Source: Hydrogenobacter thermophilus TK-6 (GTDB lineage: Bacteria > Aquificota > Aquificia > Aquificales > Aquificaceae). From it: a stretch of DNA of 64,000 bases. Every line of letters begins with the position of its first letter. Position 1 is the stretch's first letter. Below, piece after piece: positions 1 to 64,000 of this stretch. Made by a program: the position numbers and the translations under genes. The notes beneath the pieces were generated by a model. That model was not told the DNA's origin and made no database searches. It saw only the letters and a list, made by a program, of their open reading frames with translations. The stretch covers positions 1,302,001-1,366,000 of the forward strand of contig NC_013799.1 in the NCBI RefSeq assembly GCF_000010785.1, given 5' to 3'.

Positions 1-2056
<2,056 letters not shown>

Positions 2057-2104
2057 AACTTTATTATACCTTTGCAAGGTAAGTTCTGGTTTAATATTTT
2101 TCTG

Positions 2105-3505
2105 ATGGCAAAAAACTTGATAGTGCTCTCAGACCAGGAGAGGTTTTTCTCTCTACTGATAGACGATGGAGAAGTTTCTAAGATCAAGGTAGAAAGGCGA
2201 GGTGCCACCAGATTAGTGGACAGCATCTTTAAAGGTAAGGTCAAAAAGCTGGTGAAAGGTATGGACGGTGTGTTCGTTGATATAGGACTTGAAAAAGAAG
2301 CCTATCTGCCCATCAAACAAAACTGTAAAAAAAATGGAGAGGAAATAAAACCCGTAAGGGTAGGGGAGGAAGTGCTGGTGCAGGTGGTGAGAGAACCCGT
2401 AGGAGAAAAGGGAGCAAAATTAACAAGCAGAATAAGGTTAGTGGGTAAATACCTTATATACTTGCCTAATGCTAACGATGTGAAGTTCTCTTCACGGCTT
2501 GAAGAGGAAGACAGAGAAAGGCTCAAAGCCATAGCCATTGAAGTACTTCCCAGATACGGATTTAGTTGCGGAGTAATATTCAGAAGACACGCATCAAAGG
2601 CAAGTGAAGAGGAAATAATAAAAGACATTGATAGCTTAAAAAGGTTGTGGCTTAAGATTCTCAAGAAGTTCTCAGCTCAGAAAAAGCCGGGATTACTCCT
2701 TGAAGAGTATCCTAATTATATAAAGATGATAAAAGATCACTGGTATGAACTTGGGGAGATGGTGGTAGATAACCCTTATGTGTGGAACGATATAGTATCC
2801 TTCCTTGAGGAGTTTGAACCATCTTTGGTAAAAAAGGTGGTGTATGTTAAGGATGTTAGTGCGTACATAAACAGGTATAGAATACACGATACTTTCAGGA
2901 AAATGCTCAGTAAGTATGTGTGGCTCAGAGGTGGAGGATACATAGTCATAGAAGAGACAGAAGCTATGACGGTCATTGATGTAAACAGCGGGGAGCCTTA
3001 CGGAGAGTCTCACGAAGAGAATGCATTAAACACCAACTTGGAAGCAGCAAAAGAGATTGCCAAACATATAATGCTCAGAGATATAGGTGGTATAATTGTT
3101 ATAGACTTTATTGATATGAAAAGGCAAGAAAACAGGGACCTGGTGATCAGAACATTGCAAGAGTCTTTTGGAGAGGAGGCGTGCAATGTGCAGATTTACG
3201 GTTTTACAAGGCTCGGACTTTTAGAAATGGCAAGGAAAAAGAGTGGTGAGAGTGTATCTTCTTTGCTTACCGAAAGCTGTCCGCTGTGTAAAGGGAGAGG
3301 AAAGGTGCGTGGCAAGAGCCTTTTAGCTTTTGAGCTTGAAAAGGACTTAAGGAGAGAATCTCATGGCGTTATTGACCTGCATGTAAATCCCCAGAGCGCG
3401 GATACCGTCAGAAGCGTCATAGAGAAAAACGGATTTAAGTATGTGAACATGGTTGAGGACGCAAATGTGGAATACAACGACTATGAGATACACTACAGGA
3501 CCTAA
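2105..3505 (+). CDS. rng: Ribonuclease G (RNase E/G family)
   Basis: This endoribonuclease processes rRNA and starts mRNA decay. At 466 aa it matches RNase G and lacks the long C-terminal scaffold of RNase E. An S1 RNA-binding region lies at about residues 36-125. The two catalytic metal ligands are seen as Asp292 in TVIDVNSG and Asp334 in [16 protein letters not shown] zinc-link motif follows near residue 391. The start MAKNLIVLS is preceded by TAATAT ending 7 nt before the ATG, with no Shine-Dalgarno sequence. Longer upstream starts would run across the divergent glyQ promoter. It is the first gene of a tight co-directional run. Confidence 0.95.
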
Positions 3506-3508
3506 GAC

Positions 3509-4405
3509 ATGAAGAGGATTCTTTTTATAACCCTTTTGGCGCTTGTCTTTGGTTGTGCCAAGATGACGGAAGAAAAGAGGGCAAAGCTTGCAATAGAATA
3601 CTATCAGGAGGGAATGGTGGCTTATGCCAACAGAGATTACTCAAAAGCTGTTGAGAGACTAAAGGAAGCCCTCAAGTACCTTGAAAATCTCACCCCTCAG
3701 CAGATAAAGGATGCCAAGTATGTTATAGCGGAGAGCTATTACATGAACAAGGATTACATAAATGCAGTAGTTTATTTTGAAGACTTTCTCTTTTATTACC
3801 CAGACGTGTCCGAATCAGAGAAGGCATACTTTATGCTGGTGGATAGCTATATGAAGGTAGCTCCCGACCCCTACAGAGACCAGACTTACACCCTCAAGGC
3901 TATAGATAAGGTAAAGGACTTTCTTAGTAAATTCCCTCAAAGTCCCTATGCGGAAAGGGTAAGAGCTATTATGGAAGATGCACAGAGGAAGCTTGCCAGA
4001 CACGAATACCTGATAGGTAGATTTTACGAAGACTTTGGCTATTATTACTCTGCGTCATTAAGGTACAGAGACCTTCTCATAAATTACCCGGAGCAGGTAT
4101 CAGATGTAGAGGTCTCTTTTAGGTACATAAAGTCTCTTCTGCTAGTTAGACTTCAGGCAAAAAGACAAGAAGACAAGTATAGGAAATGGATTGAAGAAGC
4201 TCAAAAACACCTCAAGGATGCCAAAAGCGAGGAAGACAAAAGGGCAATTCAGAGAAGGATAGAATTCCTTGAGGGAGAGGTCCAAAGGTGGAAAAAGCTA
4301 GCAGAGGAGAGCTACGAAGACGGGCTTAAAAACATGGAGAGGTATAAGAGTATATACGGTGAGAACACTTATTACAGGGAACTCAAAAAGTATGTGAAGA
4401 GATGA
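3509..4405 (+). CDS. bamD: BamD/YfiO-like outer-membrane assembly lipoprotein (TPR)
   Basis: The N-terminus is a short signal sequence ending in the lipobox LVFGC (lipidated Cys16). TPR-like helices follow: AIEYYQEGMVAYANRDYSKAVERLKEA, then further helical pairs to about residue 220. A charged coiled-coil tail ends the protein. Order, length (298 aa) and the FPQSPYAERVR segment fit BamD, the essential periplasmic partner of BamA in outer-membrane protein insertion. It starts 3 nt after rng and overlaps rsfS by 4 bp. A different TPR lipoprotein of similar build cannot be ruled out from sequence reading alone. Confidence 0.8.
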   Translation: MKRILFITLLALVFGCAKMTEEKRAKLAIEYYQEGMVAYANRDYSKAVERLKEALKYLENLTPQQIKDAKYVIAESYYMNKDYINAVVYFEDFLFYYPDVSESEKAYFMLVDSYMKVAPDPYRDQTYTLKAIDKVKDFLSKFPQSPYAERVRAIMEDAQRKLARHEYLIGRFYEDFGYYYSASLRYRDLLINYPEQVSDVEVSFRYIKSLLLVRLQAKRQEDKYRKWIEEAQKHLKDAKSEEDKRAIQRRIEFLEGEVQRWKKLAEESYEDGLKNMERYKSIYGENTYYRELKKYVKR

Positions 4406-4734
4406 CGGAAAAGCTAAAGCTTATAAGGGAACTTCTTGAGAGTAAAAAGGGTGAGGATATAGTGATCCTTGATGTTTCTAACTTCACCAACATAGCAGAT
4501 TACTTTGTGATAGTTTCCGCAAACTCCTCTGTTCATGCTAAAGCTCTTGCAGACTACATTATAGAAGAATTAAAAAAGCATGGCTTGCAGCCAGATCACA
4601 TAGAAGGATTAGAAAACGCTCATTGGATACTCATAGATTACCTTGACACCATAGTGCATATATTCCAAAAAGAGTGGAGGGAATACTACGATTTGGAGTG
4701 GCTCTACGGAGCTGCAAGGAGGGTTGAGGTATGA
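4402..4734 (+). CDS. rsfS: Ribosome silencing factor RsfS (Iojap/DUF143 family)
   Basis: RsfS binds ribosomal protein uL14 on the 50S subunit and blocks subunit joining when nutrients are short. The 110 residues show the family signatures VILDVSNFTNIADYFVIVS, HIEGLENAHWILIDYLDTIVHIF and a C-terminal WREYYDLEWLYG. The length is normal for the family. Both ends overlap neighbours by 4 bp (ATGA), indicating translational coupling to bamD and to the LapA-LapB fusion gene. Confidence 0.95.
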   Translation: MTEKLKLIRELLESKKGEDIVILDVSNFTNIADYFVIVSANSSVHAKALADYIIEELKKHGLQPDHIEGLENAHWILIDYLDTIVHIFQKEWREYYDLEWLYGAARRVEV

Positions 4735-5873
4735 ACTTCCTTAAGGTGCTTTTTATAGTTATTTTTACCGTCCTGTTTCTTATCTTTGTTGCACAGCACG
4801 CTTATTATGTTAAGCTAAACTTCTTAGGCATCACATACGAGGTTCCCCTTTTTGTATTAGTGCTGGTATCTTTTGCAGTTGGCTTTCTGTTGCCAGCTCT
4901 GTACTTTTTGGTAAAAGACATAAGGCAAACTGCCTTTACCAAGAGTATAACAAGAGGCATATCTTACTTAGCTCGTGGCTATCCCCAAAAAGCGGAAGGA
5001 GAGCTATCTAAGGTATCAAGAAGGAATGAAGAAATAGCTCTGATCCTGCTAAAAGCCATTGCGGAAAGGGGGGAAATTTACAGAGGGGAAGAGGTGGATA
5101 TCAAAAGAGACGCTGGCTTTGTAGATGCCTTCTTAGGCTTAAAGCTGCTAAGGTACAGAGATTACGAGAAGGCAAAGGGGTACTTGCTCTCCGCTCTCTC
5201 TAAGGATTCCTCCAACCTTTTGGCTCTGAAGAGTTTGAGGAACATAAGCTTTTTGGAAAAGGACTTAGAGGCTTGTATAAAACATCAGGAGAGTGTTTTG
5301 AAGCTATGTGAAAAGTGGGAAAAAGAAACCCAGAAAAGGATCCTATCGGACATACTTTCTTACGCATCCGAAAGCCTGCCCCAGCAGAGAAAGGACCTTT
5401 TAGAAAAAGCTTTGGATCTTCACAGATCTTTTTACTCTCAGGCTATGTGGATAAAGTATATGCTTGAGAAGGAGGATGTTAAGGAAGCTAAAAAGCAGAT
5501 AGAGAAAGCCTTTACTATGGGAGTGCATAATCAGGTACTTGCGATTCTTTCTCAAAATGAAGAACACCTTACCAGGATAATGGACATAATAAAAGAGAAG
5601 GAAGAGCTTATAAACCCAGATGTGCTGGCAAGGATTTACATAAAGCTTCACCTCTTTACCCAGCTTAGACCTTTGATGGAGAAGCTGTCGCAGCCCATAA
5701 AGCTTATGGCTACTGCCTTTGAGTCTCACAGGGAGATGGATAGAAGTTGCGGTGAGATGCTCCAAGAGCTTTACAAACCTTGGGTGTGTTCCTGCGGTGA
5801 GAGTTATAATAATTACCTACCTATGTGTGAGAAGTGTCTCACATGGGGGAATATAACACTAAGGGGGGTATAG
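4731..5873 (+). CDS. LapA-LapB fusion: DUF1049 membrane domain plus TPR array and C-terminal zinc ribbon
   Basis: Residues 1-66 form two membrane segments (about 4-24 and 41-62) around VAQHAYYVKLNFLG, the pattern of LapA/YciS (DUF1049). Residues 70-330 are TPR-like helices. The C-terminus carries a rubredoxin-like ribbon, CSCG with CEKC about 15 residues later, followed by WGNI as in LapB/YciM. In Escherichia coli LapA and LapB are separate adjacent proteins that control LpxC stability and LPS level. Here they appear fused in 380 aa. The first metal pair is C-x-C rather than C-x-x-C. The role in LPS control is inferred from the fold and from kdsA, bamD and lpxK in the window. Confidence 0.75.
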   Translation: MNFLKVLFIVIFTVLFLIFVAQHAYYVKLNFLGITYEVPLFVLVLVSFAVGFLLPALYFLVKDIRQTAFTKSITRGISYLARGYPQKAEGELSKVSRRNEEIALILLKAIAERGEIYRGEEVDIKRDAGFVDAFLGLKLLRYRDYEKAKGYLLSALSKDSSNLLALKSLRNISFLEKDLEACIKHQESVLKLCEKWEKETQKRILSDILSYASESLPQQRKDLLEKALDLHRSFYSQAMWIKYMLEKEDVKEAKKQIEKAFTMGVHNQVLAILSQNEEHLTRIMDIIKEKEELINPDVLARIYIKLHLFTQLRPLMEKLSQPIKLMATAFESHREMDRSCGEMLQELYKPWVCSCGESYNNYLPMCEKCLTWGNITLRGV

Positions 5874-5876
5874 AAG

Positions 5877-6449
5877 ATGCTACTGGACATAAGTAAAAAA
5901 GTCGTAAAACTAAAAGTGGTGTATTACGGTCCTGCACAGTCGGGCAAAACCACCAACCTTGAGCAGCTTTCCAAGATGGAAGGACTGAGCCTTATGAAGA
6001 TAGACACTCACGGTGAAAGAACCCTTGTATTTGACTTTGCCACCAAGAAAGTGAATATGGGAGGTATGGAAATATCCTTTGCACTGTACACCGTACCAGG
6101 ACAGGACATATACACGGACATAAGGCTCACCGTCATGAGAGGTGTGGACGGTTTAGTTTTTGTTGCGGATGCGCAGAGAGAAAGGCTTAAAGAAAACGCA
6201 GAGTTTTTGAAGCTTCTCAGAGAGGACCTTAAGAAAGTAGGAAAGAGTTACGAGAGCATCCCTATGGTTATACAATACAACAAGATGGACCTTCCCAATG
6301 CGCTTGATTTTGATACCTTGGAGAAGGAGATAAATTCCGAAGGTATGACTTCTCTGTCCGCATCAGCTATAAAGGGTGAAGGAGTGCTTGAAACCTTCAA
6401 TCTGCTTACCAGTAAGATGCTTTACAAGATAAAGCAGATGGTGGGCTAA
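5877..6449 (+). CDS. MglA-type small Ras-like GTPase
   Basis: The 190-residue protein has the P-loop GPAQSGKT (18-25), a switch II motif TVPGQD (72-77) with the Pro-Gly-Gln form typical of MglA, and NKMD for guanine specificity (about 135-138). MglA proteins set cell polarity and control type IV pilus or gliding motors (known from Myxococcus and Thermus). No MglB/roadblock gene is next to it. Instead a 473-aa partner follows after 1 nt, then a response regulator and histidine kinase. A role in polarity or pilus control is inferred; a pilus-tip operon lies a few kilobases downstream. Confidence 0.88.
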   Translation: MLLDISKKVVKLKVVYYGPAQSGKTTNLEQLSKMEGLSLMKIDTHGERTLVFDFATKKVNMGGMEISFALYTVPGQDIYTDIRLTVMRGVDGLVFVADAQRERLKENAEFLKLLREDLKKVGKSYESIPMVIQYNKMDLPNALDFDTLEKEINSEGMTSLSASAIKGEGVLETFNLLTSKMLYKIKQMVG

Positions 6450-6450
6450 G

Positions 6451-7872
6451 ATGCTGTCGGGATATATAAGCACTGCTCAAGATGTGATAGATGTGATAAA
6501 CAGCTGTTTGGTAAATAAAGAGGGAGTGCTGGATTTTTTCTCCAACGGGAGCTTTATATCACTTCACATACAGAAAGGTCATATAAAGGGTTTTTCTGTA
6601 CCTTCCCTGGATACCAGCCATGTAAAAAACAGAACCGCTCTACTTTTTTATCACATGTCGGAAGTTTTAGAAAATCCAGAAGGTTTTTTTACTTTCAGAG
6701 AAGATATACCTTCAGAAAACTTTATAGCTCTTGAACAACCTCTTCAAGCAGAGGAGCTTGTTTTACAACTGCAACTTGTCTCTCAGGAGCTCAAAAATCT
6801 TATAGAGAAAATAATAACACCTTTTGCAGTTTTAAAGGTGCAAAAACCTTTTGAAGGCATGGAAAAATATGAAGAAAAGAGTCTTTATGAGATAATAAAA
6901 TCCTCTGAGGATAGCATTTTGAACACCCTTCGCAAGGTGAAAGAGCTTTTTTCAGAAGGCTTTTTAGATATCCATCAATTTTATCAAATGGATGTAGATA
7001 GGCATAAGCTTTTAACCGAATATGTCATAAAGGATGTGGAAGCCAAAAAGATAAACTTAATTACCATACTTGAAAACCTTCAACTCAACAAGTTTACTGG
7101 ACTTGTAAAGGCAACTGATCAATCCCAAGAGTTTGAGATGTACTATGTAAAAGGAAAACCCATAAGTTTATACCCCATCAATTACGATGTTTTTGAGTTT
7201 TTTATTAATCCGAACACTTCCATGCGCATAAGTGTGATAAGCATGGATGCAACCTCCATGAATCTTTACATGCTCAGGCACTCGGAAAACAAGAGTATGA
7301 ACCATCTCTCAGGTGACTTTCTTGAGGTGGGTAAAGTGTTTATGGGTATGAGCAGGTCAAAGAGCAGCGGTCTTATTGTAGTGCGTATGCCTAAGAAAAA
7401 GGTTAACATACTTTACGAAGAAGGAAAGATGAGAGGAATCCTTGAAGAGGAGCAAGCACACATAAAGGCTGTTTCACAGCTAAGAATAGAAAAGCCCTTC
7501 TGGGTGGACCTTATTTTATACGAACCCATGGGTAATATGGCCTCTATTATCTACCTGTTTCTTATAAATCTTGTTTATGGTATACTTCTCAAACACGCGA
7601 GCGATACCCTTCAGAGTATAATGGGTCAGATAGCATCATCGGACCTTTTTATGTACGAGGAAGGTTCCATAAAGTACAGAAGGCGGCCAAAAGAAGAGGA
7701 CGATGTTGTCCTTGCCTTCCTCTCCACACTTTTGGACATAGGATACAGAACCTTGGGGCAAAAGAAGCTGGAAGAGGACTTGGAGGTATCTTTACAACCA
7801 TACAGGGATGTGTTTAAAATCATGGATGTGGAGGAGTTTATAAAGTTTCCCAATGAAAGTGCTTCTCGTTGA
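6451..7872 (+). CDS. Uncharacterised protein coupled to MglA GTPase (possible DUF4388/PATAN-like)
   Basis: I do not recognise a catalytic motif in these 473 residues. The N-terminal half (about 1-110) and a second stretch (about 205-300, with LQLNKFTGLVKA and MYYVKGKPISLYP) resemble the DUF4388/PATAN pattern in which a small beta domain reads GxLxI...IYFxxGxIxxA; a third stretch near 325-350 (SGLIVVRM, VNILYEEGKMRGI) repeats that theme. Such domains often sit next to MglA or response regulators. There is no signal peptide, so it is probably cytoplasmic. It starts 1 nt after the GTPase and overlaps the response regulator by 20 bp. An effector role for the GTPase is inference. Confidence 0.5.
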   Translation: MLSGYISTAQDVIDVINSCLVNKEGVLDFFSNGSFISLHIQKGHIKGFSVPSLDTSHVKNRTALLFYHMSEVLENPEGFFTFREDIPSENFIALEQPLQAEELVLQLQLVSQELKNLIEKIITPFAVLKVQKPFEGMEKYEEKSLYEIIKSSEDSILNTLRKVKELFSEGFLDIHQFYQMDVDRHKLLTEYVIKDVEAKKINLITILENLQLNKFTGLVKATDQSQEFEMYYVKGKPISLYPINYDVFEFFINPNTSMRISVISMDATSMNLYMLRHSENKSMNHLSGDFLEVGKVFMGMSRSKSSGLIVVRMPKKKVNILYEEGKMRGILEEEQAHIKAVSQLRIEKPFWVDLILYEPMGNMASIIYLFLINLVYGILLKHASDTLQSIMGQIASSDLFMYEEGSIKYRRRPKEEDDVVLAFLSTLLDIGYRTLGQKKLEEDLEVSLQPYRDVFKIMDVEEFIKFPNESASR

Positions 7873-8527
7873 AGATGACACTTATGTAGGAGAGATGATA
7901 AAGGAGGGGCTTACTTACGAAGGTTACCATGTGGTTTGGGTAAGGGATGGTTTTTCCGCCATGAGGGAAGCCTTAGAAGGCGACTACCATCTTATTCTTC
8001 TTGATATCATGCTGCCCAAGTTTGATGGCATGAAGGTACTAAGCAGGATAAGGGAGGTAAAGGATATTCCTGTTATTATGATCACCGCAAAGTCTCAGGT
8101 GGAAGATAAAGTGGAAGGACTTTCCGCAGGCGCGGATGATTACATAACCAAGCCTTTTTCCTTCAAGGAGGTGCTGGCAAGAATAAATGCAGTGCTAAGA
8201 AGGTATAAAAAAGAAGAGGAGGACATTATAAAAGTAGGTGATCTTCTGATAAACCCGAGGTCTTACGAGGTGTATTACAGAGGGCGCAGTATAAAACTGA
8301 CCAGCAGGGAGTTTAAACTCCTCAAAGTGCTTGCAGAACATGCAGGAGAGGTCTTAAGCAGGGAAAGACTCTTTGCAAAGGTTTGGGGATCCTCTTACGG
8401 TGAAAATTCCAATGTGGTGGATGTTTACATAAAAAACCTAAGGAATAAGCTGGAGGATAGACCTCCAAAACTTATTCATACTGTCAGGGGAATGGGCTAC
8501 ATGTTAAAACCACAAGATGTCAGTTAA
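7853..8527 (+). CDS. OmpR/PhoB-family response regulator
   Basis: A receiver domain (1-118) carries the acidic pair EDD at 7-9, the phosphoacceptor Asp51 in LLDIMLP and the Lys of TKPFS. A winged-helix DNA-binding domain follows (about 128-222) with LTSREFKLLKVLAEH and VDVYIKNLRNKL ending in TVRGMGYML. It overlaps the upstream gene by 20 bp and the histidine kinase by 11 bp, so it is translated with both. Its target genes cannot be read from the sequence. Confidence 0.95.
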   Translation: MKVLLVEDDTYVGEMIKEGLTYEGYHVVWVRDGFSAMREALEGDYHLILLDIMLPKFDGMKVLSRIREVKDIPVIMITAKSQVEDKVEGLSAGADDYITKPFSFKEVLARINAVLRRYKKEEEDIIKVGDLLINPRSYEVYYRGRSIKLTSREFKLLKVLAEHAGEVLSRERLFAKVWGSSYGENSNVVDVYIKNLRNKLEDRPPKLIHTVRGMGYMLKPQDVS

Positions 8528-9839
8528 GCTAAAGCTTCTCCTCTTTTTCTTAAGCGCCTATGTGGTGAGTATGCTGAGCATAACCCTCTTTACCCTAGCT
8601 ACCGTTAGGGAGCTTCTTCTCAATTACACTTACGATTATATGGAGTATCAGATAAAACCCGCTGTAGAGTTTTATAAGAATCTGCATGCCAATCCTGCAC
8701 GATACATAGACCTTCTTGCTTCGGATGTGGTTTCCAGAGAGATGGCAAGCATAGTAATAGACAAAGAAGGTAAGGTAAAGCACAAGGAACCTTTTCTGGA
8801 CGGTGAAGACCCACAGATAACGCCTGAGGATATAAGATTTTTTCTGCAAAACAGAAAGGGCATTTTGAAGGAGTACACCTTTATAGTTAAGAATATAGGC
8901 GATTATAAGTTAGTTCTTTTGGGGAAGATGGAGAAGATAGAGGGTATTCAGAGGACTTTGGTAATTTTTATAACACTTTTTACCTCCTTTATATCCCTGC
9001 TCATAGCTTTAGTTCTCATGATCTTCATAAGGCGGATGCTAAGACCGTTGGGGTATCTGACCAGCATTTCAATGGAAGTATACAGGGGAAATATGAATGT
9101 TCATGTGGAGAAAAGCAACAGTAGGGACGAATTTGGGGTTCTTCAAAATGCTTACAGGGATATGCTCATAAAACTTCAAAAAACCTTTGACTGGCAGAGG
9201 GATTTTATAGCAGCTATGGCGCACGAGCTAAAAACTCCTCTCACTTACATAAAGGGACAGCTTGATTTGATAAGTATTGGTGTTTATAGTAATGAAACCA
9301 AACTCAAGGAGGTCATTAAGAAAATGTCAACGCAGGTGGGCAAAATGGAGAGACTCATAAACCATCTGGTGCTTCTTATGAGGCTCGAATCGGGTATGCC
9401 TCTTAGACTTTCACCTGTTAGCCTAAATGAGATATTTGTGGAAATAGACGAAGAGTACGAGTTTATAAAACAAACCCATAACTTTAGAGTGGAGTATCTG
9501 GGAGAGGATGTTAAAGTGCACGCCAATAAAGATTATCTAAAAATAGCTCTGGGAAACCTCATAGAAAATAGTTACAAATACACGCCAGAGGGAGGCACTG
9601 TTAAACTTTACTACGCCAATGGATGTATAGTAGTGGAGGACAGTGGAAGGGGTATAAAGGACACTCAAAAGGTCTTTGAAAGATTTTACAGGGAAGCGCA
9701 GGATAAGGAAGGTTTTGGGCTTGGACTTACCATAGTGAAAGCTATAGCTGATGCTCATCACTTTGATGTGCATATTGATAGTAAAGTGGGATACGGTACA
9801 AAGGTAAGCTTATGCACTAAATCGGGATATATTTATTAG
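8517..9839 (+). CDS. Sensor histidine kinase, membrane-bound, HAMP type
   Basis: An N-terminal membrane segment (about 7-28), a periplasmic sensor region of about 110 residues, a second membrane segment (about 145-168) and a HAMP linker lead to the kinase core. The H box is AMAHELKTPLTYIKG with His236. The N box ENSYKYTPEGG, the G1 box DSGRGI and the G2 box GFGLGLTIV are intact, so the enzyme should be active. It pairs with the overlapping OmpR-type regulator. The ligand is unknown; the sensor region has no recognisable PAS or Cache signature by eye. Confidence 0.95.
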   Translation: MSVKLKLLLFFLSAYVVSMLSITLFTLATVRELLLNYTYDYMEYQIKPAVEFYKNLHANPARYIDLLASDVVSREMASIVIDKEGKVKHKEPFLDGEDPQITPEDIRFFLQNRKGILKEYTFIVKNIGDYKLVLLGKMEKIEGIQRTLVIFITLFTSFISLLIALVLMIFIRRMLRPLGYLTSISMEVYRGNMNVHVEKSNSRDEFGVLQNAYRDMLIKLQKTFDWQRDFIAAMAHELKTPLTYIKGQLDLISIGVYSNETKLKEVIKKMSTQVGKMERLINHLVLLMRLESGMPLRLSPVSLNEIFVEIDEEYEFIKQTHNFRVEYLGEDVKVHANKDYLKIALGNLIENSYKYTPEGGTVKLYYANGCIVVEDSGRGIKDTQKVFERFYREAQDKEGFGLGLTIVKAIADAHHFDVHIDSKVGYGTKVSLCTKSGYIY

Positions 9840-9840
9840 A

Positions 9841-10350
9841 ATGCCCCTTGCTATCATGATCTGGGGTAAAGAGGAAAGGGAGCGTTTTTATCCAGAAAAG
9901 ATCCTCTGGCTTGTGGACAACCCTCATCCCCACTGGATAGAAACAGTGAGGGATAATCTCAAAATGGACTTTAAAGAGACAGGTTTTAGACAGTTTATAA
10001 CTTTGAGCTCCAAGTACATAGTGACGGATGCCATGCTCATGTTCGGTCTTCAGTTTTGTAGCTCAAAGGAAAAGCTCTTAGAAGCTCTAAACCCAATAAG
10101 GCTTATGGTGAAGGTAAAACCCGGTAGCTTTCTCGGAATGAGCCATCACTTCTTGGGAGCTCCCTTTGAGGTGGAGTGTGATGAAATTTTAAGGGAGTTT
10201 CTCATGTCAGCAAGAAGAGAGCTTGAGGAAGGTGGCTTTGGACTTGATGTTCTTATAATATCCCACAGTCCTTACATTGAAGACCTGCTCTTGTGCAACT
10301 TGGATAGAATAAAGGGTTTAAGATTTAGGTTTTACAGTACGGGAACATGA
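9841..10350 (+). CDS. Conserved hypothetical protein, unknown function
   Basis: The 169-residue protein starts right after the kinase stop and overlaps the next gene by 4 bp, so it belongs to the same transcript. It has no signal peptide or membrane segment. Visible patterns are an aromatic-rich NPHPHWIETVRDNL stretch, a GSFLGMSHHFLG segment and an acidic centre around FEVECDEILREF. I recognise no family. Genes of this kind, tied to a two-component system, may be accessory, but nothing in the sequence shows the activity. Confidence 0.6.
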   Translation: MPLAIMIWGKEERERFYPEKILWLVDNPHPHWIETVRDNLKMDFKETGFRQFITLSSKYIVTDAMLMFGLQFCSSKEKLLEALNPIRLMVKVKPGSFLGMSHHFLGAPFEVECDEILREFLMSARRELEEGGFGLDVLIISHSPYIEDLLLCNLDRIKGLRFRFYSTGT

Positions 10351-10589
10351 TGGAAAAGGATTACAGAGGACCCTTCAGCAGGATGGGAGAAGGTTTGCTG
10401 GAAAAGTACATAGAGGACCTCAAAAAGGAGCTGGAAGGAAAGCCAGATGATCCTGACCTTAACTTCAAGCTTGGCGTAGCTTACGCAAGGCTAAAAAAGA
10501 TAGAAGAAGCACGCCAAATATACAAAAAACTCAAGGACATAAATCCTGCTCTTGCCAAAGAGCTGCTGGATGTTATATACGAAGTGTAA
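10347..10589 (+). CDS. Small TPR-like protein
   Basis: The 80 residues contain one and a half TPR-like helix pairs (residues 20-75: LEKYIEDLKKELEGKPDDPDL, then a NFKLGVAYARLKKIEEARQIY repeat, each quoted in part). There is no signal peptide. It overlaps the preceding gene by 4 bp and ends the run that began with rng. It could be a small scaffold or chaperone; function is unknown. Confidence 0.65.
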   Translation: MMEKDYRGPFSRMGEGLLEKYIEDLKKELEGKPDDPDLNFKLGVAYARLKKIEEARQIYKKLKDINPALAKELLDVIYEV

Positions 10590-10605
10590 TAAAGCATTAT
10601 ATTTT

Positions 10606-10889
10606 ATGTCATCTGTGGGCTGAGATAAATCTGCAGCTTCTCAAAGAAAAAGCCTACCACCTTGTGGACTGGGAGAACCTGTTGGAGGAGATGGAGGACA
10701 TGGCAAGGAGAGACCTTGATACTTGTATAAGCCAGCTTGCGAGAATTTTGGAACACCTATACAAGTGGGATAACTTCAGGAGTAAGGAGAAACAGATATA
10801 ACCCTGACGAGTTTAACATACCAGAAGAATGTCCATACACATATGAGGAAGCCATGAACAGGGATTTAAAGAAGGAGGTAAAGTCTTAA
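10606..10889 (+). pseudogene. DUF29 family gene remnant (frameshifted, internally deleted)
   Basis: The 350-bp gap after the small TPR gene holds decayed coding sequence. From 10622 a frame reads through YHLVDWENLLEEMEDMARRD and LARILEHLYKWDNFRS, the core of DUF29 proteins, and stops at 10799-10801. A second frame shifted by one then reads RRNRYNPDEFN, IPEECPYTYEEAMNRDLK and a stop at 10887, which matches the usual DUF29 C-terminus. The expected middle third is missing and the first ATG (10606) meets a stop after five codons. So at least one deletion and one or two frameshifts have occurred. The product of intact DUF29 genes is uncharacterised. Confidence 0.8.
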
Positions 10890-10900
10890 ACCAAAATATC

Positions 10901-10929
10901 TTGAAAATCATTTCTAAATACTTTATATT
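10901..10929 (+). promoter_or_regulatory. Sigma-70 promoter for the PerR/Fur-family gene
   Basis: TTGAAA (10901-10906) and TATATT (10924-10929) are separated by exactly 17 bp. The start codon at 10941 is 11 nt downstream. The AT-rich stretch between and after the boxes contains a loose TTATATTATTAA element that could be an autoregulatory PerR/Fur site, but it is too degenerate to call. Confidence 0.65.
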
Positions 10930-10940
10930 ATTAAGCTACT

Positions 10941-11375
10941 ATGGTTAAGGATATGGATGCCAAACTTGAGAGGTTTATAGATAAGTGTAAAAGTATGGGA
11001 CTCAAAATCACACCCCAGAGGGTGGCGGTTTATGAGGTGCTTCTGAATAGAGAGGACCACCCTACGGTAGAGGAAGTTTATAACGAGGTAAAGAAGAGGT
11101 ATCCCTTTGTATCCCTCGCCACCGTTTACAGAACGGTGGAAACTCTTGAAGAACTCGGCTTTGTCAAGAGAGTAGCCTATTGGGGAGGTTCTGTAAGGTA
11201 CGATGCCAACACGGAAGACCACCACCATCTTATATGCACCAGATGTGGAGCCATAAAGGACATCCAGCTAAACATAAACTGGTATCCTCCTCAATACATA
11301 GAAGGATACAGGGTTGAAAAGTATGCCCTCCACATTTATGGGGTGTGTCCCGAATGTCAGAAGAGAGAGAGCTAA
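10941..11375 (+). CDS. Fur-family metalloregulator, PerR-like
   Basis: This 144-aa repressor has the winged helix (KITPQRVAVYEVLL, SLATVYRTVETLEELG) followed by the dimerisation and metal domain. CTRCG and CPEC supply the structural zinc site. RYDANTEDHHHLICTRCGAI followed by an Asp (IKDI) resembles the regulatory site of peroxide sensors, where Asp ligands allow metal-catalysed His oxidation; Fur has Glu at the last position. PerR-like is therefore favoured over Fur, as inference. A second start at 10953 has a short AAGGAT ahead of it and is possible. It overlaps the dehydratase gene. Confidence 0.88.
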   Translation: MVKDMDAKLERFIDKCKSMGLKITPQRVAVYEVLLNREDHPTVEEVYNEVKKRYPFVSLATVYRTVETLEELGFVKRVAYWGGSVRYDANTEDHHHLICTRCGAIKDIQLNINWYPPQYIEGYRVEKYALHIYGVCPECQKRES

Positions 11376-11668
11376 ACACCTTCTCGCCATCTGAGGTTAT
11401 AGATATCATAAGCAGAGAACTTCCAAACTGGCACTACCAGGAGGGTTTTATAATCAGAGAGTTTTTTACAAAAAACTGGAAGGAGACGGTATTTCTTGCT
11501 AATGCCATAGCTTATCTGGCAGAAGCCTACTGGCACCATCCTGACCTTGAGCTGTCTTTTAAAAGGTTAAAGGTAAAACTCCAGACTCATGAGGTTGGAG
11601 GTATAACACAAAAGGACTTTACACTGGCTAAAGAGATAGAGAGGATAGCTAGCATAAAACCCATCTAA
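11354..11668 (+). CDS. Pterin-4a-carbinolamine dehydratase
   Basis: The enzyme dehydrates the 4a-hydroxy intermediate formed by aromatic amino acid hydroxylases, and related proteins also moonlight as transcription cofactors. The signature AYWHHPDLELSFKRLKVKL, THEVGGITQKDFTLA carries the catalytic His-His-Pro and the later His and Asp. The protein is 104 aa from the ATG at 11354; a GTG nine bases earlier is the alternative. No hydroxylase is seen here, so a role in molybdopterin or pterin recycling, as proposed for other bacteria, is open. It overlaps the regulator by 22 bp and its stop overlaps that of pilX on the other strand. Confidence 0.9.
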   Translation: MSEERELNTFSPSEVIDIISRELPNWHYQEGFIIREFFTKNWKETVFLANAIAYLAEAYWHHPDLELSFKRLKVKLQTHEVGGITQKDFTLAKEIERIASIKPI

Positions 11669-12195
11669 GGTGTATAAACAGCCTCTATGCGTGCGTTATG
11701 CACATTTTGAGGGTCGGTAACATCGGAGATTATGGAAAAGATAAAGCCCTTGTTGCCAGGAGGTAGCTTGCTGTAAGCTACACCTGTTATGGGATATCCC
11801 GGCGGTGGTTTGTAGCCCGCAAAGCAGACTCTGACGGTGTTGTCAAACAAGTTGGTAGACCCTTTTAGCCTAAAATTAAGCTTTAGAGTGCAACAGCAGT
11901 TATAAGTTAGCGGTCCGCTGGTTGGACATGGAGGGTTGCCATCCGGGCACGGCTGGTTGTATACTATCCTGTCAAACACATCGGTGGTGATGGCATAGTT
12001 GACTCCAGATACTGCTGCCTCCCTTGCGGAGGAGTAAGTTCTTACAGCCTCTGAGCTTTCAAAGAGTCTTGAAAGCAAAAAGTAAAGACCTATAAGGACT
12101 ATAAGCACTATAACCGCGGTGATTAGCGCCGAAACCAGCGCCACACCCCTTACCTTATGTTTCTCAAGGGAATGTCCACCTCTACCTTTGCCCAT
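11665..12195 (-). CDS. pilX: PilX-like minor pilin
   Basis: The N-terminus KVRGVALVSALITAVIVLIV is the PilX_N pattern: a Gly at the cleavage site then a hydrophobic helix without the Glu5 found in other pilins. A cysteine-rich region follows (CPDG, CPTS, CCCT). The ATG at 12195 is preferred because GGAGG lies 9 nt before it, giving 176 aa; a GTG at 12210 is the longer alternative. It overlaps the end of pilW by 46 bp and is the last gene of the PilY1 operon, where minor pilins prime pilus assembly at the tip. Confidence 0.75.
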   Translation of the reverse strand: MGKGRGGHSLEKHKVRGVALVSALITAVIVLIVLIGLYFLLSRLFESSEAVRTYSSAREAAVSGVNYAITTDVFDRIVYNQPCPDGNPPCPTSGPLTYNCCCTLKLNFRLKGSTNLFDNTVRVCFAGYKPPPGYPITGVAYSKLPPGNKGFIFSIISDVTDPQNVHNARIEAVYTP

Positions 12196-13037
12196 CTGTA
12201 ATACCTCCACTCGTTAGGTATAACTATCGAACCCCCGCATGAGTCTGTGAAGTTTTCTATGTTTGACTGCATGCTCTGCCTTCCTCCCACCTGCAAGAGC
12301 ATGCAAAGCCTTATGCCAACAAGACTGTTTATGTCAGAAACAGAGTCAGCATAACCTTGGTTTGTTATGTACCTTACCCTAAAAGCTCCTACGCAATCTA
12401 CGAGGGGTTGAGAAGTATCTGAGCCTACTCGCTTAAAAAGCGTTAAAGTACCACTTGCACAGAGTTTGGATGCAGTAGGACTGCTGTCTAGATAGTAGCG
12501 AGTTACAAAATCTGCAGGATAGTCTTTATCCCCTTTAAAAAACACAAGAGTGTTCTTGCAGTCTGTCTTCAGTGCCTTGTTGGCTGGGTCCAGGCACACT
12601 ACCCTGGAGGTATCATCAGGAAGACCCCACCTAGAGGAGTCGCAATCTTTAAAGAGGTAGTTCCTTGCCTGCGTAGCGAGGTTTCCTCCTGCGTCCATCA
12701 CACCCCAGCATCCTGCATTAGTGTCCCTCCTTGTGGCAAGGCTCAGGAAGGCTATCTGACTGCCGTTTATGGCTATTACCGCATTGCCAACATCAGAAAG
12801 GTTTGTGCCATTGTTTAGCACTTGTAGCTTGCTTCTGTCTATGCCAAAGCCTACGGTGGAGAGCTCGTTTACCAGCGTTGAGGTGATAAACTGCACATCC
12901 TGCTCCTGCTTTGCCACCAGCGCTTGAGTGGTGCTTTGCCTGAAGACGGTTCTAAAAGCGTAGAAAAGCCCTGCGCCGATTATGAGAAGTATAGCCATAA
13001 CTACGAGAAGTTCCACCAGCGTAAAAGCTCTCTTCAT
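12150..13037 (-). CDS. pilW: PilW-like minor pilin
   Basis: The type IV prepilin signature RA|FTLVELLVVMAILLIIG has Phe+1 and Glu5, but the residue before the cleavage site is Ala rather than the usual Gly. The 295 residues then resemble PilW: a long helical spine with QDVQFITSTLVNEL and a large C-terminal domain with paired cysteines (CWGV, CDSS, CLDP, CKNT). It overlaps pilV by 4 bp. In other bacteria PilV, PilW, PilX and PilY1 form the pilus tip complex. Confidence 0.8.
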   Translation of the reverse strand: MKRAFTLVELLVVMAILLIIGAGLFYAFRTVFRQSTTQALVAKQEQDVQFITSTLVNELSTVGFGIDRSKLQVLNNGTNLSDVGNAVIAINGSQIAFLSLATRRDTNAGCWGVMDAGGNLATQARNYLFKDCDSSRWGLPDDTSRVVCLDPANKALKTDCKNTLVFFKGDKDYPADFVTRYYLDSSPTASKLCASGTLTLFKRVGSDTSQPLVDCVGAFRVRYITNQGYADSVSDINSLVGIRLCMLLQVGGRQSMQSNIENFTDSCGGSIVIPNEWRYYRWAKVEVDIPLRNIR

Positions 13038-13621
13038 GGCTTCCTCTTTATAAGAAGTGTGCTCTCATACTTATACTGCCTGTTTGTGGGGCTAAAGTAC
13101 CAGGAGGTAATACCAAAAGCTTTGCCTATCTCCTTGCCAGACTGTGTCAGAGTTGCAACGGTTATGCCCACATACACCTGCCTTCTTTCAGCCACCGTGT
13201 AGTTAGTGGGGGGTGGATTGGGCAAGCCTGCACTGCTAGTAGGACTCACCCACAGCCATGGCGCGGTGCTGGTGGGATTGTTCCAAAAGTTATTGTTGTT
13301 GCCGTTATATGGGTCGTAAAAGTCCGGGATGCCATCACCATCCGAGTCTATGCTTTCAAAACTGCACTGGTTAGTGGTAGGGTCGCAGGCGCCACTGTCA
13401 AAGCTGGGAGATGCGTTAGCTATGGCGGTTGCGTTGTATGGCACGTTTTCAAGGTATCCAGACCAGTCTTTTACCAGCTTGTCCATGGCACCCTTCATGC
13501 GTGCATCTAAGGAAAACCTCATGTAGTTTAACAGCCCCGCCAGAAAGCCCAGCATCACAAACAGAAGTATGAGCATGGCAACAAGAAGCTCTATGATGGT
13601 AAAGCCTTTGCTATATCTCAT
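13034..13621 (-). CDS. pilV: PilV-like minor pilin
   Basis: The N-terminus SKG|FTIIELLVAMLILLFVM is a textbook class III prepilin leader with Gly-1, Phe+1 and Glu5. The globular part (195 aa in total) contains DSDGDGIPDFYDPYNGN, an Asp-rich stretch that looks like a calcium-binding loop of the thrombospondin/dockerin type. It sits between fimT and pilW in the tip operon, as PilV does elsewhere. Confidence 0.8.
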   Translation of the reverse strand: MRYSKGFTIIELLVAMLILLFVMLGFLAGLLNYMRFSLDARMKGAMDKLVKDWSGYLENVPYNATAIANASPSFDSGACDPTTNQCSFESIDSDGDGIPDFYDPYNGNNNNFWNNPTSTAPWLWVSPTSSAGLPNPPPTNYTVAERRQVYVGITVATLTQSGKEIGKAFGITSWYFSPTNRQYKYESTLLIKRKP

Positions 13622-13624
13622 GGC

Positions 13625-14152
13625 TCACTGCTCCCTGCATGTAGCACCCTCGTCATCGCTTTTGTACCTTATCCTTCCAAAACTGCTTATGCATATGACT
13701 CTGCTGGCTTTGTTGTCTGGAATATTTTTTATGTCTTCGTCTATGCTCACAGTTATGCTCGCAGGACCAACTCCACACATGGCGTTTCTGGGATAGCCTT
13801 TCTTGTCAAAGACCACTACAAGGTCGGTATATATCTTGACCCCGGGCTCTGTGCTGTAGTTTCTCACCGCTTCCCCTGCGTCAAACCGGCAGTTAGAGTT
13901 ATCATCCCTGAAGAGAGTGTAGGTGTTTGATCTGTCGTTAAAGACCACTCCCCAGGGTTTTGCACCTCTGCCCGTCATAGAGTACAGCCGTGCGGTCTCA
14001 AGAACATTCATCACACCATCCGCGCTGGCCTTTAGCCTCTGATTGAGCACCAAATTCCTGAACCACAAAAAGGCAAAGCCAGAGAGAATCATGAGAATAG
14101 CTATCACTATAAGCACTTCAGTGATGGTATAACCCCTTACTTTTCTATCCAT
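13625..14152 (-). CDS. FimT/GspH-like minor pseudopilin
   Basis: The leader VRG|YTITEVLIVIAILMIL has Gly-1 and Glu5 with Tyr in place of Phe at +1. The body LRASADGVMNVLETARLYS-like helix followed by an all-beta domain (VFNDRSNTYTLFRDD, FGRIRY near the end) fits the GspH/FimT family, 175 aa. Four cysteines are present. It overlaps the end of pilY1 by 16 bp and precedes pilV by 3 nt, so it is part of the tip operon. Confidence 0.8.
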   Translation of the reverse strand: MDRKVRGYTITEVLIVIAILMILSGFAFLWFRNLVLNQRLKASADGVMNVLETARLYSMTGRGAKPWGVVFNDRSNTYTLFRDDNSNCRFDAGEAVRNYSTEPGVKIYTDLVVVFDKKGYPRNAMCGVGPASITVSIDEDIKNIPDNKASRVICISSFGRIRYKSDDEGATCREQ

Positions 14153-17100
14153 AGCAGGAACCTGCCTTCATAGTTTAACGCTGCTTGTTGTTGCACTTTG
14201 AGTATCACGCCGGTAGACACCTGCAGGAAGGACTGAAACTCTTTGCCGGAGCCTGCGGTAATCTGGAAGGGCTGTCCGAAGGGTGGCACGCCTCTTCCAA
14301 GGGATACAGACTGCTTTAGCTGACCATCTTGGACCGCATAGGGTGAGAGTATGCTGGGTCTGGATGGTGGAGTGCCGCTCTTGAAGAAAAGAGAGTAAAG
14401 CTTAGAGCTTCCTTCCATTGAACACATGTCTGTTGGCAGGACTGCAGACAGAGCGTTGAGCACACCACCAAACACAGCAGGCTGAGAGTAAACGGCTTCG
14501 TTGGTAAGCCTTATGTACCAGCCGACGGGGACCTCCGCAGGCATGCTGCCGCTGGCATCTACTACCACCTGCCTATTGCTGCATCCGCTTGCATCGCATA
14601 TGCACATCTGAGTATATTGTAGATTGGTAATGCTAGTGGTTTGACCCGTTGTGTCTGTAAGACTGCTAAGGCTCACAGAGCCTGTGCCGTTCCAGTTGGC
14701 GTCCTTGTATCCTATCAGGTAGTTGGTGTAGGATATGTTTTTGTCTGCGTTGCTAAGGTACTTGCCAGTGCCAAAAAAGACCCAGAAGTTATTATTCTCG
14801 TCCAGCGTGTAGTTGGGCGCTCCAAAAACCGGTGCAGGGTTAGAGCCAAAGTCAAAAGCCTGACTTATGCTCCAATCACTGAAGTTAAGCTTGTATAGCG
14901 CTCCGTAAACGTTTCCGGTATTAGACCTAATGCCATAAACTCCAAAGTAGGCAACATCGTCGGTATAATCGTTGTTTACATCCACGGGCATTATGTCCCC
15001 CACCGCAACATTAGCACCACTTACGGGCACATCTATGCTCCTAAGGAGGCTACCATCGTTAAGGTTAAAAACATAAATGTAGGCATTTTTGGCAAAAGAC
15101 TCTCCGCTGTTGCTGTCTATGAAAGCAGGTCCGGTTCCTACCAGCACATACCAGCTCTCGCCTACCTTTGCCACCGCAGGGAAGGAGAGGGTAAGGGTGT
15201 TGTCAGGAAGTTGCTTTTCCCAAAGGAGTGTGGGCTGACCGCTAAGGTTGTTGTTTAGCCAGTCGGTAAGGTCCAGCACGAAGATGGAGGAGCTGAAGGT
15301 TTGCCCGGTAGCAACACCAATAGCCTTACCACCAAAGCCCATGGCACCCACCAGCAGAGTGCGCCAGTTTCCATTTATCTTGGCATCAAGTATGTAGATC
15401 CTGTAGTCTACGGTAGGCACATGGCAGTAGCTGGGGTTGCCGTACCACACAAGGTAAGGAAGCGCAGACTTGGGTATAAAGGCAAACTCCTCCTTTCCCA
15501 CGAGGCTGTTGCCTGAGTCGGTGCTTGAGTTCACCACTTTTACAGGATTGTCCTGCTCTTGTGTCTGCTGCACATAACCTATCCTGAAGATGTGGAGCAT
15601 GCCGTCGTTGGCGGATATGGCAGCTATGATGGGTCTGTTTTTATATTGACTTGAGTTTATGTACTGGTAGTAGGTGCTGTCGTTGTATCTAAAGTGGTAG
15701 TTCATGAGGGGGTCAGGACCTGCTATGGCTGGGCTGGAGCTTATTATGTCTCCGAGCTTCCACACCTTTTTACCGCTCATGTCAAGAGCGGAGCAAAAGT
15801 CCTCCACATCAACAGTTCTGGTTCTTTGCACATAAGGATAATTACAACCAGAGGGATTGTCCTCTCCCCTCAGGTATCTGATGATACAGCTGGCATCCGC
15901 AGGCTGGCAGGTACCACCACCAGAACAGTCTGAGTTGTTTTTGCAAAGTATGCTTGGGTCGTTGGAGCAGACCTTCCATATGTTGCTAAGGTAGCTTGCC
16001 TCACCTGTGGTGAAGGATGTGAGCGTTCCATCTTTGTTGTAGTATATATTTCTGTCCGATGGGCTTGTGTTAGCAAGGTAGCACCCGCTGTCAAAGACAG
16101 GCTTTAGCTCGCTTAAACTCACTGTGTTTGCCACTGTGCAGGTATCTATGTTGCTTATGAGGGATGCCTTTGTTTCGTTGGTGTTTGTGTCAAAGAAGAG
16201 CTGGAATATGAGGTCCACACCGAGGTTTAGTATCTTGTTGAGGTTTGTATCTTCTCTGAGGTTTTGCCTGACATCCACCCAGAAGCTCTTTAGAAATCCA
16301 AGCCAACTAACTTGCGTGCCGTCAGACCTTACATAGCTGGGCAAAAAGTAGGCCTGGACCACCACCTGAGACACGCTGGACCTTCCTGCAAGAGTAGCAA
16401 CGGTAGAACCAGAAGAGGCACGCCTGAGAATGTCCAGAATGGCGCTTAGTATGGCGCTCTTTATCTGGTTTGCGTCAGATGCTGAGTAAAAGGTGTCGGG
16501 CACGTTATCGCCGTTCTTGTCCCAGTCAGGAGAAGAAGTCGGAAGAGGAGTGCACCCGCTACCTTTGCCATTAGACCCTGTATAATTACTACAGTCATCC
16601 ATCCAACAAGTACCCTGTGGATATCCCGTCAGGCTATCAGGCCAGTTGCGACCGTTTATATCAAAAGAGCCATACATGGAGACGTTTTTTAAGGACTGCG
16701 CTCCAGTACCACCCAAAAACAGACCTATACCGTAAAGAGCTTCAACCCGTGAAGATATATTAGTTTTTTGATTGGTAAAGCCCTTTTTGTGGAGCCAGTA
16801 AGCTGGAACAACGGGGTCTGCGGAGTACTGCTCAAAGCCGTAATTTATCGTGCATGCTACATTTACACTGCCGGGTGGACCGCCAATGTTCCACTGACCG
16901 TCTGTCAAAAGTATCACAAAGTTTTTGGCACATGGCACTAGTCTGAACTCACTGCCTTGACACTGTCCATCACCGTTGAGGTCAAAGCACTGGTACATGG
17001 GGTTTTTCCACTGGTCTCCACCACCAGATTGTGGAGCAAGTCCTCCGTACTGAGGGTTCTTCTGGGAAAAGTAGTTGTATACATCCCAAAGAGCGGGAGC

Positions 17101-17910
17101 GGTGGGAGTGCCACCATATGGGTCTTCTACGTTTATATGGGTTATGGCATTTTTGTAAGGGTTTAGTGCATCATAGTTGTTAGAGGATGTAAAGTCTCCT
17201 ATGTAAACGCTGGCTTTATCTCTAACTCCTTCATCGCTGAAAAACATCACTCCTATACGTGGCTTAAGAGAAAGGGTTTTAAGCTGGAAGAGAAGAGCCT
17301 GGTTTATCCTTGCCCAGGGGACTTTTACCATCACTCCACTCGTTGACTCAAGTACACAGCCGTTGTTGTCGCAGGAGGTTTGGTCTCCAGGGGTACCGTA
17401 AGCTTCAGGGTCGCACCTCTTTATCTGGTAGTTGCCCGTGTTTACACCTGTGTTGCAACTGGCAAGCGTTCCACCGGTTAGCGCCCACCTCACCAGGTCC
17501 ATCCTACTCATGTATAGGAAGTTAAGACAGCTACCTGAGTAAATTCTGCTCGTATTTATACCACCTCTATATCTTGGACAAGCTGCTGGCGTTCCTGTTG
17601 TCTCTTCCCAATAGCTTCCGTTATACCTGTAGACTTTATTGGGGTCAAAGTAGCCCTCTTCTGTGCCTGTGTAGGTCCATCCGCATCCAGAGGAAGAATA
17701 ACAGCATCCAGTTTTATCGCTTGCGGGGTTATAAGCGCACCAGGACATGGAGCCACTCACGTCAATGACCAACATCACATTAGGAGAGACTGCCTGTCCT
17801 ACATAGGGTGGTATGTAGCAGTACTGGCTCATTGACGCAGCTTTTACATCGCCCGCCTTCATAAATACAAGGAGAGCAAGCAGTAAAGTCAGCAGACCCT
17901 TTGTCCTCAT
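14137..17910 (-). CDS. pilY1: PilY1-like type IV pilus tip adhesin
   Basis: At 1257 aa this is the largest gene of the pilus operon. A signal peptide (1-25) is followed by a von Willebrand A-like domain with the metal site D50-V-S-G-S and LLTDGQWN further on. The C-terminal half, from about residue 680, matches the PilY1 beta-propeller (KLGDIISSSPAI, AISANDGMLHIF, LLVGAMGFGGKAIGV) and includes DVNNDYTDD near residue 980, which fits the calcium loop known from PilY1. Many cysteine pairs point to an exported, disulfide-stabilised protein. It acts in pilus extension, adhesion or surface sensing in other bacteria. Confidence 0.93.
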   Translation of the reverse strand: MRTKGLLTLLLALLVFMKAGDVKAASMSQYCYIPPYVGQAVSPNVMLVIDVSGSMSWCAYNPASDKTGCCYSSSGCGWTYTGTEEGYFDPNKVYRYNGSYWEETTGTPAACPRYRGGINTSRIYSGSCLNFLYMSRMDLVRWALTGGTLASCNTGVNTGNYQIKRCDPEAYGTPGDQTSCDNNGCVLESTSGVMVKVPWARINQALLFQLKTLSLKPRIGVMFFSDEGVRDKASVYIGDFTSSNNYDALNPYKNAITHINVEDPYGGTPTAPALWDVYNYFSQKNPQYGGLAPQSGGGDQWKNPMYQCFDLNGDGQCQGSEFRLVPCAKNFVILLTDGQWNIGGPPGSVNVACTINYGFEQYSADPVVPAYWLHKKGFTNQKTNISSRVEALYGIGLFLGGTGAQSLKNVSMYGSFDINGRNWPDSLTGYPQGTCWMDDCSNYTGSNGKGSGCTPLPTSSPDWDKNGDNVPDTFYSASDANQIKSAILSAILDILRRASSGSTVATLAGRSSVSQVVVQAYFLPSYVRSDGTQVSWLGFLKSFWVDVRQNLREDTNLNKILNLGVDLIFQLFFDTNTNETKASLISNIDTCTVANTVSLSELKPVFDSGCYLANTSPSDRNIYYNKDGTLTSFTTGEASYLSNIWKVCSNDPSILCKNNSDCSGGGTCQPADASCIIRYLRGEDNPSGCNYPYVQRTRTVDVEDFCSALDMSGKKVWKLGDIISSSPAIAGPDPLMNYHFRYNDSTYYQYINSSQYKNRPIIAAISANDGMLHIFRIGYVQQTQEQDNPVKVVNSSTDSGNSLVGKEEFAFIPKSALPYLVWYGNPSYCHVPTVDYRIYILDAKINGNWRTLLVGAMGFGGKAIGVATGQTFSSSIFVLDLTDWLNNNLSGQPTLLWEKQLPDNTLTLSFPAVAKVGESWYVLVGTGPAFIDSNSGESFAKNAYIYVFNLNDGSLLRSIDVPVSGANVAVGDIMPVDVNNDYTDDVAYFGVYGIRSNTGNVYGALYKLNFSDWSISQAFDFGSNPAPVFGAPNYTLDENNNFWVFFGTGKYLSNADKNISYTNYLIGYKDANWNGTGSVSLSSLTDTTGQTTSITNLQYTQMCICDASGCSNRQVVVDASGSMPAEVPVGWYIRLTNEAVYSQPAVFGGVLNALSAVLPTDMCSMEGSSKLYSLFFKSGTPPSRPSILSPYAVQDGQLKQSVSLGRGVPPFGQPFQITAGSGKEFQSFLQVSTGVILKVQQQAALNYEGRFLLWIEK

Positions 17911-17912
17911 GT

Positions 17913-18188
17913 TTAGCGCTCCTCCTTTATCCTGTAAGTCCCGCCATCCTGACAGATGCTGCTGTCTATGAGGACGTATATCTCTCTGTTTATCAGGCTT
18001 TGGTATTGGGAGCTCCCAGGCTTTGATATCAGATTCATTTTATAGCCTCTGCAGGCTCCGGATGTGCCTATCACCTTGAGCGTTCCTGTCTTTGGCTCAT
18101 AGCTCTCAACTCTGACCCTTATATAAAGCTCGTCAATGGAGTAGCCAAACCCAATAATGCTCAGAAGAGCTATAAGCGCCTTTCTCAT
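17913..18188 (-). CDS. Small secreted protein upstream of pilY1
   Basis: The 91-residue product starts with a signal peptide (MRKALIALLSIIGFGYS). The mature part is beta-rich with two cysteines (GACRGYK and SSICQDG) likely to form a disulfide. A strong GAGGAGGAAGG Shine-Dalgarno stretch precedes the ATG and an AT-rich ATAATATAAC element lies just before it, so this gene probably opens the pilY1-fimT-pilVWX operon. I recognise no family. It may be a tip or assembly accessory, by position only. Confidence 0.65.
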   Translation of the reverse strand: MRKALIALLSIIGFGYSIDELYIRVRVESYEPKTGTLKVIGTSGACRGYKMNLISKPGSSQYQSLINREIYVLIDSSICQDGGTYRIKEER

Positions 18189-18252
18189 ACCTTCCTCCTC
18201 TGGGTTATATTATCCTCCCTCTTGCTTGTCCTTGCGTGATGTTTGCGTGAAG

Positions 18253-18627
18253 TTACTTTAGTAGGCTCTTTAGCAGATCCGCAAAGACGGGGCTATAGAG
18301 AGCTATAGCTATTATCAGCAGTACAATCATGAGCTTTATGTAAAACTCCAGCTTGTCTATGCGTGCGCTTAGTTCTGCCTTTACCTGCGCCACCTCCGCC
18401 CTGACTCTGTCTACTTCCGCTCTGACCTCTGCTATTTGTGCCCTCACTTCCTTTATGTCTGCTTTGGTGGCAAGTTCTTTGCTAAGCTCGTCCTTTAGTT
18501 CCAGCTTTCTAAGGATGGAAAGCTCCTCAAGTGCTTGCTCTACAGCGCTCATAAACTCCTTTGCCTCTTCTTTGCCCAGCTTCTCCTCCAGCTTAAATAT
18601 CAGCTCCACTGGAAAAACCCTTGCCAT
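18253..18627 (-). CDS. Coiled-coil protein with C-terminal membrane anchor (DUF1640-like)
   Basis: The 124 residues are mostly helix. A heptad-rich stretch from about 55 to 90 repeats IAEVRAEVDRVRAEVAQVKAEL. One membrane segment follows (about 95-115). This layout resembles CCDC90/DUF1640-type proteins, common in thermophiles and without a firm function. TATATT ends 7 nt before the ATG and no Shine-Dalgarno sequence is seen, so it may be expressed from its own leaderless mRNA. Confidence 0.7.
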   Translation of the reverse strand: MARVFPVELIFKLEEKLGKEEAKEFMSAVEQALEELSILRKLELKDELSKELATKADIKEVRAQIAEVRAEVDRVRAEVAQVKAELSARIDKLEFYIKLMIVLLIIAIALYSPVFADLLKSLLK

Positions 18628-18686
18628 AGTCTAAAATATAGTCAAGAATTTTTTTGGCAAAATGTAGCAAACCTCCTGCAAGGTGG

Positions 18687-18742
18687 ATGGAAAAACTGGG
18701 TTAACTAAATACATTTAGAAACTTAAAACCCAGTTTTTCCAT
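18687..18742. repeat. 16-bp perfect inverted repeat with nested palindrome at the 3' end of rnhB
   Basis: ATGGAAAAACTGGGTT (18687-18702) returns as its exact reverse complement at 18727-18742. The 24-nt spacer contains the further palindrome CTAAAT-AC-ATTTAG. The right arm encodes the last codons of rnhB (Gly-Lys-Thr-Gly-Phe-stop reads through it), so the left arm looks like an inverted duplicate of the rnhB tail. On the rnhB transcript it would fold into a long hairpin, but the following sequence lacks a clean U tract. Confidence 0.9.
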
Positions 18743-19319
18743 ACCTAAGAGTTTTAAAACTTCTTCTGTGTATTTCGGTAAAGCCGTAGGTTTTTATGAG
18801 TTCTCTGTGCCTTCTGGTGGGGTAGCCTTTGTGCTGTGCAAACTCATACTGGGGGAAGACCTTGTGGTAGTGCTCCATTATCCTGTCTCTTAGCACCTTT
18901 GCCACCACAGATGCGCAGGCGCAGCTGAGACTCTTTTCATCTCCTTTCACAAGCGGTAGGCAGTTATAACCCTCTAGCTTTACAAAGTCCGTTATCACCA
19001 CATCAAAGGGATGCTTTAGGTCTTCAAGGGCTCTTTTCATGGCGAGCTTTACCGCTCTGTGGATGTTTATCCTGTCTATGACCACGCTGTCTACCACCGC
19101 AGTGCCTATGGCTATAGCTTTTGACTTTATAAGCTCGTAGGCTTCCTCTCTTTCTCTGGCAGACATTCTCTTGGAGTCTCTGTCTATGAAAGGCTCAGTA
19201 AAGGGAGGGAGGATGAGCGCGCAGGCTACCACGGGACCCGCCAATGGTCCCCTTCCCGCCTCGTCAACTCCTGCCACCAAAAGCCCCTTTTCCCAGAAGG
19301 GCAGTTCGTACTCTATCAC
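18723..19319 (-). CDS. rnhB: Ribonuclease HII
   Basis: RNase HII removes RNA from RNA-DNA hybrids and single ribonucleotides from DNA. The 198 residues carry the motif [15 protein letters not shown] with the catalytic Asp-Glu, [12 protein letters not shown], the Asp in VITDFVKL and HKGYPTRRH. The start overlaps the rplS stop by 4 bp, so rplS and rnhB are coupled, as in many bacteria. The end lies inside a long inverted repeat. Confidence 0.96.
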
Positions 19320-19687
19320 TTTTTCTTTTCCCAGGGCTTTATCTCTCTTACTTTGCTTGCGGCTTCTTTGCCTCTGTAGTTTCTCAGGAAGTAGAGCTTT
19401 GCCCTGCGCACCTTTCCGTACTTGACTATCTCTATTTTTTCTATGTTGGGACTTGCGAAGGGAAAGATCCTCTCAATGCCAACCCCATAAGACTCTTTTC
19501 TTACCGTAAAGCTTCTGTTTATACCGCTTCCCTTTATCCTTATCACCACACCTTCAAAGGGCTGCAGGCGCTCCTTTTCTCCTTCCACTATCTTGTAATG
19601 CACCCTTACGGTGTCTCCCACCTTAAACTCTGGAAAGTCCCTCTTGGGCGTGTATATAGCTTCCACCTCGCGCAGTAGCTGGTGCAT
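19316..19687 (-). CDS. rplS: 50S ribosomal protein L19
   Basis: L19 (bL19) sits at the subunit interface. The protein has [53 protein letters not shown] and [16 protein letters not shown], all hallmarks of the family; 123 aa. The ATG at 19687 is chosen because AAAGGAGG lies 7 nt upstream; a TTG two codons earlier is not needed. TATAAT on this strand at 19713-19718 is a likely -10 box and overlaps the stop of the small ORF upstream. Confidence 0.96.
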
Positions 19688-19713
19688 CTTCAAACCTCCT
19701 TTAAGGCTAAATA

Positions 19714-19860
19714 TTATAGCACAAAATTATAGAGATTTAGAAGGTCTAAAAAAGCATCCCTTAACTCCTTTGATGAAAGGTTGTCCAAAAATCTGTGAAA
19801 TGTATCATCCTTCTCTGTTGCATAAGCAACCATAACTCTTTTGAGGGTTTCAGCTATCAT
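19714..19860 (-). CDS. Putative 48-residue protein divergent from gatA
   Basis: An ATG at 19860 opens 48 codons with balanced, helical composition ([19 protein letters not shown] ... [14 protein letters not shown]). TATAAT on this strand (19868-19873) ends 7 nt before the ATG, the same geometry as the gatA start facing the other way, and no Shine-Dalgarno sequence is present. The stop overlaps the -10 box of rplS. I recognise no family. The amphipathic helices and the promoter support a real gene, but a chance ORF of this size is possible. Confidence 0.45.
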
Positions 19861-19867
19861 AGCTTTA

Positions 19868-19891
19868 ATTATAGTGCATTGGGGTTATAAT
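19868..19891. promoter_or_regulatory. Back-to-back -10 boxes for the 48-aa ORF (-) and gatA (+)
   Basis: ATTATA at 19868-19873 is TATAAT on the minus strand, 7 nt before the ATG of the small ORF. TATAAT at 19886-19891 on the plus strand ends 6 nt before the gatA ATG. Clear -35 boxes are not visible. Both would start transcription at or next to the A of the start codon. Confidence 0.6.
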
Positions 19892-19897
19892 TTTTCC

Positions 19898-21340
19898 ATG
19901 CTGTGGAAAAAGTCAGTTTATGAGCTAAAAAATCTTATCCTCAAAAGGGAAGTAAAGGTTTCGGAAGTTCTTGAGAGTTTTGCCAGCAGGTTTTACTCAA
20001 CAGAGGATAAGATAAAAGCTTTTATAACTCCTCTTTATGAGAAAGCTCTTGAAGAGGCAAAGCTCATGGACGAAAAGATAGAAGATAAGCCTCTTTTTGG
20101 CATACCCGTTGCCATAAAAGACAACATAAATGTGAGAGGTCTTCCCACCACATGCGGGTCTAAGATGCTTGAAAATTATGTGTCTCCTTATGATGCTACT
20201 GTGATAGAGAGACTAAAGCGTGCTGGTGCGTTAATAGTGGGTAAGACCAACATGGATGAGTTTGCCATGGGCTCTTCCACCGAGTACTCTGCCTTCTTTC
20301 CTACCAGAAACCCGTGGGATCTGGAAAGGGTACCGGGTGGGTCTTCGGGGGGTTCTGCTGCATGTGTTGCAGTGCTTTCCGCTCCAGTCTCTTTGGGTTC
20401 AGATACAGGAGGGTCCATTCGTCAGCCTGCAAGTTTCTGCGGTGTGATAGGACTTAAACCCACCTACGGAAGGGTTTCACGCTACGGGCTTGTGGCTTTT
20501 GCTTCTTCTCTTGACCAGATAGGACCCTTTGGGAGAAGGACGGAGGATGTGGCGCTTTTAATGGAGGTAATCTCCGGTGAGGATCCAAAGGATTCCACAT
20601 GCGCAAGCCTTCCTGTGCCAAAGTATACAGAGGAGATAAGGAAGGACATAAAGGGTCTAAAAGTTGGTGTGCCAAAGGAGTTTTTTGAGTTTGATGTTCA
20701 AAGGGAAGTCCTAGAGAGTTTTAATGCCTTTCTAAAAGAGCTTGACGCTCAAGGTTGTGTTATTGAGGAGGTTTCACTGCCACATATCAAGTATGCCATA
20801 CCTGCCTATTATGTGATAGCGCCTTCTGAGGCATCTTCCAATCTAGCAAGGTATGACGGGGTTAGATACGGCTACCGAGCAAAAGCTTACTCTGACCTCT
20901 TTGAGATGTATGCAAAGACAAGAGATGAGGGATTTGGACAGGAAGTAAAGAGAAGAATTATGATAGGGACCTTTGCGCTATCAAGCGGTTATTACGACGC
21001 TTATTACCTCAAAGCCATGAAGGTAAGAGCGCTCATAAAAAGAGATTTTGAGAAAGCTTTTAAAAAGGTGGATATGCTGGCATGCCCTACCACTCCTACG
21101 GTAGCCTTTAAACTGGGAGAAAAAACACAAGACCCTATACAGATGTATCTTTCGGACATATTTACCGTATCTGTAAACCTTGCAGGACTGCCAGCCATAT
21201 CCCTTCCCATAGGCTTTGCTTTGGGTCTTCCTGTGGGTGGACAGCTAATAGGTAAACCCTTTGATGAAGGAACCCTTTTAAAGGTGTCTTATCTCTGGGA
21301 GCATACTTACAAACACTATGAGTTGGTACCTCTAAGTTAG
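19898..21340 (+). CDS. gatA: Glutamyl-tRNA(Gln)/aspartyl-tRNA(Asn) amidotransferase subunit A
   Basis: GatA releases ammonia from glutamine for the transamidation that makes Gln-tRNA(Gln) or Asn-tRNA(Asn). The amidase core is complete: catalytic Lys in [36 protein letters not shown] and [12 protein letters not shown] with the Ser-cisSer pair. The start [10 protein letters not shown] gives 480 aa, normal for the family; an upstream start at 19841 would cross the TATAAT box. gatB and gatC are not nearby. Confidence 0.96.
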
Positions 21341-21354
21341 ATTATAATTCTGTT

Positions 21355-23208
21355 ATGCGAGAAATACTCATCACAGATGTTTCACTCAGAGACGGCATAC
21401 AGTCAGTGCTGGCAACTCGTGTAAGGACAGATGATATGCTTTATATTATTGAACTTCTTGATAAATGTGGTTTCTGGTCTTTAGAAGTCTGGGGGGGAGC
21501 CACTTATGATGTGTGTCTGAGATACCTCAAAGAAGACCCGTGGGAGAGGTTAAGGAAGTTCAAGGATGTGGCAAAAAACACCAGACTGGAAATGCTTCTG
21601 AGAGGTCAGAACATAGTAGGCTACAGACACTATCCTGATGATGTGGTGGAAGCTTTCGTCAAAAGAGCCTACGACAACGGCATAGAGGTCTTTAGAATAT
21701 TTGACGCTCTTAACGATGTCAGAAACATGAGAAAGGCCATTCAGGTGGCAAAGAGCGTGGGTTCAACGGTAAAAGGGGTGCTTTCTTACACCATAAGCCC
21801 TGTGCATACGGTAGAGTATTATGTAAACATAGCAAAAGAACTGGTGGAACTGGGTATAGACATCATATCCATAAAGGACCAAGCTGGGCTTTTGTCTCCA
21901 AAGGTAGCTTATGATCTGGTGAGCGCTCTAAAGTCCGAGTTTCCAAAGTATCCCGTGCATCTTCATACGCAAACTACCGCAGACCTTGCTGAGATGGCTC
22001 AGCTCAAGGGTGTAGAGGCTGGAGTGGATATGATAGACACAGCCTTTTACAGCCTGTCATGCCAGACCTCTCACCCTCCGGGAGAGACAATGATATATGT
22101 CCTGAGGGAGTTTGGCTATAAAGTAAGCGTGGACGAAAAGCTATATCAGAAAGCAGGCGATGTGTTCAGAGAAGTCAGGAAAAAGTACTCCAGGTATGAT
22201 GTTTTGCCTCCATACCCGGATGTGGGGGTCCTGTCTCATCAGGTTCCGGGTGGTATGATAACCAACTTTATAAGTCAGCTGAGAGAGCAGGGGATGGAGG
22301 ACAAGCTGGAGCAGGTGCTGGAAGAAGTGAAGAAGGTCAGGGAAGATTTGGGATATCCACCTCTTGTGACTCCTACCAGTCAGATAGTAGGCTCTCAGGC
22401 ATTTTTGAACGTGCTTCACGGCGAGAGGTACAAGGTGGTAACGAAGGAAACCAAAGACTATGTGAAGGGGCTTTATGGCAAACCACCCGCACCCATCAAA
22501 GAAGAGATAATAAAGAAGATTCTTGGAGAAGAGGAGACCATTTATCACATAAGACCTGCGGATCTGCTGGAGCCGGAGATGGAAAAGATAAGACAGGAGG
22601 CTCTGCAGGCTGGAGCAAGAAGCGAGGAGGATATTCTCTCTTATGCCCTCTTTCCTTTGGTAGCTAAGGAGTTCTTTGAGTGGAGGGAAAAGTTTGAAAA
22701 GGGTCAGGCTCTTCTACCTGAGCTGGAGGAGGGTATAAAAGAGCAGGAGAGGAAGGAAAAGGTGCCTGTGGAGTTCATCATAACGGTACACGGTGAGCAG
22801 TACCATGTGCAGATAGCAGGCAGAGGAGAGCCTACACATGAGGGTAAGACCTTCTTCATAAGGCTGGACGGTCAGCTAGAGGAGGTGCTCATAAAGCCGG
22901 TGCGAGAGATAGAGAGTGTAGGCATACCCTACGGTGATCTACCCGCAGGAGGAGAGGTAAAGCCCAGAAGACCCAGACCAGTAAGCATAGGCGATATTAC
23001 TTCGCCCATCTCCGGTAAAGTAGTCAACATAAAGGTGAGCGAAGGCCAGAGGGTAAAGGAAGGAGATGTGCTTTTTGTGGTTGAAGCCATGAAGATGGAA
23101 AATGAGATCCACAGCCCTATAGATGGTACTGTAGAGGAAATACTTGTCTCGGTGGGTGAGGTAATAAACCCCGATGAGGTGCTTATAAAGATAAAGCCTG
23201 AGTTATGA
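21355..23208 (+). CDS. Biotin-dependent carboxylase, carboxyltransferase/biotin-carrier subunit (PycB/CfiA/OadA family)
   Basis: The 617 residues start with a carboxyltransferase TIM barrel (DVSLRDGIQSVLATR, GGATYDVCLRYL, LHTQTTADLAEM metal-site region), continue with the conserved linker domain and end in a biotinyl domain with VEAMKMENEI (biotinyl Lys in MKM). Partners in the Aquificaceae are pyruvate carboxylase B and 2-oxoglutarate carboxylase large subunit CfiA, which serves the reductive TCA cycle. No biotin carboxylase subunit is next to it, so the substrate cannot be settled. TATAAT ends 6 nt before the ATG. The response regulator overlaps its end by 4 bp. Confidence 0.9.
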   Translation: MREILITDVSLRDGIQSVLATRVRTDDMLYIIELLDKCGFWSLEVWGGATYDVCLRYLKEDPWERLRKFKDVAKNTRLEMLLRGQNIVGYRHYPDDVVEAFVKRAYDNGIEVFRIFDALNDVRNMRKAIQVAKSVGSTVKGVLSYTISPVHTVEYYVNIAKELVELGIDIISIKDQAGLLSPKVAYDLVSALKSEFPKYPVHLHTQTTADLAEMAQLKGVEAGVDMIDTAFYSLSCQTSHPPGETMIYVLREFGYKVSVDEKLYQKAGDVFREVRKKYSRYDVLPPYPDVGVLSHQVPGGMITNFISQLREQGMEDKLEQVLEEVKKVREDLGYPPLVTPTSQIVGSQAFLNVLHGERYKVVTKETKDYVKGLYGKPPAPIKEEIIKKILGEEETIYHIRPADLLEPEMEKIRQEALQAGARSEEDILSYALFPLVAKEFFEWREKFEKGQALLPELEEGIKEQERKEKVPVEFIITVHGEQYHVQIAGRGEPTHEGKTFFIRLDGQLEEVLIKPVREIESVGIPYGDLPAGGEVKPRRPRPVSIGDITSPISGKVVNIKVSEGQRVKEGDVLFVVEAMKMENEIHSPIDGTVEEILVSVGEVINPDEVLIKIKPEL

Positions 23209-23875
23209 GCGATATAAATGTATTCCTCCTTGAGGATGACCTGGACCTGGCGCAGATAGTTGAGTATAACCTTAGGAAGGAGGGATACTCGGTAAGGGTC
23301 TTTCACAGAGGAACACACCTTCTCAAGGCTATTGAGGAAGAAACTCCTGATCTGATGCTTCTTGATGTGATGGTTCCAGATTACGACGGCTTTAGAGTGG
23401 CAAGCGTTTTAAGGTCAAGAGTAGAGTTAAAAGATGTCCCCATCATATTTATAACCGTTAAGGATGCTGAAGAAGACAAACTCAAAGGATTTTCTCTCGG
23501 AGCGGATGATTACATAACAAAGCCCTTCTCTGTTAAGGAGCTTCTTGCACGAGTAAGAGCGGTGCTTAAAAGAGCAGGTAAGTTAAGCACGGGAGGTGTT
23601 TTCAAATTGGGAGAGCTGGAAGTGGATACCCAGAGGTACGAAGTCAGAAGGGGCAAAGAGAAGATAGAGCTTACACCAACGGAGTTTAAGATACTTGAAG
23701 CCCTACTTGAAAATTATGCAAGACCTGTAAGCAGGGAGTACCTTATAGAGGTCATACTCAAAAAAGATGTTTATGATAGGACCATAGATGTACACATAAA
23801 GAATCTCAGGGAGAAGCTGGGAAAAGAGGGACAGGCAATAAAAACAGTGAGAGGATTTGGTTATAAAATAGAGCT

Positions 23876-23879
<4 letters not shown>
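23205..23879 (+). CDS. OmpR/PhoB-family response regulator (orphan)
   Basis: The receiver (1-118) has EDD at 10-12, phosphoacceptor Asp54 in LLDVMVP and ITKPFS. The effector domain has LTPTEFKILEALLEN, IDVHIKNLREKL and TVRGFGYKI, a PhoB-type winged helix. It overlaps the carboxylase subunit and the phosphoesterase by 4 bp each, and no histidine kinase is adjacent, so its partner kinase is unknown. The link to carboxylase expression is positional only. Confidence 0.95.
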
Positions 23880-26636
<2,757 letters not shown>

Positions 26637-26646
26637 TTAAGACACC

Positions 26647-27237
26647 ATGAGGAAGATAGTAAGCTCCATAAACCTCAGAGAGGACAGGTTGCCACCTGGA
26701 CAGAAATGGATAAGCTCTCCTATTGTTTACGATATAGTGCAAGAGCTTCCTGATTGGGACATAAAGAGCTACACCTTTAAAGTTTTTGGCCTTGTCAAAA
26801 ACCCCTTAGAGCTTTCCTATGAGGAGATGCTCAAGATGCCAGCTGTAGAGCTTGTAGCTGATTTTCACTGTGTGACACGCTGGAGTGTAAAAGACATACA
26901 ATGGGAAGGTGTACCTACTAAATATATATTGGAGTTGGCAAAGCCAGAAGAAAAAGCCAAGTTTGTGATGATACACTGTCTTGAGGGATACACCACCAAC
27001 ATACCCATTGAGTATCTTTTAGAGGAGGACACAATTCTGGCATACAGAATGAACGGGCAGGTTCTTCCCAGAAGACATGGCTATCCTTTGAGATTGGTAT
27101 TGCCAAAGCTTTACGCGTGGAAAAGTGCCAAGTATGTGTGGGGTATGGAGTTTATGGAAAAGGACAAGCCTGGATTTTGGGAGCAAAGAGGATATAATAT
27201 GAGAGGTGATCCGTGGAGAGAGGAGAGGTACTGGTAA
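26647..27237 (+). CDS. Molybdopterin-dependent oxidoreductase (sulfite-oxidase-fold, YedY/MsrP-like)
   Basis: The 196 residues match the sulfite-oxidase molybdopterin domain. ADFHCVTRWSVKDIQWEGVP holds the Cys that ligates molybdenum, and HCLEGYTTNIP, GYPLRLVLPKLY and KSAKYVWGMEFM are typical of this fold. There is no twin-arginine signal, unlike periplasmic MsrP, so a cytoplasmic location is inferred. The substrate is unknown; sulfite or a methionine/other S-oxide are candidates from the family. It overlaps the RluB-type gene by 25 bp. Confidence 0.88.
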   Translation: MRKIVSSINLREDRLPPGQKWISSPIVYDIVQELPDWDIKSYTFKVFGLVKNPLELSYEEMLKMPAVELVADFHCVTRWSVKDIQWEGVPTKYILELAKPEEKAKFVMIHCLEGYTTNIPIEYLLEEDTILAYRMNGQVLPRRHGYPLRLVLPKLYAWKSAKYVWGMEFMEKDKPGFWEQRGYNMRGDPWREERYW

Positions 27238-27974
27238 GGCTAAACAGATTTATATCCATGTGCGGGGTAGCTTCCAGGAGGAAGGCAGATAAGCTTATAA
27301 AGGAGGGTAAAGTCAAAGTCAATGGCATTACTATAAAGGAGATGGGCTACAGGGTGGACCCTCAAAAGGATGTGGTAGAGGTGGAAGGAAGAGTTATAAA
27401 AGCACCCAGATACCGGTATGTCATCCTAAACAAGCCCTGCTGTTATCTTAGTTCCTTAGCAGAGGGAAAAGACGGCAAAAAGAGCATAAAGGAGCTCATC
27501 AAGAACATACCAGAGAGGGTTTATCCTGCGGGGAGGCTTGACTACAATGCGGAGGGGCTTTTGGTCCTTACCAACGACGGGGAGCTTGCCAACAGGATCA
27601 TGCACCCAAGGTACAAATTAAAAAAAACTTACTTGGTTTGGGTGGAGGGAAGGGTAAACCCAAAAACATTGAAAGAGATGGCAAAAGGCGCGCATCTGGA
27701 AGATGGTTTTGCCAGGCCTGACAAGGTCAGGATAGTGAAAATGCAAAAGGATAGCACACTGCTGGAGGTGGTCTTCCACGAGGGAAGAAAGCACATAGTC
27801 AAAAGATTTATGGCCAAGTTTGGACACAAAGTAAAAGCACTAAAGCGTACAGCCATAGGTCCTATAAAACTGGGAAAACTCCCACCCGGAAAGTGGAGAG
27901 ACTTAACAGCGGAGGAGCTAAGCTTATTGAGGCGAGCTTTGGGTTTGGAGAGCAAGCATGGAATGGCTTTATAA
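27213..27974 (+). CDS. Pseudouridine synthase, RluB/RsuA family
   Basis: An S4 RNA-binding domain (VRLNRFISMCGVASRRKAD) is followed by the RluB/RluE/RluF catalytic domain with the motif AGRLDYNAEGLLVLTNDGEL, where the Asp in RLDYN is the nucleophile. It modifies uridine in rRNA. The GTG start at 27213 lies just after GAGGTGATCC, an unusually complete match to the 16S rRNA 3' tail, which decides the start. The end overlaps the next gene by 17 bp. Target specificity (23S or 16S) is not resolved. Confidence 0.92.
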   Translation: MERGEVLVRLNRFISMCGVASRRKADKLIKEGKVKVNGITIKEMGYRVDPQKDVVEVEGRVIKAPRYRYVILNKPCCYLSSLAEGKDGKKSIKELIKNIPERVYPAGRLDYNAEGLLVLTNDGELANRIMHPRYKLKKTYLVWVEGRVNPKTLKEMAKGAHLEDGFARPDKVRIVKMQKDSTLLEVVFHEGRKHIVKRFMAKFGHKVKALKRTAIGPIKLGKLPPGKWRDLTAEELSLLRRALGLESKHGMAL

Positions 27975-28341
27975 GTTTTTGTTTTTGCTTGCGCTTTCCT
28001 TCCTTGTTTTTGTGTTTATCTTCAGGCTTGTGGTTATAAAAAGGGCAAAGGCTATGAGAGGCAAAAGGGTGAGATTTATAGAGGAAGGTTTCCTTTATTT
28101 TTACTCCGAGCGATGCACTGCTTGCAAAGCTATGAAACCACAGATAGAAAAGCTAAAGGAAAAAGTTCCTGTGAAGGAGGTGGATGTTTTCTCACCGGAG
28201 GGGTCTTTGTTGGCAAGGGAGCTTGGCATAATGGCAACACCCACCACTCTGTATGTAAAGGATGGGATAATTCAAAAGGCTTTTGTGGGTGTGGTAAAGT
28301 GCGATCGTTTGCTGTCTGAAAGCTTAGAGGAAGGAGGCTAA
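27958..28341 (+). CDS. Membrane-anchored thioredoxin-fold protein
   Basis: A single N-terminal membrane segment (about 5-26) is followed by positively charged residues and then a thioredoxin domain with the redox pair in YSERCTACKAMKPQ and the cis-proline loop in IMATPTTLYVKDG. The positive charges right after the helix suggest an N-out/C-in topology, that is a cytoplasmic domain, but this is weak. At 127 aa it is a complete small thioredoxin. It precedes a small metal-binding protein by 2 nt. Confidence 0.82.
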   Translation: MEWLYKFLFLLALSFLVFVFIFRLVVIKRAKAMRGKRVRFIEEGFLYFYSERCTACKAMKPQIEKLKEKVPVKEVDVFSPEGSLLARELGIMATPTTLYVKDGIIQKAFVGVVKCDRLLSESLEEGG

Positions 28342-28343
28342 AA

Positions 28344-28637
28344 ATGAAGAAACTTTACGAACTTATAAATGAGCTATCTATGCTCTTTGCAAATCATGTT
28401 ATATGCATGAATAACCTTAGGAAGGCAATAAGGGAAGGCGAGCCTTTTGAACACAAGGACTGTCATGCATGCAATTTTGGAAAGATGTGGGATGAGGAGG
28501 TGGCTTCTAAGATAGATGCCCAGAACCAAAAACCCGAGGACAAAAAAGCCATAGAGCAGGCTGAGAGTATCTCAACAGAGCTTGTGCAAAAGCTTACAGA
28601 GCTGAAAATCATGTCAAAAGTTAGACAGGCGATGTAA
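28344..28637 (+). CDS. Small CZB-like (chemoreceptor zinc-binding) protein
   Basis: The 97-residue helical protein has His18 in [11 protein letters not shown] and the cluster [13 protein letters not shown], which resembles the CxFGxW core of CZB domains. The later His residues of the classical four-ligand site are not seen, so metal binding may differ. CZB domains occur in chemoreceptors and diguanylate cyclases as zinc or hypochlorite sensors. Here it stands alone next to a thioredoxin-fold protein. AGGAGG precedes the ATG by about 6 nt. Confidence 0.55.
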
Positions 28638-28650
28638 TAAATTAAACTAT

Positions 28651-31497
28651 ATGTATAGTAGCATAATAATAAGAGGAGCAAGAGAGCATAACCTGAAGGA
28701 TATAAATCTTGATATACCTAAAAACAAGCTTGTTGTCATTACAGGTCCTTCTGGGAGTGGTAAGTCCTCTCTTGCCTTTGACACCATATACGCCGAGGGG
28801 CAGAGAAGATATGTAGAGTCGCTTTCTTCTTACGCAAGGCAGTTTTTGGGTATTATGGAAAAGCCCGATGTGGATATTATAGAGGGTCTTTCCCCCGCCA
28901 TCGCCATAGACCAAAAAACCACATCCAAAAACCCCCGATCCACAGTAGGCACAGTTACAGAAATATACGACTACATGAGGGTCCTATGGGCAAACATAGG
29001 TAAACCACACTGTCCTATGTGTGGACGGCTTTTAGAAGGGCTCTCCGCTCACGAGATGCTGGAAAAGATATGGGAAAGGTACCAAGGAAAGCGCATAAGC
29101 GTTCTCTCGCCAATAGTCAGAGGCAAAAAGGGAGAGTTTAAGGAGCTTCTAAAAGAGCTTTATATGAAAGGCTTTTCAAGGGTTAGAGTGGATGGAGAGT
29201 ACAGAAGGATAGAGGAAATCCCTCCTTTGGAGAAAAACAGAAAACACACCATAGAGGTGGTTATAGACAGACTTACGTTTGAGCTGGATGAAAGGGCAAG
29301 ACTTTTGAGCGCTATAGAAAAAGCCTTAGAGCTTTCAAAAGGTCTCTTGGTGATTGAAGATGTGGATGCAAAGCACGAGGAGGTCTTTAGCGAAAGGCTA
29401 ACATGTCCAGATCACGGTTTTTCCCTTCAGGAGCTTTCTCCAAGGCTATTCTCTTTCAACTCTCCTTACGGTGCTTGTCCCACCTGTAAAGGCTTGGGTG
29501 TAAAGTGGGAGGTGGTTACCAAACTTTTGGTGGACGAGGACGAACCTGCGGTGGATGCCTTTAGGATAGCAGAAACGAGCTTTTTCAATTACATTAGGTA
29601 TACCGTAATAAACATACTTCGCCAGATGGGCTATGACCCAAAAATCAAATACTATGCGCTCCCTGAGAGTGTAAAAAACCTTCTCCTTTACGGAGGTGAG
29701 GTCAAAGGTTATACGTTTGAGGGTATAGTCAAGCACCTTGAAAAACGGTTTATGGAAGAAGATTCAGAGAAGATAAGGGAGGAGATAAGCGAGTACATAA
29801 AGGAAAAGCCATGTCCTGCATGCAAAGGCTCAAGGCTGAAGGATGAGGCTCTTTCGGTGTTGGTGATGGGTAGAAACATATGGGAAGTTTGCAATATGCC
29901 CATAGATCAAGCGAGGGAGTTCCTTTTGGGACTTCTCAAGAGCCTAACAGGAAGGGATTACTTGGTGGCTGAAAAGCTTGTAAAAGAAATAACAGACAGG
30001 CTCGGCTTTTTGATAGATGTAGGGCTTGATTACCTTGACCTTGCAAGGTCAGCTTCTACACTATCAGGCGGTGAAATGCAAAGAATAAGGCTTGCCACCC
30101 AGATAGGTTCCAAGCTCACAGGCGTGCTTTATGTGTTAGACGAGCCTTCCATAGGACTTCATCCCAGGGATACTCACAGGCTTATAAAGACCTTAAGACA
30201 TCTCAGAGACTTGGGCAATAGTGTAATCGTAGTTGAACACGACCCTGAAACTATAATGGCCGCGGATTGGGTGATAGATATGGGTCCGGGTGCCGGAAAG
30301 ATGGGAGGCAATGTTGTGGCTCAGGGTACTGTAGAGGATATTATGAACCATCCTGATTCTCTTACAGGTGCTTATCTTTCTGGAAGGCTCACCATAAACA
30401 TGCCAGAGGTCAGAAGAAAGCCAAAAGACATGTGGATAAGGATAGTGGGTGCGAGAAAGCATAATCTGAAGAATATCACCGCTGAAATACCTTTGGGACT
30501 TTTTGTGTGTATTACAGGTGTTTCTGGGAGTGGAAAATCTACCCTTATATATGACATTCTTTGGAATTACGCAAGAGCAGTGTTTTACGGGGGCCAGGCA
30601 GAAAAAGAAGGCTTTGATAAGATAGAGGGACTTGAACACATAGACAAAGTGATCAATGTGGACCAATCACCCATAGGTAGGACTCCCAGAAGCAACCCTG
30701 CCACATATACAAAACTTTTTGACCTCATAAGGGACCTCTTTGCCAGCACTCCAGAAGCAAAGGCAAGAGGATATACTGCAGGAAGGTTTTCCTTCAATGT
30801 AAAAGGAGGAAGGTGCGAGGCGTGTCAAGGAGAGGGAGTGATAAAGGTGGAGATGCATTTTCTTCCACCCGTTTATATAACATGCGATGTGTGCAAGGGC
30901 AAAAGGTACAACAGAGAGACGCTGGACATACTCTTTAAGGGCAAGAACATAGCAGATGTTTTGGATATGACGGTAGATGAAGCTTACGAATTTTTCTATC
31001 ACCACACAGCTATAAGAAGAAAGCTCCAGCTGCTTAAAGATGTAGGATTGGGATACATAAAGCTTGGGCAACCTGCCACTACGCTTTCGGGTGGAGAAGC
31101 TCAGAGGATAAAGCTGGCAAGAGAGCTATCTAAGAAGGATACGGGAAGAACCCTTTACCTTTTGGACGAACCTACCACCGGTCTTCACATGGATGATGTG
31201 AAAAAACTTATTGAGGTCCTTCAAAGACTTGTGGATAAGGGAAATACAGTAGTTGTTATAGAACACAATTTAGATGTCATAAAGTGCGCCGATTGGATAA
31301 TAGACCTTGGACCGGAAGGTGGAGAAAAGGGAGGATATGTGGTAGCCTGCGGTCCTCCTGAGGAAGTTATGGAAAACCCCTCTTCTTATACAGGCTTATA
31401 TCTCAAAAGGTATATCTCAGAAACCGCCAGCAAGAGCTCATATACTCCTACTCTTCCGCAAGGTGGTACTCAACAAAGGGAACAAGCACATCTTTAA
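28651..31497 (+). CDS. uvrA: Excinuclease ABC subunit A
   Basis: UvrA is the damage-recognition ATPase of nucleotide excision repair. The 948 residues hold two ABC modules: the first with [20 protein letters not shown] and ATP signature [12 protein letters not shown], the second with [16 protein letters not shown] and [12 protein letters not shown]. Zinc modules CPACKGSRL and CEACQGEG ... CDVCKGKRY are intact. The last 20 or so residues are a low-complexity tail. TAAATT ends 7 nt before the ATG and no SD sequence is present. Confidence 0.97.
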
Positions 31498-31636
31498 AAA
31501 AGGCTTTTACCTCTTGCGTCTTTCCATCAGCGTAGCCACACTAAGAAAGCATGGTGGGAGATGTTTCTCTAACCTCTAACTCTCTTTACCGCCAAAACAC
31601 TAGAATGTATTTCCCTTTTTAGAAGTTTCTCAGTAT

Positions 31637-32632
31637 TTATCTATTGTAAGTAGGCTTGTAAGGGTATTTGGGAGCACCCGTATCGCCCAAAACCTTACCT
31701 TGTATATTCATACCGTAAAGGTCAAAGGGAGAGTCGTGGTAGGCTTTTCTGGTTTTTTCTACAGAACCTTTCCACCTTGGGTCCTGAGGTCTTTCGTGCC
31801 CGTTAATGTATGTAGATACTGCTATTGCCTCTTCCGGGGTTAGGCTGTAGCTAAGTGCGTAGGGCATATTACCCCATACGAACTGCGCAGCAGTCAGAAC
31901 TCCGTGCATACCAGCACCCCAGTTATAAGATTTGCTTCCCCAGAGGGGAGGGAAAATAGTCTCTCCGTTGGCAAACTTACCCTCGCCATTGTGCCCGTGG
32001 CACACCGCACAGGCACTCTGGTATATTTGCTTGCCTTTGCTGTATTCCGCTACAGGGTCGTAATTCTTGAGTTTTTCTATCTTGGGATAGCCCCTGCCGG
32101 GAGTGCTTCCTTCACCGATTTTTAGCCCCTTAGACAGCCAGTAGAAGTAGCTTTCTAAAGCAACCATCACCTTGCTGTCAAAGGCTGGACCCTTTCCGTT
32201 CATACTGAATCTAAAGCATTCGTATATCCTCCTCTGGTTGGTGTTGACCATATTATTTTTGGACCTGTATGCAGGATAGTTGGGATAAGCTCCCCACATT
32301 GGTGCAGAGAAAGACATCCTTCCTGCATCTATGTGGCAGTTGGTACAGCTAAGAGCATTCCCAGAAGCACCTTCTGAATATTTTGGAGTGTCTGTGAATA
32401 TTAGGTATCCCAGCTTTACCATCTTTCCAAATTCGTTGTCGGGAATCTCCCACGGATTAGGGGGATTATGAAACTGTTGTTTCCCACCTATATCTGCAGC
32501 ACTCAGCTTAGCCGGTCTATCGTACTGAACCTCCAGGTATGGATCTTTCTGATACGTAGACTCTTTGGGAGGAGCAGGCACCTTCTGAGATGCTAGCCAG
32601 AGAGAGACTGCCTTTATCTCCTCTTCTGTCAT
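31637..32632 (-). CDS. Dihaem cytochrome c, TsdA-like C-terminal part of a broken gene
   Basis: The 331 residues contain two haem c motifs, CTNCH and CAVCH, in a layout like thiosulfate dehydrogenase TsdA: GNALSCTNCHIDAGR, YPAYRSKNN, a Cys in RRIYECFRFSMNG that may be an axial ligand, and the C-terminal haem domain with SLTPEEAIAVSTYING. There is no signal peptide. The start MTEEEIKAVSLWLASQK is the typical last helix of a preceding monohaem domain, so this is the downstream part of a longer protein whose upstream part lies in other frames (32635-33008). Export would need the lost N-terminus, so it is probably non-functional unless the frame is restored. Confidence 0.75.
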   Translation of the reverse strand: MTEEEIKAVSLWLASQKVPAPPKESTYQKDPYLEVQYDRPAKLSAADIGGKQQFHNPPNPWEIPDNEFGKMVKLGYLIFTDTPKYSEGASGNALSCTNCHIDAGRMSFSAPMWGAYPNYPAYRSKNNMVNTNQRRIYECFRFSMNGKGPAFDSKVMVALESYFYWLSKGLKIGEGSTPGRGYPKIEKLKNYDPVAEYSKGKQIYQSACAVCHGHNGEGKFANGETIFPPLWGSKSYNWGAGMHGVLTAAQFVWGNMPYALSYSLTPEEAIAVSTYINGHERPQDPRWKGSVEKTRKAYHDSPFDLYGMNIQGKVLGDTGAPKYPYKPTYNR

Positions 32633-32744
32633 CCTTAAAGTGCTAAACGTTCCCCCACCTCAAGAAGTTCTTTGTTTTCATGTTCAACCTTACCTGAGGA
32701 TGTGTTAACAGGCTTCAAACTAGCAAAATACTGGGCTACCGCTT

Positions 32745-33008
32745 TCATCTGACTTTGTAGGCTTTGAGCTGAGCTACCATATAGTTCATAGGAAGTCCTG
32801 CAAGCCTCGGATAACCAGCCTGAGGCATACCCTCCCCCTTCGCACCATGACAGGATATGCACGCAGGAGTGTTGCTCAAGCCCTGCACAGCTATTTTCTT
32901 ACCCTCGCTTTGGTAGTTTTCACCTGATAAGAGCTCTTTTCCGGCCCCAGCCGCCAGCAGTGCAAACCCGAGGACTGAAGTCAGCGTTAAGTATCCACTC
33001 TTTTTCAT
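32745..33008 (-). CDS. Monohaem cytochrome c fragment with signal peptide (upstream part of the broken gene)
   Basis: A signal peptide (1-20) and the haem motif CISCH followed by GAKGEGMPQAGYPRLAGLP are intact. The frame then ends at AYKVR, where related proteins carry another 20-25 residues before EEQMKAVAQYFASL. That lost helix reappears in a second frame (QMKAVAQYFASLKP, ending 32635), which itself stops at ERLAL where a second haem domain should begin. So the domain lacks its C-terminal helix and Met-ligand region. A GAGGT Shine-Dalgarno stretch lies upstream. I read it as the 5' piece of a multi-haem gene with two internal deletions. Confidence 0.7.
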   Translation of the reverse strand: MKKSGYLTLTSVLGFALLAAGAGKELLSGENYQSEGKKIAVQGLSNTPACISCHGAKGEGMPQAGYPRLAGLPMNYMVAQLKAYKVR

Positions 33009-33064
33009 ATTTGAACCTCTAATTTTAATATACGCTGGGTGTTTAATAAATTATAATCCTAACC

Positions 33065-34030
33065 ATGTACAGGTCCATCTTTTACGGCTCTTTGACCACA
33101 ATTCTCATAATAGCCCTGACTGCCCTTTACATTCTCAAAAAGACCCTTTCAAAAGATGTCCTTGGTATGCTTTTGCTTTTGGAAAAGAGGTATCTTTTCC
33201 TTGCTCTGCTCAGCATGTTCTTTTACCACACCTTTGACAACATAAGGCTCTTCATACTTTCAAGGGCTATGGGACTTAGATACTCTTTTATGTATGGCTA
33301 CATAGTGTCCTTCATAAACACCTTTGGTGCAACGGTCACACCAGCTCATGTGGGAGGAGAAGTTTTGTCGGTGTACACACTCATGAGGAAAGGTGGTAAG
33401 CTTCACAAGGTTATGAGCGTGGTAACTATGAAAACCTTAACAGGTGCTTCCTTTTTCATCTTAGCCTTGCCACTAACTGCCTATGCTCTTTTTAAAAATC
33501 CTTCTCAGGCAAAAGATCTTCTTGAGCTGATTATTGTGGTTTTAGCTATAACTGGAACCATATACTTATTTGTAAGGGTGTTTTTAAAGAGAAGCCCTTC
33601 CAACGGAAAGCTCACTACCAAAATAAAAAATACCTTAAAGAGATATGCTGTTACTATGAAGATATTTTTGAGGGACAAAAAGAGCTACATACTGGGTGCA
33701 GTTGTAAGTAGTGTGTTGCTTTACATATCTTTTCTTTCTGTGGGTGTTTTTCTAGTCAAAGCCTTTCATGTAAAGGTTGACATGGTGAGCGTATTTTTTA
33801 ACCAGCTCTTTCTGGTTTATGCCATTTTTGTGAGTCCTACACCCGGAGGTAGCGGTGTGGGTGAGCTGGGAGCGCTTTCCGCCTTTTCCCCATTTCTTGA
33901 GCCTTTTCTTCTGGGTATCTTTGCCCTTCTGTGGAGATTTTTTAGCCAGTACCTTAGCGCTTTAATAGGGGGTGTTCTTCTTTCTGCGCTTTTGCTTATT
34001 GACACAAAAAAGCTTAAATATGGGAGTTAG
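33065..34030 (+). CDS. Flippase-like integral membrane protein (UPF0104/YbhN, lysylphosphatidylglycerol synthase TM family)
   Basis: The 321 residues form about eight membrane segments. The conserved stretches NTFGATVTPAHVGGEVLSVY (first part) and SPTPGGSGVGELGAL match the UPF0104/AglD-like family, proposed to move lipids across membranes. It overlaps lpxK by 11 bp, suggesting a role in lipid A or envelope lipid handling, as inference. TATAAT ends 7 nt before the ATG with no SD sequence. Confidence 0.85.
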   Translation: MYRSIFYGSLTTILIIALTALYILKKTLSKDVLGMLLLLEKRYLFLALLSMFFYHTFDNIRLFILSRAMGLRYSFMYGYIVSFINTFGATVTPAHVGGEVLSVYTLMRKGGKLHKVMSVVTMKTLTGASFFILALPLTAYALFKNPSQAKDLLELIIVVLAITGTIYLFVRVFLKRSPSNGKLTTKIKNTLKRYAVTMKIFLRDKKSYILGAVVSSVLLYISFLSVGVFLVKAFHVKVDMVSVFFNQLFLVYAIFVSPTPGGSGVGELGALSAFSPFLEPFLLGIFALLWRFFSQYLSALIGGVLLSALLLIDTKKLKYGS

Positions 34031-34997
34031 CCTTCTGGACCTTACAAACCCTTACAGCTGGGCAGTAAGCTTGAGAAACCTTCTTTATGACTGGGGAGTT
34101 TTTAGAGTCTGTAAGCTTGGTGTTCCTGTCATAAGTGTTGGTAATTTATCTGTGGGTGGCAGTGGAAAGAGTAGTCTTGTAAGGTATCTGGCTCAGCATC
34201 TGGCAGATAAGTTTCATGTTTGCATACTCTCAAGAGGCTACAAGAGAAAGAGCAAGGGGACTAAGATAGTCTCATACAGAGGTGATCTGATGGTAAGCTG
34301 GAAAGAGGCAGGAGACGAGCCTTTTATGCTTGCCAAGGTCCTAAAGGGGGTGAGCCTTGTGGTGGACGAGGACAGATGCAGAGGTGGGGCTTTTGCAGTC
34401 AAAGAGCTGGGCGCAGAGGTTATAATCCTTGATGATGGCTTTCAACACAGAAGACTCTACAGAGACTTGGACATACTTTTGCTAAAGGAGGTGGACCTCA
34501 AGGATCATCTCCTTCCCTTTGGCAGGCTCAGAGAACCAATTTCCTCTATTTATAGAGCTGACGCTCTGGTTTTATCTTATCAGGATATTAAAGAGTGGGA
34601 TGTAAAACTTCCAAAACCCACCTTTAGGCTCTGGAGGAAAGATTGGAGGATCCTTGATAGCCAAGGAAGAGTTTTAAATGACTGTAGAGGGCTTGAATTT
34701 ATTGCCTTCTCTGGCCTGGGTGATAACGAGCAGTTTTTTAAAACCTTGGAGCGCCTGGGAATTAAAGTGGTTAAAAAACTCTCCTTCAGGGATCACTACC
34801 ATTACAAAGACATGAAGCTCTCAGAAGACCATCTTTACATAACCACTCTGAAAGACTTGGTAAAACTCCCTCCAAACAAAAACATATACTACCTTGATTT
34901 TTCCATTGAGGTTCCTGGGTTGATGGAGCTTGTGGAGAGTGTTATAATTAGAGAGCAGAGGGCTGGTAGCTCAGCAGGCAGAGCAACGGACTCTTAA
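34020..34997 (+). CDS. lpxK: Tetraacyldisaccharide 4'-kinase
   Basis: LpxK phosphorylates the 4' position of the lipid A precursor at the inner membrane. The 325-residue protein shows an N-terminal SWAVSLRNLLYDWG helix, the P-loop SVGNLSVGGSGKS, ILSRGYKRKSKG, DEPFMLAK and LDDGFQHRRL. The ATG at 34020 is used because it places the N-terminus as in other LpxK proteins. The last 12 or so codons and the stop (34995-34997) lie inside the tRNA-Lys gene on the same strand; the encoded tail RAGSSAGRATDS is not a usual LpxK ending. Confidence 0.93.
   Translation: MGVSLLDLTNPYSWAVSLRNLLYDWGVFRVCKLGVPVISVGNLSVGGSGKSSLVRYLAQHLADKFHVCILSRGYKRKSKGTKIVSYRGDLMVSWKEAGDEPFMLAKVLKGVSLVVDEDRCRGGAFAVKELGAEVIILDDGFQHRRLYRDLDILLLKEVDLKDHLLPFGRLREPISSIYRADALVLSYQDIKEWDVKLPKPTFRLWRKDWRILDSQGRVLNDCRGLEFIAFSGLGDNEQFFKTLERLGIKVVKKLSFRDHYHYKDMKLSEDHLYITTLKDLVKLPPNKNIYYLDFSIEVPGLMELVESVIIREQRAGSSAGRATDS
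34920..34948 (+). promoter_or_regulatory. Promoter of tRNA-Lys
   Basis: TTGATG (34920-34925) and TATAAT (34943-34948) are 17 bp apart and lie inside the lpxK coding region. The -10 box ends 11 nt before the first base of the tRNA. The same 11-nt distance is found at the tRNA-Met and tRNA-Asp genes. Confidence 0.8.
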
Positions 34998-35032
34998 TCC
35001 GTGGGTCGCGGGTTCGACTCCCGCCCAGCCCA
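34960..35032 (+). tRNA. tRNA-Lys (anticodon CTT)
   Basis: A full cloverleaf can be drawn: acceptor GGGCTGG with CCAGCCC, D arm GCTC/GAGC, anticodon stem ACGGA/TCCGT around loop CTCTTAA, and T arm CGCGGG... with TTCGACT. The anticodon CTT reads AAG. Discriminator A; the CCA end is not encoded. The 5' half overlaps the 3' end of lpxK, and the DNA ligase start codon lies 9 nt after the tRNA. Confidence 0.97.
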
Positions 35033-35041
35033 TTTGATAGA

Positions 35042-36760
35042 ATGAAGTTTAAAGAGCTTTCCCAGTACTTTCAGAGATTGGAAGAGACCACAAGCAGATT
35101 GGAAATGTCCAACATTCTGGCAGACATGCTTGGCAAAGCAACATACGAAGATATAGACAAAATGGTTTATCTCACTCTTGGAGAGATACTGCCACCTTTC
35201 AGGGGCATTGAGCTCGGTGTATCCGAAAAGCTAATGACGGAAGCTCTTTCTAAATCTTCCAACACAAAAATCTCTGAAGTGGAAAAACTTTACAAGCTCA
35301 CCGGGGACCTGGGAGAGGTGGCTTATAAGCTGGTAAATTGGGAAGGGAGAGACCTCACTGTCGGGCAGGTTTATGACGAGATTTTGGATATAGCAACAAC
35401 AAGGGGCACAAAAGATAAAGTCCTCAGAATAATGAGTCTTCTGAAAGGTCTTTCAAATCTGGAAGCCAAGTACATCACAAGAATAATAGTGGGTAGGCTC
35501 AGGCTGGGTGTGGGAGACGCCACACTGATAGAAGCTCTGGCTAATCTTGTTGGTGGCAAGGAACACAAAACAGACATAGAAAGAGCATATAACCTCTGTT
35601 CTGACCTTGGTTTGGTAGCAAAAACTCTCATACAGAAAGGCTTGGAAGGCATAAGGAGCTTTAAAGTGCAGGTAGGCTATCCCATCAGGATGGCTCTTGC
35701 AGAGAGAGTTACAAATGCAGAGGAGATAGTTAGAAGGCTTGGAAGGTGTGCAGTAGAAGCCAAGTACGACGGCTTTAGACTTCAGGTGCACAAAAAAGAC
35801 AAAGATGTAGAAATATATTCCAGGAACCTGGAGAGGATGACGGACATGTTCCCCGATGTAAAGTCAGCTATTTTACAGCATATAAAGTTCAGAGAGTTGG
35901 TGCTGGAGGGTGAAGCTATAACCTACAACGAGGAGACGGGAGAGTTTTACCCTTTTCAGATAACCATACAGAGGAAGAGAAAGTACGGTGTATATGAGTA
36001 TGCAAAAGAATTTCCCCTAAAGCTCTTTGCCTTTGACCTGCTTTACTTGGAGGGTGAGGACTTTACTTCAAAACCTTTCATAGATCGCAGGAGGAAGCTG
36101 GAGGAGATACTCCCAAAAAACTCGCTCATACTTCCCTCAGAAATGTTTATAACCGATAGCGTCAAAGAGATAGAGAGATTCTTTGAGGATGCTGTGGCGA
36201 GAGGCTTAGAGGGTATAATGGCAAAGAGGTTAGACGCTCCTTACACTGCCGGTTCAAGAAACTTCAACTGGATAAAGCTAAAGAGGAGCTACAAAGGTTC
36301 CCTTGCTGACACCATAGATGTGGTTATAGTGGGATACTTTTACGGAAAGGGAAGCAGGGCAAAGTTAGGAATAGGAGCTCTGCTGACAGCCCTCTATGAC
36401 CCTGCAACAGATACCTTTAAAACTGTCAGCAAGGTAGGTTCAGGCTTTACCGAAGAGGAGTGGATAAAACTCAAAGAGATGCTGGATGAAATAAAACTTC
36501 CCCACAGACATGCAAGGGTTGACTCCCTTCTGGAAGCTGATGTTTGGGTTGAGCCTAAGTATGTAATAACGGTGAATGCCGACGAAATAACCAGATCTCC
36601 ACTTCATACAGCTGGAAGGACCACAGAAGAACCGGGCTTTGCCCTAAGATTTCCAAGAGCTGTTGGATTTATAAGGAGCGACAAAAGAGCAGAGGATGCC
36701 AACACAGTGGAAGAGATAGAGAACATGTACAAGATGCAGAAAAGAGTAAGTGTTGAGTAG
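35042..36760 (+). CDS. lig: ATP-dependent DNA ligase, archaeal type
   Basis: This 572-residue ligase has the adenylation motif AKYDGFR with the catalytic Lys, then EGEAI, EGIMAKRLDAPYTAG and WIKLKRSY, followed by the OB-fold. The N-terminal DNA-binding domain (about 1-190) contains RLRLGVGDATLIEAL, typical of archaeal and Aquifex-type ligase I. Most bacteria rely on the NAD-dependent LigA instead, so this gene is a likely ancient transfer from archaea (inference). The start codon is 9 nt after tRNA-Lys and the stop abuts tRNA-Met on the other strand. Confidence 0.95.
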   Translation: MKFKELSQYFQRLEETTSRLEMSNILADMLGKATYEDIDKMVYLTLGEILPPFRGIELGVSEKLMTEALSKSSNTKISEVEKLYKLTGDLGEVAYKLVNWEGRDLTVGQVYDEILDIATTRGTKDKVLRIMSLLKGLSNLEAKYITRIIVGRLRLGVGDATLIEALANLVGGKEHKTDIERAYNLCSDLGLVAKTLIQKGLEGIRSFKVQVGYPIRMALAERVTNAEEIVRRLGRCAVEAKYDGFRLQVHKKDKDVEIYSRNLERMTDMFPDVKSAILQHIKFRELVLEGEAITYNEETGEFYPFQITIQRKRKYGVYEYAKEFPLKLFAFDLLYLEGEDFTSKPFIDRRRKLEEILPKNSLILPSEMFITDSVKEIERFFEDAVARGLEGIMAKRLDAPYTAGSRNFNWIKLKRSYKGSLADTIDVVIVGYFYGKGSRAKLGIGALLTALYDPATDTFKTVSKVGSGFTEEEWIKLKEMLDEIKLPHRHARVDSLLEADVWVEPKYVITVNADEITRSPLHTAGRTTEEPGFALRFPRAVGFIRSDKRAEDANTVEEIENMYKMQKRVSVE

Positions 36761-36834
36761 TGGCGGTGGGAGGACTCGAACCTCCGACCTGAGACTTATG
36801 AGATCTCCGCTCTAACCAGCTGAGCTACACCGCC
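36761..36834 (-). tRNA. tRNA-Met (anticodon CAT), elongator or Ile-lysidine type
   Basis: The minus strand folds into a cloverleaf with acceptor GGCGGTG/CACCGCC, D arm GCTC/GAGC, anticodon stem GAGAT/GTCTC around CTCATAA, and T arm GGAGG/CCTCC. The first pair is G-C and the anticodon stem lacks the three G-C pairs of initiator tRNA, so it is not initiator tRNA. Elongator Met is favoured, but a tRNA-Ile with lysidine at C34 has the same CAT anticodon. CCA is not encoded. Confidence 0.93.
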
Positions 36835-36845
36835 TCGGTTTAAAT

Positions 36846-36874
36846 ATTATAAACCACTCCCACCTATGTATCAA
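36846..36874 (-). promoter_or_regulatory. Promoter of tRNA-Met
   Basis: Read on the minus strand, TTGATA (36869-36874) and TATAAT (36846-36851) are spaced 17 bp, and the -10 box ends 11 nt before the tRNA. The region lies between the tRNA and the end of the GspL-like gene. Confidence 0.8.
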
Positions 36875-36879
36875 CAGCA

Positions 36880-37929
36880 TTAGAGCCCTACCCTTATCTT
36901 AAAAGGCTGACCATAGGGAGGGTTAAGCTGTGATGACTGCACTTGAACATCTTTGTATTTACCTTGAAGACTTTGAGTAAGTAGTGAAAGGGATGGTGTG
37001 TAGCCTTCTATAGTTATGCTTTTACCATCGTAATAAAGGTTCACTATCTTAGTTTTTGCAGGAAGGACCTCCACCAAGTTGGCAAAAGCCTTCAGAAAGC
37101 TCTCCCCTTTGAGTAGCTGTAGCACTGTCCTTTTTGCATTAACTTCCTTTAGCTTAGTCTCGTACCTATCCGCCAGGGGCTGTAGCTTTTCTATCTCCTC
37201 ATTTACCCTATTTAACTTACCTTTTAGGTAGTAAAGGTCGTAAGCCATAGCACCTAAACCCAAAAGAAGGAAGATAAAAACTCCTGCTGCTGTGTAGAGG
37301 TATCTTTTGCCAATTTTAATTGGAAAAAACCTGCGCCTATCGTAAAAGACAGGTTCCAAAGGCTCACCTTTTAAAAGCGCCTCCAGAGCCAAACATGCAA
37401 CGCTGTATTCATCCTCAATAACTTTGCCGTCCGCCTTCTCCGATAGCACTGTGTCTGTGAGCTTACCATCCTTTATAAGCACCTTCTCATAAAGCCCCTC
37501 CCTTAAGTTCCTGTAAAAGAGTCCATCCCCTAAGTATCTGTAAAGAGCGGGTGATGGAACAAGGAACCTCAGGTTAGGCAAGCTTAGGAGTTCATCGTAC
37601 AAAGATTGAGGTATGGCAAATATCAGACACTCCACCTCCTTTTCCGATGCTTCCAAAGGTAAGACGCTTACCGTTAAAGGTTCCTTAAGAGGAAATATCT
37701 CTTCTATGTTTAATATAACTGCCTCTTTTATGTCTTCGAGCGCCTCAACAGGAAAGCTGTACTTCCTTACGAAAAGTACATCTCTTCCTATGGCTACACC
37801 TAAGGACTTACCAACCGAGACCTTTTTGAGTTCCTCAAAGCTTGTTATACGAAACCTTCCCTCGTGCGAACATGCATATATACCCCCGCGCGTTAGCTCT
37901 ATCCCAATGTTTTCTTTCCTAAACTTCAT
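36880..37929 (-). CDS. GspL/PilM-PilN-like inner-membrane protein
   Basis: The 349 residues split into an N-terminal actin-fold-like cytoplasmic part (1-200, with [12 protein letters not shown] at the start as in PilM/GspL), one membrane segment (about 212-232) and a C-terminal PilN-type region with a coiled coil ([19 protein letters not shown]) and a ferredoxin-like domain. This single-protein arrangement matches GspL, the assembly platform protein that bridges cytoplasmic ATPase and periplasm; in type IV pili the same jobs are done by separate PilM and PilN. It is alone here, with no other secretion genes beside it, and overlaps rpoD by 4 bp. Confidence 0.7.
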
Positions 37930-39638
37930 ATCTCAAAATCTTTCAGATACTTAGCTCTTGCGGGATGCCTGAGTTTTCTTATAGCTTTGGTTTCTATTTG
38001 TCTTATCCTCTCCCTAGTTACATTGAACATCTTGCCTATCTGCTCTAAGGTGTACTCTGTACCATCAACAAGTCCATACCTGTACATGAGGATCTCCTTT
38101 TCTTTTTCTCCCAAAGTGCTTAGCACCTTTATAAGCTGTTCCCTGAGGAGTTTTCTTGAAACTTGCTCCTCAGGTGATAAGACACTCTTGTCTTCTATAA
38201 AGTCTTTGAGGTGAGTTTCTTCGTCGTCCCCTATGGGTGTCTCAAGAGATATAGGCTCTTGAGAAGTTCTCATAACCTTCCTCGCCTTTTCCACCGATAT
38301 GCCCAGATATTTAGCTATCTCCTCAGGGAAAGGTTCGCGCCCCAGCTCCTGAAAGAGTTTTTTGTGAGCCTTTGTAATGTCGTTGATGGTTTCTATCATG
38401 TGAACTGGTATTCTTATGGTCCGCGCCTGATCCGCTATAGCCCGGGTTATAGCCTGCCTTATCCACCATGTGGCATAGGTGGAAAACTTATAACCTTTTC
38501 TGTAATCGTACTTGTCTACTGCCTTCATAAGACCTATGTTGCCTTCCTGTATAAGGTCCAGAAAGTGCAAACCTCTGTTGACATACTTTTTAGCGATAGA
38601 CACTACGAGCCTTAGGTTACACTTGACCATAACTTGCTTTGCTTTTGTTACCTTTGTCCTGCCTTCCTTTATGATGTGCATTACTCTATCCAGCTCCTCT
38701 GGCAAAACCCCCAACTCTTTTCTAAGTTCTTTTACCTCCCTCTCAAGGGTTAGATACTCACTCCTAAGAACCTGAAATCTGGCAAATCCATAACCCGCCC
38801 TCTCTGCCCTGAGCTGCAGGTCCTGTCTTTGATCGTAAAACTTTATCAGCTCTTCCACATTGGGATATATGCTTTCTAACTTTTTCCTTCTTGCTTCATA
38901 CTCTTTTAACCTCTTGGTGTACCTTTTATACAGGTTTAAAAGTTCGTCTGCTATCTTTTCAAACTTGGAATACTTGAGTTTCATATCCTTTAATACTCTG
39001 TTCATCTTGGCATGTTTCTCAAGATACTTCCTTTTGTCTTCTGGTGTTTGATATTTAAGGTAAAGCTCCCTCCAGACAAGCGCTTCTTTGTATGCCTTTG
39101 CAAGCTCAAGACCCTTTTCAATGAAGTATCTTTCAAGGTGTTCGTGGCTCTCCTCATACTCCTCCACCGTTTTGCTCTCATCCATTGTATCCATCAGGTC
39201 CGTAGCTTTTATCTTTCCGTTGCAAACATTTCCCCACTCTCTCAACACCCGGTCAATAAGAAAGGAAGTTCTCAAAAGCCCTCGCCTCATGATCTTCCTC
39301 CCCATCTCTATCTGTTTTGCGTACATGATCTCCTCTTCCCTACTCAGAAGGGGTATCCTTCCCATCTCTCTAAGATAAAGTTTTACCGGGTCGCCATCTC
39401 TTGCGGTCAGAAGGAGGTTTTCCGTTGACACAGTAAACTCGTCGCCATGCTCCAGCTCCTCTGTTATTTCTTCACTCTCTATGATCCTTACGCCCCTTTC
39501 CTGAAGGAAGTCCATGATCTCTTCGTATGCTTCTGAATCAACAACATCTTCCCCTAAAGCTTCGTTAATCTCGTCATAGGTTACATACCCTTTCTCACCG
39601 AGTTCCATGAGCTTTTTTATGTTGTCCTTACTCAGCAT
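37926..39638 (-). CDS. rpoD: Primary sigma factor, RNA polymerase sigma-70
   Basis: The 570 residues include an N-terminal region 1.1-like part, region 1.2 ([21 protein letters not shown]), a non-conserved region with coiled coils, region 2 ([20 protein letters not shown] and [20 protein letters not shown]-like core with [11 protein letters not shown]), region 3 and region 4 ([19 protein letters not shown]). This is the full housekeeping sigma, consistent with the TTGACA/TATAAT promoters seen in the window. AGGAGG precedes the ATG and TATATT lies further upstream, so its mRNA has a normal leader. The start of the GspL-like gene overlaps its end (ATGA). Confidence 0.96.
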
Positions 39639-39702
39639 ACCTTACCTCCTTCATAAATTTTTATAATATAGTTCCCTTGAGATCATTGGCAACGAGCGTA
39701 GC

Positions 39703-40218
39703 TTACCTGACATGTAAAAAGTCCTCAACGGACCTCTTTGGTACTCTGATGGGTTCTTCTGCTGGATATCCTATGGTAAGTATGGAGACAGGCTTCCAAG
39801 ATCCCGGTACGCCAAGAAACTGCTTCAATCCATTTTCGTCAAAGGCACCTACCCAGCATGTGCCCAAACCCATCGCAGTTGCTGCAAGTTGAGCATAGGC
39901 ACAGGCTATGGTGGCATCTTGAAGGCTGTAGAGTTCCAGACCTCTCCTGCCATACTTCCACACATTCCTCTCTGGGTTGGCAAAGAATAGAAGGATAGCA
40001 GGAGCCTCTGCAATAAACCACTGATTTAAGGCAAATCTTGCCACCTGCGCCTTCTTTTTTTCGTCGCTTACCAACACTACCTCAAAGGCTTGCAGATTAC
40101 CAGCAGATGGTGCCATACTTGCAGCTTTTAGTATCCATTGTATCTTCTCTTTCTCCACAGGATCTTTCCTGTAGCTTCTCACCGAATGTCTATTTTTTAT
40201 CACTTCAAAGAACTCCAT
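39703..40218 (-). CDS. Nitroreductase-family flavoprotein
   Basis: The 171-residue protein has the FMN-binding motif NRHSVRSYRKDPV near the start, ASMAPSAGNLQAFEVV and DATIACAYAQLAATAMGLGTCWVGAF, all typical of NAD(P)H nitroreductases. The natural substrate is unknown; members reduce nitro groups, quinones or flavins. It overlaps the phosphoribosyltransferase gene upstream by 14 bp. Confidence 0.9.
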   Translation of the reverse strand: MEFFEVIKNRHSVRSYRKDPVEKEKIQWILKAASMAPSAGNLQAFEVVLVSDEKKKAQVARFALNQWFIAEAPAILLFFANPERNVWKYGRRGLELYSLQDATIACAYAQLAATAMGLGTCWVGAFDENGLKQFLGVPGSWKPVSILTIGYPAEEPIRVPKRSVEDFLHVR

Positions 40219-40846
40219 TTTTTAGAAGCTCCATAACTTCCTCGTCCCTTACCTCGTGAAAATCTCTGTAAAACATACCTACTGCAAAGCTCGGCTCGTC
40301 AGACTCATAATAACAGTAAACCTCATCAGCATACTCCTTTATCTTTCTTATGGTATCTGTGGGACACACAGGAGATGCAACAAGAACTTTCACAGCGCCC
40401 TTCCTCTTGACAAAGTTTACACCCGCTATCACCGTATAACCTGTTGCTATGCCATCGTCAACAACTATCACCTCCCTGTCTCTTACCTCTGGCATTTTCC
40501 CCTTTAGAAAATTCCTTTCCCTTTCCCTTATCTTTTTAAGCTCCTCCTGAGCCACCTGCTTTATGGCGTCTTCAGAGATCTTAAAGTAGCCCACAGTTTT
40601 TCTGTCAAGGTAGACCTCACCGTCAGGGTCTATGGCTCCAAAGGCAAGCTCCGGATTTTGAGGTACGCCCAGCTTTCTCACTATAAGCAGGCTCATGGGA
40701 AGGCTTAAAACTCGTGCCACCTCCTTTGCCACAACCACCCCACCCCTTGGTATACCAAGAACTATTGGGTTTAACTCTCTGTCTATCTTATCCTTTATAT
40801 ACTCCCCCAACAGAATTCCTGCGGATACTCTATCGGAAAAAACCAT
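40205..40846 (-). CDS. Phosphoribosyltransferase domain protein
   Basis: The PRPP-binding motif VIVVDDGIATGYT (residues around 125-137) and the PRGGVVVAKEVA loop mark a type I phosphoribosyltransferase fold; 213 aa. The broader family (COG1926) includes stand-alone proteins of unknown substrate that often act as regulators or salvage enzymes. It starts only 14 bp from the divergent DUF2103-like gene, so the two promoters must overlap coding sequence. Confidence 0.85.
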   Translation of the reverse strand: MVFSDRVSAGILLGEYIKDKIDRELNPIVLGIPRGGVVVAKEVARVLSLPMSLLIVRKLGVPQNPELAFGAIDPDGEVYLDRKTVGYFKISEDAIKQVAQEELKKIRERERNFLKGKMPEVRDREVIVVDDGIATGYTVIAGVNFVKRKGAVKVLVASPVCPTDTIRKIKEYADEVYCYYESDEPSFAVGMFYRDFHEVRDEEVMELLKNGVL

Positions 40847-40860
40847 CTTAAATTAAATAT

Positions 40861-41154
40861 ATGAGCAAACGCAGGAAAGACAAGGTAAAGATGGAACACA
40901 GCTTACTGGAAGGTCTTGAGAAACACCTGAGAATTATATCGTCTTTTGAAAGTGTAAAAAGCATAATACCCGGCAGAATATCAAGACAGAACAGAGGAAG
41001 AGGTTCAAAAGGGATATTCTTAAAGTATAGAACTTCCACGGGTTTCAAGCTTCTTTACAAGACTGGCACATCCACTCAAGAGGTGTTTGTAGTGTGCACT
41101 GACAGTGAAGCTTTTGAAAGACAGTTTAGAGAAGTTTATAAATACGAAGTATAG
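40861..41154 (+). CDS. Small DUF2103-like protein
   Basis: The 97-residue basic protein has HSLLEGLEKHLRIISSF, VKSIIPGRISRQNRGRG and STGFKLLYKTGTSTQEVFVV. This order resembles DUF2103, a small family best known in archaea and described as possibly metal-binding. TAAATT ends 6 nt before the ATG, with no SD sequence. The 3' end overlaps coaX on the other strand by 29 bp. The family call is by eye and tentative. Confidence 0.6.
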   Translation: MSKRRKDKVKMEHSLLEGLEKHLRIISSFESVKSIIPGRISRQNRGRGSKGIFLKYRTSTGFKLLYKTGTSTQEVFVVCTDSEAFERQFREVYKYEV

Positions 41155-41824
41155 CCTTGTGAAGCAAAAGAGGGTCGTAAGTGCCTAAATCTTCAAGTAG
41201 CCATCCATCACCTCCAGTGATTATCAAAGAAAACTCTTTAAAGTAGTGAGTTTTTAGCTCTTCAAGGACAGCTTTTATAAAGCTCTTAGCTTCTTTCATT
41301 ATCCCACCTAAAAGAGCAGTTTTTGTGTCCCTTCCCAGAAACACCTCTTGCACTTTTTCAAGATTTATGTAAGGGACAAGTTCAGCTCTCTCCGAGAGGC
41401 ATCTTAGTTTTCCAGAAAGACCAAGACTTATAAACCCACCTTCAAACACACCATCCACCAAAGCATCAAGCACAAGGGCTGTGCCGGAGCTGACTACAAG
41501 AGCGTTGTCTGAGTAAAAGCTAAGAGCGCCATAAAGGTTTAAAAGCCTGTCTATACCCACCTTCCTGGTATCAAAGGAGGCTCTCAGAGGTACACATTCA
41601 TGCGTTATAAAGTCGGCATTTTTGAAAACCTCCATCAGAGTGAAGTTCAGGGAAGGCTTTACAGATGCTATATAAACCTTATCATAGTCACCTTTAAGCT
41701 CTTCTACTTTTTCGTGGGCAAACTTTCCCAAAAAAATAAGCTCATTTTTTTCAAAAAGACAGGCATCAACGCTGGTGTTTCCCACATCAAGAATCAAAAC
41801 TTTGGTAAACCTTTGTCCCTTCAT
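41126..41824 (-). CDS. coaX: Type III pantothenate kinase
   Basis: CoaX phosphorylates pantothenate, the first step of coenzyme A synthesis. The ASKHA-fold phosphate loop LDVGNTSVDACLF is near the start, followed by KVGIDRLLNL, SSGTALVLDALVDGVFEGGFIS and a C-terminal TGGDGWLLEDL. The usual GGxIxPG is GGFISLG here, a Pro to Leu change. The ATG at 41824 (232 aa) overlaps the end of thrB by 38 bp; a TTG at 41797 would place the start right before the conserved loop and is possible. Confidence 0.88.
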   Translation of the reverse strand: MKGQRFTKVLILDVGNTSVDACLFEKNELIFLGKFAHEKVEELKGDYDKVYIASVKPSLNFTLMEVFKNADFITHECVPLRASFDTRKVGIDRLLNLYGALSFYSDNALVVSSGTALVLDALVDGVFEGGFISLGLSGKLRCLSERAELVPYINLEKVQEVFLGRDTKTALLGGIMKEAKSFIKAVLEELKTHYFKEFSLIITGGDGWLLEDLGTYDPLLLHKAILRIYKLL

Positions 41825-42689
41825 TGCTAACATCAAGCACCAGATACCTTGCTGACACCCCCTCCTCCTCAAAAGCTTTCACCATAGCCTTCCCTATAGA
41901 CTCAAAGTTCTCCGTTGAAAAGCTTGCTATGGAAGGTCCAGCACCGCTCAGAAAGACCGCCAGAGCCCCTTCTTCATAAGCTCGCTCCAACACGCGGTAA
42001 AATCCCGGTATCAGCTTAGCTCTGTGTGGCTGATGCAGTCTGTCTTTTACCGCTTCTTTTAAAAGCTCATACCTTTTCTGACACAGACTGGCTATCATAA
42101 GGCTGGCTCTTTGCACATTGCCGACAGCATCCGACAGACTAACCATCTGTTTTAAAACCTTCCTTGCTTCATGTGTGGAAAGCTCAAAATCTGGCACTGC
42201 TACCACCAGCTTTATGTCTTCTGGAAAGTCCAGCTTTGTGTAAATGACTTTATCCTCATCCAGAAGGGATATGACAAAACCACCCACCAGAGCTGGAGTG
42301 AGATTATCAGGATGTGGTTCCAAACTGAGAGCTATCCTTAACTTTTCCTGATGACTCATACTTTTTCCGTGTATAATCTCGCAGGCGGTTATACCACCTA
42401 TTATGGCTGTTGCGGACGAACCCAAGCCTCTTGCGGTAGGAACTCTATTCTTCTGGACAACCTTTAAAGGTTTTGCCTCAACTCTAAGGCGCTGGCAGGC
42501 TTTAAGATAGGCTTTTATAAACAGGTTGTTTTCATCCCTTGGAAGATGCTCACCCTCACCCTCTATGTAAACCCTAAAGCTCTCCCATTCCTCTACCAGA
42601 AACTCGTTGCGCAGGTTAAGGGCAAGCCCAAAAGCATCAAAACCGCATCCAAGATTGCTGGTGCTTGCAGGAACGCTTATGCCAAGCAT
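41787..42689 (-). CDS. thrB: Homoserine kinase
   Basis: A GHMP-family kinase that makes O-phosphohomoserine for threonine synthesis. Motif 1 VPASTSNLGCGFDAFGLAL, the ATP loop PTARGLGSSATAIIGG and motif 3 AVFLSGAGPSIASF are complete; 300 aa. TAAAAT (42696-42701 on this strand) ends 6 nt before the ATG, there is no SD sequence, and the upstream NlpC/P60 gene stops 9 nt before, so it may have a leaderless start of its own. Confidence 0.95.
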   Translation of the reverse strand: MLGISVPASTSNLGCGFDAFGLALNLRNEFLVEEWESFRVYIEGEGEHLPRDENNLFIKAYLKACQRLRVEAKPLKVVQKNRVPTARGLGSSATAIIGGITACEIIHGKSMSHQEKLRIALSLEPHPDNLTPALVGGFVISLLDEDKVIYTKLDFPEDIKLVVAVPDFELSTHEARKVLKQMVSLSDAVGNVQRASLMIASLCQKRYELLKEAVKDRLHQPHRAKLIPGFYRVLERAYEEGALAVFLSGAGPSIASFSTENFESIGKAMVKAFEEEGVSARYLVLDVSNEGTKVYQSFDS

Positions 42690-42698
42690 GGAAGTATT

Positions 42699-43784
42699 TT
42701 AAGGCAACACATTTATGCTGACTATCCTTCTGTATATGTTGGTGAGCATATCCCTCTCCAGCCTGTTTTTTTCTACCCTCTTCACAGGAGTATAGCTTCC
42801 GTCATCCCTCACAATGCCGTAAAGAGCGTGGTACACAACAGGGTCTCCCTCCTCTATACCTCCGTAGATCATAACATGACCCTTAAAGAAGATGAGAGTC
42901 CTGAAAGGTGGAAGTTTTGTCAGTATATTTTTTAGATCATGGTAGCTACTTACTTTTTCAGTCACTCTTATCCCTATCTGCATCTGCTGGCTTGAGTTTC
43001 TTGGGAGCTCAAGACCAAAAAGGGAAAAGACATCTTTCACAAGAGCTGAGCAGTCCCAGGAGCCGTTCTTACCACCCCAATCGTAGGGCTCGCCCAAAAG
43101 GCTGCTTAGAATACCTTTTACTCTCTCTTCCGAGTAAGGTAAGTATCCTTCCGCAAAGCCATCTGAGAGCTCTACCCATCTGTAAGAGCCATCGGGAAGA
43201 AGAACTCTGTAGCGTTTACCTTGCTTTTCCACATAAGGCACCCTTGATCCGAGCCCAAATTCAACCCCACCTATGTAAAGTCTTGGTTTTAACACCACAA
43301 GAAAGGGCAAAGCCTTGACCCTGAGCACTTCCTCTTTATTTCTTATCAACACATCCTCTTTTTTTACCCATCCTCTCATGAAGGGGGATTGTACATAAAC
43401 CCACATACCGTCTTTGGAAGTGTGAAGTACCGCTAAAAAGGTTAATGGTTCCAGCAGGGTGTACTGGCTTAGGTCTATGTCTTTGTTTTTCCCGTATATA
43501 GGTTTATCCGTGGGATACATCCTCATGTTTGTCCTCTTTTTGGTCCAACCGAAAGAAACTTTGACTTTCTCGGCAATGGCATCAAGATTTGCATTTTTTA
43601 CAACCTCCTCCTCTACGGGAATGGTGTCTTCAAGCATCCACCTTTTTACTGTATCGCCACTGATTACATCCGGGAAATCCTCAATCCTTGCCATGTAGGG
43701 AATTTTGCTGTAAGCTTGATAATTTACATCACTCACCTGCAGAGCGTAAGATATACTAATGAGTAAAAGGAGAAGCACCCCCAT
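42699..43784 (-). CDS. SH3-domain NlpC/P60 cell-wall peptidase
   Basis: A signal peptide (MGVLLLLLISISYA) precedes two SH3-like regions (about 90-220), seen as WVYVQSPFMRGWVKKEDV and YRWVELSDGFAEGYL. The NlpC/P60 domain has the catalytic Cys in GSWDCSALVKDVF and the His in FKGHVMIYGG, so it likely cleaves peptidoglycan stem peptides. The length, 361 aa, fits YkfC-like DL-endopeptidases. Its ATG and that of the divergent apbE share the palindrome CATG, with TATAAT only 4 nt upstream; the GTG two codons in is an alternative start. Confidence 0.9.
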   Translation of the reverse strand: MGVLLLLLISISYALQVSDVNYQAYSKIPYMARIEDFPDVISGDTVKRWMLEDTIPVEEEVVKNANLDAIAEKVKVSFGWTKKRTNMRMYPTDKPIYGKNKDIDLSQYTLLEPLTFLAVLHTSKDGMWVYVQSPFMRGWVKKEDVLIRNKEEVLRVKALPFLVVLKPRLYIGGVEFGLGSRVPYVEKQGKRYRVLLPDGSYRWVELSDGFAEGYLPYSEERVKGILSSLLGEPYDWGGKNGSWDCSALVKDVFSLFGLELPRNSSQQMQIGIRVTEKVSSYHDLKNILTKLPPFRTLIFFKGHVMIYGGIEEGDPVVYHALYGIVRDDGSYTPVKRVEKNRLERDMLTNIYRRIVSINVLP

Positions 43785-44661
43785 GCCAATTATATTAATA
43801 CTTCTTCTTTGCTCCTTAGCCTTCTCAAAGGAAGAGGTTTTTTACCTTATGGGAACTTATGCCATTATTGACCTGCCAGATGGTAAAAATTACCAAGCAT
43901 ACAGATACATGAGAAGCTTAGAAGAGAAGCTTTCTGATTACATAGAAAACTCAGAAGTTTCAAAGATAAACAAAAATGCGGGAATAAAACCCGTTGCCGT
44001 GTCTGAGGAAACGCTGGAGGTCATAAAAAAAGCCCTTTATATCTCACAAATTACGGATGGTGCCTTTGACATAACCGTGGGTGCCATTACAATAAGAGCA
44101 AAACGGTGGAAGGAACTCTCAGAAGAAGAGGCAAGAAAGCTGGTAGATTACAGACAGGTGAAAATAGAAGGCAACGAGGTTTTTTTAACCCAGAAGGGCA
44201 TGGCTATAGACCTGGGGGGAATAGGAAAGGGCTACGCAGTAGAGAAAGCTTACCAGCATCTTAAATTACCAAAAGGTTTTATATCCATAGCGGGAGATAT
44301 GAAGGTATGGGGAGAGAAGAGACTCTTGGCAGTTTATGACCCTACAACAAGAGGTGTTCTCATGGAGGGAATAAACAGGAAGGACCTTTGCCTTTCCACC
44401 TCCGGCAATTACTTCAGACATCATATAATAGGAGAGCCTAACAGCCTTCTTCAGGTGACCGTTGCTTACTCAGACTGCACCATCACCGATGCCCTTTCTA
44501 CAGCTATATTTGCCATGAGCGATGAGCAAAGGCGGAAATTTCTTAAAGAACATCAAAATGTGGGTGTTTTACTACTCTACACGGATGGTTCCCTTTACTT
44601 TAACAGAGCCTTTCTTGATTACTTTGAGATGGTTATGTTTCGCAGGTCCGAGGGAAATTAA
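43783..44661 (+). CDS. apbE: FAD:protein FMN transferase (ApbE)
   Basis: ApbE attaches FMN covalently to Thr/Ser of exported redox proteins. The N-terminus MPIILILLLCSLAFSKE is a signal peptide. MGTYAIIDLP, SKINKNAG, TVGAITIR, DLGGIGKGYAVEKAY and SIAGDMKVWGEKR match the family; the Asp/Thr near DCTITDALSTAIF is the metal site. The ATG at 43783 (292 aa) is chosen because AAAAGGAG precedes it and TATACT at 43752-43757 would place the transcript start downstream of the earlier ATG at 43759. No flavinylation target is nearby. Confidence 0.92.
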   Translation: MPIILILLLCSLAFSKEEVFYLMGTYAIIDLPDGKNYQAYRYMRSLEEKLSDYIENSEVSKINKNAGIKPVAVSEETLEVIKKALYISQITDGAFDITVGAITIRAKRWKELSEEEARKLVDYRQVKIEGNEVFLTQKGMAIDLGGIGKGYAVEKAYQHLKLPKGFISIAGDMKVWGEKRLLAVYDPTTRGVLMEGINRKDLCLSTSGNYFRHHIIGEPNSLLQVTVAYSDCTITDALSTAIFAMSDEQRRKFLKEHQNVGVLLLYTDGSLYFNRAFLDYFEMVMFRRSEGN

Positions 44662-44715
44662 AGATTTATAAATCTTCAAACCTGATAATGAAAAAATATT
44701 ATTAGATGATAACTC

Positions 44716-44744
44716 TTGACAAATAGTTAATAAAGTGATATAAA
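44716..44744 (+). promoter_or_regulatory. Sigma-70 promoter of the A-type oxidase operon
   Basis: TTGACA (44716-44721) and TATAAA (44739-44744) are separated by exactly 17 bp. The coxC ATG follows 40 nt later with CAAGGAGG in the leader. This is a near-consensus promoter, so the operon should be strongly transcribed unless repressed. Confidence 0.85.
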
Positions 44745-44747
44745 TCA
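44736..44747 (+). promoter_or_regulatory. FNR/CRP-like palindrome over the -10 box
   Basis: TGAT-ATAA-ATCA is a perfect inverted repeat of the TGAT half-site with a 4-bp spacer, close to the FNR pattern TTGAT-N4-ATCAA. It overlaps the TATAAA box, a position that would block RNA polymerase, which suggests repression. The regulator is not in this window, so the assignment is inference. Confidence 0.5.
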
Positions 44748-44784
44748 TCTATATAGGTCATAAAATACCAAGGAGGTTGGTAAG

Positions 44785-45561
44785 ATGGCGCACGAGGGAA
44801 CACACACATTGGCGCATCATGAGACCAGCGTATGGTCTCTGCCGGCTGGTCTCTCTGTCTTTTTCTTTTCGCTTGCTTTCATATCCTTCTTCGTATGGCA
44901 CCTTCCCTTACTGGCGGTTCTAACGGGTGGTTTGGGGCTTGCTCTTTTAGCTGTTGGTGTAGGTGGATGGGCTAACGAGTACTTTTCCAAGGGCAGGGAT
45001 GAGGGTAATGCCTTTCAGGGTATTGTGTGGTTTGTTTTTGCTGAGATCATCATATTTGGTAGTCTATTCACAGCTTTCTGGACGGCAAGGGCTACGCATG
45101 CCACTGAGTGGCCCAAGTGGATACCGGAAGGCGGTATGAACTTACTTCTCGTGGCTCTCCTGACCCTAATACTCTGGGCATCAAGCTTTACCATACTCAA
45201 GGCGGAAAAAGCCTTAGAACACAACGACCTTGGTGGATACAGAATCTGGCTTATAGCTACCATAATTCTGGGTTCTTCCTTCCTTATACTGCACGCTCTG
45301 GAGTGGAGGCACCTCTGGGAAAAGGGCTTTACCTTCAGCTCCAACATGTACGGGACGGGCTTTTACTCCCTGACAGGTGTTCATGCTTCGCATGTGCTTT
45401 TGGGAGTGCTTATACAGCTTGTGCTTCTTCTTAATAGTGGTAAAGCTCTTGGTAAGATAACTCCCATTAAGGCTGCGAGTTATTACTGGCACTTTGTGGA
45501 TATCGCGTGGCTTTTGGTAGCAGGTACCGCTTACATAGTAGGCTCTTACGGGACCTTCTGA
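44785..45561 (+). CDS. coxC: Cytochrome c oxidase subunit III
   Basis: The 258 residues form about seven membrane helices with FAEIIIFGSLFTAFW, LHALEWRHLW and HASHVLLGVLIQ, YYWHFVDIAWLLV at the end, all diagnostic of subunit III. It is the first gene of an operon coxC-sco-coxB-coxA, an order different from the usual coxBAC. AGGAGG lies 8 nt before the ATG. The protein stabilises the oxidase and keeps proton uptake sustained. Confidence 0.95.
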   Translation: MAHEGTHTLAHHETSVWSLPAGLSVFFFSLAFISFFVWHLPLLAVLTGGLGLALLAVGVGGWANEYFSKGRDEGNAFQGIVWFVFAEIIIFGSLFTAFWTARATHATEWPKWIPEGGMNLLLVALLTLILWASSFTILKAEKALEHNDLGGYRIWLIATIILGSSFLILHALEWRHLWEKGFTFSSNMYGTGFYSLTGVHASHVLLGVLIQLVLLLNSGKALGKITPIKAASYYWHFVDIAWLLVAGTAYIVGSYGTF

Positions 45562-45564
45562 GCC

Positions 45565-46332
45565 ATGCTTGCTTTGGCTCTGCTTCTCCTCTGGGCGTGT
45601 ACCTTTGGCATGCCGGGAATGCGCGAGGTGCCAAGTTACTTTGATGCATCCGTAATGCGCATAGATGAGGACAAATACTTAGGCGCTTATGTTCCCGATG
45701 TGACCTTTACTGACGAAGGAGGTAAGAAACATCGCCTTTTGGATTTTGTGAAAGGAAAACCTACCGCACTAATACTGGCTTACTACACATGCGACTCGGC
45801 GTGTCCTATCCTCGTAAAGGGTGCGCTTGATGCTACAAAGAACTTAAACGAAGACTTCAGGGTGCTGGTCCTTTCCTTTGATAAGGAGGACACTCTGGAC
45901 AGCCTGAAAGCTTTCAAGCTCAAGCTGGGCAATGTTCCCAGTAGCTGGACCTTTGGACTTATGAAGGAAGAAGATATAAAAAAGCTGACATCTTCAATAG
46001 GCTACAGGTTCTTTTACTCTCACAGGGACAGGGTTTTTGTACATCCGAATGTTATAACCTTTCTGTCGCCTGAAGGGGAGGTAGTCAGGTACCTGTATGG
46101 TATAAGCCCGAAGGAGAGGGACCTCAGGATTGCTTTTGCGGAGGCAAGAGGTTCCAAGATTACAAAAAACTCCTTTGTGGACCTTGCCTTCCTGGTGTGC
46201 TACAGGTACGACCCCAATACGGGGAAGTACGGGCTTAATCCCACCGTATTTTTTGGGCTTGCAGGTTTTGGGCTCGTCAGCCTGACCTTAGCTTACGCCT
46301 TTTTAAAACCCAGAAGGGAGGTAAAAACATGA
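45565..46332 (+). CDS. SCO1/SenC-family copper chaperone (A-type oxidase operon)
   Basis: The copper motif CDSACP and the distant His in VHPNVITFL give the three ligands of SCO proteins, which load the CuA site of subunit II. An N-terminal LLLLWACTF suggests a lipoprotein, and a C-terminal membrane segment follows (about 222-242). It lies between coxC and coxB with a 4-bp overlap to coxB, so it is dedicated to this oxidase. The double anchoring is unusual. Confidence 0.92.
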   Translation: MLALALLLLWACTFGMPGMREVPSYFDASVMRIDEDKYLGAYVPDVTFTDEGGKKHRLLDFVKGKPTALILAYYTCDSACPILVKGALDATKNLNEDFRVLVLSFDKEDTLDSLKAFKLKLGNVPSSWTFGLMKEEDIKKLTSSIGYRFFYSHRDRVFVHPNVITFLSPEGEVVRYLYGISPKERDLRIAFAEARGSKITKNSFVDLAFLVCYRYDPNTGKYGLNPTVFFGLAGFGLVSLTLAYAFLKPRREVKT

Positions 46333-47051
46333 GATTTTTAAGCCTTTTACTGATACTTGCCGGAAGCAGTTTTGCTCAAGAGGTTTTAGCCTATCCCAAG
46401 GTTTACTGGGAAAACTCTTATAAGGTGTGGCTTGCTGTGGCAGTGGTTATCTATCTAGTGGTAGCCATACCGGCGCTGTATTTCATGCTCAAGTACAGGT
46501 ATAGGGCGGGGGTGCATGAGGAGGGCGAACACATAGAGGGCAATACAGCTCTTGAGGTGGTCTGGACTGTGATTCCCATAATCATAGTTCTCTTTTTAGC
46601 CACTTACTCCTTTGCCAACTTTGTAAAGCAAAGGAACGCACCCGAGGGAGCTATGGAAATTAAGGTGGTTGGTTTTATGTGGGGGTGGGAGTTTGAGTAT
46701 CCCAACGGTAAGAAGGTTTATGCCTTTTTCAATCCTCAGAGTTATACCGTTCCGGAAGAACAAAAAGCCTACATACCCGCAGGCAAACCCATCAAAGTCA
46801 TCCTCACCTCAAGAGATGTAATACACTCCTTCTTTGTGTTGCCTGCTATGGTCACCGAAGATGCTGTGCCAGGCAGGCTTACACATCTCTGGTTTCAGAT
46901 AAACAAGCCGGGTGAGTACTATGCTCTGTGCAGGGAGTTTTGCGGAACATGGCATTCCCATATGTTTGCTGTTTTAAAAGTTGTACCCGAAGCTGAGTTT
47001 AACGCTTGGCTCAGCACGGGCACGATGCAGCAACAACCTGTTCAACAATAA
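46329..47051 (+). CDS. coxB: Cytochrome c oxidase subunit II
   Basis: A signal peptide or first helix, two membrane helices (about 30-55 and 77-97) and a cupredoxin domain are seen. The CuA ligands are in CREFCGTWHSHM with the upstream His in RDVIHSFFVLPAM; VVGFMWGWEFEYPNGK is the usual aromatic stretch. No haem c domain is fused. The last residues are Gln-rich. It precedes coxA by 18 nt with AAAGGAGG. Confidence 0.96.
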   Translation: MRFLSLLLILAGSSFAQEVLAYPKVYWENSYKVWLAVAVVIYLVVAIPALYFMLKYRYRAGVHEEGEHIEGNTALEVVWTVIPIIIVLFLATYSFANFVKQRNAPEGAMEIKVVGFMWGWEFEYPNGKKVYAFFNPQSYTVPEEQKAYIPAGKPIKVILTSRDVIHSFFVLPAMVTEDAVPGRLTHLWFQINKPGEYYALCREFCGTWHSHMFAVLKVVPEAEFNAWLSTGTMQQQPVQQ

Positions 47052-47069
47052 ATAAAAGGAGGTGTAATC

Positions 47070-48713
47070 ATGGCTGTAGCACATGCACCTGCAGGAACTT
47101 GGTATGGTGCCACTCTTAAAGAGTGGATATTCACCACCGACCACAAAAAGATAGGTATGCTCTACTTTGTTACCGCTTTAGTGTTCTTTGTGGTGGCGGG
47201 ACTATTTGGACTCCTTATAAGGCTTGAGCTTACAAAGCCGGGTATTCAGCTACCTGGGCTTTTCGGTCAGGAAGGTGCGGACCTGTACAACTATCTCCTT
47301 ACCGGACACGGGGCTGTTATGCTCCTGTGGTGGGCTGTAGTCATATGGACGGGTGCTTTCTCCAACTTCCTTATACCTCTCATGATAGGAGCAAGAGATG
47401 TTGCCTTTCCAAGACTAAACGCTTTTAGTTATTGGGCTTTCCTTGGAGCAAGTCTTCTCGTCCTTCTAACTTTAATACCCGGCAACTGGATAAAGATGCT
47501 CTGGACAGGATATCCTCCTTACGCTCTTAACGACAATGCCGGACCTACAGCTCTCTACACTTTGATAGTTGACCTTTACGGAGTGTCTGCCACCGCAGGC
47601 TCTGTAAACTTCATAACCACCATCATAAGAATGAGGGCAAAGGGTCTGGGATGGACAAAGCTCAACCTCTTCGTACACGCAATTATGGCTACAAACCTCA
47701 TACAGCTCTTTGGGGTGCCGGCGCTTCTCGGAGCGGTGAACCTCCTTCTCCTTGATAAGTACTTCCACATGAACTACTTTAATCCTGCTCTGGGTGGAGA
47801 TCCCCTTGTTTATCAAAACATCTTCTGGTTTTACTCTCACCCAGCGGTTTATGTGATGATACTTCCAGCCTTTGGTGTATTTTCAGAAGTGATAGCCACC
47901 ATGGCGAGAAAGCCTATCTTTGGATACATATCCATGATGATAGCCATCTACGCAATAGCCTTCATAGGTTTTGAAACATGGATACACCACATGTTTGTTT
48001 CTGGCGTTCCCGACTGGGCAAGGGTACTTTTCTCCTACACCACAGTGCTTGTAGGAGTCCCAACAGGTATAAAGATCTTCAACTGGGTGGCAACACTTCA
48101 CAAGGGAGCCATAAGGTACAACACCCCCATGGTATTTACCTTTGGTGGTATACTCATGTTTTTAATAGGGGGGCTAACGGGCATTCCCAACGCCATGGTT
48201 TCCATAGACCTTGGCATATCCGACTCCATGTTTATAGTGGGGCATTTTCACTATGTTTTAGGTATGGCTCTGACTTTTGCAGCCTTCAGCGGTATATACT
48301 ACTGGTATCCTAAGGTCACCGGTAGGATGTACTCGGAAGGTCTTGGCAAACTTAGTTTTTGGCTCATGCTAATAGGAGCTAACATCTTTTACTTCCTTCA
48401 GATGGTTACCGGAATACTGGGAGAACCAAGAAGGTATGCGGATTATCCTCCTATACCTACATGGGTGACTCTCAATCAGGTGCAAACGGTAGGAGCGGTG
48501 CTGCTGGGCATAGGCATACTCGTATCTCTAATAAACTGGGTAATTAGCCTAAAAGGTCCAAAAGCGGAAGACAACCCTTGGAAGTCCCCTTCCCTTGAGT
48601 GGTCCATGACGGACACGCCGGTAGGACCCCACAACTTCAAGAAAACACCCGTGGAAGTTCCAGAAGACTGGCATCCCTATGCCTTCTACAAGGGATACCA
48701 CGCCCATGTGTGA
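47070..48713 (+). CDS. coxA: Cytochrome c oxidase subunit I (A-type haem-copper oxidase)
   Basis: Twelve membrane helices carry the haem and CuB ligands: LTGHGAVMLLWW for low-spin haem, FYSHPAVYVMILPAFG with the His-Tyr pair, IHHMFVSG, and VVGHFHYVLGMALT (the His pair is in GHFHYV). The 547-residue length and the FGxxSHPxVYxxxLP form fit the A family. A rho-independent terminator follows the stop. Confidence 0.96.
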   Translation: MAVAHAPAGTWYGATLKEWIFTTDHKKIGMLYFVTALVFFVVAGLFGLLIRLELTKPGIQLPGLFGQEGADLYNYLLTGHGAVMLLWWAVVIWTGAFSNFLIPLMIGARDVAFPRLNAFSYWAFLGASLLVLLTLIPGNWIKMLWTGYPPYALNDNAGPTALYTLIVDLYGVSATAGSVNFITTIIRMRAKGLGWTKLNLFVHAIMATNLIQLFGVPALLGAVNLLLLDKYFHMNYFNPALGGDPLVYQNIFWFYSHPAVYVMILPAFGVFSEVIATMARKPIFGYISMMIAIYAIAFIGFETWIHHMFVSGVPDWARVLFSYTTVLVGVPTGIKIFNWVATLHKGAIRYNTPMVFTFGGILMFLIGGLTGIPNAMVSIDLGISDSMFIVGHFHYVLGMALTFAAFSGIYYWYPKVTGRMYSEGLGKLSFWLMLIGANIFYFLQMVTGILGEPRRYADYPPIPTWVTLNQVQTVGAVLLGIGILVSLINWVISLKGPKAEDNPWKSPSLEWSMTDTPVGPHNFKKTPVEVPEDWHPYAFYKGYHAHV

Positions 48714-48725
48714 TGGTGCACCCTT

Positions 48726-48748
48726 CTCCCCCTTTCGGGGGGCTTTTT
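48726..48748 (+). terminator. Intrinsic terminator after coxA
   Basis: CCCCC (48728-48732), a TTTC loop and GGGGG (48737-48741) form a stem followed by CTTTTTAT. The hairpin closes the A-type oxidase operon; read-through into the V4R gene, 16 nt later, would still be possible because that gene has its own AAAGGAG but no clear promoter. Confidence 0.8.
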
Positions 48749-48763
48749 ATAAAGGAGTATAAC

Positions 48764-49210
48764 ATGGAAATGGATGAGTTAGACCTGCTTTATAAAACAA
48801 GATTAATGTTAAAAGAAAAGGGGTTTGTAGTATTGAAGGAACCAGTGCAGGAATTTTACAGGAACCTCTTTAAGTTTACCGGGATAGGGCTTGGGGGATT
48901 GCTGAACATGGCAGGCAAGAGCGCCGGACAGATAGCAGGAAAATTATTAAAGGAGCTTGCTTCCCTGTTAGAAACTGGTACAGTATCTGAGATTAAAAGG
49001 TGGGAAGTTACAGATAAGGGAGTAATTGTGGGTGTGAAGGGGAGCGTTTTTTCAGCAAGTCAGGATAGTAAAAAACCTATGTGCATACCACTTCAGGGTG
49101 GATTTGCTGGAGTTATGGAGGCTTTCTTTGGTGGAAGGTGGAGCTGTAAAGAAATAGAGTGCGAAAGCATGGGAGAAGATACATGCACTTTTGAGATAAG
49201 GAGGGAATAA
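48764..49210 (+). CDS. V4R (4-vinyl reductase) domain protein
   Basis: The 148 residues match the V4R/XylR-N small-molecule domain: an alpha-helical first half with FYRNLFKFTGIGLGGLL and a C-terminal GGFAGVMEAFFGGRWSCKEIECESMGEDTCTF that, in quoted parts, shows the Cys-rich ending typical of the domain (CKEIEC, DTCTF). Such domains bind small ligands or bacteriochlorophyll intermediates, and in regulators they sense aromatics. AAAGGAG precedes the ATG. Located between two oxidase operons and next to a hemerythrin, it may be a sensor or carrier there; the ligand is unknown. Confidence 0.8.
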   Translation: MEMDELDLLYKTRLMLKEKGFVVLKEPVQEFYRNLFKFTGIGLGGLLNMAGKSAGQIAGKLLKELASLLETGTVSEIKRWEVTDKGVIVGVKGSVFSASQDSKKPMCIPLQGGFAGVMEAFFGGRWSCKEIECESMGEDTCTFEIRRE

Positions 49211-49212
49211 CT

Positions 49213-49518
49213 ATGATAGAGTTTGACAACAGTCTCATCACACATGTTGAAGAGATGGATAAGCAACACTTGAGACTGGTAGCTCTTTTAAATAATACCT
49301 ATGAGCCCTTAAAAATAGGTTATCCTGAACTGGAAAGCCACAGGAAAGTGCACGAGATTTTTCGCAGGGAAGTTAAGAACTTAGCTCCATATGTAGAGAG
49401 AGGAGACTTAAAAGCCTTTAGAGAGGCTCTATCTTACTCATGGGGATGGTTATACAATCACATTGCCAAAACGGACAAAAAGTACGGAATTTATGCAAAG
49501 GAGAGGGGTTTGATATGA
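49213..49518 (+). CDS. Bacteriohemerythrin-like protein, shortened
   Basis: The 101 residues retain DKQH (His19), the pair His43/His47 in ESHRKVH, and HIAKTD (His83, Asp88), five of the seven iron ligands of hemerythrins. The usual HFxxEE stretch that supplies the other His and Glu is absent: LLNNTYEPLKIGYPEL joins the end of helix A straight to the segment before the HxxxH helix, about 30 residues short. Oxygen binding may therefore be lost or changed. It starts 2 nt after the V4R gene and overlaps the next by 4 bp. Confidence 0.8.
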   Translation: MIEFDNSLITHVEEMDKQHLRLVALLNNTYEPLKIGYPELESHRKVHEIFRREVKNLAPYVERGDLKAFREALSYSWGWLYNHIAKTDKKYGIYAKERGLI

Positions 49519-49691
49519 TGAGCGATGAAGGCAAGAAGAGGCTTTTGGGGATACTTTTAGGTCTTCTAGTGCTGGCAGGATTCATGACAGGTTTTTTGGG
49601 TATGGCGCTTTCTGAAAAAAACAGGGAATATTTTATTTACAGACTGAAGAACATAAAAAAGGTGCCTTACATAGCTCCTGAGAAAAGATAA
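49515..49691 (+). CDS. Small single-span membrane protein
   Basis: The 58-residue product starts at the ATGATG that overlaps the hemerythrin stop (49515 or 49518). It has one membrane segment (about 9-30) and a basic tail ending VPYIAPEKR. The end overlaps the next start by 1 bp. I recognise no family; its place in a coupled four-gene set suggests a membrane partner. Confidence 0.55.
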   Translation: MMSDEGKKRLLGILLGLLVLAGFMTGFLGMALSEKNREYFIYRLKNIKKVPYIAPEKR

Positions 49692-50221
49692 TGGACCAGT
49701 TCAGCGTAGGTCACATACTCATGATCTTTTCAAGAGTTTTTGAGATGCTAAGTTTTGGTATAATTCTGCTCTTCGTTTTTAAAGGTATTGGAGTGAGATA
49801 CATATTTTTCGTGGCGGGTATAACCCTTCTTGGCATTTTCGTGTCTGTAATAAACTTTTTCTCAAAGAAGTATCCTGTAGAATACTCCTTTGCCTTTGAA
49901 ACTTTTGTATTCTTTGTGGTACTTGCTACAGCTTTTTACGCCTTCATGGAGAAAAGGGAAAAGAAGTTTTTACCACCTCCGCCCCCTCCAAAAGGTACCC
50001 GATGCCCAGTGTGTAGCGCTTTTGTCAAAAAGGAAGACGATTACTGCGTGGCAAGGGAGGGTGAAGAACTGCTCTATTTTGACTCCTGCGAGCACCTTGA
50101 GAGATTTATAGAAGACCTGGAAGCTTACAGAAAGCTGAGAAACATAAGCCTCAAGAGGGTGGAAGGCATCTACAGGAAAGGGAGCAGGGCGTGGGATATA
50201 GTAGAAAATAAGATTTCTTAG
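49691..50221 (+). CDS. Membrane protein with C-terminal zinc-ribbon-like motif
   Basis: Three membrane segments (about 8-30, 35-55, 62-82) are followed by a Pro-rich linker and CPVCSAFVKKEDDYCV, a Cys-x-x-Cys pair with a further Cys downstream in DSCEHL. The 176-residue protein has no family I know. It ends the V4R-hemerythrin set, 40 bp before the promoter of the ba3 oxidase. Confidence 0.55.
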   Translation: MDQFSVGHILMIFSRVFEMLSFGIILLFVFKGIGVRYIFFVAGITLLGIFVSVINFFSKKYPVEYSFAFETFVFFVVLATAFYAFMEKREKKFLPPPPPPKGTRCPVCSAFVKKEDDYCVAREGEELLYFDSCEHLERFIEDLEAYRKLRNISLKRVEGIYRKGSRAWDIVENKIS

Positions 50222-50261
50222 TAAAAAAATCTATTAATGATTTCTTGCTAAATAGTAATGC

Positions 50262-50290
50262 TTGACATTATAAGAAAATCCTTATATATT
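50262..50290 (+). promoter_or_regulatory. Sigma-70 promoter of the ba3-type oxidase operon
   Basis: TTGACA (50262-50267) and TATATT (50285-50290) are spaced by exactly 17 bp. The predicted start at about 50297 leaves a leader of 37 nt with AAAGGAGGTG before the IIa ATG. Confidence 0.85.
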
Positions 50291-50298
50291 TATAAGTA

Positions 50299-50312
50299 CA
50301 GCTTATAAGCTG
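50299..50312. promoter_or_regulatory. 14-bp perfect palindrome just after the ba3 promoter start site
   Basis: CAGCTTATAAGCTG is its own reverse complement and lies at about +3 to +16 of the predicted transcript. This position is typical of an operator for a dimeric repressor. It could also form a small 5' hairpin in the mRNA. No regulator can be named. Confidence 0.6.
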
Positions 50313-50333
50313 AATTAACAAAGGAGGTGCCAC

Positions 50334-50450
50334 ATGGAAGGACACGAGGAGTTCTTTCCAAAAGGTGCGGTAGCCTTTTTAGTGTTCATGCTTGCCTTTT
50401 ATGCCCTGGTATGGCTCTCCATCTACTTTACACTTTTGGCAAGGGGGTAA
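50334..50450 (+). CDS. ba3-type cytochrome c oxidase subunit IIa (38 aa)
   Basis: This very short gene starts at an ATG 7 nt after AAAGGAGGTG. The peptide has a polar start (MEGHEEFFPKGAVAF) and a single membrane helix (about 12-34) ending LLARG. Its size, one-helix build and place directly before subunit II match subunit IIa of the ba3 oxidase of Thermus and related oxidases, where it completes the helix that subunit II lacks. The next ATG follows 4 nt after its stop. Confidence 0.8.
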   Translation: MEGHEEFFPKGAVAFLVFMLAFYALVWLSIYFTLLARG

Positions 50451-50454
50451 TGCC

Positions 50455-50907
50455 ATGGATAGGGCGGAGAAGGGTGCATTCATCACAGCGGTGCTTTTCC
50501 TGAGTTTTTTCTTTGCTCTCATAGTTTACGCAGCCAAAGGTTTAAACATTGATGTGCCCACCTGCATAACGGATGTTAAACCTTATACGCAGGGTCAGGT
50601 GATACAACACGCACCCAACAGGTACGAGATTCACTACCTTGCCAAGATGTGGTACTTTGAGCCTGCGGATGTGGAACTGCCAGTGGGGTCCACGGTGGAC
50701 ATTTACCTTACCAGCGGGGATGTGATCCACGGCTTTCAGATTGATGGAACCAATGTTAACTTAATGGCTGTACCGGGAGCCATATCTTACGCAAGGGTCA
50801 AGTTTGAAAAGCCCGGCGTTTATCACATAGTTTGCCACGAATACTGCGGTATAGGACATCAGGATATGACTACAAAGATAGTGGTAAAAGGAGGTGAGCA
50901 AAAATGA
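50455..50907 (+). CDS. ba3-type cytochrome c oxidase subunit II
   Basis: The start MDRAEKGAF gives 150 residues with only one membrane helix (about 9-30), as in ba3 oxidases, and a cupredoxin domain. CuA ligands lie in CHEYCGIGHQDM with the distant His in GDVIHGFQIDG. GGCAAGGGGG lies just before the ATG. A longer start at 50392 would run inside the IIa gene and is not used. It overlaps subunit I by 4 bp. Confidence 0.93.
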   Translation: MDRAEKGAFITAVLFLSFFFALIVYAAKGLNIDVPTCITDVKPYTQGQVIQHAPNRYEIHYLAKMWYFEPADVELPVGSTVDIYLTSGDVIHGFQIDGTNVNLMAVPGAISYARVKFEKPGVYHIVCHEYCGIGHQDMTTKIVVKGGEQK

Positions 50908-52643
50908 AGGTGGAAGGAAGTATAAAGACGGTCATTCTCGGTGAGATAATATTTCCCATCCTGCTTCTCATCTTTGGTATATACCACGGGCTTATGCAGG
51001 CACTCTACAGAGCGGGCATCATAAAGGATATGTCCTTCCTCGGTATAGAGTACTACCAAGGGCTTACGCTACACGGCGTCATAAATGCAGTCGTCTTTAC
51101 CACGATGGTAATAGTGGCTTTTGGAAATGCTGTATTTCTCTACTACCTTAAGAGGCCTTTAAGACCGGCTGTTCAGTGGGCGAGCTTCCTTATGATGGTG
51201 ATAGGAACTCTTATGGCAGCTTGGGCTATGTTTGCCGGCAAAGCCAATGTGCTTTACACCTTTTACCTTCCACTTATAGCTCACCCTGCCTTTTACATAG
51301 GTGCGGCGCTTCTGCTCGTTGGTTCCATAGTTCCCCTGTTTTTTGACTGGGCACCCAACTACATATCCTGGAGAAGGGAGCATCCAGGTGAAAAGGTACC
51401 CCTCGCAGTCTTTGGTGTTTTTGTCAACCATATCATGTGGGTCATTATGTTAGTTCCCGTCGTTATAACTGTGGTCTTTCAGATGCTTCCACTATCTTTG
51501 GGTCTTGTAAGCGAGGTAAATCCATCTCTTAGCAGAACGCTCTTCTGGGCTTTTGGTCATCCTCTCGTTTACTTCTGGCTGCTGCCTGCATACACCATGC
51601 TTTACACGGTTTTGCCTAAGATAGTTACCGGCGAAGGAAAGCTCTACTCTGACAGCGCTGCAAGATTTGCCTTTATACTGTTTATCCTGTTCTCTTTCCC
51701 CGTAGGTCTTCACCACCAGTTTACAGAGCCCGCTGTAACAAACAGCTACAAGCTGGTACAGGCTCTGTTTACCTTTGGCGTTGCAGTTCCCAGCATGCTA
51801 ACTGCCTTTACCGTTGCCGCATCCCTTGAGTACTCCATAAAGTCCAAATATCCTGAAGTGAAAAACTCTCTTTTCTACTGGTGGACAAAAATACCCTACA
51901 TAAGCTTGGAGGGTGATAAGTGGCTGGTTTCTTACTTTATGGCAGGTCTCTTCCTCTTCTTTGTGGGTGGCATAACCGGTATAGTAAATGCTTCTTACAA
52001 TGTAAACCTGGTGGTACACAACACTTCCTTTGTGCCTGGGCATTTTCACACTACAGTGGGTGGGCTCGTGACTTTATCTCTCCTGGGTATATCCCTTTAC
52101 TTAGTTTCTAAGCTTATGGGTAAGGAAATAAGGTTCAAGGGTCTGGCTGTTTTGGCTCCGTGGCTCTGGTGGCAGGGTATGCTGATATTTGAGTACGCCA
52201 TGTCCGTTGCGGGTCTTCACGGATTTCCCAGAAGGACCAACACTGGCATATCTTACCTCAACCCCGACTCCCCTCTCTACAGACCCGAATGGGTAGGCTA
52301 TGCGGAGCTTTCCGCCTTTGCAGCTTTTATAATAGTTCTCGGTTTTATCTTCTGGGCTATCTCCTTCTTTGGGACCTTGCTCTCACCCAGCGTAAGGGAA
52401 GGTAGTCTTGAGTTTCCCACAGCTGAGGCTCTGCACGATGAGAAAGCTCCAGCTCTTAATCGTCTGACACCGTGGTTTGCCATCAGCGTTGCTCTCTTTG
52501 TTCTATCTTACATACCAGCCCTTTACGATGTTACCAAGAGGGGTGTCTTCTTTGACTCTCCCGGATATACAGATAAGAATCCTGTCCCCATAACAAAACC
52601 TCAGAGTGCAAAGGAAGAAAAGTCCACCGCTGAAGTCAAATAA
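50904..52643 (+). CDS. ba3-type (B-family) cytochrome c oxidase subunit I
   Basis: The 579 residues form about thirteen helices. Low-spin haem His is in GLTLHGVINAVV, the CuB His-Tyr pair in AFGHPLVYFWLLPAY, the two CuB His in GLHHQFTEP, and the haem a3 and b His in SFVPGHFHTTVGG. The YxxWLxPxY-like form and absence of the D-channel pattern place it in the B family, known for high oxygen affinity and a simpler proton path. The C-terminus is Lys/Glu-rich. It is followed by a second SCO gene. Confidence 0.95.
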   Translation: MKVEGSIKTVILGEIIFPILLLIFGIYHGLMQALYRAGIIKDMSFLGIEYYQGLTLHGVINAVVFTTMVIVAFGNAVFLYYLKRPLRPAVQWASFLMMVIGTLMAAWAMFAGKANVLYTFYLPLIAHPAFYIGAALLLVGSIVPLFFDWAPNYISWRREHPGEKVPLAVFGVFVNHIMWVIMLVPVVITVVFQMLPLSLGLVSEVNPSLSRTLFWAFGHPLVYFWLLPAYTMLYTVLPKIVTGEGKLYSDSAARFAFILFILFSFPVGLHHQFTEPAVTNSYKLVQALFTFGVAVPSMLTAFTVAASLEYSIKSKYPEVKNSLFYWWTKIPYISLEGDKWLVSYFMAGLFLFFVGGITGIVNASYNVNLVVHNTSFVPGHFHTTVGGLVTLSLLGISLYLVSKLMGKEIRFKGLAVLAPWLWWQGMLIFEYAMSVAGLHGFPRRTNTGISYLNPDSPLYRPEWVGYAELSAFAAFIIVLGFIFWAISFFGTLLSPSVREGSLEFPTAEALHDEKAPALNRLTPWFAISVALFVLSYIPALYDVTKRGVFFDSPGYTDKNPVPITKPQSAKEEKSTAEVK

Positions 52644-52644
52644 A

Positions 52645-53340
52645 GTGCGTTCCCTCGTGCGCCTTTTTGTCAGGGGGTGTTTCCCCCTCCTTTTATTTTT
52701 TACTCTTGCGTATGCCCAAGGTACAGGCATACCCCCCAACGAATCCAGAACCATCGGTACAAAACTGCCGGATGTGATGCTCATTGACTCTCACGGGAAG
52801 AGCTTTAACTTATACAGCCTTAGGGGAAAACCCATAATCCTGAGCCCCATCTACACCCACTGCAGTTCCGCATGCCCCATAATTACGGACTCTCTAAAGA
52901 AAGTGGTCTACAAGCTTGGGACTCCCGGAAGGGACTTCTGGGTTCTGAGCTTTACCTTTGACCCAAAAGACAGGCTGGAGGACCTGCGGAGATTTCAAAA
53001 AGAGCATGGCATAGACGGCAGAGGCTGGAAGGTGGTTATGGCAAAGGACAGCCAGGAGCTTTTTAAACTCACAGATGCCATAGATTTCAGGTTCATGAGT
53101 GAACAAAATAGCAAAGACTTTATCCATCCCAACCTCCTGGTGTTTATCTCACCTGAAATGGTGGTCAAAAAGTATGTTTACGGAGTGGTCTTTAAGTATG
53201 AGGACCTTAAGAAGGCGCTGGATTATGCGGAAGGAAAAGAGGACTTGCTGGAGAGGTTAAGACCTTACCTTTTCTTCGTTGGTCTTTTAGGCTTTGGTGT
53301 GTCTTCCCTTTACCTACTTCTCAAAATCTTCAAAAGGTGA
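52645..53340 (+). CDS. SCO1/SenC-family copper chaperone (ba3 operon)
   Basis: The copper ligands are in CSSACP and in the His of FIHPNLLVF. A GTG at 52645 starts a peptide with a signal sequence (RLFVRGCFPLLLFFTLAYAQ, cleavage after AYA) and a C-terminal membrane segment follows at about 208-226; 231 aa. A longer start at 52606 lies inside the oxidase gene and is not used. The codons for the signal sequence form a strong terminator-like hairpin. It is the second SCO in the window and presumably serves the ba3 CuA site. Confidence 0.9.
   Translation: MRSLVRLFVRGCFPLLLFFTLAYAQGTGIPPNESRTIGTKLPDVMLIDSHGKSFNLYSLRGKPIILSPIYTHCSSACPIITDSLKKVVYKLGTPGRDFWVLSFTFDPKDRLEDLRRFQKEHGIDGRGWKVVMAKDSQELFKLTDAIDFRFMSEQNSKDFIHPNLLVFISPEMVVKKYVYGVVFKYEDLKKALDYAEGKEDLLERLRPYLFFVGLLGFGVSSLYLLLKIFKR
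52672..52701 (+). terminator. Terminator-like hairpin inside the sco signal-peptide codons
   Basis: AGGGGG (52672-52677), a TGTTT loop and CCCCCT (52683-52688) form a six-pair stem followed by CCTTTTATTTTTT. It has the form of a rho-independent terminator, but it lies within the reading frame of the second SCO gene, soon after the ba3 subunit I stop. Confidence 0.7.
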
Positions 53341-53357
53341 TATAATAAAAAGGGTTA

Positions 53358-53435
53358 GGAGCCGTAGTTCAGCCCGGTCAGAACGTCGGCCTGTCAAGCC
53401 GAAGGGCGCGGGTTCAAATCCCGTCGGCTCCGCCA
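53358..53435 (+). tRNA. tRNA-Asp (anticodon GTC), CCA encoded
   Basis: The cloverleaf has acceptor GGAGCCG/CGGCTCC, D arm GTTC/GAAC, anticodon stem TCGGC/GCCGA around CTGTCAA, and T arm CGCGGG... TTCAAAT. The anticodon GTC reads Asp codons. The discriminator is G and CCA follows in the DNA (53433-53435), unlike the other two tRNAs. TATAAT (53341-53346) ends 11 nt upstream. The trpD ATG begins 6 nt after the CCA. Confidence 0.97.
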
Positions 53436-53441
53436 CTTAGC

Positions 53442-54455
53442 ATGAAGGAAATACTGCACAAGATATCCGAGTTTGAGAACCTGAGCAAGGAAGAGATAAA
53501 GACAGCCATAAGAGATATGATAGAGGGGAGGGCTACGGACTCTCAGATAGGCGCTTTTATAATGGGCATGAAGATGAAGGGGGAGAGTATTGAGGAGATA
53601 GAGGGTGCTGCGCAGGTCTTTAGGGAGCTGGCAACGAAGGTAGATGTGCCTGACACTCAGCAGCTCATAGACACCTGCGGAACAGGAGGCGACAGACAGG
53701 GGACTTTTAATGTGTCAACGGTCACAGCCTTTGTCCTTGCGGGTGCAGGACTGAGAGTGGCAAAGCACGGCAACAGGTCTGTCTCTTCTAAAAGTGGTAG
53801 TGCGGACCTGCTTGAGCATCTGGGTGCAAAGATAGATCTCAGTCCCCAGCAAGTAGCTATTATGATACAAGAGCTGGGCATAGGCTTTATGTTTGCACCT
53901 ATCTACCATCCCGCTATGAAAAGAGTTCTTGGACCAAGAAGGGAGGTGGGGGTGCGCTCCATATTCAACCTGGTAGGTCCTCTTTCCAATCCCGCGGGTG
54001 CAAAGAGACAGATTATGGGCGTTTTCTCCGAAAAGCTTGTGGACAGAATGGCTCACGCTCTTAAGGGTCTTGGCTCTATAAGTGCGGTAGTTGTTCATGG
54101 AAATGATGGGCTTGACGAGGTTTCCATATCCTCCTCTACTAAGATAGCAGAGCTAAAAAACGGTCAGGTGGTGCTTTACGAGTTTATGCCAGAAGATATG
54201 GACTTTAAGAGGTATCCTCTTAGCTCCGTGTGCGTCTCCGGGGTGGAGGAGAGCGCTCAAATGGCTCTTTCCGTGCTGAAGGGAGAGGAGTCACCAGCCT
54301 ACTACATGGTGCTTCTCAACTCTATGTTTGGGGTTATAGCTTCCGGTATAACAGATGACAAAAAGACAGCGCTACAGATGGCAGAGGAGTCCATACACAG
54401 CGGTAAAGCTTACCAAAAGCTAAGGAGGTTCATAGAGCTATCCCAAAAATTATGA
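53442..54455 (+). CDS. trpD: Anthranilate phosphoribosyltransferase
   Basis: TrpD joins anthranilate and PRPP in tryptophan synthesis. The PRPP loop CGTGGDRQGTFNVST, KHGNRSVSSKSGSADLLEHLG and FNLVGPLSNPAGA are complete; 337 aa. No other trp gene is adjacent. Its start is 6 nt from the 3' end of tRNA-Asp, so it is probably co-transcribed with it. The end overlaps mqnA by 4 bp. Confidence 0.96.
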   Translation: MKEILHKISEFENLSKEEIKTAIRDMIEGRATDSQIGAFIMGMKMKGESIEEIEGAAQVFRELATKVDVPDTQQLIDTCGTGGDRQGTFNVSTVTAFVLAGAGLRVAKHGNRSVSSKSGSADLLEHLGAKIDLSPQQVAIMIQELGIGFMFAPIYHPAMKRVLGPRREVGVRSIFNLVGPLSNPAGAKRQIMGVFSEKLVDRMAHALKGLGSISAVVVHGNDGLDEVSISSSTKIAELKNGQVVLYEFMPEDMDFKRYPLSSVCVSGVEESAQMALSVLKGEESPAYYMVLLNSMFGVIASGITDDKKTALQMAEESIHSGKAYQKLRRFIELSQKL

Positions 54456-55186
54456 TTAAAGTCGGTAAAGTCAAGTACCTCAACACCATGCCTCTCTTTT
54501 ACAGATGGGAAGACCCTCGGATTCAGCTGGTGCTGGGACATCCTTCCGAGCTGGCACTCATGCTGAGAAAGGGGGAGCTTCAAGCGGGGATAATTTCATC
54601 CGTTGAGTACTTAACAAATCAGGCTCTTTATACATATGTGCCAGATGTTTCCATATCTTCAAAAGATAGGGTGTGTTCCGTTTTGCTCTTTTCAAGACTG
54701 CCAATAGAGCAAGTCAGCAGGGTTTATCTTACGCCCAACTCCATCACTTCTAAATACTTAAGCATTTATCTGCTGGAAGAGGTTTATAAGCTAAAACCTG
54801 TTTATACGGAAAGAAAAGATAGTGCTGACTGCCTGCTTCTCATAGGTGATGAGGCGCTCTATGAAAAAAAGGCGGGTAGATTTCCTTATGTTTATGACCT
54901 TGCTTACGAGTGGTACAGAAGTCACCATCTTCCCTTTGTCTTTGCACTTTTTATAGTCAGAAAAGATGCACCTGAGTGGCTCTCTCAGAGAATAAAAGAG
55001 CTCTGCCATCTGTCTATGGAGGCTTTTTTTAAGGACCTGGAGGAAGGGAAGATAAAGGTTGACGGCTTTAGTCAAGAAGAGCTTTTTGAATACTTTACTC
55101 AGTGCCTTTACAATGGGCTAAGCGAGAAAGAAGAGCTGTCTCTTAGAATTTTCATGGAATTTTTATCTTCCAGAGGTTTATTATAA
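54452..55186 (+). CDS. mqnA: Chorismate dehydratase MqnA (futalosine pathway)
   Basis: The protein shows the MqnA/MqnD two-lobed fold: VGKVKYLNTMPLFYRW at the start, LGHPSELALMLRKGELQAGIISSVEYL, DRVCSVLLFS and the C-terminal AFFKDLEEGKIK. MqnA makes enolpyruvoyl-benzoate from chorismate for menaquinone made by the futalosine route, which Aquificales use for their naphthoquinone (family knowledge). 244 aa. The overlap with trpD links two chorismate-using steps. Confidence 0.85.
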   Translation: MIKVGKVKYLNTMPLFYRWEDPRIQLVLGHPSELALMLRKGELQAGIISSVEYLTNQALYTYVPDVSISSKDRVCSVLLFSRLPIEQVSRVYLTPNSITSKYLSIYLLEEVYKLKPVYTERKDSADCLLLIGDEALYEKKAGRFPYVYDLAYEWYRSHHLPFVFALFIVRKDAPEWLSQRIKELCHLSMEAFFKDLEEGKIKVDGFSQEELFEYFTQCLYNGLSEKEELSLRIFMEFLSSRGLL

Positions 55187-55204
55187 TAACAAAGGAGGAG
55201 AGCA

Positions 55205-55594
55205 ATGAAGAAGGTAGCTTTGTTTATGGTTTCGGTTATGTTTTTGGCAAGTTGCGGTCAGGTAACATCAGAAAGAACTTATCAGGGGGCTGGTGTGGGT
55301 GCTGCGGGCGGTGCTATAGCAGGTGCGCTTATAGACAAAGAAAACAGGTGGAGGGGAGCGGTCATAGGTGGCGTCTTGGGTGCAATTATAGGCGGGACCA
55401 TAACTGAAATATCTGCAAGGGCGGCAAGAGAAGCGGCAGTAAATAACAGGCCAGTGGAGTACAGGTCCGAAGATGGAAGGGAAAGGGTGTATGCGGAACC
55501 CGTAGCTTCAAGAGGAAACTGTAAAATAGTAAAAACCAATTATTACCAGAATGGCAAGCTGGTAAAAGTGGAGGAAAAGGAAGTCTGTCCTTGA
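55205..55594 (+). CDS. Glycine-zipper outer-membrane lipoprotein
   Basis: A signal sequence ends in the lipobox FLASC (Cys17). Residues 27-70 form two glycine-zipper stretches (GAGVGAAGGAIAGALID and GAVIGGVLGAIIGG), a pattern of the SlyB/17-kDa antigen-like lipoproteins that insert in or brace the outer membrane. A short C-terminal domain with two cysteines follows; 129 aa. AAAGGAGGAG precedes the ATG. Confidence 0.8.
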   Translation: MKKVALFMVSVMFLASCGQVTSERTYQGAGVGAAGGAIAGALIDKENRWRGAVIGGVLGAIIGGTITEISARAAREAAVNNRPVEYRSEDGRERVYAEPVASRGNCKIVKTNYYQNGKLVKVEEKEVCP

Positions 55595-55599
55595 GCCTT

Positions 55600-56202
55600 C
55601 TACATTATCTTACATCTGGTGTTTATAACACCAAAGTTTCCTCCTCTTTTTCTGTACAGTATCCTTAAGGTGCCGGTCTCTGTATCTACGAAGGGAAGGA
55701 AATAAACACCTGACTCTCTGAGTTCAAAGAGAGCATCCTCAAGACTCATGGGTTTTTCCACAACAAGCTCTTCCTCTATTACAGGAGGTAGCTCTCTCTC
55801 TTCAGAGGGTATTAGCTCTGCACTTAAGACCTCTTCTTTTATCTTGGCTCCTCTTCTTCTTATCTCGTGCCTGCGCTGTTTTAGTTTTATAATCTGTCTT
55901 TCTACCTCATCCATAACCTTATCAAGGGCGGAGAAGATGTCCACATCCTCTTCCCATGCATGAACAGTACCACCCCCCCAAGTTTTTAGGTACATGTCTA
56001 TGTCAATCCTGTAAAGTGTTGGTCTGCTATCACCTGCAAAGTCCTTTTGCTTAGCTCTTGTGGTAGAAAGAGTAACCACCACCTCCACCTGATCTTCCTC
56101 CGCTTCCTTCAAAAATCTTGATAACCTTTCAAGCTTACCCTCTACAAAACTCTTCATGGCATCAGTCCATTCAATACCCTTTCCTATGAATTCCACATTC
56201 AT
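55600..56202 (-). CDS. hpf: Ribosome hibernation promoting factor, long form
   Basis: The N-terminal S30AE domain (1-105) starts [20 protein letters not shown] and includes [22 protein letters not shown] charged linker (about 105-150) leads to a C-terminal domain ([21 protein letters not shown]) typical of long HPF, which forms 100S ribosome dimers. 200 aa. AGGAGG precedes the ATG. The gene is convergent with the lipoprotein and divergent from purN. Confidence 0.93.
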
Positions 56203-56241
56203 CTTTATCCTCCTCTATCTTTATGGATATACTATCATAAC

Positions 56242-56889
56242 ATGAAATTAGGCATTCTTGTGTCAGGCAGAGGCTCCAACCTGCAAGCTATTGTGGACGC
56301 AATAGAGTCCGGCAAGCTACCATGCAGTATAAGTATAGTCATCTCTGACAGAGAAAAGGCTTATGCTCTTGAAAGATGCAAAAAGCACCATATACCTCAT
56401 GTGGTAATAAAGAGAAAAGACTTTGGTAATGTGCAGGACTTTGAGGAGGAGCTAATCAGGAGTTTAAGACAAGCTCAGGTAGATCTTGTGGTGCTGGCAG
56501 GTTTTATGCGCATTTTATCTGCACACTTTATAAGAGCTTTTCCCATGAAGATCATAAATATACATCCGTCCCTTACACCTGCCTTTGTGGGAAAAGATGC
56601 ACAAAAGCAAGCTCTTGAGTATGGTGTTAGGATAACAGGCTGTACAGTTCACTTGGTCACAGAAGAGCTGGACAGCGGTCCAGTTATAGTTCAGGCTTGT
56701 GTGCCAGTGCTTCCGGACGATACAGAAGAGACGCTCTCTGAGCGCATACTTGCTTACGAACACAGGGTATTACCTCAAGCCATCAGGTGGATGGCAGAAG
56801 GAAGGGTGAAGGTGGAAGGTAGGAAAGTTCAAGTAATAGGAGCAAAGTACGGCACGCTTCCTGTAAATCCGCAGCTGGAAGTCTTTTGA
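56242..56889 (+). CDS. purN: Phosphoribosylglycinamide formyltransferase
   Basis: PurN transfers formyl from 10-formyltetrahydrofolate in purine synthesis. The motif [16 protein letters not shown] is near the start; the catalytic Asn-His-Asp are in [14 protein letters not shown] and [10 protein letters not shown]; 215 aa, slightly longer than the Escherichia coli enzyme. TATACT ends 8 nt before the ATG and no SD sequence is visible. Confidence 0.95.
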
Positions 56890-56918
56890 GTATAATTATA
56901 ACTGCTGGGAGGGATAAG

Positions 56919-57890
56919 ATGAGCCAGAGTTTGGCTGAGAAGTTTTACTTTTATATGAAACTGGGTAGGGAGCTGGAGATAAGAGCAAAGGAAGAGTATA
57001 CGAAGGGGAATATAGGAGGGTTTTTGCATCTTGATATAGGGCAGGAAGCTGTCAGCGTGGGTGCTGTTTTTGGATTTGGTAAGGGGGACCTCTTCTGTCC
57101 TTACAGGGAGCATGTGCTTGCCCTTGCGAGGGGAATGGACCCAAAGCTCATAATGGCTGAGCTTTTTGGTAAAATCACGGGTGTATCAAAGGGTAAAGGT
57201 GGTTCTATGCATCTTTATGAGCCAAAGCTTGATTTTTACGGTGGAAATGCCATAGTAGGCGCGCATTTGCCTCATGCGGTTGGAGCTGCATATGCCAGAA
57301 AGTATATGGGAGAAAAGGCGGGAGTCCTTGCCATATTTGGTGACGGTGCTACCAACGGTGGAAGCTTTTTTGAGTCCATAAACCTGGCTGTCGTGTGGGA
57401 GGTGCCCGTACTATTCTTATGTGAAAACAACTTTTATGCCATAGGCACAAGGATAGATAGAGTTTCAGCCTTTAGGGACATATACTTAAAGGCAAAGGAT
57501 TACATGCCTGCCCTTCAGGTGGATGGTATGGATGTTTTTGCAGTTTACGAAGCTGTTGTTAACGCTAAAAAATATCTGGAAGATTATGGAAAGCCCTACT
57601 TTATAGAAGCCATAACTTACAGATATGAAGGCCACTCTATGGCTGACAAGGGTGATTACAGATCACCCAGGGAAATAGAAACTTTCAGAAAAAAAGACCC
57701 TATAGAGAACTTAAAAAACAAAGCTATGCAGATGGGATGGCTTACACCAGAACAGATAAGGATGATGGACGAAAAAATAGCACAAATAATAGAAGAGGCT
57801 GTGGAGTTTGCCTTAAACTCCCCCGAGCCAGACCTTGAGGAGCTATACAAGGACATATACTGCGGAGTATGTGCGGATGTTATACCGTGA
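56919..57890 (+). CDS. Pyruvate dehydrogenase-like E1 component, alpha subunit
   Basis: The thiamine-diphosphate motif GDGATNGGSFFESINLA, the EHV ALARG-type region and YEGHSMADKGDYRS match the E1-alpha chain of the pyruvate/acetoin/branched-chain dehydrogenase family; 323 aa. GGGAGGGAT lies 4 nt before the chosen ATG at 56919. It opens a four-gene cluster E1a-E1b-E2-E3. The oxo acid cannot be fixed from sequence; the E1 resembles the acetoin/pyruvate type. Confidence 0.9.
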   Translation: MSQSLAEKFYFYMKLGRELEIRAKEEYTKGNIGGFLHLDIGQEAVSVGAVFGFGKGDLFCPYREHVLALARGMDPKLIMAELFGKITGVSKGKGGSMHLYEPKLDFYGGNAIVGAHLPHAVGAAYARKYMGEKAGVLAIFGDGATNGGSFFESINLAVVWEVPVLFLCENNFYAIGTRIDRVSAFRDIYLKAKDYMPALQVDGMDVFAVYEAVVNAKKYLEDYGKPYFIEAITYRYEGHSMADKGDYRSPREIETFRKKDPIENLKNKAMQMGWLTPEQIRMMDEKIAQIIEEAVEFALNSPEPDLEELYKDIYCGVCADVIP

Positions 57891-58851
57891 TGCTATAAAC
57901 TTAGCCCTTGACCATGCTATGCAAGTAGACCCGAGAGTTATAATCCTTGGTGAGGATGTGGGTTTTTATGGTGGAAACTATAAGGTAACCGACGGTCTTT
58001 TTGCCAAGTACGGTGAGAAGAGAGTTATAGACACACCAATAGCGGAAAACTCCATAGTGGGAACAGCCATAGGCATGGCAATGATGGGTCTAAGACCGGT
58101 TGCGGAAATTATGACGGCGAATTTTTCCATGTTAGCGATGGACCAGATAGTAAACAACATGGCAAAGCTCAGATACATGAGCGGTGGGAAAATAGCTCTG
58201 CCAATGGTAGTGCGTATGCCTCAGGGTGTGGGTAGACAGCTTGCAGCTCAGCATTCCCAGAGCTTGGAACATATGTTTGCATCCATTCCAGGACTTTATG
58301 TTTTTTGTTCTTCTGATGCAACGGGTGCTTACCACACAACCCTGTATGCCATAAGGCTTGACGACCCTGTAATACTGCTTGAACATGTTCTTCTTTATCC
58401 TATGGACTTTGAATTTTATAAAGTGGAAAACTTTGACCCCTTCAAAGCAAGGATTTTAAGGGAAGGCAAAGACATAACTGTGGTGTCTTACCTTAAGATG
58501 GTTCACGATGTATTAAGAGCTTGTGAAAATTTAGAGAAAGATGGTATATCCTGTGAGGTGATAGAGCTTATATCCCTAAGACCCATAGATTTTGAAACCA
58601 TTTACAGCTCTGTGAAAAAGACCAAGAGGCTTGTGGTGGTTTACGAAGCGCCTAAAAGTTTTGGGCTCGGTGCGGAAATTTCAGCGAGAGTTTGCGAAGA
58701 GATGTTTTACTTTTTGGATGCACCACCCTTGAGGATAGCCGGCGAGGAAGTTCCCATCCCTTATAACAGAAAGCTGGAGCTTTCAGCCATACCTACACAG
58801 GAGAGCATATACAGGCAGATGCTAAGTTGGGGGAAAGGGCATGGATTATGA
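57877..58851 (+). CDS. Pyruvate dehydrogenase-like E1 component, beta subunit
   Basis: The start MLYRDAINLALDHAM matches E1-beta proteins, which begin near YREAIN; the ATG at 57877 overlaps E1-alpha by 14 bp. GEDVGFYGGNYKVTDGL, DTPIAENSIVGTAIGMAM and the C-terminal VYEAPKSFGLGAEI with AGEEVPIPYNRKLE are typical; 324 aa. With E1-alpha it forms the decarboxylating heterotetramer. The end overlaps E2 by 11 bp. Confidence 0.92.
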   Translation: MLYRDAINLALDHAMQVDPRVIILGEDVGFYGGNYKVTDGLFAKYGEKRVIDTPIAENSIVGTAIGMAMMGLRPVAEIMTANFSMLAMDQIVNNMAKLRYMSGGKIALPMVVRMPQGVGRQLAAQHSQSLEHMFASIPGLYVFCSSDATGAYHTTLYAIRLDDPVILLEHVLLYPMDFEFYKVENFDPFKARILREGKDITVVSYLKMVHDVLRACENLEKDGISCEVIELISLRPIDFETIYSSVKKTKRLVVVYEAPKSFGLGAEISARVCEEMFYFLDAPPLRIAGEEVPIPYNRKLELSAIPTQESIYRQMLSWGKGHGL

Positions 58852-60085
58852 GGTGGTGATGCCTCAATTTTCGGATACTATGGAGAGGGGGAAAGTGGTG
58901 CGCTGGCTCAAAAAGGAGGGCGATTATGTAGAAAAGGGTGAGGTTTTGGCTGAGATAGAGGCAGAGAAGGCAGTTATGGAGCTCCAATCCTTCAGAAGCG
59001 GTATCCTCAAAAAGATCACTGTAAATGAGGGCGAAGAAGTTCCTGTAAAAACCACCATAGCCATCATAGAGTTGACGGAAAAAAGACCGGTGGTAGAAAA
59101 GCCACAAGAAATAAAAAAACCTGAGGAAAAACCTGTGGAGAAGGTGGTAGAGAAAAAAGTGGAGGAAATTAAACCGGTGGAGAGAATTGAGCTACCACCT
59201 GGTCTCGCATCCGCTTATGCTAAAGTGTTGGCTTCCCAGTATGGCATAGACCTACAGGAACTTCAAAAGGAGGGAAGGCTGCCATCACCCGCTCATGAGA
59301 AAGATATAATGGAGCTTCTGAGTGAAAGGTACTTTACGCCAAAGGCACTGGAAACTTTAAGGGATTACCATCTGGACCCCAAAAGACTTGTGGAGTTTTT
59401 CAAAGGTGAGAAGATAACAGAGGACATGCTTTTGGAATACATTGAGGAGTTTAACATACCAAAGAGAGTCCCCATATCAAGCGTCCAAAAAAGCCTTATA
59501 GCAAACCTCACGAGAAGTATAAAGCATCCCCACTTTAGGATATACGAAACCTTTGACCTGTCTCTAATACCTTGGGATAAGGACATAACTCTTACCCACT
59601 GGCTTATAAAGATAGTGGGTGATGCCATGATGTACTTTGATAGGTTGAGGGCAACAGTTGAAGAAGATCACTATCTTATAACACCCAATGCGGATGTTGG
59701 AGTTGCCATATCTGTAGATGATGAGCTTTATGCTCCCGTTATAAGGAAGGTAAATAAGAAGAGCCTTTTGGAGATAGCTAAGGAGGCAAGGGAGCTAAGG
59801 GAAAAGGCTCAGGCAGGTAAGCTAACCCTTGAAGATGTAAAAGGCGGGACGCTGACTATATCCAACATGGGTATGTTTGGAATAGCTTCCTTTGATGCAG
59901 TGATACCTTACGGTCAGGTATGTATAGTGTCCGTTGGTGCGCTGGACGAGAACGGCAGGGCAAGTATAAACTTCACTTTTGACCACAGGGTAGTCAACGG
60001 TACGCATGGAGCGCTTTTTGTAAAGCACTTAAAAGAAAAGGTGCTTGACAGGAATTACATAAAGTCTCTAAAGCGAGGTTTGTAG
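58841..60085 (+). CDS. Dihydrolipoamide acyltransferase-like E2 component
   Basis: One lipoyl domain (1-78) has Lys43 in EAEKAVMEL as the lipoylation site. A charged Pro-Glu-Lys linker (88-125) and an E3/E1-binding-like helix pair follow. The catalytic domain (about 205-414) has VGVAISVDDELYAPVI, GTLTISNMGMFG and FTFDHRVVNGTHGALF. The active-site His is present; the Asp of the usual HRxxDG is Asn here (VVNG), which may slow or change acyl transfer. 414 aa. It overlaps E1-beta and abuts E3. Confidence 0.9.
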   Translation: MDYEVVMPQFSDTMERGKVVRWLKKEGDYVEKGEVLAEIEAEKAVMELQSFRSGILKKITVNEGEEVPVKTTIAIIELTEKRPVVEKPQEIKKPEEKPVEKVVEKKVEEIKPVERIELPPGLASAYAKVLASQYGIDLQELQKEGRLPSPAHEKDIMELLSERYFTPKALETLRDYHLDPKRLVEFFKGEKITEDMLLEYIEEFNIPKRVPISSVQKSLIANLTRSIKHPHFRIYETFDLSLIPWDKDITLTHWLIKIVGDAMMYFDRLRATVEEDHYLITPNADVGVAISVDDELYAPVIRKVNKKSLLEIAKEARELREKAQAGKLTLEDVKGGTLTISNMGMFGIASFDAVIPYGQVCIVSVGALDENGRASINFTFDHRVVNGTHGALFVKHLKEKVLDRNYIKSLKRGL

Positions 60086-61348
60086 ATGTTTGATTATGAT
60101 GTGATCATCTTAGGTGGTGGACTGGCCTACACTGCGGCAGAGATACTCAGAAACAAAGGCTTAAAGGTGGCGATAGTGGAGAAAAACAAGGAACATTTAG
60201 GGGGTGTTTGTCTTCACGAAGGATGCGTACCTACAAAGCTTTACCTCTTTGAAGCTCAAAAGATATACGATATGAAAAACTCAAGGCTTTTGGAATGGAA
60301 GGGTGGTGATGTAAAACTTAAAAGACTCGTAGAGTATAAAGAAAGACTTAGAAAGAAGCTCAGGGAAGACATAGAAAGGCTGCTCAAAGGTGTGGACATA
60401 ATTTACGGCGATGGTACCCTTACGGATAGGCATACGGTGGTGGTAGGAGAAAGGCAGATAAGGGGCAGATACATAATAGTGAATACAGGTAAAAGGCAAA
60501 CATGGGGCTTTGGACTTGAGCCAGATGGTAAGCGTGTAATCACCACAGATGAAGCTATCAATCTGGAGAGCCTGCCGGAAAAACTGCAAATAGTTGGGGA
60601 TGACTACATAGCCTTTGAGTTTGCCACCTTCTTTGCAGTGCTGGGTTCTCAGGTAAATCTTTACTTTGACAACCCAATGAGCTTTGCCCATACCAGCATA
60701 AAAAACAGATTCCTCAAAGAATTGGAGTTGCTGGGAATAGCCTTACACCCCATTAAGGACTTTAAGACGGAGAGCATTACATTGCTTGTTAAAAGAAGGG
60801 TGCCCAATTCGGAGTGTGTGGGTGATCTCATACAGAAAGATGAAAATAACCACATACTTGTTGATGCGCATTACGAGACCTCCATAAAGGATCACTACGC
60901 AGTAGGAGATGTTAATGGACTTTCCGAAACTGCTCATGCAGCGAGGATGCAATCCCTCATTGTCAGCAAAAGAATACTTGGGGAGAGAAGCTTTTACATA
61001 AGACCCGAAAATATTCCCTATGTGCTTTATACTGTCCCACTGTCCTACGCAAAAGTTGGATTAACAAAGATGGAGCTTGAAAGAAGAGGAATAAAGCATA
61101 CAGAAAAAAGCGTTAGCCTGAGAGCCTTCTCATCTTCTTACATACAGCACTCGGAGGATGGCATGTGCTTCCTTTACTTTGACAGCAGAGGCTTTCTTCT
61201 GGGGTGTGAGGTGCTCTCAAGGGGTGCTGGAGAGATAATATCAAGCCTGACCGTCTCTCTTTACTCTGAATTAAACATTAGCCACATGTCAAAGGTTTTG
61301 CTTCCTCACCCTACTTTAAGCGAGATACCCTTTTTGAGGCTCGTGTGA
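60086..61348 (+). CDS. Divergent dihydrolipoamide dehydrogenase-like E3 component
   Basis: The redox disulfide CLHEGC (Cys42, Cys47) and the C-terminal HPTLSE with its catalytic His-Glu pair are intact. The FAD motif is LGGGLAYTAAE in place of GGGPGGYxAA, and the NAD-binding motif reads IVGDDYIAFEFA where lipoamide dehydrogenases have GGGYIGLE. The protein is 420 aa, about 45 shorter than usual. It could still bind FAD and dihydrolipoamide, but NAD binding looks impaired, so a different electron acceptor or a structural role is possible (inference). It directly follows the E2 gene. Confidence 0.82.
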   Translation: MFDYDVIILGGGLAYTAAEILRNKGLKVAIVEKNKEHLGGVCLHEGCVPTKLYLFEAQKIYDMKNSRLLEWKGGDVKLKRLVEYKERLRKKLREDIERLLKGVDIIYGDGTLTDRHTVVVGERQIRGRYIIVNTGKRQTWGFGLEPDGKRVITTDEAINLESLPEKLQIVGDDYIAFEFATFFAVLGSQVNLYFDNPMSFAHTSIKNRFLKELELLGIALHPIKDFKTESITLLVKRRVPNSECVGDLIQKDENNHILVDAHYETSIKDHYAVGDVNGLSETAHAARMQSLIVSKRILGERSFYIRPENIPYVLYTVPLSYAKVGLTKMELERRGIKHTEKSVSLRAFSSSYIQHSEDGMCFLYFDSRGFLLGCEVLSRGAGEIISSLTVSLYSELNISHMSKVLLPHPTLSEIPFLRLV

Positions 61349-61367
61349 TATACTTTTTAACAAACCA

Positions 61368-62156
61368 ATGGAAAATTTGGAAGTTTTTCTAAAAGTTGCC
61401 AAAGAATCAGCACTTATTGGGGGTCTTGTGCTGAAAGAACACTTTGGGAGGCTCTCTCAGGATGACATAAAAGAAAAATTTGAAAAAGATGTGGTGAGCA
61501 TTGTGGATAGGATATCCGAGGAGAGGATAAGAAAGTATATAAAGTCCAACTTTCCCCATCACCATGTGGTAGGTGAAGAGGAAGGAGGAGAGGATAAGGG
61601 TGAGTATGTATGGTACATAGACCCACTGGATGGCACCAAAAACTACATAGCTGGTTTTCCTATTTTTGGTGTTTCTGTTGGTCTTACCTATCGCAAAGAA
61701 CCCATAGTAGGAGCTGTTTATCTGCCGTATTTTGATGCTCTTTACTGGGCTTTAAAAGGTGGAGGTGCCTACAAGAACGGTAAAAGGGTGCAGGTGAGCA
61801 AAAGGAGGCAGGTAAGGCAGTTTTTTGTTGCTTATGGCTTTCCATCAAGAGCAAAGAGAGATTTGAACATTTATTGGAGGGTATTCAGGGATCTTTTTGA
61901 TAAGGTGGGGGCTATGAGGAGACCCGGAGCTGCGGCTGTGGACCTCTGTTTTGTTGCCGAGGGGGTCTTTGACGGTCTTGTGGAGTTTGAGCTAAATCCT
62001 TGGGATGTGTGTGCCGGCACCATCATAGTGCAAGAGGCTGGTGGGAGGGTTTATCTCACCAAAGGACTCTCAAAAGCCACGGATGTGATAGCAGGCACTC
62101 CAGATGCATATCCTTACATAGAAAATGCAGTAAAATTTAGCTTAGAGGGTTTATAA
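61368..62156 (+). CDS. Inositol-1-monophosphatase/fructose-bisphosphatase family protein
   Basis: The lithium-sensitive phosphatase motifs are complete: GEEEGG with the first Glu, WYIDPLDGTKNYIAGFP with the Asp pair, and NPWDVCAGTIIVQEAGG near the end; 262 aa. In thermophiles such enzymes often act on both inositol phosphate and fructose 1,6-bisphosphate, the latter needed for gluconeogenesis in an autotroph; the substrate here is not determined. TATACT lies 13 nt before the ATG. Confidence 0.9.
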   Translation: MENLEVFLKVAKESALIGGLVLKEHFGRLSQDDIKEKFEKDVVSIVDRISEERIRKYIKSNFPHHHVVGEEEGGEDKGEYVWYIDPLDGTKNYIAGFPIFGVSVGLTYRKEPIVGAVYLPYFDALYWALKGGGAYKNGKRVQVSKRRQVRQFFVAYGFPSRAKRDLNIYWRVFRDLFDKVGAMRRPGAAAVDLCFVAEGVFDGLVEFELNPWDVCAGTIIVQEAGGRVYLTKGLSKATDVIAGTPDAYPYIENAVKFSLEGL

Positions 62157-62157
62157 A

Positions 62158-63051
62158 ATGAGCGACCAAGGTATGAAGTTTCTTCTGCCGGTAGACTTTA
62201 CCGAAATAACCAACGGGCTTTTGAGACTGGTAAAAGCCTTAGCTCAGCCCCATAAAGCCAGTGTGACGCTACTTCATGTGATATCACCCATACTTTACCT
62301 TCCCTATCCGGAAAGCTTTGGCATGAGCGTTGTGGACCTTGAACTTCTCTCTGATATGGAGAAGAAGAAGGAGGAAGAGGCAACTCAAAAGCTTAAAGGA
62401 CTTGCGGACTTCTTAAAACCAGTACCTGCCAATATGGTGGTGGATATAGGCGACCCAGCCGAGGTTATCCTTGAAAAGGAATCTTCTTATGACCTTCTCA
62501 TCATGGGGAGCCACAGAAAGGGACTTATAGAAAAGATACTTGTGGGGTCCACCGCCGAGAAGGTGGCAAGATACACAAAAAGACCACTTCTCGTGATGAA
62601 GGGCAAAGAGGTAGAAGACTTTAAAAAGGTAGTTGTGGCTCATGACCTTTCCAAGTATGCACAAGAGGCTTTTGAGTTTGCTCTGAAGCTTTTAAAACCC
62701 TTCAAGTGCCACATCACCCTTCTGCACGCAGAAGAGACCATAGAGCTACCTGTAGTAGCTCATGTAAGGGATGTAATAAGTGAACGATACAAGGAAGAAA
62801 AGTTAAAATACTTGGATAGTCTCAAAGAAAAAGCTCAAGGTGGTGGTTTTGAGTGTGATGTGAAGGTAGTGAAGGGAAGAAGCTCTGCGGAAGCTCTGCT
62901 GGAATACTTAAAGGACAAGACGGATATTGATCTTATAGTGATGGGAAGCAGAGGACTCTCCACTCTTCAGAGAGTTCTTCTGGGAAGCACATCCTCAGAA
63001 GTGCTCAGGAAAGCTCAGCTACCCATACTTATACACAGGAGCCTTCAATGA
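62158..63051 (+). CDS. Tandem universal stress protein
   Basis: Two UspA domains are joined in 297 aa. The first starts FLLPVDFTEITNGLL and holds GSHRKGLIEKILVGSTAEKV; the second holds VVAHDLSKYAQEAF and GSRGLSTLQRVLLGSTSSEV. Both keep the GxxG-9-10-GS ATP-type motif. It begins 1 nt after the phosphatase and overlaps the following TPR gene by 4 bp. Confidence 0.92.
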   Translation: MSDQGMKFLLPVDFTEITNGLLRLVKALAQPHKASVTLLHVISPILYLPYPESFGMSVVDLELLSDMEKKKEEEATQKLKGLADFLKPVPANMVVDIGDPAEVILEKESSYDLLIMGSHRKGLIEKILVGSTAEKVARYTKRPLLVMKGKEVEDFKKVVVAHDLSKYAQEAFEFALKLLKPFKCHITLLHAEETIELPVVAHVRDVISERYKEEKLKYLDSLKEKAQGGGFECDVKVVKGRSSAEALLEYLKDKTDIDLIVMGSRGLSTLQRVLLGSTSSEVLRKAQLPILIHRSLQ

Positions 63052-64000
63052 TACTAATACTTCTCCTTGTACTCCTCTCCCTTCCTTCCTTTGCTTACAA
63101 TCCTTACACAGATTACTTTTTTTGCAGATACTTTCAGCAGGAGAACCCAAAAAAGGCCGAAACTTACTGCATAAGAGCCTTGGAAAGGTTGCCCACGCCA
63201 ACGCTGTTTGTGGATACCATAAGACTTGAGCTCCTACTCAAAAGAAAGGAAAAGGCTCTTGAGCTTGCCAAAAGGATGAAGCACCTGTATCCTAAGGAGC
63301 AGGCATCTTATCTTACTTTGCACAGCGTGTATTCCTTAATGGGTCAGAAAGACAAAGCTCTTTCTGCGCTGGAGGAGGGTTATCGCTTACTGCCCAAGTC
63401 AAAAGAGATCATGCTATTCCTCGCAGACGAGTATTTAAGAAGTGGAGAGAATAAGAAAGCAAAGGCAGTAATTGAAAATTTAGCCAAGGAGAGTCCCGAC
63501 AACCCCTTGCCTTACTACATGCTGGCAAGAATATACCTTTCGGAAGGCAACAAAGAACTTGCCATACATTATCTGGAAAAGTCCCTCCAGATAAAGAGCT
63601 CCTTTGAGGCTGGATTTATAACTCTTGGTAGCATATACGAGGAGAGTGGAGAGTACACTAAGGCAGAGCAGTTATACAAGGATGTTTTAAAAACTTCGCC
63701 AGATAACAAGGTGGCTCTTGAGAGACTTGCCAATTTGTATGTTCTCACTAACAGGCTTGAGGAAGCACAGGACATTTATGAAAGACTCGCAAGACTCTAT
63801 CCGGAGGAAAACTACGCTTATCAGTATGCCCTCGTACTTATAAGAAGCTCAAAATACGACAAGGCAGAAAAAATACTCAGCGAGCTTTACAGTAAGTATC
63901 CTGACAACCTTGAAGTAGCCTATACTTACGGTCTTGTTTTGGAGATGGAAAAGAAGACGGATTTAGCTCGCCAAGTATACGAAAGACTTTATAAAAAGGA
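63048..64000 (+). CDS. Secreted TPR-repeat protein (3' end outside window)
   Basis: An ATG overlapping the stress-protein stop begins a signal peptide (MILILLLVLLSLPSFA, cleavage before YNP). The frame stays open to base 64000, giving at least 317 residues. From about residue 30 the protein is a run of TPR units, for example SPDNPLPYYMLARIYLSEGN, SFEAGFITLGSIYEESGEYT and PDNKVALERLANLYVLTNR. It is probably periplasmic. The function cannot be told from repeats alone. Confidence 0.85.
   Translation, partial: MILILLLVLLSLPSFAYNPYTDYFFCRYFQQENPKKAETYCIRALERLPTPTLFVDTIRLELLLKRKEKALELAKRMKHLYPKEQASYLTLHSVYSLMGQKDKALSALEEGYRLLPKSKEIMLFLADEYLRSGENKKAKAVIENLAKESPDNPLPYYMLARIYLSEGNKELAIHYLEKSLQIKSSFEAGFITLGSIYEESGEYTKAEQLYKDVLKTSPDNKVALERLANLYVLTNRLEEAQDIYERLARLYPEENYAYQYALVLIRSSKYDKAEKILSELYSKYPDNLEVAYTYGLVLEMEKKTDLARQVYERLYKK

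Follow-up and report, generated by a model that had tools for sequence, protein, structure and literature searches.

Genes P3 and P4 as the conserved core of a tail behind the A-type oxidase operon of Hydrogenobacter thermophilus TK-6, preceded by two shortened genes

Four small genes lie between two cytochrome oxidase operons in Hydrogenobacter thermophilus TK-6, which raises the question of whether they form one functional module and which of the two operons they belong to. The genome is a single contig of 1,743,135 bases (assembly 99.99% complete), and we analysed a stretch of 64,000 nucleotides, positions 1,302,001–1,366,000, referred to here as the window. On the upstream side the genes are flanked by an A-type cox operon with the order cox3-SCO-cox2-cox1, which ends at 48713, and on the downstream side by a ba3 operon whose CoxIIa gene starts at 50334. 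A first-pass annotation of this DNA had described a coupled set consisting of a V4R protein, a hemerythrin lacking the HFxxEE segment, a 58-aa membrane protein and a three-helix membrane protein with a Cys-x-x-Cys ribbon, and had proposed that these could be an oxygen- or NO-handling or sensing module that serves the oxidases. The coupling itself is as described: all four open reading frames are present on the plus strand, with a gap of 2 bp between V4R and the hemerythrin gene (Hr), an overlap of 4 bp between Hr and P3 and an overlap of 1 bp between P3 and P4. The features of the region, in window coordinates, are as follows.

47070..48713, plus strand: cox1, A-type oxidase subunit I, final structural gene ahead of the tail
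48723..48742, plus strand: terminator-like hairpin and T-run between cox1 and the tail genes, from comparison across loci
48764..49210, plus strand: V4R-domain protein, 148 aa, with zinc-site residues C107, E130, C133 and C141 complete and 16 codons missing at about 48960, from Pfam and alignment
49213..49518, plus strand: Hr, bacteriohemerythrin, 101 aa, with a 96-bp in-frame deletion at about 49310–49315, from Pfam and alignment to relatives
49515..49691, plus strand: P3, 58-aa protein with a single TM segment; conserved behind A-type cox1
49691..50221, plus strand: P4, 176-aa three-helix membrane protein with a C-terminal YHS/TRASH-like domain (C105, C108, D131, H135)
50262..50290, plus strand: sigma-70-like promoter match (11/12) before the ba3 operon, from a promoter scan
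50334..50450, plus strand: CoxIIa of the ba3 oxidase, below the Pfam cut-off; flank, outside the tail

A reading of the four genes as a defence system was rejected, as PADLOC returned no match for V4R, Hr, P3 or P4. The oxidase cluster of Aquifex aeolicus, in the portion of its published description used here (PMC3128077), shares with the window the adjacent A-type and ba3 operons, the SCO genes and the subunit IIa gene. In that portion IIa is the one gene reported to separate coxA1 from coxB2, whereas the window has four extra genes there.

To ask which of these genes travel with the oxidases, we searched 136 genomes of the phylum. The full order V4R-Hr-P3-P4 occurs in one of them. A-type cox1 genes that are 78–100% identical to the window cox1 (group 1) gave 14 rows, to which we added by hand a fragment at a contig end in G028. 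P3 follows cox1 in 13 of the 14 rows, the 14th (G040) being cut by the contig end, and P3-P4 stands behind cox1 in all 14 loci that can be read (13 rows and G028). Conversely, 14 of 64 P4 rows fall within 10 kb of an A-type cox1, and all 14 are in group-1 loci. V4R was within 10 kb of an A-type cox1 match in 3 of 82 rows, a count that is the same (3/82) when ba3 cox1 is included, and Hr came that close to a cox1 match (A-type or ba3) in 1 of 63 rows. These linkage counts cover V4R rows to about E 6e-7 and P4 rows to about E 1e-8 and leave out second pieces of split Hr, V4R and P4 matches; the P3 count excludes a G053 row that is the second piece of a split match. V4R lies between cox1 and P3 in three loci (window, G028 and G050) and Hr does so in the window only. 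P3 and P4 remain paired in loci that have neither V4R nor Hr, as behind cox1 in G035, G036, G038, G046, G051 and G052, with cox1 at such loci again 78–100% identical. Scattering of the genes in relatives, which the first-pass annotation had named as the observation that would count against its module, is thus what the linkage counts reveal for V4R and Hr and not for P3-P4. Consequently we rejected a conserved four-gene module, for which we also found no evidence relating to NO, and we retain the link to an oxidase for P3 and P4 only. The tail is probably part of the A-type operon and not of the ba3 operon; P3-P4 is its conserved core.

The association has its own limits. None of the 62 rows of a second kind of A-type cox1 has P4 within 10 kb, which means that some A-type oxidases do without an adjacent P4. 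On the side of the association, within family f1 a P4 homologue is present in 46 of the 47 genomes that have cox1A and in 12 of the 17 that lack it (Fisher p 0.004, from hand counts uncorrected for relatedness). In G057, P3-P4 is located apart from cox1, and in G051 an extra 507-aa open reading frame is inserted in the cox1-P3-P4 region. A same-genus genome, G025, lacks the whole block cox3-SCO-cox2-cox1-V4R-Hr-P3-P4 and has ApbE followed by CoxIIa instead (L118, 7859–9512); the A-type operon and its tail therefore behave as one unit of gain and loss.

How the tail is expressed bears on its role. Of the 13 group-1 loci tested, the window included, 12 have a hairpin and T-run in the interval from cox1 to the first tail gene, compared with 0.83 expected from shuffled sequences. 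Folding of the window hairpin region as a single sequence gave a z of 0.05, and it is only the comparison across loci that is convincing. The V4R start codon of the window comes only 21 bases behind the hairpin, which makes read-through from cox1 the simplest route of expression. A scan of the region at a looser threshold found two promoter-like sites where 3.2 are expected by chance. The ba3 operon has its own 11/12 promoter match, suggesting that it is transcribed separately, with the reservation that such matches are no commoner than chance. We therefore propose that the tail would be the distal, read-through end of the A-type cytochrome c oxidase operon, and that the hairpin may pass only a fraction of transcripts, which would keep P3 and P4 below the level of the structural subunits.

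P4 has no Pfam match at E <= 1, NosL included, and a search of the whole genome with Pfam YHS (PF04945) gave no match at P4. Eight of 30 P4 family members do match YHS at E <= 5, with a best E of 3.4e-4. Because relatives match the family and the window protein does not, P4 is, as judged from its sequence, YHS-like and not a YHS member. C105 and C108 are invariant across the 30 sequences, while D131 and H135 are at least 90% conserved. The copper-responsive YHS domain of a Mycobacterium phlei adenylyl cyclase is described, in the section of PMC4626032 used here, as having four metal ligands at 178, 181, 204 and 208. The putative ligands C105, C108, D131 and H135 of P4 have this same YHS spacing (3, 23, 4; x-2-x-22-x-3-x). 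P4 differs from YHS/TRASH domains in that C,C,D,H replaces D/C,C,C,C, with an aspartate and a histidine in place of the two C-terminal cysteines, and in that the domain is carried on a three-helix membrane anchor in a protein below the PF04945 detection level. The three helices and the CxxC domain of the earlier description are thus borne out, whereas a YHS/TRASH-like domain fits better than a Cys-x-x-Cys ribbon.

A structural model of P4, which is of good confidence (pLDDT 88.7), consists of three helices and a small alpha/beta domain. The predicted C-terminal domain aligns over residues 92–174 with NosL, the copper chaperone of nitrous oxide reductase, with Z scores of 7.1 and 6.5, and L24e-type ribbons score 4.2–4.6; Z values under 8 may reflect no more than a common arrangement. 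Foldseek gave no match at E <= 0.001 (best E 0.23), with NosL and L24e chains among the top rows, and a comparison of the sequence with the PDB yielded ten matches, none better than E 0.23. Whereas NosL is a periplasmic lipoprotein, P4 is a polytopic membrane protein whose domain is probably on the cytoplasmic side by a positive-inside reading, and membership in the NosL family was rejected for want of a Pfam NosL match. Literature matches listed for Cox11, YHS, NosL, copper and cytochrome oxidase assembly contained nothing on the P4 family.

A paralogue of P4 that is unlinked to the oxidase lies behind pyrF and is intact in G025, G027 and G028. In the window genome this paralogue is frameshifted within the YHS-like domain (L098, 8271–8722; genome positions 815264–815700). 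A scan of an 84,980-species collection with two short patterns, which can miss distant relatives, returned five P4 loci, four of them labelled Aquificaceae/Aquificota and one a MAG labelled Acidobacteria. The contig titled Acidobacteria that carries P4 is RFFP01000015.1, and contig G039:C23 holds the Aquificaceae cox1-P3-P4 arrangement. The Acidobacteria label is a probable misassignment.

P3 also has no Pfam match. It has one hydrophobic segment (hydropathy 2.43), in agreement with its first description as a small membrane protein, and its sequence is strongly conserved, including the motif NRE(Y/H)F..(R/K/M)(L/I)KNI. A search placed P3-like single-TM open reading frames behind 6 of the 62 second-kind A-type cox1 rows, direct reading revealed them in 4 of 8 such loci, and three of those four share the motif REYF..(R/K)L.NI. 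The second A-type cox1 of the window genome itself (868185–869753, minus strand; L125) is followed 49–192 bases on by a 47-aa single-TM open reading frame in a P3-like layout. No P3 open reading frame was found between the abutting A-type and ba3 operons of G001, G009, G010 and G023.

What do P3 and P4 do for the oxidase? No match to Cox11 (PF04442) or Caa3_CtaG (PF09678) was obtained anywhere in the window genome, with controls matching in 1 and 2 of 14. A YHS-like domain on a membrane anchor, next to a copper enzyme and in a genome with neither of these families detected, suggests that the pair handles copper, or senses copper status, while the oxidase is assembled. We propose that the P4 domain would face the cytoplasm and bind copper or another soft metal through its Cys-Cys-Asp-His set, that P3 would dock P4 to the oxidase, and that together they may help load the copper centers, or check their loading, as the enzyme is assembled. 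The reading we favor, which we hold tentatively, is that P3 and P4 help to assemble the A-type oxidase by handling copper, a function that we infer, and are encoded on a read-through tail whose V4R-Hr part is an accessory undergoing erosion. Several points run counter to copper: the second-kind oxidase has no P4 nearby, the pyrF-associated paralogue is unlinked and the domain is probably cytoplasmic. Copper loading of oxidases, as known, takes place on the face opposite to the cytoplasm. That P4 with P3 is an undescribed copper-insertion or copper-status factor which replaces Cox11/CtaG in Aquificaceae A-type oxidases, using a membrane-anchored YHS-like domain with an unusual Cys-Cys-Asp-His set, we rate as unlikely. 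P3 could instead be a structural subunit and not a docking factor. A possible though somewhat doubtful alternative to assembly factors is that P3, and perhaps P4 too, belongs to the A-type oxidase itself as a small stoichiometric subunit, similar in role to the small subunit IV of other aa3 oxidases. The P3-like frames behind second-kind cox1 genes with their shared motif, as well as the strong conservation of P3, would be expected of such a subunit; its absence between the abutting operons of four genomes and the separation of P3-P4 from cox1 in G057 would not. The hairpin in 12 of 13 loci also speaks against it by placing expression below that of cox1, and since P3 and P4 are probably made below the oxidase subunit level, helpers fit better than structural parts. 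If the assembly-factor reading with copper handling is right, the pair would hint at how haem-copper oxidases are built in early-branching bacteria, in a genome with no detected Cox11 or CtaG, and in either case this conserved pair is the part of the locus that deserves experiment.

We now turn to the two genes that are not conserved in the tail. Hr matches Pfam Hemerythrin (E 1.6e-7; 32.3 bits versus a cut-off of 25.3) over profile columns 58–123 only, and 49 of the 136 genomes contain a match to the window Hr. Its closest relative, a full-length protein of 133 aa in G026 of the same genus, is 85% identical over shared columns, and compared with it the window gene lacks exactly 96 bp, or 32 codons, with the frame kept. 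The absence of the HFxxEE/HxxxEE segment noted earlier is therefore real, and its cause, which had been overlooked, is an in-frame deletion from a normal Hr. The deleted stretch is helix B with its His and Glu ligands (HxxxE), the equivalents of H54 and E58. The di-iron site of bacteriohemerythrin has seven ligands (H,H,E,H,H,H,D). Window Hr keeps five of them, H19, H43, H47, H83 and D88, which are invariant in 11 aligned sequences. With two of the seven ligands deleted, the protein would no longer be able to form a di-iron site, and a normal di-iron O2-binding role is unlikely. Homology to single-domain bacteriohemerythrins remains clear apart from the 32 missing residues with their two ligands, and the deletion was found in the window genome only. 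We rejected an undescribed short hemerythrin family, as full-length proteins exist in relatives of the same and of other genera; on its alignment Hr is an ordinary bacteriohemerythrin with an internal deletion, and the same-genus relative removes the idea of a new family. The deletion junction lies at a run of A that relatives have on either side of the missing segment, which makes replication slippage at a short repeat a plausible origin.

Traces of Hr occur at other oxidase loci. In G026 the full gene has a ba3 cox1 remnant and the SCO end as neighbors (L099, 14328–15057), and no intact A-type or ba3 cox1 was found. A frameshifted Hr in G053 is followed by decayed P3 and P4. The tail position in G050 lacks Hr, and in G028 the slot between the V4R end and the P3 start holds a 36-codon open reading frame whose last codons resemble the end of Hr (L086). 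The last 24 bases of this frame match Hr well, and its core score was reached by 2, 77 and 42 of 500 shuffles for three Hr genes. The traces in G026, G053 and G028 suggest that Hr may once have been more widely linked to oxidases.

The V4R domain was correctly recognized at first (Pfam PF02830, E 1.6e-14; 54.2 bits versus a cut-off of 31), and it was again a shortening that escaped attention: the G028 and G050 orthologues and 14 further aligned homologues have 16 codons (48 bp) that are missing, in frame, from the window gene. All 17 aligned sequences share C107, E130, C133 and C141, and these residues align without gaps to C155, E178, C181 and C189 of MopR. The zinc site of the MopR family consists of three cysteines and one glutamate, according to the portion of PMC10715001 used here, and V4R has this C/E/C/C set, so that a MopR-like zinc site is predicted. 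The cysteine spacing of 26 and 8 is also that of C206, C232 and C240 in MsvR, where these cysteines are reported, in the text of PMC3729527 that we draw on, to affect redox-dependent DNA binding. The match to the NCBIfam MsvR equivalog is confined to residues 58–145 and falls far below its cut-off (E 5e-6; 26.3 bits versus 220), which does not place V4R in that family. Unlike MsvR and MopR, V4R has no DNA-binding or ATPase domain and is missing the 16 residues before its zinc-site part; a Pfam search detected neither a DNA-binding nor an output domain.

Both deletions are in frame and in adjacent genes, and translation would remain coupled through to P3-P4, which would explain why only in-frame deletions survived. 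We suggest that V4R and Hr were added later as an optional pair of accessories, probably a zinc-stabilized ligand sensor and an oxygen-binding protein, and that each lost an internal segment in the window genome. From these sequences V4R-Hr look like an accessory pair being lost. Relaxed evolution was tested by dN/dS, which is low for both genes (0.076 for V4R and, against G026, 0.066 for Hr, with dS near saturation), so that the short forms may still be in use. Purifying selection at this level does not favor simple decay unless the deletions are recent.

Several other explanations of the shortened genes have to be weighed against an eroding accessory pair. One that we regard as a genuine, if not the leading, possibility is that V4R and Hr are pseudogenes on their way out whose frame is kept because out-of-frame deletions break P3-P4 translation. 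Two in-frame deletions in neighboring genes are what it predicts, as are the frameshift of Hr in G053, its absence at that place in G050 and the 36-codon frame in G028, but low dN/dS in both genes and the retention of the zinc ligands and most iron ligands are hard to reconcile with it. The opposite view, that short Hr is a selected three-helix protein with a single iron on the remaining His/His/His/Asp ligands, is improbable. H19, H43, H47, H83 and D88 are all kept, the frame is intact with a dN/dS of 0.066 against G026 (dS near saturation), and the model still shows a three-helix chain. However, that model is of moderate confidence (pLDDT 75, pTM 0.52), the deletion is in one genome, full-length Hr persists in relatives, and the window protein has six specific changes compared with three in G026, one of them a Leu-to-Pro replacement at the deletion edge. 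Sequencing or assembly artefacts are very improbable: the deletions are known from one assembly of the species, but it is a single-contig assembly that is 99.99% complete, and both are clean and in frame with their neighbors retained.

The oxygen- or NO-sensing module for the two oxidases that was originally proposed, comprising V4R, Hr and the membrane proteins, fares little better and we consider it improbable as well. The position of coupled genes between two oxidase operons, the MopR-type zinc site and the resemblance of V4R to the redox regulator MsvR (E 5e-6), and the neighbors of Hr in G026 (what is left of a ba3 cox1) and in G053 (decayed P3-P4) all lend it some credit. Against this stand the rarity of cox1 proximity (Hr 1/63 rows, V4R 3/82), the internal deletions in both genes and the lack of a DNA-binding or output domain in V4R. 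Our searches found no literature that combines V4R and hemerythrin, and among the matches listed for hemerythrin with cytochrome c oxidase and Aquificales there was Sulfurimonas work only. In the eroding accessory pair that we prefer, with two adjacent coupled genes shortened only in frame, one can read how operon coupling shapes the decay of genes. Elsewhere in the phylum, G054 carries three related hemerythrin genes on three contigs (L100, L111 and L112), which suggests duplication or mobility.

Follow-up and report, generated by a model that had tools for sequence, protein, structure and literature searches.

An E3-like flavoprotein without a recognisable NAD site in the pyruvate dehydrogenase-type operon of Hydrogenobacter thermophilus

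To our knowledge, every known E3 of the 2-oxoacid dehydrogenase complexes hands electrons to NAD, and a literature search found no paper mentioning both 'lipoamide dehydrogenase' and 'NAD-independent'. A known analogue is a flavin disulfide reductase in which NADPH use has been lost (PMC12796991); it is of the thioredoxin reductase type, with a CxxC motif, and passes electrons from ferredoxin to a disulfide, with its FAD at -448 mV. The protein described here, E3', is a lipoamide dehydrogenase-like flavoprotein of H. thermophilus and differs from this enzyme. As E3' has the E3 fold with a CxxxxC pair in the FAD domain, as opposed to CxxC in the NADPH-like domain, it does not belong to the FFTRs (ferredoxin-dependent flavin thioredoxin reductases). 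Its gene lies at positions 60086-61348 (plus strand) of the window, the 64,000-nucleotide stretch of DNA that was analysed. It encodes 420 aa, starts with an ATG immediately past the E2 stop codon and is the last gene in an E1alpha-E1beta-E2-E3 operon. E3' represents a genuine E3 subfamily that is conserved and has no recognisable NAD site, and to judge from its motifs a functional consequence of the missing site is likely.

E3' and the E3s (TIGR01350, e.g. Thermus 2eq6) are alike in fold, FAD residues, redox disulfide, His-Glu dyad, dimerisation domain and place in the PDH operon. Unlike them, E3' has the NAD GxGxxG motif, the ribose Glu and the Gly of GRxPN replaced, and it is about 45 residues shorter, partly because the beta-meander in its NAD domain is missing and partly because its C-terminus is reduced. 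In a profile search it remains below the TIGR01350 equivalog cut-off, with 229.6 versus 408.8 bits. PF07992 and PF02852 are above their cut-offs and, together with the fold search, give FAD, NAD-like and interface domains in E3 order, as in the class I flavin disulfide oxidoreductase superfamily. The AlphaFold model used, made from a 32-row alignment, has a pLDDT of 90.8 and a lipoamide dehydrogenase fold (a 12-row version was poor, with a pLDDT of 75). Its best PDB matches are lipoamide dehydrogenases, with 2eq6 of Thermus at the top (TM 0.90/0.83).

The three motifs spelled out in the preliminary description were all found. The redox-active disulfide CLHEGC beside the flavin (residues 42-47, 60209..60226, plus strand) has both C42 and C47 in 12/12 orthologs, and the same holds for His408 and Glu413 of the catalytic motif HPTLSE (residues 408-413, 61307..61324, plus strand), which follows the HPTxSE pattern of the E3 dyad. 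The FAD-binding motifs are present as well. In the alignment, which covers 12 of the 13 orthologs, G10, G12, E32, C42, C47, K51, G135, E178, G274, D275, H408 and E413 are invariant. The FAD loop GGGLAY (residues 10-15, 60113..60130, plus strand) had been described as an altered glycine motif; it does lack one residue relative to other E3s and carries Ala or Ser at the last small position, but a functional alteration is weakly indicated, with E32, G135, G274 and D275 kept. Ala occupies the same column in 5 of 20 comparison sequences, where the NAD motif is not lost, and the change is minor. The short chain was likewise confirmed at 420 aa, but was dropped as stand-alone evidence, since an Omnitrophota E3 of 413 aa (L052) keeps an intact NAD motif (GGGSIGLE, GGRTPN). 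This protein resembles E3' in having PTKLYL after the Cys pair and a C-terminus of the form HPTLSE...FLR (31% identity over 412 columns), while its gene is not beside E1/E2 genes. Because it combines the same shortness, PTKLYL and C-terminal FLR with an intact motif, the loss of the NAD motif in E3' is probably secondary.

For the NAD site itself, 20 further flavin disulfide reductases, drawn from several phyla, served for comparison. The roles of the NAD and FAD positions are those which we take over from established E3-NAD complexes, e.g. human E3 (1ZMC). Instead of the NAD-binding GxGxxG/A, E3' has GDDYIAFE (residues 171-178, 60596..60619, plus strand), in which Glu178 is kept and GDD is found in 12/12 orthologs; the second glycine of this motif is Gly in 19 of the 20 comparison proteins and Ser in one. 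Two further changes lie beyond those first flagged. Phe194 (60665..60667, plus strand) sits where the ribose-binding acidic residue is expected, being F or L in 12/12 orthologs and mostly Glu in the 20 others, and Arg237-Arg238 (60794..60799, plus strand) replace the Gly-Arg of GRxPN, whose glycine is R or K in 12/12 orthologs and Gly in 20/20 comparison proteins. The earlier claim that E3' no longer uses NAD is thus well supported at the level of sequence, as three NAD determinants are substituted in each of the aligned orthologs, against an invariant FAD, disulfide and His-Glu set, and as the NAD core is relaxed in the E3' family alone.

This relaxation was seen by setting E3' beside the canonical lipoamide dehydrogenase (Lpd) from the 12 genomes of the alignment. 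In Lpd the NAD core is the best-kept part, in E3' it is among the worst-kept, with mean identities of 0.849 and 0.578, respectively. By part, the mean identity of E3' is 0.536 for the linker and NAD domain, 0.698 for FAD-N and 0.684 for the interface. The mismatch ratio of NAD core to rest is 1.32 (1.07-1.58) for E3' versus 0.69 (0.45-0.96) for Lpd, although 20-73 of 400 overlapping blocks in a sliding-block control match the observed contrast, making the relaxation only moderate by this test. For a close ortholog pair, dN/dS of E3' is about 0.04-0.22 across all domains, which indicates a gene under selection, and the invariance of GDD favours a new role over simple decay. Sequencing error, a pseudogene, chance or decay of one copy are excluded by the 13 genomes that keep E3', the low dN/dS and a GDD that never varies across the 12-sequence alignment.

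The three genes upstream encode the E1alpha, E1beta and lipoyl E2 (with an acyltransferase domain) of a pyruvate dehydrogenase complex, and the operon is conserved. E1alpha is of the pyruvate dehydrogenase type (56919..57890, plus strand; PF00676, 2.9e-81). Its ORF opens at a TTG at 56886, but since orthologs begin at the ATG at 56919, the latter is probably the true start. Its nearest PDB match is human PDH E1alpha (252 bits versus 142 bits for BCKDH). It scores just under the TIGR03182 cut-off, making pyruvate a likely substrate, not a proven one. E1beta (57835..58851, plus strand; NF006667 above cut-off) overlaps E1alpha, with a TTG at 57835 and a second possible start at 57877, and has PDH E1beta as its nearest PDB match (271 bits). 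A branched-chain or acetoin substrate was rejected, as among solved E1 proteins those of PDH are clearly the nearest and the branched-chain enzymes lie clearly further away. The E2 acyltransferase (58841..60085, plus strand; PF00364, PF00198, family alignment) carries the lipoyl Lys in EAEKAVMEL. Its E3-binding domain has diverged: in two orthologs the Pfam match covers only positions 1-22 of 36, and the E2 of H. thermophilus has no match to this domain. The family also has a conserved extra segment of about 45 residues (TPKALELLKEY...) ahead of the catalytic domain. The catalytic motif is HRVVNG (His-x3-Asn-Gly), and most orthologs have HRVxNG, not HRVxDG; this Asn at the Asp position of HxxxDG was not read as marking a dead E2, since it also occurs in the E2p of Azotobacter and Pseudomonas.

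E3' was found in 13 of 136 Aquificota genomes, all of them Aquificaceae, in three genus-level groups, and the orthologs are 53-74% identical. An alignment-based scan of 85,000 GTDB genomes, which was pattern-based and so not exhaustive, matched only the Aquificaceae orthologs and distant E3s, and a contig scan of genomes with a single E3' protein as query gave no match. Phylogenetic analysis of E3 proteins, as had been proposed, placed all E3' in one clade (100/100) with a stem length of 1.78 changes per column; it did not resolve a sister among the other E3s. Every E3' genome but one (12 of 13) also has an E1alpha ortholog; in the exception, G040, E3' sits at the end of a contig. Among family genomes lacking E3', an E1alpha occurs in G049 only, as a more distant homolog (46%); the others have none at the same threshold, including the congeners G025-G027, G037, G041 and G043. 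The absence of E1alpha wherever E3' is missing in the same genera suggests that the set was lost or gained together. In a closed genome (G057), about 286 kb separate E3' (1.03 Mb) from E1alpha-E1beta-E2 (1.32 Mb), so here the pair is retained without linkage. Another genome (G042) has a second E1alpha-E1beta-E2 set with no E3' gene adjoining (L068:3507-6679). The E3' operon also occurs on contig RFFP01000015.1 (L046), titled Acidobacteria MAG J001; it matches an Aquificaceae-family genome (G039), and the title looks wrong.

The H. thermophilus genome, a single contig of 1,743,135 bases that also encodes a protein matching the cytochrome c-552 of this species at 80/80 residues, was searched for further E3-like proteins. 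The second, canonical lpd that the preliminary description had suggested looking for is located at 1.098 Mb (L010:7562-8959). It belongs to the same superfamily as E3' (29% identity), but has 465 aa, all NAD residues intact and no linkage to E1/E2 genes. By eye, a PqqE-like radical SAM gene lies near this lpd, between two PqqC-like genes and followed by a PqqB-like gene (L010:9955-13386, 1.10 Mb). A 398-aa E3-like protein is encoded between sulfate adenylyltransferase and V4R-like genes (L011:4631-5827, 447.6-448.8 kb), with an intact NAD motif (GGGAAGCE) and a Glu replacing the Lys after the Cys pair (CIPKEG). A MobA-like nucleotidyltransferase apparently fused to a C-terminal heavy-metal-associated domain (L009:7291-8103, 1.209 Mb) lies close to the HMA-MerA gene (L009:4683-6302). 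With Lpd, HMA-MerA and the 398-aa protein encoded as well, E3' is excluded as the sole E3 of the genome.

The canonical Lpd could serve the E1-E2 complex, which counts against an NAD-independent E3'. E3' would then be structural or regulatory, like an E3-binding or pseudo-E3 subunit, with NAD-linked oxidation done by Lpd elsewhere, and the presence of Lpd in 60/64 family genomes and in all 13 with E3' fits this. Still, we consider it unlikely: it leaves the invariant Cys pair, His-Glu dyad and FAD residues without a reason, and Lpd is found equally in genomes lacking the complex, so that it has other partners. A possible client is the glycine cleavage P protein, whose gene is present in H. thermophilus. 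According to PMC10052474, the glycine cleavage system does not appear operational in this organism.

The co-occurrence of E3' and E1, the lipoamide dehydrogenase fold, the contrast with Lpd in the NAD core and the diverged E3-binding domain of E2 argue instead for an NAD-independent E3'. On this sequence evidence, E3' is most likely a dedicated dihydrolipoamide-oxidising subunit of the pyruvate dehydrogenase-type complex whose flavin is reoxidised by another acceptor, to which we assign a probability of about 0.5. Going by the conserved residues and the fold, E2-bound dihydrolipoamide would be oxidised by the Cys42-Cys47 disulfide with help from the His408-Glu413 dyad, and the electrons would pass to FAD as in lipoamide dehydrogenase. 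The NAD pocket appears remodelled, with NAD(P) binding presumably gone, and the reduced flavin would be reoxidised elsewhere. Counting against this reading, no obvious gene for an alternative electron carrier was found within the E1-E2-E3' operon, and Lys51 and Glu178, the pair expected beside flavin and nicotinamide, are kept. The invariance of this pair and the Rossmann beta-alpha-beta core still predicted in the NAD-like domain would also suit an E3' that still uses NAD(P) through altered binding, e.g. with the two Asp holding a metal, more slowly or at a different potential. As all aligned orthologs have Asp at the second glycine, lack the ribose Glu and carry Arg/Lys at the Gly of GRxPN, this seems rather improbable. 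Least probable is that E3' shuttles reducing equivalents between lipoamide and a disulfide or dithiol of another protein (a thioredoxin-like relay or lipoate proteins of sulfur metabolism) with the flavin as a side store; the dithiol chemistry of E3' is intact and lipoate-binding proteins for sulfur oxidation are a known feature of Aquificae (PMC6067878), but no such gene is linked and the constant partners of E3' are E1 and E2.

Regarding the acceptor of an NAD-independent E3', the potential of lipoamide is -290 mV (PMC6067878) and that of H. thermophilus ferredoxin 1 is -485 mV (PMC10052474). Since forward flow would be uphill by about 195 mV, a more likely acceptor than the low-potential ferredoxin is one above -290 mV, be it a quinone, a further redox protein, a disulfide or O2. 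H. thermophilus also encodes lipoate ligase/transferase-type proteins, and a PFOR/OGOR-type N-terminal domain is above cut-off at three places in its genome; an earlier study treated its PFOR as an anabolic enzyme (PMC4030962). A tentative proposal, for which we put the chances at somewhat below even, is a pyruvate dehydrogenase complex with an NAD-independent E3 that passes electrons to a quinone, a redox protein or another acceptor; with it, an autotroph whose NAD pool is highly reduced could oxidise pyruvate without making NADH. If true, a conserved E3 subfamily lacking the NAD site would parallel, on the lipoamide side, the pyridine-nucleotide-independent thioredoxin reductases. As H. thermophilus is a cultured model, this is directly testable, and it would reopen pyruvate handling in rTCA-cycle autotrophs beside the ferredoxin-linked PFOR.
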